Part shown: positions 1 to 11,487 of the stretch, piece after piece
Layout of the letters: the number at the start of each line of letters is the position of its first letter
How positions within the stretch are numbered: position 1 is the stretch's first letter
Assembly: GCA_947490035.1 (NCBI GenBank)
Contig: CANLGS010000053.1
Coordinates: 1-11,487, forward strand
Reading direction: 5' to 3'
Length of the DNA: 11,487 nucleotides
DNA from: Gemmataceae bacterium
GTDB lineage: Bacteria > Planctomycetota > Planctomycetia > Gemmatales > Gemmataceae
The notes under the pieces: model-generated
Database searches by the model: none
What the model saw: only the letters and a program-made list of their open reading frames with translations
What the model was told of the DNA's origin: nothing
Translations under genes and position numbers: made by a program

Positions 1-39
1 GGTACCATGAACGGCGGCGAGGTCGTCGGCAACTACTAA
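1..39 (+). CDS. C-terminal tail of a DUF1559 (prepilin-type) protein, partial
   Basis: Frame 1 is open from the window edge to a TAA at 37-39 and reads GTMNGGEVVGNY. Planctomycete DUF1559 proteins commonly end in a short Gly-rich stretch of the form GGEVxGxY, so this is probably the last 12 residues of one. These proteins have an N-terminal prepilin-type methylation helix and are thought to be exported pseudopilin-like proteins; none of that region is visible here. The stop lies 14 bases before the ATG of a small lipoprotein gene, and DUF1559 genes are often followed by just such a gene, which supports the call. The assignment rests on 12 residues and context only. Confidence 0.6.
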   Translation, partial: GTMNGGEVVGNY

Positions 40-53
40 CCCGGAGGATCGTT

Positions 54-464
54 ATGCGTGGGTTGCGCTGTGCCGGGGTGTTCGTCGCGGTCGCCGCGCT
101 GGTCGCCGGGTGCGCCGGCGAGGCCGCGTGGGGCGACGTGTCGGGCACCGTCACTTACGACGGCACGCCGGTCGAGGACGGGGCCATCAGCTTCATCCCG
201 ATCGACGGCAAGGGGCAGGGCGGCGGCGGGACGATCAAGGACGGGAAGTACACGGCGACGAAGGTGTCGGTCGGGAACATGAAGGTCCAGCTCTCCGGCA
301 CCAAGGTGGTTGGCAAGAAGAAGGTGTACGACACCCCGGACAGCCCGGTGATGTCGCTCACGGCCGAAGTTCTCCCGCCCAAGTACAGCGACCGGGACAA
401 GACCGAACTGACGTTCGAGGTCGTGCCCGGTCCCAGCACGAAGAACTGGGAGCTGAAGAAGTGA
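54..464 (+). CDS. Small transthyretin-like lipoprotein (carboxypeptidase-regulatory-like fold)
   Basis: A 136-residue secreted protein. Residues 1-20 form a lipoprotein signal: Arg at 2 and 5, a hydrophobic core, then the lipobox LVAGC with the lipidated Cys at 20. Residues 27-60 (DVSGTVTYDGTPVEDGAISFIP) are the start of a small beta-sandwich of the CarboxypepD_reg/transthyretin-like type, with the usual 'G.V.Y.G.PV..G.I.F.P' pattern. A basic middle (KVVGKKKVYD) and a strand-rich C-terminus follow, including the family-typical LPPKYSD. The ATG is preceded by GGAGG 7 bases upstream. It follows the DUF1559 tail by 14 bases, so the two are probably co-transcribed. Such proteins are very numerous in planctomycetes. 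The role is unknown; an envelope-associated accessory of the DUF1559 protein is inference. Confidence 0.85.
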   Translation: MRGLRCAGVFVAVAALVAGCAGEAAWGDVSGTVTYDGTPVEDGAISFIPIDGKGQGGGGTIKDGKYTATKVSVGNMKVQLSGTKVVGKKKVYDTPDSPVMSLTAEVLPPKYSDRDKTELTFEVVPGPSTKNWELKK

Positions 465-506
465 CGCGCGGCGCGCGCGTGGCTCAAGCTGAAAGAGGTC
501 TGACCG

Positions 507-1607
507 ATGAAGGCTTGCCTGCGGTTCGCCGTACCCGCACTGCTCGCGCTCGCGCTGGCGGTGCCGTCACCGTTGGACGCGTGCGCGCCCGCGCCGCCTC
601 AGAACGTGGTCGTGGAGGTCGCCTCGGAGAGCGCGGTCATCGTCTGGGACGCGAAGGCCAAGACGCAGCACTTCATCCGGCGGGCGACGTTCACCGCGTC
701 CGCGCCGGGCAGCGTGCCGGTGGCGGACTTCGGGTTCCTCGTGCCGACGCCGTCGGTGCCGGTGCTCGAAGAGGCCGACGATAAGGCGTTCGACGAACTG
801 GCGAAGGTCACCGCGCCGCGGACCGTGACGCAGTCGCGCCCCAGTGACGGCGGCGGCGGGTGCATCGGCGGGTGTGGCATGATGGCGGAGAAGTCCGCGG
901 GCAAGGCCGAGGCGACGGTGGAGGTGCTCGCCGCGAAGCGCGTCGGCGGGTACGACGCGGTGGTGCTGAAGGCCAACGACGCGGACGCGCTCGCCGAGTG
1001 GCTGAACAAGCGCGGGTACGAGGTGCGCCCGGCGCTCGCGCGGTGGCTCAAGCCTTACGTGAACGAGAAGGGCTGGGTGGTGACCGCGTTCAAGATCGCG
1101 AACGACCCGGCGGCGACCGCCGGCGCGGGGATCGGGACGACGGCGGTGCGCATGAGTTTCGCCGCCGACGCGCCGTTCTTCCCGTACCGCGAGCCGGACG
1201 ACATGCGCGACGCGAAGACCCCGCGTCTGCTCCGCGTGTTCATGATCGCGGACCAGAAGATGAGCGGTTCGCTGGGCGCGGGCGAGGCGTGGGAGGGGAA
1301 GACCGTGTGGGTCGGGAAGCCGGGCGCGGAGGGGTGGAAGGGCGCCGTGCCGCACCTGAAGATTCCGGGCTTCGCGCCGGGCGAGGACGAGTGGCTGACG
1401 GAGTTCGAGGACCACTCGTCGCCGCGCAAGGGCGACACCGACCTGCGCTTCGTTTCCGCCGCGGACCAGACGCCAGTGCGGCGCCCCGACCGCATCGTCT
1501 ACACGGCCCGCGCCGACGGCGGCGCGGCGCCCGCGTTCGCGCTGCTCGCGGGCGTGGCCTTGTGCCTGTACCTGACGCGCTTCCTGACCGCGCTGGCGCG
1601 AAAGTAG
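507..1607 (+). CDS. DUF2330 family protein, secreted and C-terminally anchored
   Basis: A 366-residue protein that I recognise as DUF2330. Residues 1-25 are a Sec signal peptide, probably cut after LDA, leaving CAPAPP at the mature N-terminus. The core includes ESAVIVWDAKAKTQHFIRRA (41-60) and the FGFLVPTPSVP region (75-85), followed by LAEWLNKRGYEV (162-173) and FFPYREPDD (224-232), which fit the family. Residues 341-361 (from APAFALLAGVALCLYL) are one membrane helix followed by a short basic tail, so most of the protein should face the periplasm. A Gly-rich loop at 114-124 carries two cysteines, C119 and C123. The ATG has AGAGG 9 bases upstream and lies 42 bases after the lipoprotein gene. 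Its TAG stop falls inside the end of the repeat element that follows. The family has no established function. Confidence 0.85.
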   Translation: MKACLRFAVPALLALALAVPSPLDACAPAPPQNVVVEVASESAVIVWDAKAKTQHFIRRATFTASAPGSVPVADFGFLVPTPSVPVLEEADDKAFDELAKVTAPRTVTQSRPSDGGGGCIGGCGMMAEKSAGKAEATVEVLAAKRVGGYDAVVLKANDADALAEWLNKRGYEVRPALARWLKPYVNEKGWVVTAFKIANDPAATAGAGIGTTAVRMSFAADAPFFPYREPDDMRDAKTPRLLRVFMIADQKMSGSLGAGEAWEGKTVWVGKPGAEGWKGAVPHLKIPGFAPGEDEWLTEFEDHSSPRKGDTDLRFVSAADQTPVRRPDRIVYTARADGGAAPAFALLAGVALCLYLTRFLTALARK

Positions 1608-1627
1608 CCCGCCGCTCCGCGGAGGTT

Positions 1628-1710
1628 CTTCTCTTGTGGCACAGACATTCCTGTCTGTGCGATTGGCCCCTCGAAGCACACAGACAGGAATGTCTGTGCC
1701 ACAAGAGAAG
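1628..1710. repeat. Perfect 32-bp inverted repeat (large hairpin)
   Basis: Positions 1628-1659 and 1679-1710 are exact reverse complements, separated by a 19-base loop. Each arm also contains a smaller palindrome, CACAGACA-TTCC-TGTCTGTG, at its inner end. A transcript from either side would form a very stable stem. It lies 20 bases past the DUF2330 stop, so transcription termination or mRNA 3'-end protection is a plausible role (inference). Confidence 0.9.
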
Positions 1711-1788
1711 CAGGCACGTCTGTGCCACAAGAGAAGCAGGCATGTCTGTGCCACAAGAGAAGCAGGCACGTCTGTGCCACAAGAGAAG
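1685..1788. repeat. Four tandem 26-bp repeats
   Basis: Four back-to-back 26-bp units start at 1685, 1711, 1737 and 1763; units 2 and 4 are identical, while units 1 and 3 differ at one to three positions. A fifth copy identical to units 2 and 4 is at 1834-1859, after a 45-bp spacer. The unit ends in CCACAAGAGAAG, which is also the outer end of the 32-bp inverted repeat arm, so the array probably grew from that arm by slippage or unequal exchange. Units 2 and 4 contain the small palindrome GGCAC-GTCT-GTGCC. Confidence 0.9.
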
Positions 1789-1885
1789 AACCGCGTCGTC
1801 GGCGCGGAACTTGACGCCGCTCTCGTCCAGAAGCAGGCACGTCTGTGCCACAAGAGAAGAACCGCCACGGAGTGGCGGGCTACTC

Positions 1886-2737
1886 TCAATACAGCATGTT
1901 CTGCAAACGCTTGCGGTAGTCGTCGGCTTGCGGGCTGCGCGGGCCGATCACGTCGAACACCTTCAGCATCAGTTCGCGAACCGCGGTGCGCCCGAGTTGC
2001 CGGTCGTCGTCCGCGGCGGCCAGCAACGCGTCCATCGCCGCGGTGTAATCTCCGCGCGCGGCCAGGATTCGCGCGAGCGCGAGGTTCCCGTCCGCGGTGG
2101 TCGCGGGTTGCGCGGCGGCGAGGTCGGCGTCGGCGTGCGGCACGTCGCGCAGTTGAAGGACCGCGTTGAGGCGCTGCGCTTCGGGTGCGAAGTCGCCGAA
2201 ATCGACGCCGGTGAGCAGCGCGCGGGCTTCGGCCTCGCGCTCCGGTTGCGCGAGTACCACGCGCGCCAGCCCGACGCGGGCGGCCGGGTCGTTCGGTTCG
2301 GCGGCGAGCATCGCGCGGTACGCGGTGCCGGCCGCGGCCGCGTCGCCGGCTTCGAGCTTCTCGGCCGCTTCGAGCGGGGTCGGCTCGCGCGGCCCGGCGC
2401 CGCCGAGCGAGTCGATGAACTTGCGCAGGTCGTTCTCGGGCATCACGCCGGTGAAGCTGTTCACCATCTGCCCGTCGCGGACGGCGAACACGGCCGGGAT
2501 GCCCTCGACGTGGAACGACTGCGCGAGGTCCGGTTGCTCGTCGGTGTTGACCTTCACGAGCAGGAACCCGCCGTCCTTCTCGGCGGCGAGGCTTTCGAGC
2601 AGCGGGGCGAGCGCGCGGCACGGCCCGCACCACGGCGCCCAGAAGTCGATCACGACGGGGCGCTCGCGCGACCCGTCCACGACGACCTGCTGGAAGTTGT
2701 CCATCGTCCCTTCGACGACCCACGACGACGCGGCCAC
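1886..2737 (-). CDS. cnoX: CnoX/YbbN-like thioredoxin with TPR C-terminal domain
   Basis: A 283-residue cytoplasmic protein. Residues 5-110 are a thioredoxin fold: the active site FWAPWCGPC has its cysteines at 37 and 40, and the cis-Pro loop is VEGIPAVF with Pro81. From about residue 118 to the end it is helical and Ala-rich with TPR-like repeats (EAAEKLEAGDAAAAG, LARILAARGDYTAAM), the architecture of CnoX/YbbN. That family's length is about 280-300, so this is full-length. CnoX is known as a chaperedoxin that holds unfolding proteins under oxidative stress and passes them to GroEL or DnaK. E. coli CnoX lacks the CxxC pair, whereas this one keeps it and may also be an active thiol oxidoreductase. 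The start is a GTG chosen for a perfect ribosome binding site just upstream; an in-frame ATG 33 bases inside lacks one. It is convergent with the DUF2330 gene. Confidence 0.88.
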   Translation of the reverse strand: MAASSWVVEGTMDNFQQVVVDGSRERPVVIDFWAPWCGPCRALAPLLESLAAEKDGGFLLVKVNTDEQPDLAQSFHVEGIPAVFAVRDGQMVNSFTGVMPENDLRKFIDSLGGAGPREPTPLEAAEKLEAGDAAAAGTAYRAMLAAEPNDPAARVGLARVVLAQPEREAEARALLTGVDFGDFAPEAQRLNAVLQLRDVPHADADLAAAQPATTADGNLALARILAARGDYTAAMDALLAAADDDRQLGRTAVRELMLKVFDVIGPRSPQADDYRKRLQNMLY

Positions 2738-2740
2738 GGT

Positions 2741-2750
2741 TCACCTCCTT
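2741..2750 (-). promoter_or_regulatory. Strong ribosome binding site that fixes the GTG start of the CnoX-like gene
   Basis: On the - strand this reads AAGGAGGTGA, fully complementary to the usual 3' end of 16S rRNA. The GGAGG core ends 6 bases before the GTG at 2737-2735. This favours the GTG over the internal ATG at 2704 and implies good translation. Confidence 0.85.
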
Positions 2751-2804
2751 CAAGGTGTCCTCAACCTACCGGGCGGCGCGCCGGTTTCCACGCGCGGGCT
2801 GATC

Positions 2805-2833
2805 TTGTCAGCGCGCGGACCGGCCGCTATATT
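2805..2833 (+). promoter_or_regulatory. Sigma70-type promoter for tRNA-Gln
   Basis: TTGTCA (2805-2810) and TATATT (2828-2833) are separated by exactly 17 bases and each match the consensus hexamers at five of six positions. The expected start near 2840 leaves about a 30-base leader before the tRNA at 2870. The AT-rich -10 box stands out in GC-rich surroundings. Confidence 0.75.
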
Positions 2834-2869
2834 CGGATTATCGTGCTGAACCTGCGAGTCGAAACGAAT

Positions 2870-2940
2870 TGGGGATTGGTGTAACGGTAGCACGAGTGAC
2901 TCTGACTCACTTAGTCTAGGTTCAAATCCTAGATCCCCAA
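2870..2940 (+). tRNA. tRNA-Gln (anticodon CTG)
   Basis: The 71-base sequence folds as a complete cloverleaf. The acceptor TGGGGAT pairs with ATCCCCA, the D stem is GTG/CAC, the anticodon stem is AGTGA/TCACT with loop CTCTGAC, the variable loop is TAGT, the T stem is CTAGG/CCTAG with loop TTCAAAT, and the discriminator base is A. Anticodon CTG (2902-2904) reads CAG, and the weak first acceptor pair starting with T is typical of bacterial tRNA-Gln. CCA is not encoded (CTA follows), so it would be added after transcription. It has its own promoter and a hairpin run downstream. Confidence 0.95.
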
Positions 2941-2946
2941 CTACAA

Positions 2947-2972
2947 GAAAACCAAGGGCAACCGCGGTTTTC
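2947..2972 (+). terminator. Candidate terminator after tRNA-Gln
   Basis: GAAAACC (2947-2953) pairs with GGTTTTC (2966-2972) across a 12-base loop, and the 3' arm itself supplies a short T run. It begins 6 bases after the tRNA. It is weak as an intrinsic terminator, but a stronger hairpin starts 3 bases later. Confidence 0.45.
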
Positions 2973-2975
2973 ACA

Positions 2976-3116
2976 CCACAACTTCGCCCCCGGCGGGCAG
3001 AGTTGTGGGCATACTTCCGGTTACGAAACCGGATGGAAAGACGAACTCCCGGCCGCGACCAACGGCCGGGGGTTCTCGAAGAGCATCCTTTCGGCCACTC
3101 CTGTACCACACGGGAG
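2976..3116 (+). other. Run of four further hairpins downstream of tRNA-Gln
   Basis: Four inverted repeats follow each other. (1) 2976-2983 with 3001-3008, an 8-bp stem CCACAACT with an inner GCCC/GGGC pair. (2) 3016-3022 with 3027-3033, TCCGGTT-ACGA-AACCGGA. (3) 3043-3054 with 3064-3075, 12 positions with one T/G. (4) 3098-3104 with 3110-3116, 7 positions with one T/G. No convincing reading frame covers them on either strand. They could be a terminator cluster or part of a structured RNA co-transcribed with the tRNA. No known RNA family is recognised. Confidence 0.5.
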
Positions 3117-3288
3117 GTTGCTCGCAATTCATCAGCCGAAGTTGCACGTTCGCGTTTAGGTCGCTTCCAACTCAACCAGCAGGCACAGGCCGGCGCAGGT
3201 AAGCGACGACCGATCCGTACACCGGCCCCGCGACCCCTTCGGGCGTGGCGTGACTGACCACGCAGTCCCGCCCCAACTTGCTCGACCA
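3117..3288. other. Intergenic stretch with no recognised feature
   Basis: Open frames here are short, mostly shared with the antisense of the tRNA, and show no protein-family pattern. No repeat copy, tRNA or clear promoter was found. Together with the flanking hairpins and direct repeats, this makes nearly 500 bases (2941-3435) without a supported gene. Confidence 0.5.
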
Positions 3289-3396
3289 CCGACCGTCGGC
3301 CGACTACCGCGCGACGTGTGTCGCCGTCTTCGCCTTCGCCATGTTTGAAGCCCTCAGAGAGCCGACCGTCGGCCGACTACCGCGCGACGTGTGTCG
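3289..3396. repeat. Two identical 35-bp direct repeats, 73 bp apart
   Basis: Positions 3289-3323 and 3362-3396 are identical over 35 bases, with a 38-base unrelated spacer. The unit opens with CCGACCGTCGG, an inverted repeat around one base, which overlaps the perfect palindrome GTCGGCCGAC. Read on the - strand, both copies carry the same in-frame THVAR-stop, so a duplicated 3' gene end is one possible origin. The second copy ends 39 bases past the stop of the 104-residue gene that runs towards it, so a terminator or 3' repeat is another. Confidence 0.8.
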
Positions 3397-3435
3397 GCAC
3401 GTCCGGCCAGGAGAATCGGAGGGAGCATGGGCGGT

Positions 3436-3750
3436 CTACACCAGTCCGCGGGCACGGCCCCAGGCAAGCCAATGACCAGCCGCGACCGCGGGATGGCACC
3501 GGTCCGCGGACGGCACCGGATCGGCTCCGGTCAACTCGCGAAGGGCTGCGAACCACGGGTCCGGTGCGTCCGCAAGGGCAGCGAGGATCAGCGGCACGGC
3601 GTCCGGTCCGAGGTCGATGATCGCACGGTACGCGGGGTGTGCGGCCGCAGCCGCCGGGGACGCCGTGAATCGCGTGGCCGCGTGCCACTCCGCGACGAGT
3701 GTCCTGAACGTGTGGTCGAGTGCCGACGCAGTGACGGTTTGCGTACTCAT
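3436..3750 (-). CDS. Conserved small hypothetical protein (104 residues)
   Basis: I recognise the pattern but know no named function. The protein reads FRTLVAEWHAATRFTAS at 15-31, HPAYRAIIDLGPDAVPLIL at 38-56, PDPWFAALRELTGADPVP at 63-80 and GHWLAWGRARG at 92-102. Similar short proteins, with 'HPAY..II..G..A.P.IL.EL...PD.WF.AL..ITG..PVP', are scattered through planctomycetes and cyanobacteria, often in multiple copies. It appears soluble and mainly helical, without a signal peptide. I chose the ATG at 3750 because the family-like sequence begins just after it; the same frame stays open to a GTG at 3897, but that extra 49-residue stretch is Arg-rich and looks non-coding. No clear ribosome binding site precedes either start. 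The 92-residue gene lies 143 bases upstream on the same strand. Confidence 0.65.
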   Translation of the reverse strand: MSTQTVTASALDHTFRTLVAEWHAATRFTASPAAAAAHPAYRAIIDLGPDAVPLILAALADAPDPWFAALRELTGADPVPSADRCHPAVAAGHWLAWGRARGLV

Positions 3751-3893
3751 GCGTGGATTCTCGCGGACCCGAGTTTGATGTCTACCCCGCCTGCGTCGCC
3801 TCGGAACTTCCGCTTCGCCGAACGACCCACTACACCGACCGGACCGCAGCGGCATGGGGAACTCGCGACGGAGGAAAAACTCGACACCAAACT

Positions 3894-4172
3894 TCACTGG
3901 GGGTCGTAATCCTCAAGCACACGGATTGCATTTTCCTGGGCCGGGCTTGCGTCAAAATCATTCGGCTCTAAAGGACAACCGCGGCCCGATCTGAATACGA
4001 GTGGCAGCTTGGGGTCACCGGCATTTACAAAATAGAGCGAGGTGCGTCGCTCCAACTCAAGCATGTCTATGAGACATGACCCGGATGCCGGAACGCCCTC
4101 ACACCTGTCCGATTGCCAGTCTCGAAGCGGCCGGCCACAGCAGCGGCAAAAATTGCGAACGATGAGTGCCAC
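3894..4172 (-). CDS. Small cysteine-rich hypothetical protein (92 residues), start uncertain
   Basis: This gene is not recognised. The N-terminal third carries Cys at 9, 11, 12, 24 and 33 (FCRCCGRPL and further spaced cysteines), which could bind a metal. The rest is acidic and ends with NDFDASPAQENAIRVLEDYD, which looks like a real protein rather than a shadow frame. Codon use is less GC-biased at third positions than in neighbouring genes (several TTT, AAT, TGT, GTT and CTT codons), suggesting weak expression or a foreign origin. The only start found is a GTG at 4172, without a good ribosome binding site, so the true start could differ or the 5' end could be lost. It lies upstream of the 104-residue gene on the same strand, and the two may form a small module. 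Confidence 0.5.
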   Translation of the reverse strand: MALIVRNFCRCCGRPLRDWQSDRCEGVPASGSCLIDMLELERRTSLYFVNAGDPKLPLVFRSGRGCPLEPNDFDASPAQENAIRVLEDYDPQ

Positions 4173-4360
4173 CGATCACGCTCCGCTGCTTGTCAACGAG
4201 TTTCTCGTTACACCGTACAGCAAACCACCTCAACCACTTCACGCGATCCTAACCCCGCCCTTCCTGCGCGTCAACTTTCGCGGAGGAGCGGCTTCGCCCC
4301 TCCTCGCGCATACCGTTCTGCGCGAACCCCATCGTCTTCGCGCTGCGGAGTCGCGTCGCC
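4173..4360. other. Intergenic stretch with one hairpin at 4279-4308
   Basis: No credible gene is seen. CGCG at 4279-4282 plus 4283-4291 pairs with 4297-4308 around the loop CTTCG, giving about 12 pairs with one bulged G and one C/C mismatch. It may act as a terminator or as the 5' boundary of the small-gene pair. No T run follows on either strand. Confidence 0.4.
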
Positions 4361-4386
4361 GTTCTCAGCGGCGGCGCGCCGAGAAC
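4361..4386 (-). terminator. Hairpin just past the oxidoreductase stop
   Basis: GTTCTC (4361-4366) pairs with GAGAAC (4381-4386), and inside it GGCG (4370-4373) pairs with CGCC (4377-4380), with a 3-base bulge. It begins 3 bases after the stop of the oxidoreductase gene. There is no T run, so it may stall polymerase or protect the mRNA end rather than act as a classical intrinsic terminator. Confidence 0.4.
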
Positions 4387-4389
4387 TGA

Positions 4390-5541
4390 TTACCCCTTTG
4401 CCACGGGCACCCACTTTTCGCTCTTCGCCGAGTCGAGGATGGCGTCCAGCACGCACTGCGTTTCCAGCGCGTCCTTGAACGTCGGAGCGGCCGGCTTGCC
4501 GGTCTCAAGACCCTGGATGAAGTCCGCGACCTGGTGCGTGAAGCTCGCGTCGTAGCCGATCGAAAGGCCCGGCACCCACCAGTTCGCCATGTACGGGTGG
4601 TCCGGGCTGTTGTCCGTCACGTGGATGCTCTTCCAGCCGCGAATCTTGCTGTCGTCCTTGTAGTCGAACACTTGAAGCCGTTGGAGGTCGTGTAAGTCCC
4701 AGGCGAGGCTCATGTCCGCGCCGTTGATCTCGAACGTGTACGCGGCCTTGTGACCGCGCGCGTAGCGGGTACTCTCGAAGTTCGCGAGCGAACCGTTCTC
4801 GTAGCGGCCCATGAACGTGCAGGCGTCGTCGATGCCGACCTTCTCCACCTTGCCCGTCAGGTTGTGCATGCGCTCCTTCACGAAGGTTTCCGTCATCGCG
4901 CACACGCTGTCTAAACGCCCGTTGAGCCAAATCGAAGTGTCGATGCAGTGTGCGAGGAGGTCGCCGCTGACGCCGCTGCCGGCGGCGGCCACGTCGAGCC
5001 GCCACAGCCCCTGCCCGCCCTGCGGCAGGTCGGACTTGATCGTCCAGTCCTGAAGGAACTTGGCGCGGTAGTGGTAGACCTTGCCGAGCCGCCCTTCCTC
5101 GATGAGCTTCTTGGCGAGCGTGACCGCCGGTATGCGGCGGTAGTTGTACCACACCATGTTGGCGACACCGGCCTTCTCGACCGCCGCGACCATCTCGCGC
5201 CCTTCAGGGACGTTCATCGCGAGCGGCTTCTCGCACAGGATCGCCTTCCCGTTCGCGGCGGCGGCGAGCGCGATCTCCTTGTGCATGTTGTTGGGCGTGC
5301 AGATGTCGATCACGTCGATGTCGGCGCGCGCGACGAGCTTCTTCCAGTCGGTCTCGGTGGACTCGTAGCCCCACTGCGCGGCGAACTTCTTGACTTCGGC
5401 CTCGTTCCGCGCGCACGCGGCCTTCAGCACGACTTCGTGTTGAGAGGGGAAGAACTGACCGACTTGCTTGTACGCGTTCGAGTGGGCGCGGCCCATGAAC
5501 CCGTACCCGATCATGCCGACGCGCAGTTGCTTTTTCGCCAT
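4390..5541 (-). CDS. Gfo/Idh/MocA family NAD(P)-dependent oxidoreductase
   Basis: A 383-residue cytoplasmic dehydrogenase. The N-terminal Rossmann domain has the nucleotide-binding loop [14 protein letters not shown] (11-24), then [12 protein letters not shown] (76-87) and the family hallmark CEKPLAMN with Lys105. The C-terminal alpha/beta domain carries GDLLAHCID (193-201), where H198 and D194 or D201 match the usual catalytic Asp/His positions. The family oxidises or reduces sugars and inositols using NAD(P); the substrate here cannot be read, though length and motifs resemble the myo-inositol 2-dehydrogenase-like branch common in planctomycetes. The ATG at 5541 is chosen for GAGG 8 bases upstream and because it starts 7 residues before the Rossmann strand. 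An in-frame ATG at 5670 would only add repeat-derived sequence. A palindromic repeat begins 31 bases upstream, so the promoter must lie within or beyond it. Confidence 0.9.
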
Positions 5542-5572
5542 TGGAACCTCGGAGAGAAGAGGAAGAGAAGAC

Positions 5573-5682
5573 GCCGCAGATGACGCAGACGGACGCAGAT
5601 CAAGACCGAAGAGGAAGAGTGTTCTGAAGAACTCAGTCCCCTGGCTTACATCTGCGTCCGTCTGCGTCATCTGCGGCTCTTC
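5573..5682. repeat. Palindromic repeat copy A
   Basis: A 28-bp arm at 5573-5600 is perfectly inverted at 5650-5677, with about 49 bases between. The interior resembles that of copies C and D (CAAGACCGAAGAGGAAGAG near the left arm, a TGGCTT near the right). The right arm also pairs with the next arm at 5696-5728 over 33 bp with a 13-base loop, so three consecutive arms can form alternative hairpins. It sits in the 5' leader region of the oxidoreductase gene. Confidence 0.9.
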
Positions 5683-5695
5683 GTTTTCGCCAACA

Positions 5696-6261
5696 GAAGA
5701 GCCGCAGATGACGCAGACGGACGCAGATTCAAGGCAGAAAGCGGTGTAAGAACGCAGTCAGGAGAATTCGATTGCGGGCCGCGACCGCTTCCGTTCGTTG
5801 TCGAACGCGAATCGCTTGAACTTGGGTTTCGGTCCGAAGTTGAGCAACAACCCGACCTCGACGGCCGACGCCTTGAGGTAGTTGAGCAACTGCGACTCGT
5901 TGGCCGCCGCGAAGTCGCTCGTCGCCTTCAGTTCGAGGATCACGACCCGTTCCACAAGGATATCGGCGCGGAAATCGCCGACGAGGTGGCCGCGGAAAAA
6001 GACCGGCAGGCTCGCCTGCGTCTCGACCGTCAGACCGGCGTCGGCGAGAGCAATCAACATGGCCTTGTGGTAAACGCTCTCGATGAAGCCGTAGCCGAGT
6101 TCGTTGTACACGGCGAAGAAGACGCCGATGACTTTTTCGGTGATCTCCCCGTGCTTGAACTCATCGCGTTTGGCAGACTCCGCCGCGTTTATTGTCTTTC
6201 TCTCAAAATGAATTCTCTTCCGTCTTTGATCTGCGTCTGTCGGCGTCATCTGCGGCTCTTC
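5696..6261. mobile_element. Candidate mobile cassette: GxxExxY gene between 33-bp inverted repeats
   Basis: Positions 5696-5728 and 6229-6261 are inverted copies with 31 of 33 bases identical, and they bracket a single gene (5758-6249). The arms are the same sequence that forms the gene-less palindromes A, C and D nearby. Weak resemblance continues inward from both arms: a CAAG..GAA tract after the left arm, and CTTTGATCTGCG at the right arm as in copy D. This suggests that the short palindromes are internal-deletion derivatives of such a cassette. No target-site duplication is obvious, since other arms abut both ends. That it moves is inference. Confidence 0.45.
5758..6249 (-). CDS. GxxExxY protein, PD-(D/E)XK nuclease-like
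   Basis: A 163-residue protein. The name-giving motif is present in LGYGFIESVY (G54, E57, Y60). A PD-(D/E)XK-type core follows: RADILVERVVILELKA, with candidate metal-binding residues D96, E106 and K108, then the helix ESQLLNYLKA and the closing strand VGLLLNFGPKPKFKR. This matches the GxxExxY family (PDDEXK_3), usually about 125-135 residues; the conserved part here starts near residue 32 (KHGEITEKVIGVFF). Only one in-frame ATG exists in a sensible range, at 6249, and it lies inside the right-hand arm of the flanking inverted repeat, so residues 1-8 (MTPTDADQ) are repeat-encoded. A non-ATG start further in (for example ATT) cannot be excluded. No clear ribosome binding site is seen. The family's cellular role is not established to my knowledge. 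Confidence 0.8.
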   Translation of the reverse strand: MTPTDADQRRKRIHFERKTINAAESAKRDEFKHGEITEKVIGVFFAVYNELGYGFIESVYHKAMLIALADAGLTVETQASLPVFFRGHLVGDFRADILVERVVILELKATSDFAAANESQLLNYLKASAVEVGLLLNFGPKPKFKRFAFDNERKRSRPAIEFS

Positions 6262-6274
6262 TGTCTTCGCCAAG

Positions 6275-6372
6275 AGAAGAGCCGCAGATGACGCCGACGA
6301 ATGCCAAGAGAGAGTTTTCAGAACACTCTTCCTCTTCGGTCTTGATCTGCGTCCGTCTGCGTCATCTGCGGC
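6275..6372. repeat. Palindromic repeat copy B (diverged)
   Basis: An arm at 6345-6372 matches the family perfectly in - orientation, and its partner at 6275-6298 is partial and diverged. The interior contains the reverse complement of copy A's interior (up to GTTCTGAA), so copy B is inverted relative to A. The left partner forms a 24-bp perfect inverted repeat with the cassette's right end (6239-6262), sharing a GCCGAC variant not found in the other copies. It fills the gap between the beta-lactamase-like and GxxExxY genes. Confidence 0.85.
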
Positions 6373-6400
6373 TGCATTTTCTTCTGCCTTTGAGCTGCGG

Positions 6401-7285
6401 CTATTTCTTCTCGTCCTTCTTCCCCTCGAAGTGCTCGTAGACCTCACGCGCAATCTTGCCGATGAGCACCTGCGCGGCGTTGTCGATCACCCAGCGCTGG
6501 TCGGTGTTGCCGTCGGTCAGCACGCACAGCGCGACCGGACCACTCTTGGTGTAGATGATCCCCGCGTCCGTCTTGGAAGCGTTCACGGAGCCGGTCTTGT
6601 GCGCGACCACCGTGCCCGTTGGCAGGAAGCGCACGATCTTCTCCTTGTCGTCGCACGCCTTCAGGTGGCCCAGCATCTCCTTGCACGCTTCCGGCGACAC
6701 CACCTTGCCCGCGTCCATCAGTTCGAGCAACTGAACCATCTCCTTCGCGGTGGTGCTGCCGAGGCCGTACTTCTTGCCGAACTCCTGGTCGATGCGCGTT
6801 TCGGGTTTGAACACCTTGGCGTTGATCTTCGTGTTCTTGAAGCCGAGCTTCTCCATCCGCGCGTTCGTGGCCGGAAGGCCGATCTGGTCCAGCACCATGT
6901 TGGTCGCGGTGTTGTCGGAAAAGACGATCATGAGCCTGACCGCGTCCTTCAGCGGGAACGTGGCGCCGTCCGAGAAGTTCGGCGTGAGGATGCCGCTGCC
7001 CTGCACCTTGTCGTCCTTCGTCAGCGTCAGTTTCGTGTCGAGTTTCAGCTTCTTCTCTTCGACCTGCCAGTACGTTTCGACCATGATGGGCAGCTTGATG
7101 AGGCTCGCGGTGGGCATCGCCTCGTCCGCGTTGAGGTAGAACTCTTCGCCGGTCTTGAGGTGCTTCACCGCGACCGCGACCTTGCCCTTGTGGTCCTTCG
7201 CGAGTGGCGCGATGCGGCTTTCGAGGTCGGCCGCGCCAACGGGCGACGCGAACAGCACGACGGCAACGAGTGCGAGCAGGCGCAT
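6401..7285 (-). CDS. Class A beta-lactamase-like serine hydrolase
   Basis: A 294-residue exported protein. Residues 1-19 are a signal peptide (MRLLALVAVVLFASPVGA, probably cut near VGA-AD). The penicillin-binding fold motifs are in order: SLIK with nucleophile S61 and K64, SDN at 123-125 and KTG at 230-232. Length and spacing fit the class A beta-lactamase superfamily (Beta-lactamase2). In the omega-loop region, where true class A enzymes carry WEPELN with the deacylating Glu166 and Asn170, this protein reads FKPETRI (159-165). The best alignment I can make by eye puts Lys160 and Arg164 there, so it may not turn over beta-lactams and may act on peptidoglycan or another ester or amide. The ATG has GGAG about 10 bases upstream. 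Repeat C begins 41 bases upstream of the start. Confidence 0.85.
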   Translation of the reverse strand: MRLLALVAVVLFASPVGAADLESRIAPLAKDHKGKVAVAVKHLKTGEEFYLNADEAMPTASLIKLPIMVETYWQVEEKKLKLDTKLTLTKDDKVQGSGILTPNFSDGATFPLKDAVRLMIVFSDNTATNMVLDQIGLPATNARMEKLGFKNTKINAKVFKPETRIDQEFGKKYGLGSTTAKEMVQLLELMDAGKVVSPEACKEMLGHLKACDDKEKIVRFLPTGTVVAHKTGSVNASKTDAGIIYTKSGPVALCVLTDGNTDQRWVIDNAAQVLIGKIAREVYEHFEGKKDEKK

Positions 7286-7326
7286 GGTGGAAGCTCCAGT
7301 TGGGATAAAAGACAGAATACAGAAAG

Positions 7327-7453
7327 CAGAAGAGCCGCAGATGACGCAGACGGACGCAGATCAAGACCGAAGAGGAAGAGTGTGTTGAAGAACTCTGCCT
7401 CTTGGCTTTAATCTGCGTCCGTCTGCGTCATCCGCGGCTCTTCTCTTCCTCTT
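7327..7453. repeat. Palindromic repeat copy C
   Basis: This 127-bp element is nearly identical end to end to copy D. Its arms, 7334-7361 and 7411-7438, are inverted with one mismatch (A at 7339 opposite C at 7433). The interior carries one extra base relative to D, which bulges the inner stem. It sits upstream of the beta-lactamase-like gene. Confidence 0.92.
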
Positions 7454-7500
7454 ACAAGTGATTCTTGTGGTGCCGGCTTCGCGAGAAATCTCAAACAATA

Positions 7501-7626
7501 CAGAAGAGCCGCGGATGACGCAGACGGACGCAGATCAAGACCAAGAGGAAGAGTGTGTTGAAGAACTCTGCCTCTTGGCTTTGATCTGCGTCCGTCTGCG
7601 TCATCCGCGGCTCTTCTCTTCCTCTT
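7501..7626. repeat. Palindromic repeat copy D, near-perfect long hairpin
   Basis: Arms 7502-7538 and 7581-7617 are perfectly complementary over 37 bp. After two mismatches, pairing continues for 8 more (CCAAGAGG with CCTCTTGG), and a further AGAGT/ACTCT pair lies inside. The whole element can form a stem of roughly 50 bp. It ends 12 bases past the amidotransferase stop codon, so it may serve as its terminator. The stretch 7286-7638 (353 bases without a gene) contains only copies C and D and about 47 unassigned bases between them. Confidence 0.92.
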
Positions 7627-7638
7627 GCGCCTTCAGGG

Positions 7639-8385
7639 TCAGGCGGCGCTGGCGGCGCTCGCGAAGGTAGTGAACAGCCGCGCCATGCCGGGCTGCGTCT
7701 CGGTCAGCTCCTCCGGGTGCCACTGCACCGCGATCAGGTACTGACCGTCCATCCCCTCGATCCCTTCGATGATGCCGTCCGGGGCGTGCGCGGTGGCCGC
7801 GAGGTTCGGCGCCAGGTCTTTGATCGCCTGGTGGTGCATGCTGTTCACCGGCACGATGCCGTCGCCCAGGATGCGGCCGAGGCGCGAGCCGGCCTTCACG
7901 GTGATGTCGTGCGCGAGGTACTTGCGGCTCGGCTGTTCGGGCGTGGGGAAGAAGTCGTGCTTCAGCGCCGTCGGGACTTGCGCGCTCACGTCCTGATAGA
8001 GCGTGCCGCCGCAGGTGACGTTGAGAATCTGAATCCCGCGGCACACCGCGAGCACCGGCAGTTGCCGCGCGAGCGCGTGTTGGAGGAGAGCAATCTCGAC
8101 CGCGTCGCGGTCCGGGTCGGTGGTGCCGCACAGCGCCGACTTGGGTTCGCCGTAGCGCGTCGGGTCCACGTCCACGCCGCCCGTGATGAACACGCCGTGG
8201 AGCCGGTCGAAGATTTCCCGGAGCGTGTGCGGGTCGTGCGGGATGGGGGGAATGTCCCACGGCACCGCGCCGACCTTGCGCAGTTCTTCGATGTAACTTC
8301 GGCCCATCAGCCAGCACGGCTGCCGCTCGCCCGGCACGCCGGGGAGGGTTTGTGTGGCGATCCCGATCACGGGTCGGCGCGGCAT
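7639..8385 (-). CDS. Peptidase C26 / gamma-glutamyl-GABA hydrolase-type class I amidotransferase
   Basis: A 248-residue cytoplasmic enzyme. It has FITGGVDVDPTRYG (66-79), the nucleophile elbow VLAVCRGIQILNV with C115, SMHHQAIKDLAP (182-193) and QWHPEE with H223 and E225 completing the Cys-His-Glu triad. This is the pattern of the PuuD-like peptidase C26 family, which hydrolyses gamma-glutamyl amide bonds, for example gamma-glutamyl-GABA in putrescine breakdown. Length matches the family (about 240-260). No other polyamine genes are nearby, so the substrate is open. The ATG has GGGGGAG upstream at good spacing. It is the first of four - strand genes separated by palindromic repeats, and it faces away from the porin gene. 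A promoter candidate lies about 45 bases upstream. Confidence 0.88.
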   Translation of the reverse strand: MPRRPVIGIATQTLPGVPGERQPCWLMGRSYIEELRKVGAVPWDIPPIPHDPHTLREIFDRLHGVFITGGVDVDPTRYGEPKSALCGTTDPDRDAVEIALLQHALARQLPVLAVCRGIQILNVTCGGTLYQDVSAQVPTALKHDFFPTPEQPSRKYLAHDITVKAGSRLGRILGDGIVPVNSMHHQAIKDLAPNLAATAHAPDGIIEGIEGMDGQYLIAVQWHPEELTETQPGMARLFTTFASAASAA

Positions 8386-8428
8386 GGCGGAACTCCCCCG
8401 ATCGACTCTGTGGGCGGAGAGGATTCGT

Positions 8429-8460
8429 GCATTCTATTCGACGCGAATGCCCGATGTCGA
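8429..8460 (-). promoter_or_regulatory. Candidate promoter and operator for the amidotransferase gene
   Basis: On the - strand TCGACA (8460-8455) and TAGAAT (8436-8431) are 18 bases apart, each matching the sigma70 hexamers at five of six positions. An inverted repeat GCATTC-N10-GAATGC (8429-8450), with an inner ATTCG-ACG-CGAAT, overlaps the -10 box and could be a regulator site. The start would lie near 8424, about 39 bases before the ATG. Confidence 0.5.
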
Positions 8461-8612
8461 GAATTCACATGACGGAACTTCGCGTGCCGGCCGCCCGGTC
8501 GCGCGGGCGCTGCCGGTTCCCCCGGTTCCACGGCCCGCCCGAACTTCATCTGGAATGTGCCAAACCTTCATGCTATCTGTCGCGCCGAACCTGGCCCAAC
8601 AAGCTGTATGGA
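8461..8612. other. Upstream region of the porin gene
   Basis: No gene is supported here. CTTCAT occurs at 8544 and 8566, spaced 22 bases (two helical turns), followed by CTGTCGC at 8577. This faintly resembles the 11-base-phased layout of Pho boxes, but matches to CTGTCAT are poor. No convincing sigma70 promoter was found for the + strand. Confidence 0.3.
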
Positions 8613-10106
8613 ATGGACATGCGACTCACCGTCCTCTGTCGGCGCGGCGGCGCGATGGTGATCTGCTGCGTACTGTTCGGCGGGACCGACGCGGGCGCCC
8701 AGAACCCGGTCCCGGTCGAACCGTCCGGCGGGGCGTTGTTCGGCGTGCCGCTCGCGTCGGGCGATGCCGCCGCGGCCCCGCCGGTGCCGCCGGTGCCGCT
8801 GGTGCCGGCGGACGCGGCACCGAAAGGGAAGGCCGCCGGGTTGTACGACTCGCTCCACGACAACGACAACTACGGGCTGAAACCGCTGTTCGACTCCCTG
8901 CACCCGCACGGGGCGAACGGGAAGCACTGGTACGAGAAGTTGAGCATCCGCGGGTACACGCAGTTCCGGTTCGGGCGCACCCTCGACAACGACCCGACTG
9001 GAGTGCCGGTGAGCATCCTCGGCGACCGCGCGCTCACCGGCGAGGCGGAAGGCTTCTCGGTGCGCCGCGGCCGGTTCATCCTGTCCGGCGACGTGACCGA
9101 CCACCTCGGCCTGTACGCCCAGGTGGACGCGGCCAACACCCCGCCCGGCAGCTCGACCGCCACGATGTTCGCCCAGATGCGCGACCTTTACGCCGACGTG
9201 TACATCGACGCGACCAAGGTCCACCGGTTGCGGGTCGGCCTGTCGAAGGTGCCGTTCGGGTTCGAGAACCTGCAGTCCAGCCAGAACCGCGTCCCGCTCG
9301 ACCGGACCGACCCGATCAACTCCGGCGTCAGCCCGAACGAGCGGGACCTGGGCGTCTTCTACTATTGGACCCCGGAGGACAAGCAGCACCTGTTCCGCGA
9401 CCTCGTGGACGGCGGGCTGAAGGGGTCGGGCAACTACGGCGTCTTCGGCCTCGGCGTGTACACCGGGCAGGGCGGGTCGCAGCTCGAACAGAACCGGAAC
9501 TTACACGCGGTCGCCAGGCTCACGTGGCCGGTCATGCTGGCCAGCGGGCAGGTGGTGGAGGCGGGCGTCCAGGGCTACACCGGCGAAACCGTGGTCGCCG
9601 GCGGCGCGATCCGACCGCTGGGCACGGGCCCGGCCCAGACGCCGACCGGAACGCAGGCGACCGGGGACCGCCGCGGGCACCGCGACCAGCGGGTCGCGGC
9701 CACGTTCGTGTGGTACCCGCAGCCGTTCGGGTTCCAGGCTGAGTGGAACTACGGCGAGGGGCCGGGGCTGAGCGACGACCAGCGGACGGTGTTCGTGCGG
9801 CCGCTCCAGGGCGGCTACGTCATGGCGATGTACAAGCACGACACGGCCGACTACGGCATCTTCACCCCGTACGTCCGGTACCAGTACTACAACGGCGGCT
9901 ACAAGTCGGTGGTGAACGCCCCGTTCGGCGTCAGCAGCCAGTGGGATTTGGGCGTGGAGTGGCAGATCCGCAAGGAGATGGAACTGGTGGTCGAGTACAA
10001 CCTCCTGGACCACGTCAGTCTGACCGCGCTCGACCGGGCGAACGCGCGGTCGTACCGCAACTTCACCGGCAGCGCGTTGCGCGTGCAGTTCCAGGTGAAC
10101 TACTGA
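8613..10106 (+). CDS. OprO/OprP-like outer-membrane porin
   Basis: A 497-residue outer-membrane beta-barrel. Residues 3-29 form a signal peptide (MRLTVLCRRGGAMVICCV, then TDAGA-QN as the likely cut). A Pro/Ala-rich low-complexity linker (about 49-70, PPVPPVPLVP) precedes the barrel. Barrel features follow: IRGYTQFRFG, EGFSVRRGRFILSGDVTDHLGLYAQVD, HRLRVGLSKVPFGFENLQSSQN, and amphipathic strands to the end. It closes with RVQFQVNY, with the terminal aromatic residue that BAM-inserted barrels need. The pattern 'RR.R....G.......Y..Q.D' and 'G..K.PFG.E...SS' is that of the phosphate-selective porin O/P family. Selectivity for phosphate is not shown by sequence alone, as planctomycetes carry many paralogues. 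ATGs at 8613 and 8619 are both possible and neither has a clear ribosome binding site. The frame is open further upstream, but that sequence is not signal-like. Confidence 0.87.
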   Translation: MDMRLTVLCRRGGAMVICCVLFGGTDAGAQNPVPVEPSGGALFGVPLASGDAAAAPPVPPVPLVPADAAPKGKAAGLYDSLHDNDNYGLKPLFDSLHPHGANGKHWYEKLSIRGYTQFRFGRTLDNDPTGVPVSILGDRALTGEAEGFSVRRGRFILSGDVTDHLGLYAQVDAANTPPGSSTATMFAQMRDLYADVYIDATKVHRLRVGLSKVPFGFENLQSSQNRVPLDRTDPINSGVSPNERDLGVFYYWTPEDKQHLFRDLVDGGLKGSGNYGVFGLGVYTGQGGSQLEQNRNLHAVARLTWPVMLASGQVVEAGVQGYTGETVVAGGAIRPLGTGPAQTPTGTQATGDRRGHRDQRVAATFVWYPQPFGFQAEWNYGEGPGLSDDQRTVFVRPLQGGYVMAMYKHDTADYGIFTPYVRYQYYNGGYKSVVNAPFGVSSQWDLGVEWQIRKEMELVVEYNLLDHVSLTALDRANARSYRNFTGSALRVQFQVNY

Positions 10107-10129
10107 GCTGTGGCCGGGCGGCGCGGCGG

Positions 10130-11329
10130 TCAGATCGCGGCCGTGTCCGCCGGCGGCAGCACCGCGTTGAAGTCGCGGGCGATGCGGTCCATGTACCGCG
10201 TCAGCAACTCCTCGACGCGCGCCGGGGTGTCGGCCGCCACCACGAACCCGATGTGGTTCTTCAGCGTCATACGGTAGACGATCTCGGTATCTGTGAAGCC
10301 GGACGTGTCGGGGTGTTCCTGCCGCGCGAGCGAGACGACCACGCCGGCGAACCGCTGCTTCAGCGGCGGCAGTTTGTAATCGCTGGTACCGCGACACAGT
10401 TCGACCTTCGCCCATTCGGACCACAGGTTCACGCCGGTCGCGTGTTCGACCATCTCCGCGGTGTTCGCGCCGCCGACCCGCGCGCTCGTCTCGATGAAGT
10501 AGCACTGCTTGTCGGCGTGCGCGATCATGAACTCGGTGTGCGACGCGCCCCAGCCGAGGCCGAAGCCTTCGAGCACCTGCGCGTTGGCCTGAGTCAGCAT
10601 GGAAACTTCGGGCCGGTCGCGCGGAAACGTGCGGGTCGCGTACACGCCGCCGCCCTGGTACACGTCGAGCAACGGTCGCCAGTACGCGTTCACCTCCGCG
10701 AAGATCACCTTCCCGCCGACGCACAGCGAATCGACGTGGAACAGGTCGCCCGGCACCATCTGTTCGATCAGGCAGAAGGATTGATCGTCGCCCAACTCGT
10801 CGATGCGCTTCCACACTTCGTCGGCGGTGTGCAGCTTGCGGATGCCGGCGGCGCTTGCTTCCGAGCGCGGCTTGACGAGCCACGGCCCCGGCACGCGCGC
10901 GAGGAACGCCCTCACGTCGTCGTGGTTGAACAGCGGGCAGAAGTCGGGGATGCGGACGCCGATCTCGCGCGCCTTGGCGCGCATCGCGAGCTTGTCGCGG
11001 AAGTATCGCGACGTGGACTCGTCGTGCCCGGTGTCCGTCATGCGGAAGTGTTCGCGCAGGTTCGCGCCGACCTCCACGTCGAAGTCGTCGAGTGCGACGA
11101 TGCGGTCGATCTTTCGCGACCTCATCAGAAAGGCGACCGCGTTGGTCATCGCGCGGCGGTCGAGGAAGTTTGCGACCGCGAACACGTCGGCGCACGCGTG
11201 CCGCGCCCACTCTTCTTTGAGCGCCGACTCGACGGTGAGGAGGTAGACCGTGCATCCCTCGGCCGCAAGCCGTTCGAGGAACCGGTTGCCCTTGTAGTAC
11301 GACGCGAGCGCGAGAACGGTGGTTGGCAT
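10130..11329 (-). CDS. Stand-alone ATP-grasp family enzyme
   Basis: A 399-residue cytoplasmic protein. Residues 1-100 are a Rossmann-like pre-ATP-grasp domain (TTVLALASYYKGNRFLERLAAEG; IDRIVALDDFDVEVG). The ATP-grasp region follows: DKLAMRAKAREIGVRIPDF (112-130), GPWLVKPRSEASAAGI with the nucleotide-binding Lys153, CLIEQMVPGDLFHVD (186-200), and the Mg-binding CYFIETSARVGGANT with E280. Such enzymes join a carboxylate to an amine or thiol through an acyl phosphate. They serve in peptide, amino-acid ligase, carboxylase and purine pathways; substrate and partner cannot be read here. I chose the ATG at 11329, since an in-frame TTG at 11344 has no better signal, and no ribosome binding site is obvious for either. 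Its stop lies 23 bases from that of the convergent porin gene. Confidence 0.85.
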   Translation of the reverse strand: MPTTVLALASYYKGNRFLERLAAEGCTVYLLTVESALKEEWARHACADVFAVANFLDRRAMTNAVAFLMRSRKIDRIVALDDFDVEVGANLREHFRMTDTGHDESTSRYFRDKLAMRAKAREIGVRIPDFCPLFNHDDVRAFLARVPGPWLVKPRSEASAAGIRKLHTADEVWKRIDELGDDQSFCLIEQMVPGDLFHVDSLCVGGKVIFAEVNAYWRPLLDVYQGGGVYATRTFPRDRPEVSMLTQANAQVLEGFGLGWGASHTEFMIAHADKQCYFIETSARVGGANTAEMVEHATGVNLWSEWAKVELCRGTSDYKLPPLKQRFAGVVVSLARQEHPDTSGFTDTEIVYRMTLKNHIGFVVAADTPARVEELLTRYMDRIARDFNAVLPPADTAAI

Positions 11330-11442
11330 GGGGAAAAGAATCAACGATCCGCGAGAGGGCTAGAAGGTAGCGTATTGCGGGTGTAAGCTCTTGCGTGATC
11401 ATCTTATCGCCGGCGGCGACCCAGAATGTGGAGGTCGGCAGC

Positions 11443-11487
11443 ATGCCTTACCACTGGCCCGAGGATACCGATTTCGCCCGCCTGGAA
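11443..11487 (+). CDS. Start of an unidentified gene, cut by the window edge
   Basis: ATG at 11443 opens a frame reading MPYHWPEDTDFARLE to the window end. It has GGAGG at 11430-11434, 8 bases upstream, a textbook ribosome binding site, and it is divergent from the ATP-grasp gene across 113 bases. Fifteen residues are too few to identify a family; no signal peptide is apparent. Confidence 0.6.
   Translation, partial: MPYHWPEDTDFARLE

Follow-up and report, generated by a model that had tools for sequence, protein, structure and literature searches.

A GxxExxY gene between inverted arms

The 11,487-nucleotide window analyzed here is one whole contig (C53) of the draft genome of the host (G000), which comprises 4.67 Mb and is 68% complete. 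Ten arms of 28 bp are located between positions 5573 and 7611 in strictly alternating (+/−) orientation and form five inverted pairs, which enclose, in order, 49, 500, 36, 49, and 48 bp (Table 1). Five arms match the 28-bp reference without mismatch, three carry one mismatch, one carries two, and the most diverged, at 6281-6308, carries six, which leaves the third pair half degenerate. The only gene within the 500-bp interior encodes a GxxExxY protein, and the element is neighbored by a Gfo/Idh gene (PF01408) and a beta-lactamase-family gene (PF13354). The mismatch counts per arm, the 500-bp interior, and the profile scores given below confirm the initial annotation, which had described ten alternating arms in five inverted pairs, one of them around a single GxxExxY gene whose PD-(D/E)XK core is intact.

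Table 1. Features of the GxxExxY element and the associated palindromes in the window
Feature	Position	Strand	Remarks
GxxExxY gene	5758..6249	-	163 aa from ATG inside arm; profile matches, open frame from arm ATG
Left arm of gene-bearing element, 3′ side of gene	5701..5728	+	0 mismatches
Right arm of gene-bearing element, overlapping gene start	6229..6256	-	2 mismatches; pair I9, 87% over 47 nt
Gene-less palindrome P1, left of gene	5573..5677	.	28-bp arms 100% complementary, 49 bp enclosed, z −11.5
Gene-less palindrome P2, right of gene	6281..6372	.	One degenerate arm; fold of 6273-6372 z −5.1
Gene-less palindrome P3	7334..7438	.	Fold z −12.5
Gene-less palindrome P4	7508..7611	.	Folded over 7502-7617, z −18.3
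Whole compound quasi-palindrome, Gfo/Idh to beta-lactamase-family gene	5562..6384	.	Inverted blocks; orthologous sites

Each of the four gene-less pairs folds into a long hairpin (z, −5.1 to −18.3). P1 and P2 are 100% complementary over their outer 56 bp (pair I3), and the block on one side of the gene (5562-5739) is an inverted copy of the block on the other side (6218-6384), with 82% identity over 181 columns. The unit is therefore one large quasi-palindrome, which goes beyond a gene between two arms. The search of the host genome that the initial annotation had suggested returned 202 copies (95 + 107) of the 26-bp arm core at ≤3 mismatches, at least 45 of them exact among the matches listed, whereas the reversed core pattern, which served as a control, gave 0 + 0 copies. 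Because of this difference, and because the hairpin at 7502-7617 reaches a z of −18.3, chance is ruled out as the source of the window arms.

No rRNA was found in the window, whose single Rfam match is a tRNA. A separate palindromic cluster at 1628-1859, with one GTGGCACAG and five CTGTGCCAC motifs, lies within a 26-bp tandem array (D2), and 35-bp exact direct copies (3289-3323 and 3362-3396) are located 3′ of a tRNA-Gln gene.

The GxxExxY protein

The window protein scores 124.9 bits against TIGR04256 (cutoff, 35), which makes it a member of the GxxExxY family, and 131.4 bits against PF13366 (cutoff, 22). At E ≤ 0.001, no family other than GxxExxY/PDDEXK_3 was matched, and no transposase was among the matches. 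The closest PDB chains to a structure model of the protein (pLDDT 89) were PD-(D/E)XK nucleases, including Hjc, and weaker rows of the fold search included tRNA splicing endonucleases. Searches for solved relatives returned none at E ≤ 10 with the protein sequence as the query and one weak match (E = 0.14) with a profile. Across 59 sequences, E60, D99, and E109 (numbering of window:5758-6258:-) are invariant, and K111 is present in at least 90%. By its modeled fold and its catalytic D...ExK residues, the protein is assigned to the PD-(D/E)XK superfamily, with predicted nuclease activity.

The single ATG upstream of the conserved core in the translated stretch of the window gene falls within the gene's own arm. 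At 19 of the 45 GxxExxY loci examined, and also at L133 (2009-2401), the longest open frame extends into the 5′ arm; the arm repeats may therefore be translated into protein, although the longest frames may overstate this.

GxxExxY proteins above the family cutoff were found in 111 of the 246 Planctomycetota genomes searched. The host genome has two other GxxExxY genes: one (L003) is truncated at the end of its contig, and the other (L001) has 46-bp perfect inverted arms of its own and lacks the window arm at ≤8 mismatches. Literature carrying the GxxExxY name yielded no role for these proteins; a passing mention occurs in excerpts of PMC8934634, and the name also appears in PMC12085832. Titles and abstract openings of the mainly open-access literature on REPs, MITEs, heptamers, and IVSs did not link GxxExxY to palindromes, and six arm sequences entered as literature text gave no match.

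Inverted arms are general at GxxExxY genes

The recurrence of the layout was examined by aligning the 300-bp upstream flank of each full-flank locus with the reverse complement of its downstream flank, and the same alignment on windows displaced by 700 or 900 bp provided the controls. The score threshold of 18.5 was chosen after the control scores, the largest of which was 18.0, had been seen. The tested loci were the better-scoring ones and not a random sample: 30 of 37 rows in the host genus, the best 30 of several hundred matches (387 by tally) elsewhere in the phylum, and 26 of 26 rows in other groups, whose genomes were located by way of named records and which comprised Acidobacteriota, SAR324, Aminicenantes, Cloacimonadota, Prevotellaceae, Phocaeicola, and one unclassified bacterium. 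Cut flanks removed four, five, and five loci, respectively, including all those of Cloacimonadota, and L247 and L248, which are pieces of a single broken gene, were also excluded.

The threshold was reached at 25/26 loci in the host genus (the sole miss being L054), 20/25 elsewhere in the phylum, and 11/19 in other groups. In total, inverted arms were detected at 56/70 full-flank GxxExxY loci, compared to 0/280 shifted control windows (104 + 100 + 76). Several loci below the threshold have arms by eye, which is how all "three boxes" and "visible" arms below 18.5 were judged: in the phylum, L110, L112, and L128 (scores of 14 to 16) have boxes and L115 and L123 show nothing, and in the other groups, L226, L231, L235, and L236 have arms and four loci show nothing. 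The Cloacimonadota locus L095 has nested boxes and a score of 17.5. Among eight named loci that overlap the other-group set, four reach 18.5 and L097 shows nothing. The initial annotation had read the arm pairs as an autonomous element with non-autonomous derivatives, a reading that it would have given up had GxxExxY genes of related genomes lacked an association with arms; these counts support it and extend the gene-arm link beyond the host.

The initial annotation had also proposed comparing GxxExxY genes with other genes. When 306 non-overlapping open reading frames (ORFs; 100 to 450 aa) from 400 kb of the genome G030 were scored in the same manner, six reached 18.5, four of them PF13366 and two PF05635 (23S_rRNA_IVP) genes, which favors the proposed association; G030 has 11 GxxExxY matches, and the 400-kb stretches were mostly picked around those, which enriches the sample for GxxExxY. 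Three further genes, two GxxExxY and one IVP, scored 15.5 to 16.5. A scan of the 400 kb for inverted pairs, blind to the proteins, found tandem-box arms at GxxExxY genes (one of them, L130, broken) and at 23S-IVP genes, as well as some inverted pairs of different types, including L129 13394-14608, L134 14133-14567, L138, L144 14361, and L147. In chunks of host-genus genomes, 3/776 ORFs reached 18.5, which by eye were neither GxxExxY nor 23S-IVP genes, and 17/5729 N-free random intervals did so.

Phage records gave no GxxExxY match. Eight plasmid records contain GxxExxY, and the three loci read scored 22.5, 12.0, and 11.0; the first, from Bacteroides finegoldii, has clear triple arms, and the two others are without them. 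In the B. finegoldii plasmid (NZ_OY725952.1, 24.8 kb), the gene at 1483-1857 (L249) has CCACAGAG-type triple arms, and its two neighbors are radA and a gene encoding an FAD-dependent protein. Given its recurrence in distant bacteria, the GxxExxY gene is probably part of a little-known kind of mobile DNA, which it may also drive.

A similar layout at 23S-IVP genes and other palindromes at REP transposase genes

Among the PF05635 loci of the host genus (L061-L090), 17 of 26 with full flanks reach 18.5. Their arms consist mostly of 7-bp repeats (best self-match lag of 7 in 12/17), whereas GxxExxY arms have a best lag of 8 to 10 in 45/57. Two unrelated small proteins, the 23S-IVP protein not being of the PD-(D/E)XK type, thus have similar layouts but differ in the spacing of their boxes. 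According to excerpts of PMC4990558, a terminal stem of 28 bp closes the Coxiella 23S rRNA intervening sequence (IVS), and some strains have three tandem heptamers ahead of the S23 gene. This architecture fits the 23S-IVP arm class, and the IVP loci of the genus are possible relatives of 23S rRNA IVSs outside rRNA genes.

Genes for REP-type transposases (Y1_Tnp) served as a positive control. Thirty loci of the genus were fetched and 26 tested, four weak ones being left out; five were dropped for cut flanks. With 400-bp flanks, 14/21 had inverted repeats, all of other REP-like types by eye, and the triple-box pattern occurred within 1.5 kb of Y1_Tnp at 1/21 loci. That pattern finds only 14/29 GxxExxY loci and is therefore strict, discriminating weakly by itself. 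One genome with arms, G002, has no Y1_Tnp match at E ≤ 0.001. An explanation by ordinary REPs and RAYTs was rejected, since different palindromes accompany the Y1_Tnp genes of the genus.

Arm sequence tracks the protein

The arms vary between copies, and most repeat a short box, such as CGCAGAT, CACAGAG, or CACAAAG, with three boxes per arm in most copies (by eye). Over 1866 cross-genome pairs, drawn from 62 of 66 loci after four with scores of <14 were left out, arm similarity correlated with protein identity (Spearman 0.52; permutations matching, 0/1000), also among pairs with <60% identity (0.44; 0/1000). Linked descent alone can produce such co-variation in cis and may explain part of it.

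The 202 copies of the window arm core in G000 compare to at most 22 in any of 18 congeners and to none in G001, G002, and G004. The GxxExxY proteins of these three genomes are 77% identical to the window protein but have a different arm, which is present in 20, 28, and 13 copies in the respective genomes and in 0 copies in G000; in G001 and G002, the gene has the same two neighbors as in the window. A third type of arm, GGCCACAAAAAAGCACAAAAAGCACAAAAG (CCACAAA type), is most frequent in G012 (105 copies) and G003 (85 copies), whose GxxExxY genes bear close variants of it, and genomes with related arms have 28 (G009), 14 (G010), and 1 (G015) copies. The gene-less hairpins of a genome thus tend to match the arms of the resident gene in the three arm types tested, with clear exceptions. 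CCACAAA-type arms number 32 in G004, 25 in G002, 19 in G001, and 16 in G000, with no such gene among the loci read, whereas G015 has a CCACAAA-type gene and one arm copy. Forty-two G001-type arms occur in G010 (a draft, 82% complete), in which the matching gene was not found, and 22 arms near the window type occur in G013, which has no GxxExxY match. A spread of arms independent of the gene, which the initial annotation had named as evidence against its reading, was therefore seen in part, in that G010, G013, and G004 have many arms for which a matching gene was not detected.

Across the 246 Planctomycetota genomes, a generic arm is present in 67/112 gene-bearing genomes versus 12/134 gene-less ones, and at least five generic arms remain, after two per gene are subtracted, in 23/112 versus 7/134; phylogeny is ignored in both comparisons.

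Orthologous sites are filled, empty, or replaced

The gap between the Gfo/Idh and beta-lactamase-family genes was read in relatives of the host; the second gene is present in 14/19 genomes, and the stretch read does not include the Gfo/Idh gene in G007 and G018. The comparison of empty and filled sites that the initial annotation had suggested turned up both. The GxxExxY element occupies the gap in G000, G001, and G002, and G004 has the gene plus about 1.1 kb extra. In three genomes the gap is empty, with 83 bp in G014, 87 bp in G016, and 161 bp in G017 (score, 7). Other genomes have it differently filled: G010 and G012 have a gene-less CCACAAA-type palindrome (scores of 49 and 64), nested palindromes occupy it in G013 (109.5), a REP-like stretch is present in G005 (15.0), and G003 has another gene (by eye). 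As the element is present, absent, or replaced at a conserved gap, the site evidently takes several elements.

At three further gaps with flanks that are 87.5 to 96.7% identical between G001 and G002, a triple-box hairpin in one genome faces a heptamer-type palindrome in the other (by eye), and at a fourth, nested triple-box hairpins (G002) face another palindrome (G001). These four orthologous gaps show a swap for another palindrome and not a clean insertion. No target-site duplication was found for the GxxExxY arm family in about 160 kb of chained G001-G002 alignment and the orthologous sites read. The one clean empty site with a 6-bp repeat belongs to a GTGGCACAG family. A GTGGCACAGGCC family, similar in look to the cluster at 1628-1859 of the window, differs between G001 and G002 and in one case has a flanking 6-bp TAAACG repeat and an empty site in G002.

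In G002 (region A, 46565-46771) and at L157 (1470-1850), palindromes lie inside the loops of others. Hairpin loops look as if they were preferred insertion sites.

In 20 gene-less elements of G000, the sequences just outside the left and right arms match over 12.3 nt on average within elements and only 6.2 nt between elements, and the former value was reached by 0/10000 shuffled pairings. Together with the 181-column inverted blocks of the window, these matches suggest that one arm of a hairpin serves as the template from which the other is extended or corrected.

Comparison with known palindromic elements

RAYT transposases mobilize REP hairpins. In REPtrons, according to excerpts of PMC3733652 and PMC8266576, palindromic repeats stand on both sides of the gene and are also found by themselves at many intergenic positions, and where a species has several repeat families, its REPtrons are specific to the repeat. 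The window element likewise has inverted palindromes around its gene that are also scattered through the genome. However, RAYT is an HUH Y1 protein (TnpA-REP) and the window protein is of the PD-(D/E)XK type, and REPs are 20 to 40 bp long and tagged with GTAG, whereas GxxExxY arms are about 28 bp long with repeated boxes. The GTAG tag is absent from the window arm and from 61/62 arm stretches. A CGTC end tag was not found within 8 nt of the outer end; CGTC is internal in 16/62 arm stretches and occurs three times on one strand of the window arm. Since it has neither the HUH transposase nor the GTAG tag, the window element is not a REPtron by membership, but it is REPtron-like in its mode of working.

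TIRtrons, as described in excerpts of PMC3733652, similarly have a gene between long inverted repeats that form a repeat family, but the enzyme there is a tyrosine transposase. MITEs and insertion sequences resemble the GxxExxY family in that gene-less short inverted-repeat elements exist beside a gene-bearing form, of which the element in Table 1 is the only one seen with the window arms. The GxxExxY element differs from them in being near-palindromic overall, with no transposase family matched and no target-site duplication found. The 23S IVS, in excerpts of PMC4990558, shares a long terminal stem around a small gene, with tandem heptamers beside that gene; its cargo, however, is the four-helix S23/IVP protein and its location is in rRNA genes, whereas the window has GxxExxY between protein genes.

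Interpretation

The best reading of these data, to which we assign a probability of roughly 0.6, is a REPtron-like family of mobile palindromes whose own protein is a PD-(D/E)XK nuclease. It builds on the cis linkage of gene and arms, the co-variation of arm and protein, the match between hairpins and arms (with its exceptions), the presence and absence of the element at orthologous sites, and the PD-(D/E)XK fold. Under this reading, two inverted arms made mostly of short direct boxes 8 to 10 bp apart would enclose a gene whose protein recognizes the boxes, and the gene-less arms, near-perfect intergenic hairpins of about 100 to 120 bp, would be non-autonomous and served in trans. The GxxExxY protein would bind the arms as DNA and nick or cut the hairpin or cruciform, after which repair or strand transfer may copy the element or convert it to another copy. 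The sequence comparisons indirectly support recognition of the arms, and we think it somewhat better than an even chance that the protein reads its own arms and helps to spread or maintain them.

Alternatively, the palindromes could spread by host processing, template switching, or an enzyme acting in trans, with the GxxExxY and 23S-IVP genes riding in their loops. The common layout at two unrelated proteins speaks for this alternative, and the similar layout at a protein that is not of the PD-(D/E)XK type (17/26) counts against the suggestion, made in the initial annotation, that the nuclease spreads the palindromes. Palindromes of several families also replace each other in the same intergenic gaps, the left and right extensions beyond the arms are alike in one element and unlike in different elements, a pattern that hairpin-templated copying would produce, and G010 and G013 have arms with no matching gene detected. 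Against it, just the GxxExxY and 23S-IVP families pass the ORF control in G030 (6/306), the box spacing follows the protein (45/57 versus 12/17 at the respective lags), and the arm sequence tracks the protein; in addition, Y1_Tnp genes carry other palindromes, and G002 has arms without a Y1_Tnp match at E ≤ 0.001. We regard passengers in loops as an unlikely account.

The arms could instead act as transcribed hairpins, as in the 23S IVSs excised by RNase III, with a protein that binds or processes RNA and with DNA mobility being secondary. S23 genes are known IVS cargo, the Coxiella IVS has its stem and heptamers (PMC4990558, in excerpts), and the hairpins are very stable, but the copies read sit between protein genes and DNA nucleases head the GxxExxY fold search, although its weaker rows include tRNA splicing endonucleases; such a role at the RNA level appears improbable. 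Finally, REP-like palindromes are frequent in these genomes, but the coincidental landing of an ordinary one on both sides of a resident gene is extremely improbable, given that the layout recurs with different arms at 56/70 GxxExxY loci versus 0/280 controls.

Extending the preferred reading, a nuclease-driven palindrome family, we tentatively propose, at somewhat less than even odds, that GxxExxY proteins of the PD-(D/E)XK type, by reading arms of repeated boxes and cutting the hairpins, drive a palindromic class in several phyla, with up to about a hundred non-autonomous intergenic hairpins as offspring per genome, and that a sister class with four-helix S23/IVP proteins and arms of mostly 7-bp repeats includes the classic 23S IVSs as members that landed in rRNA genes. 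If GxxExxY proteins recognize and mobilize palindromes, a common family of unknown function would gain a function and the intergenic hairpins an origin, and the RAYT/REP arrangement would have arisen also with an unrelated enzyme. Should the S23/IVP link hold as well, the intervening sequences of 23S rRNA would gain relatives outside rRNA.
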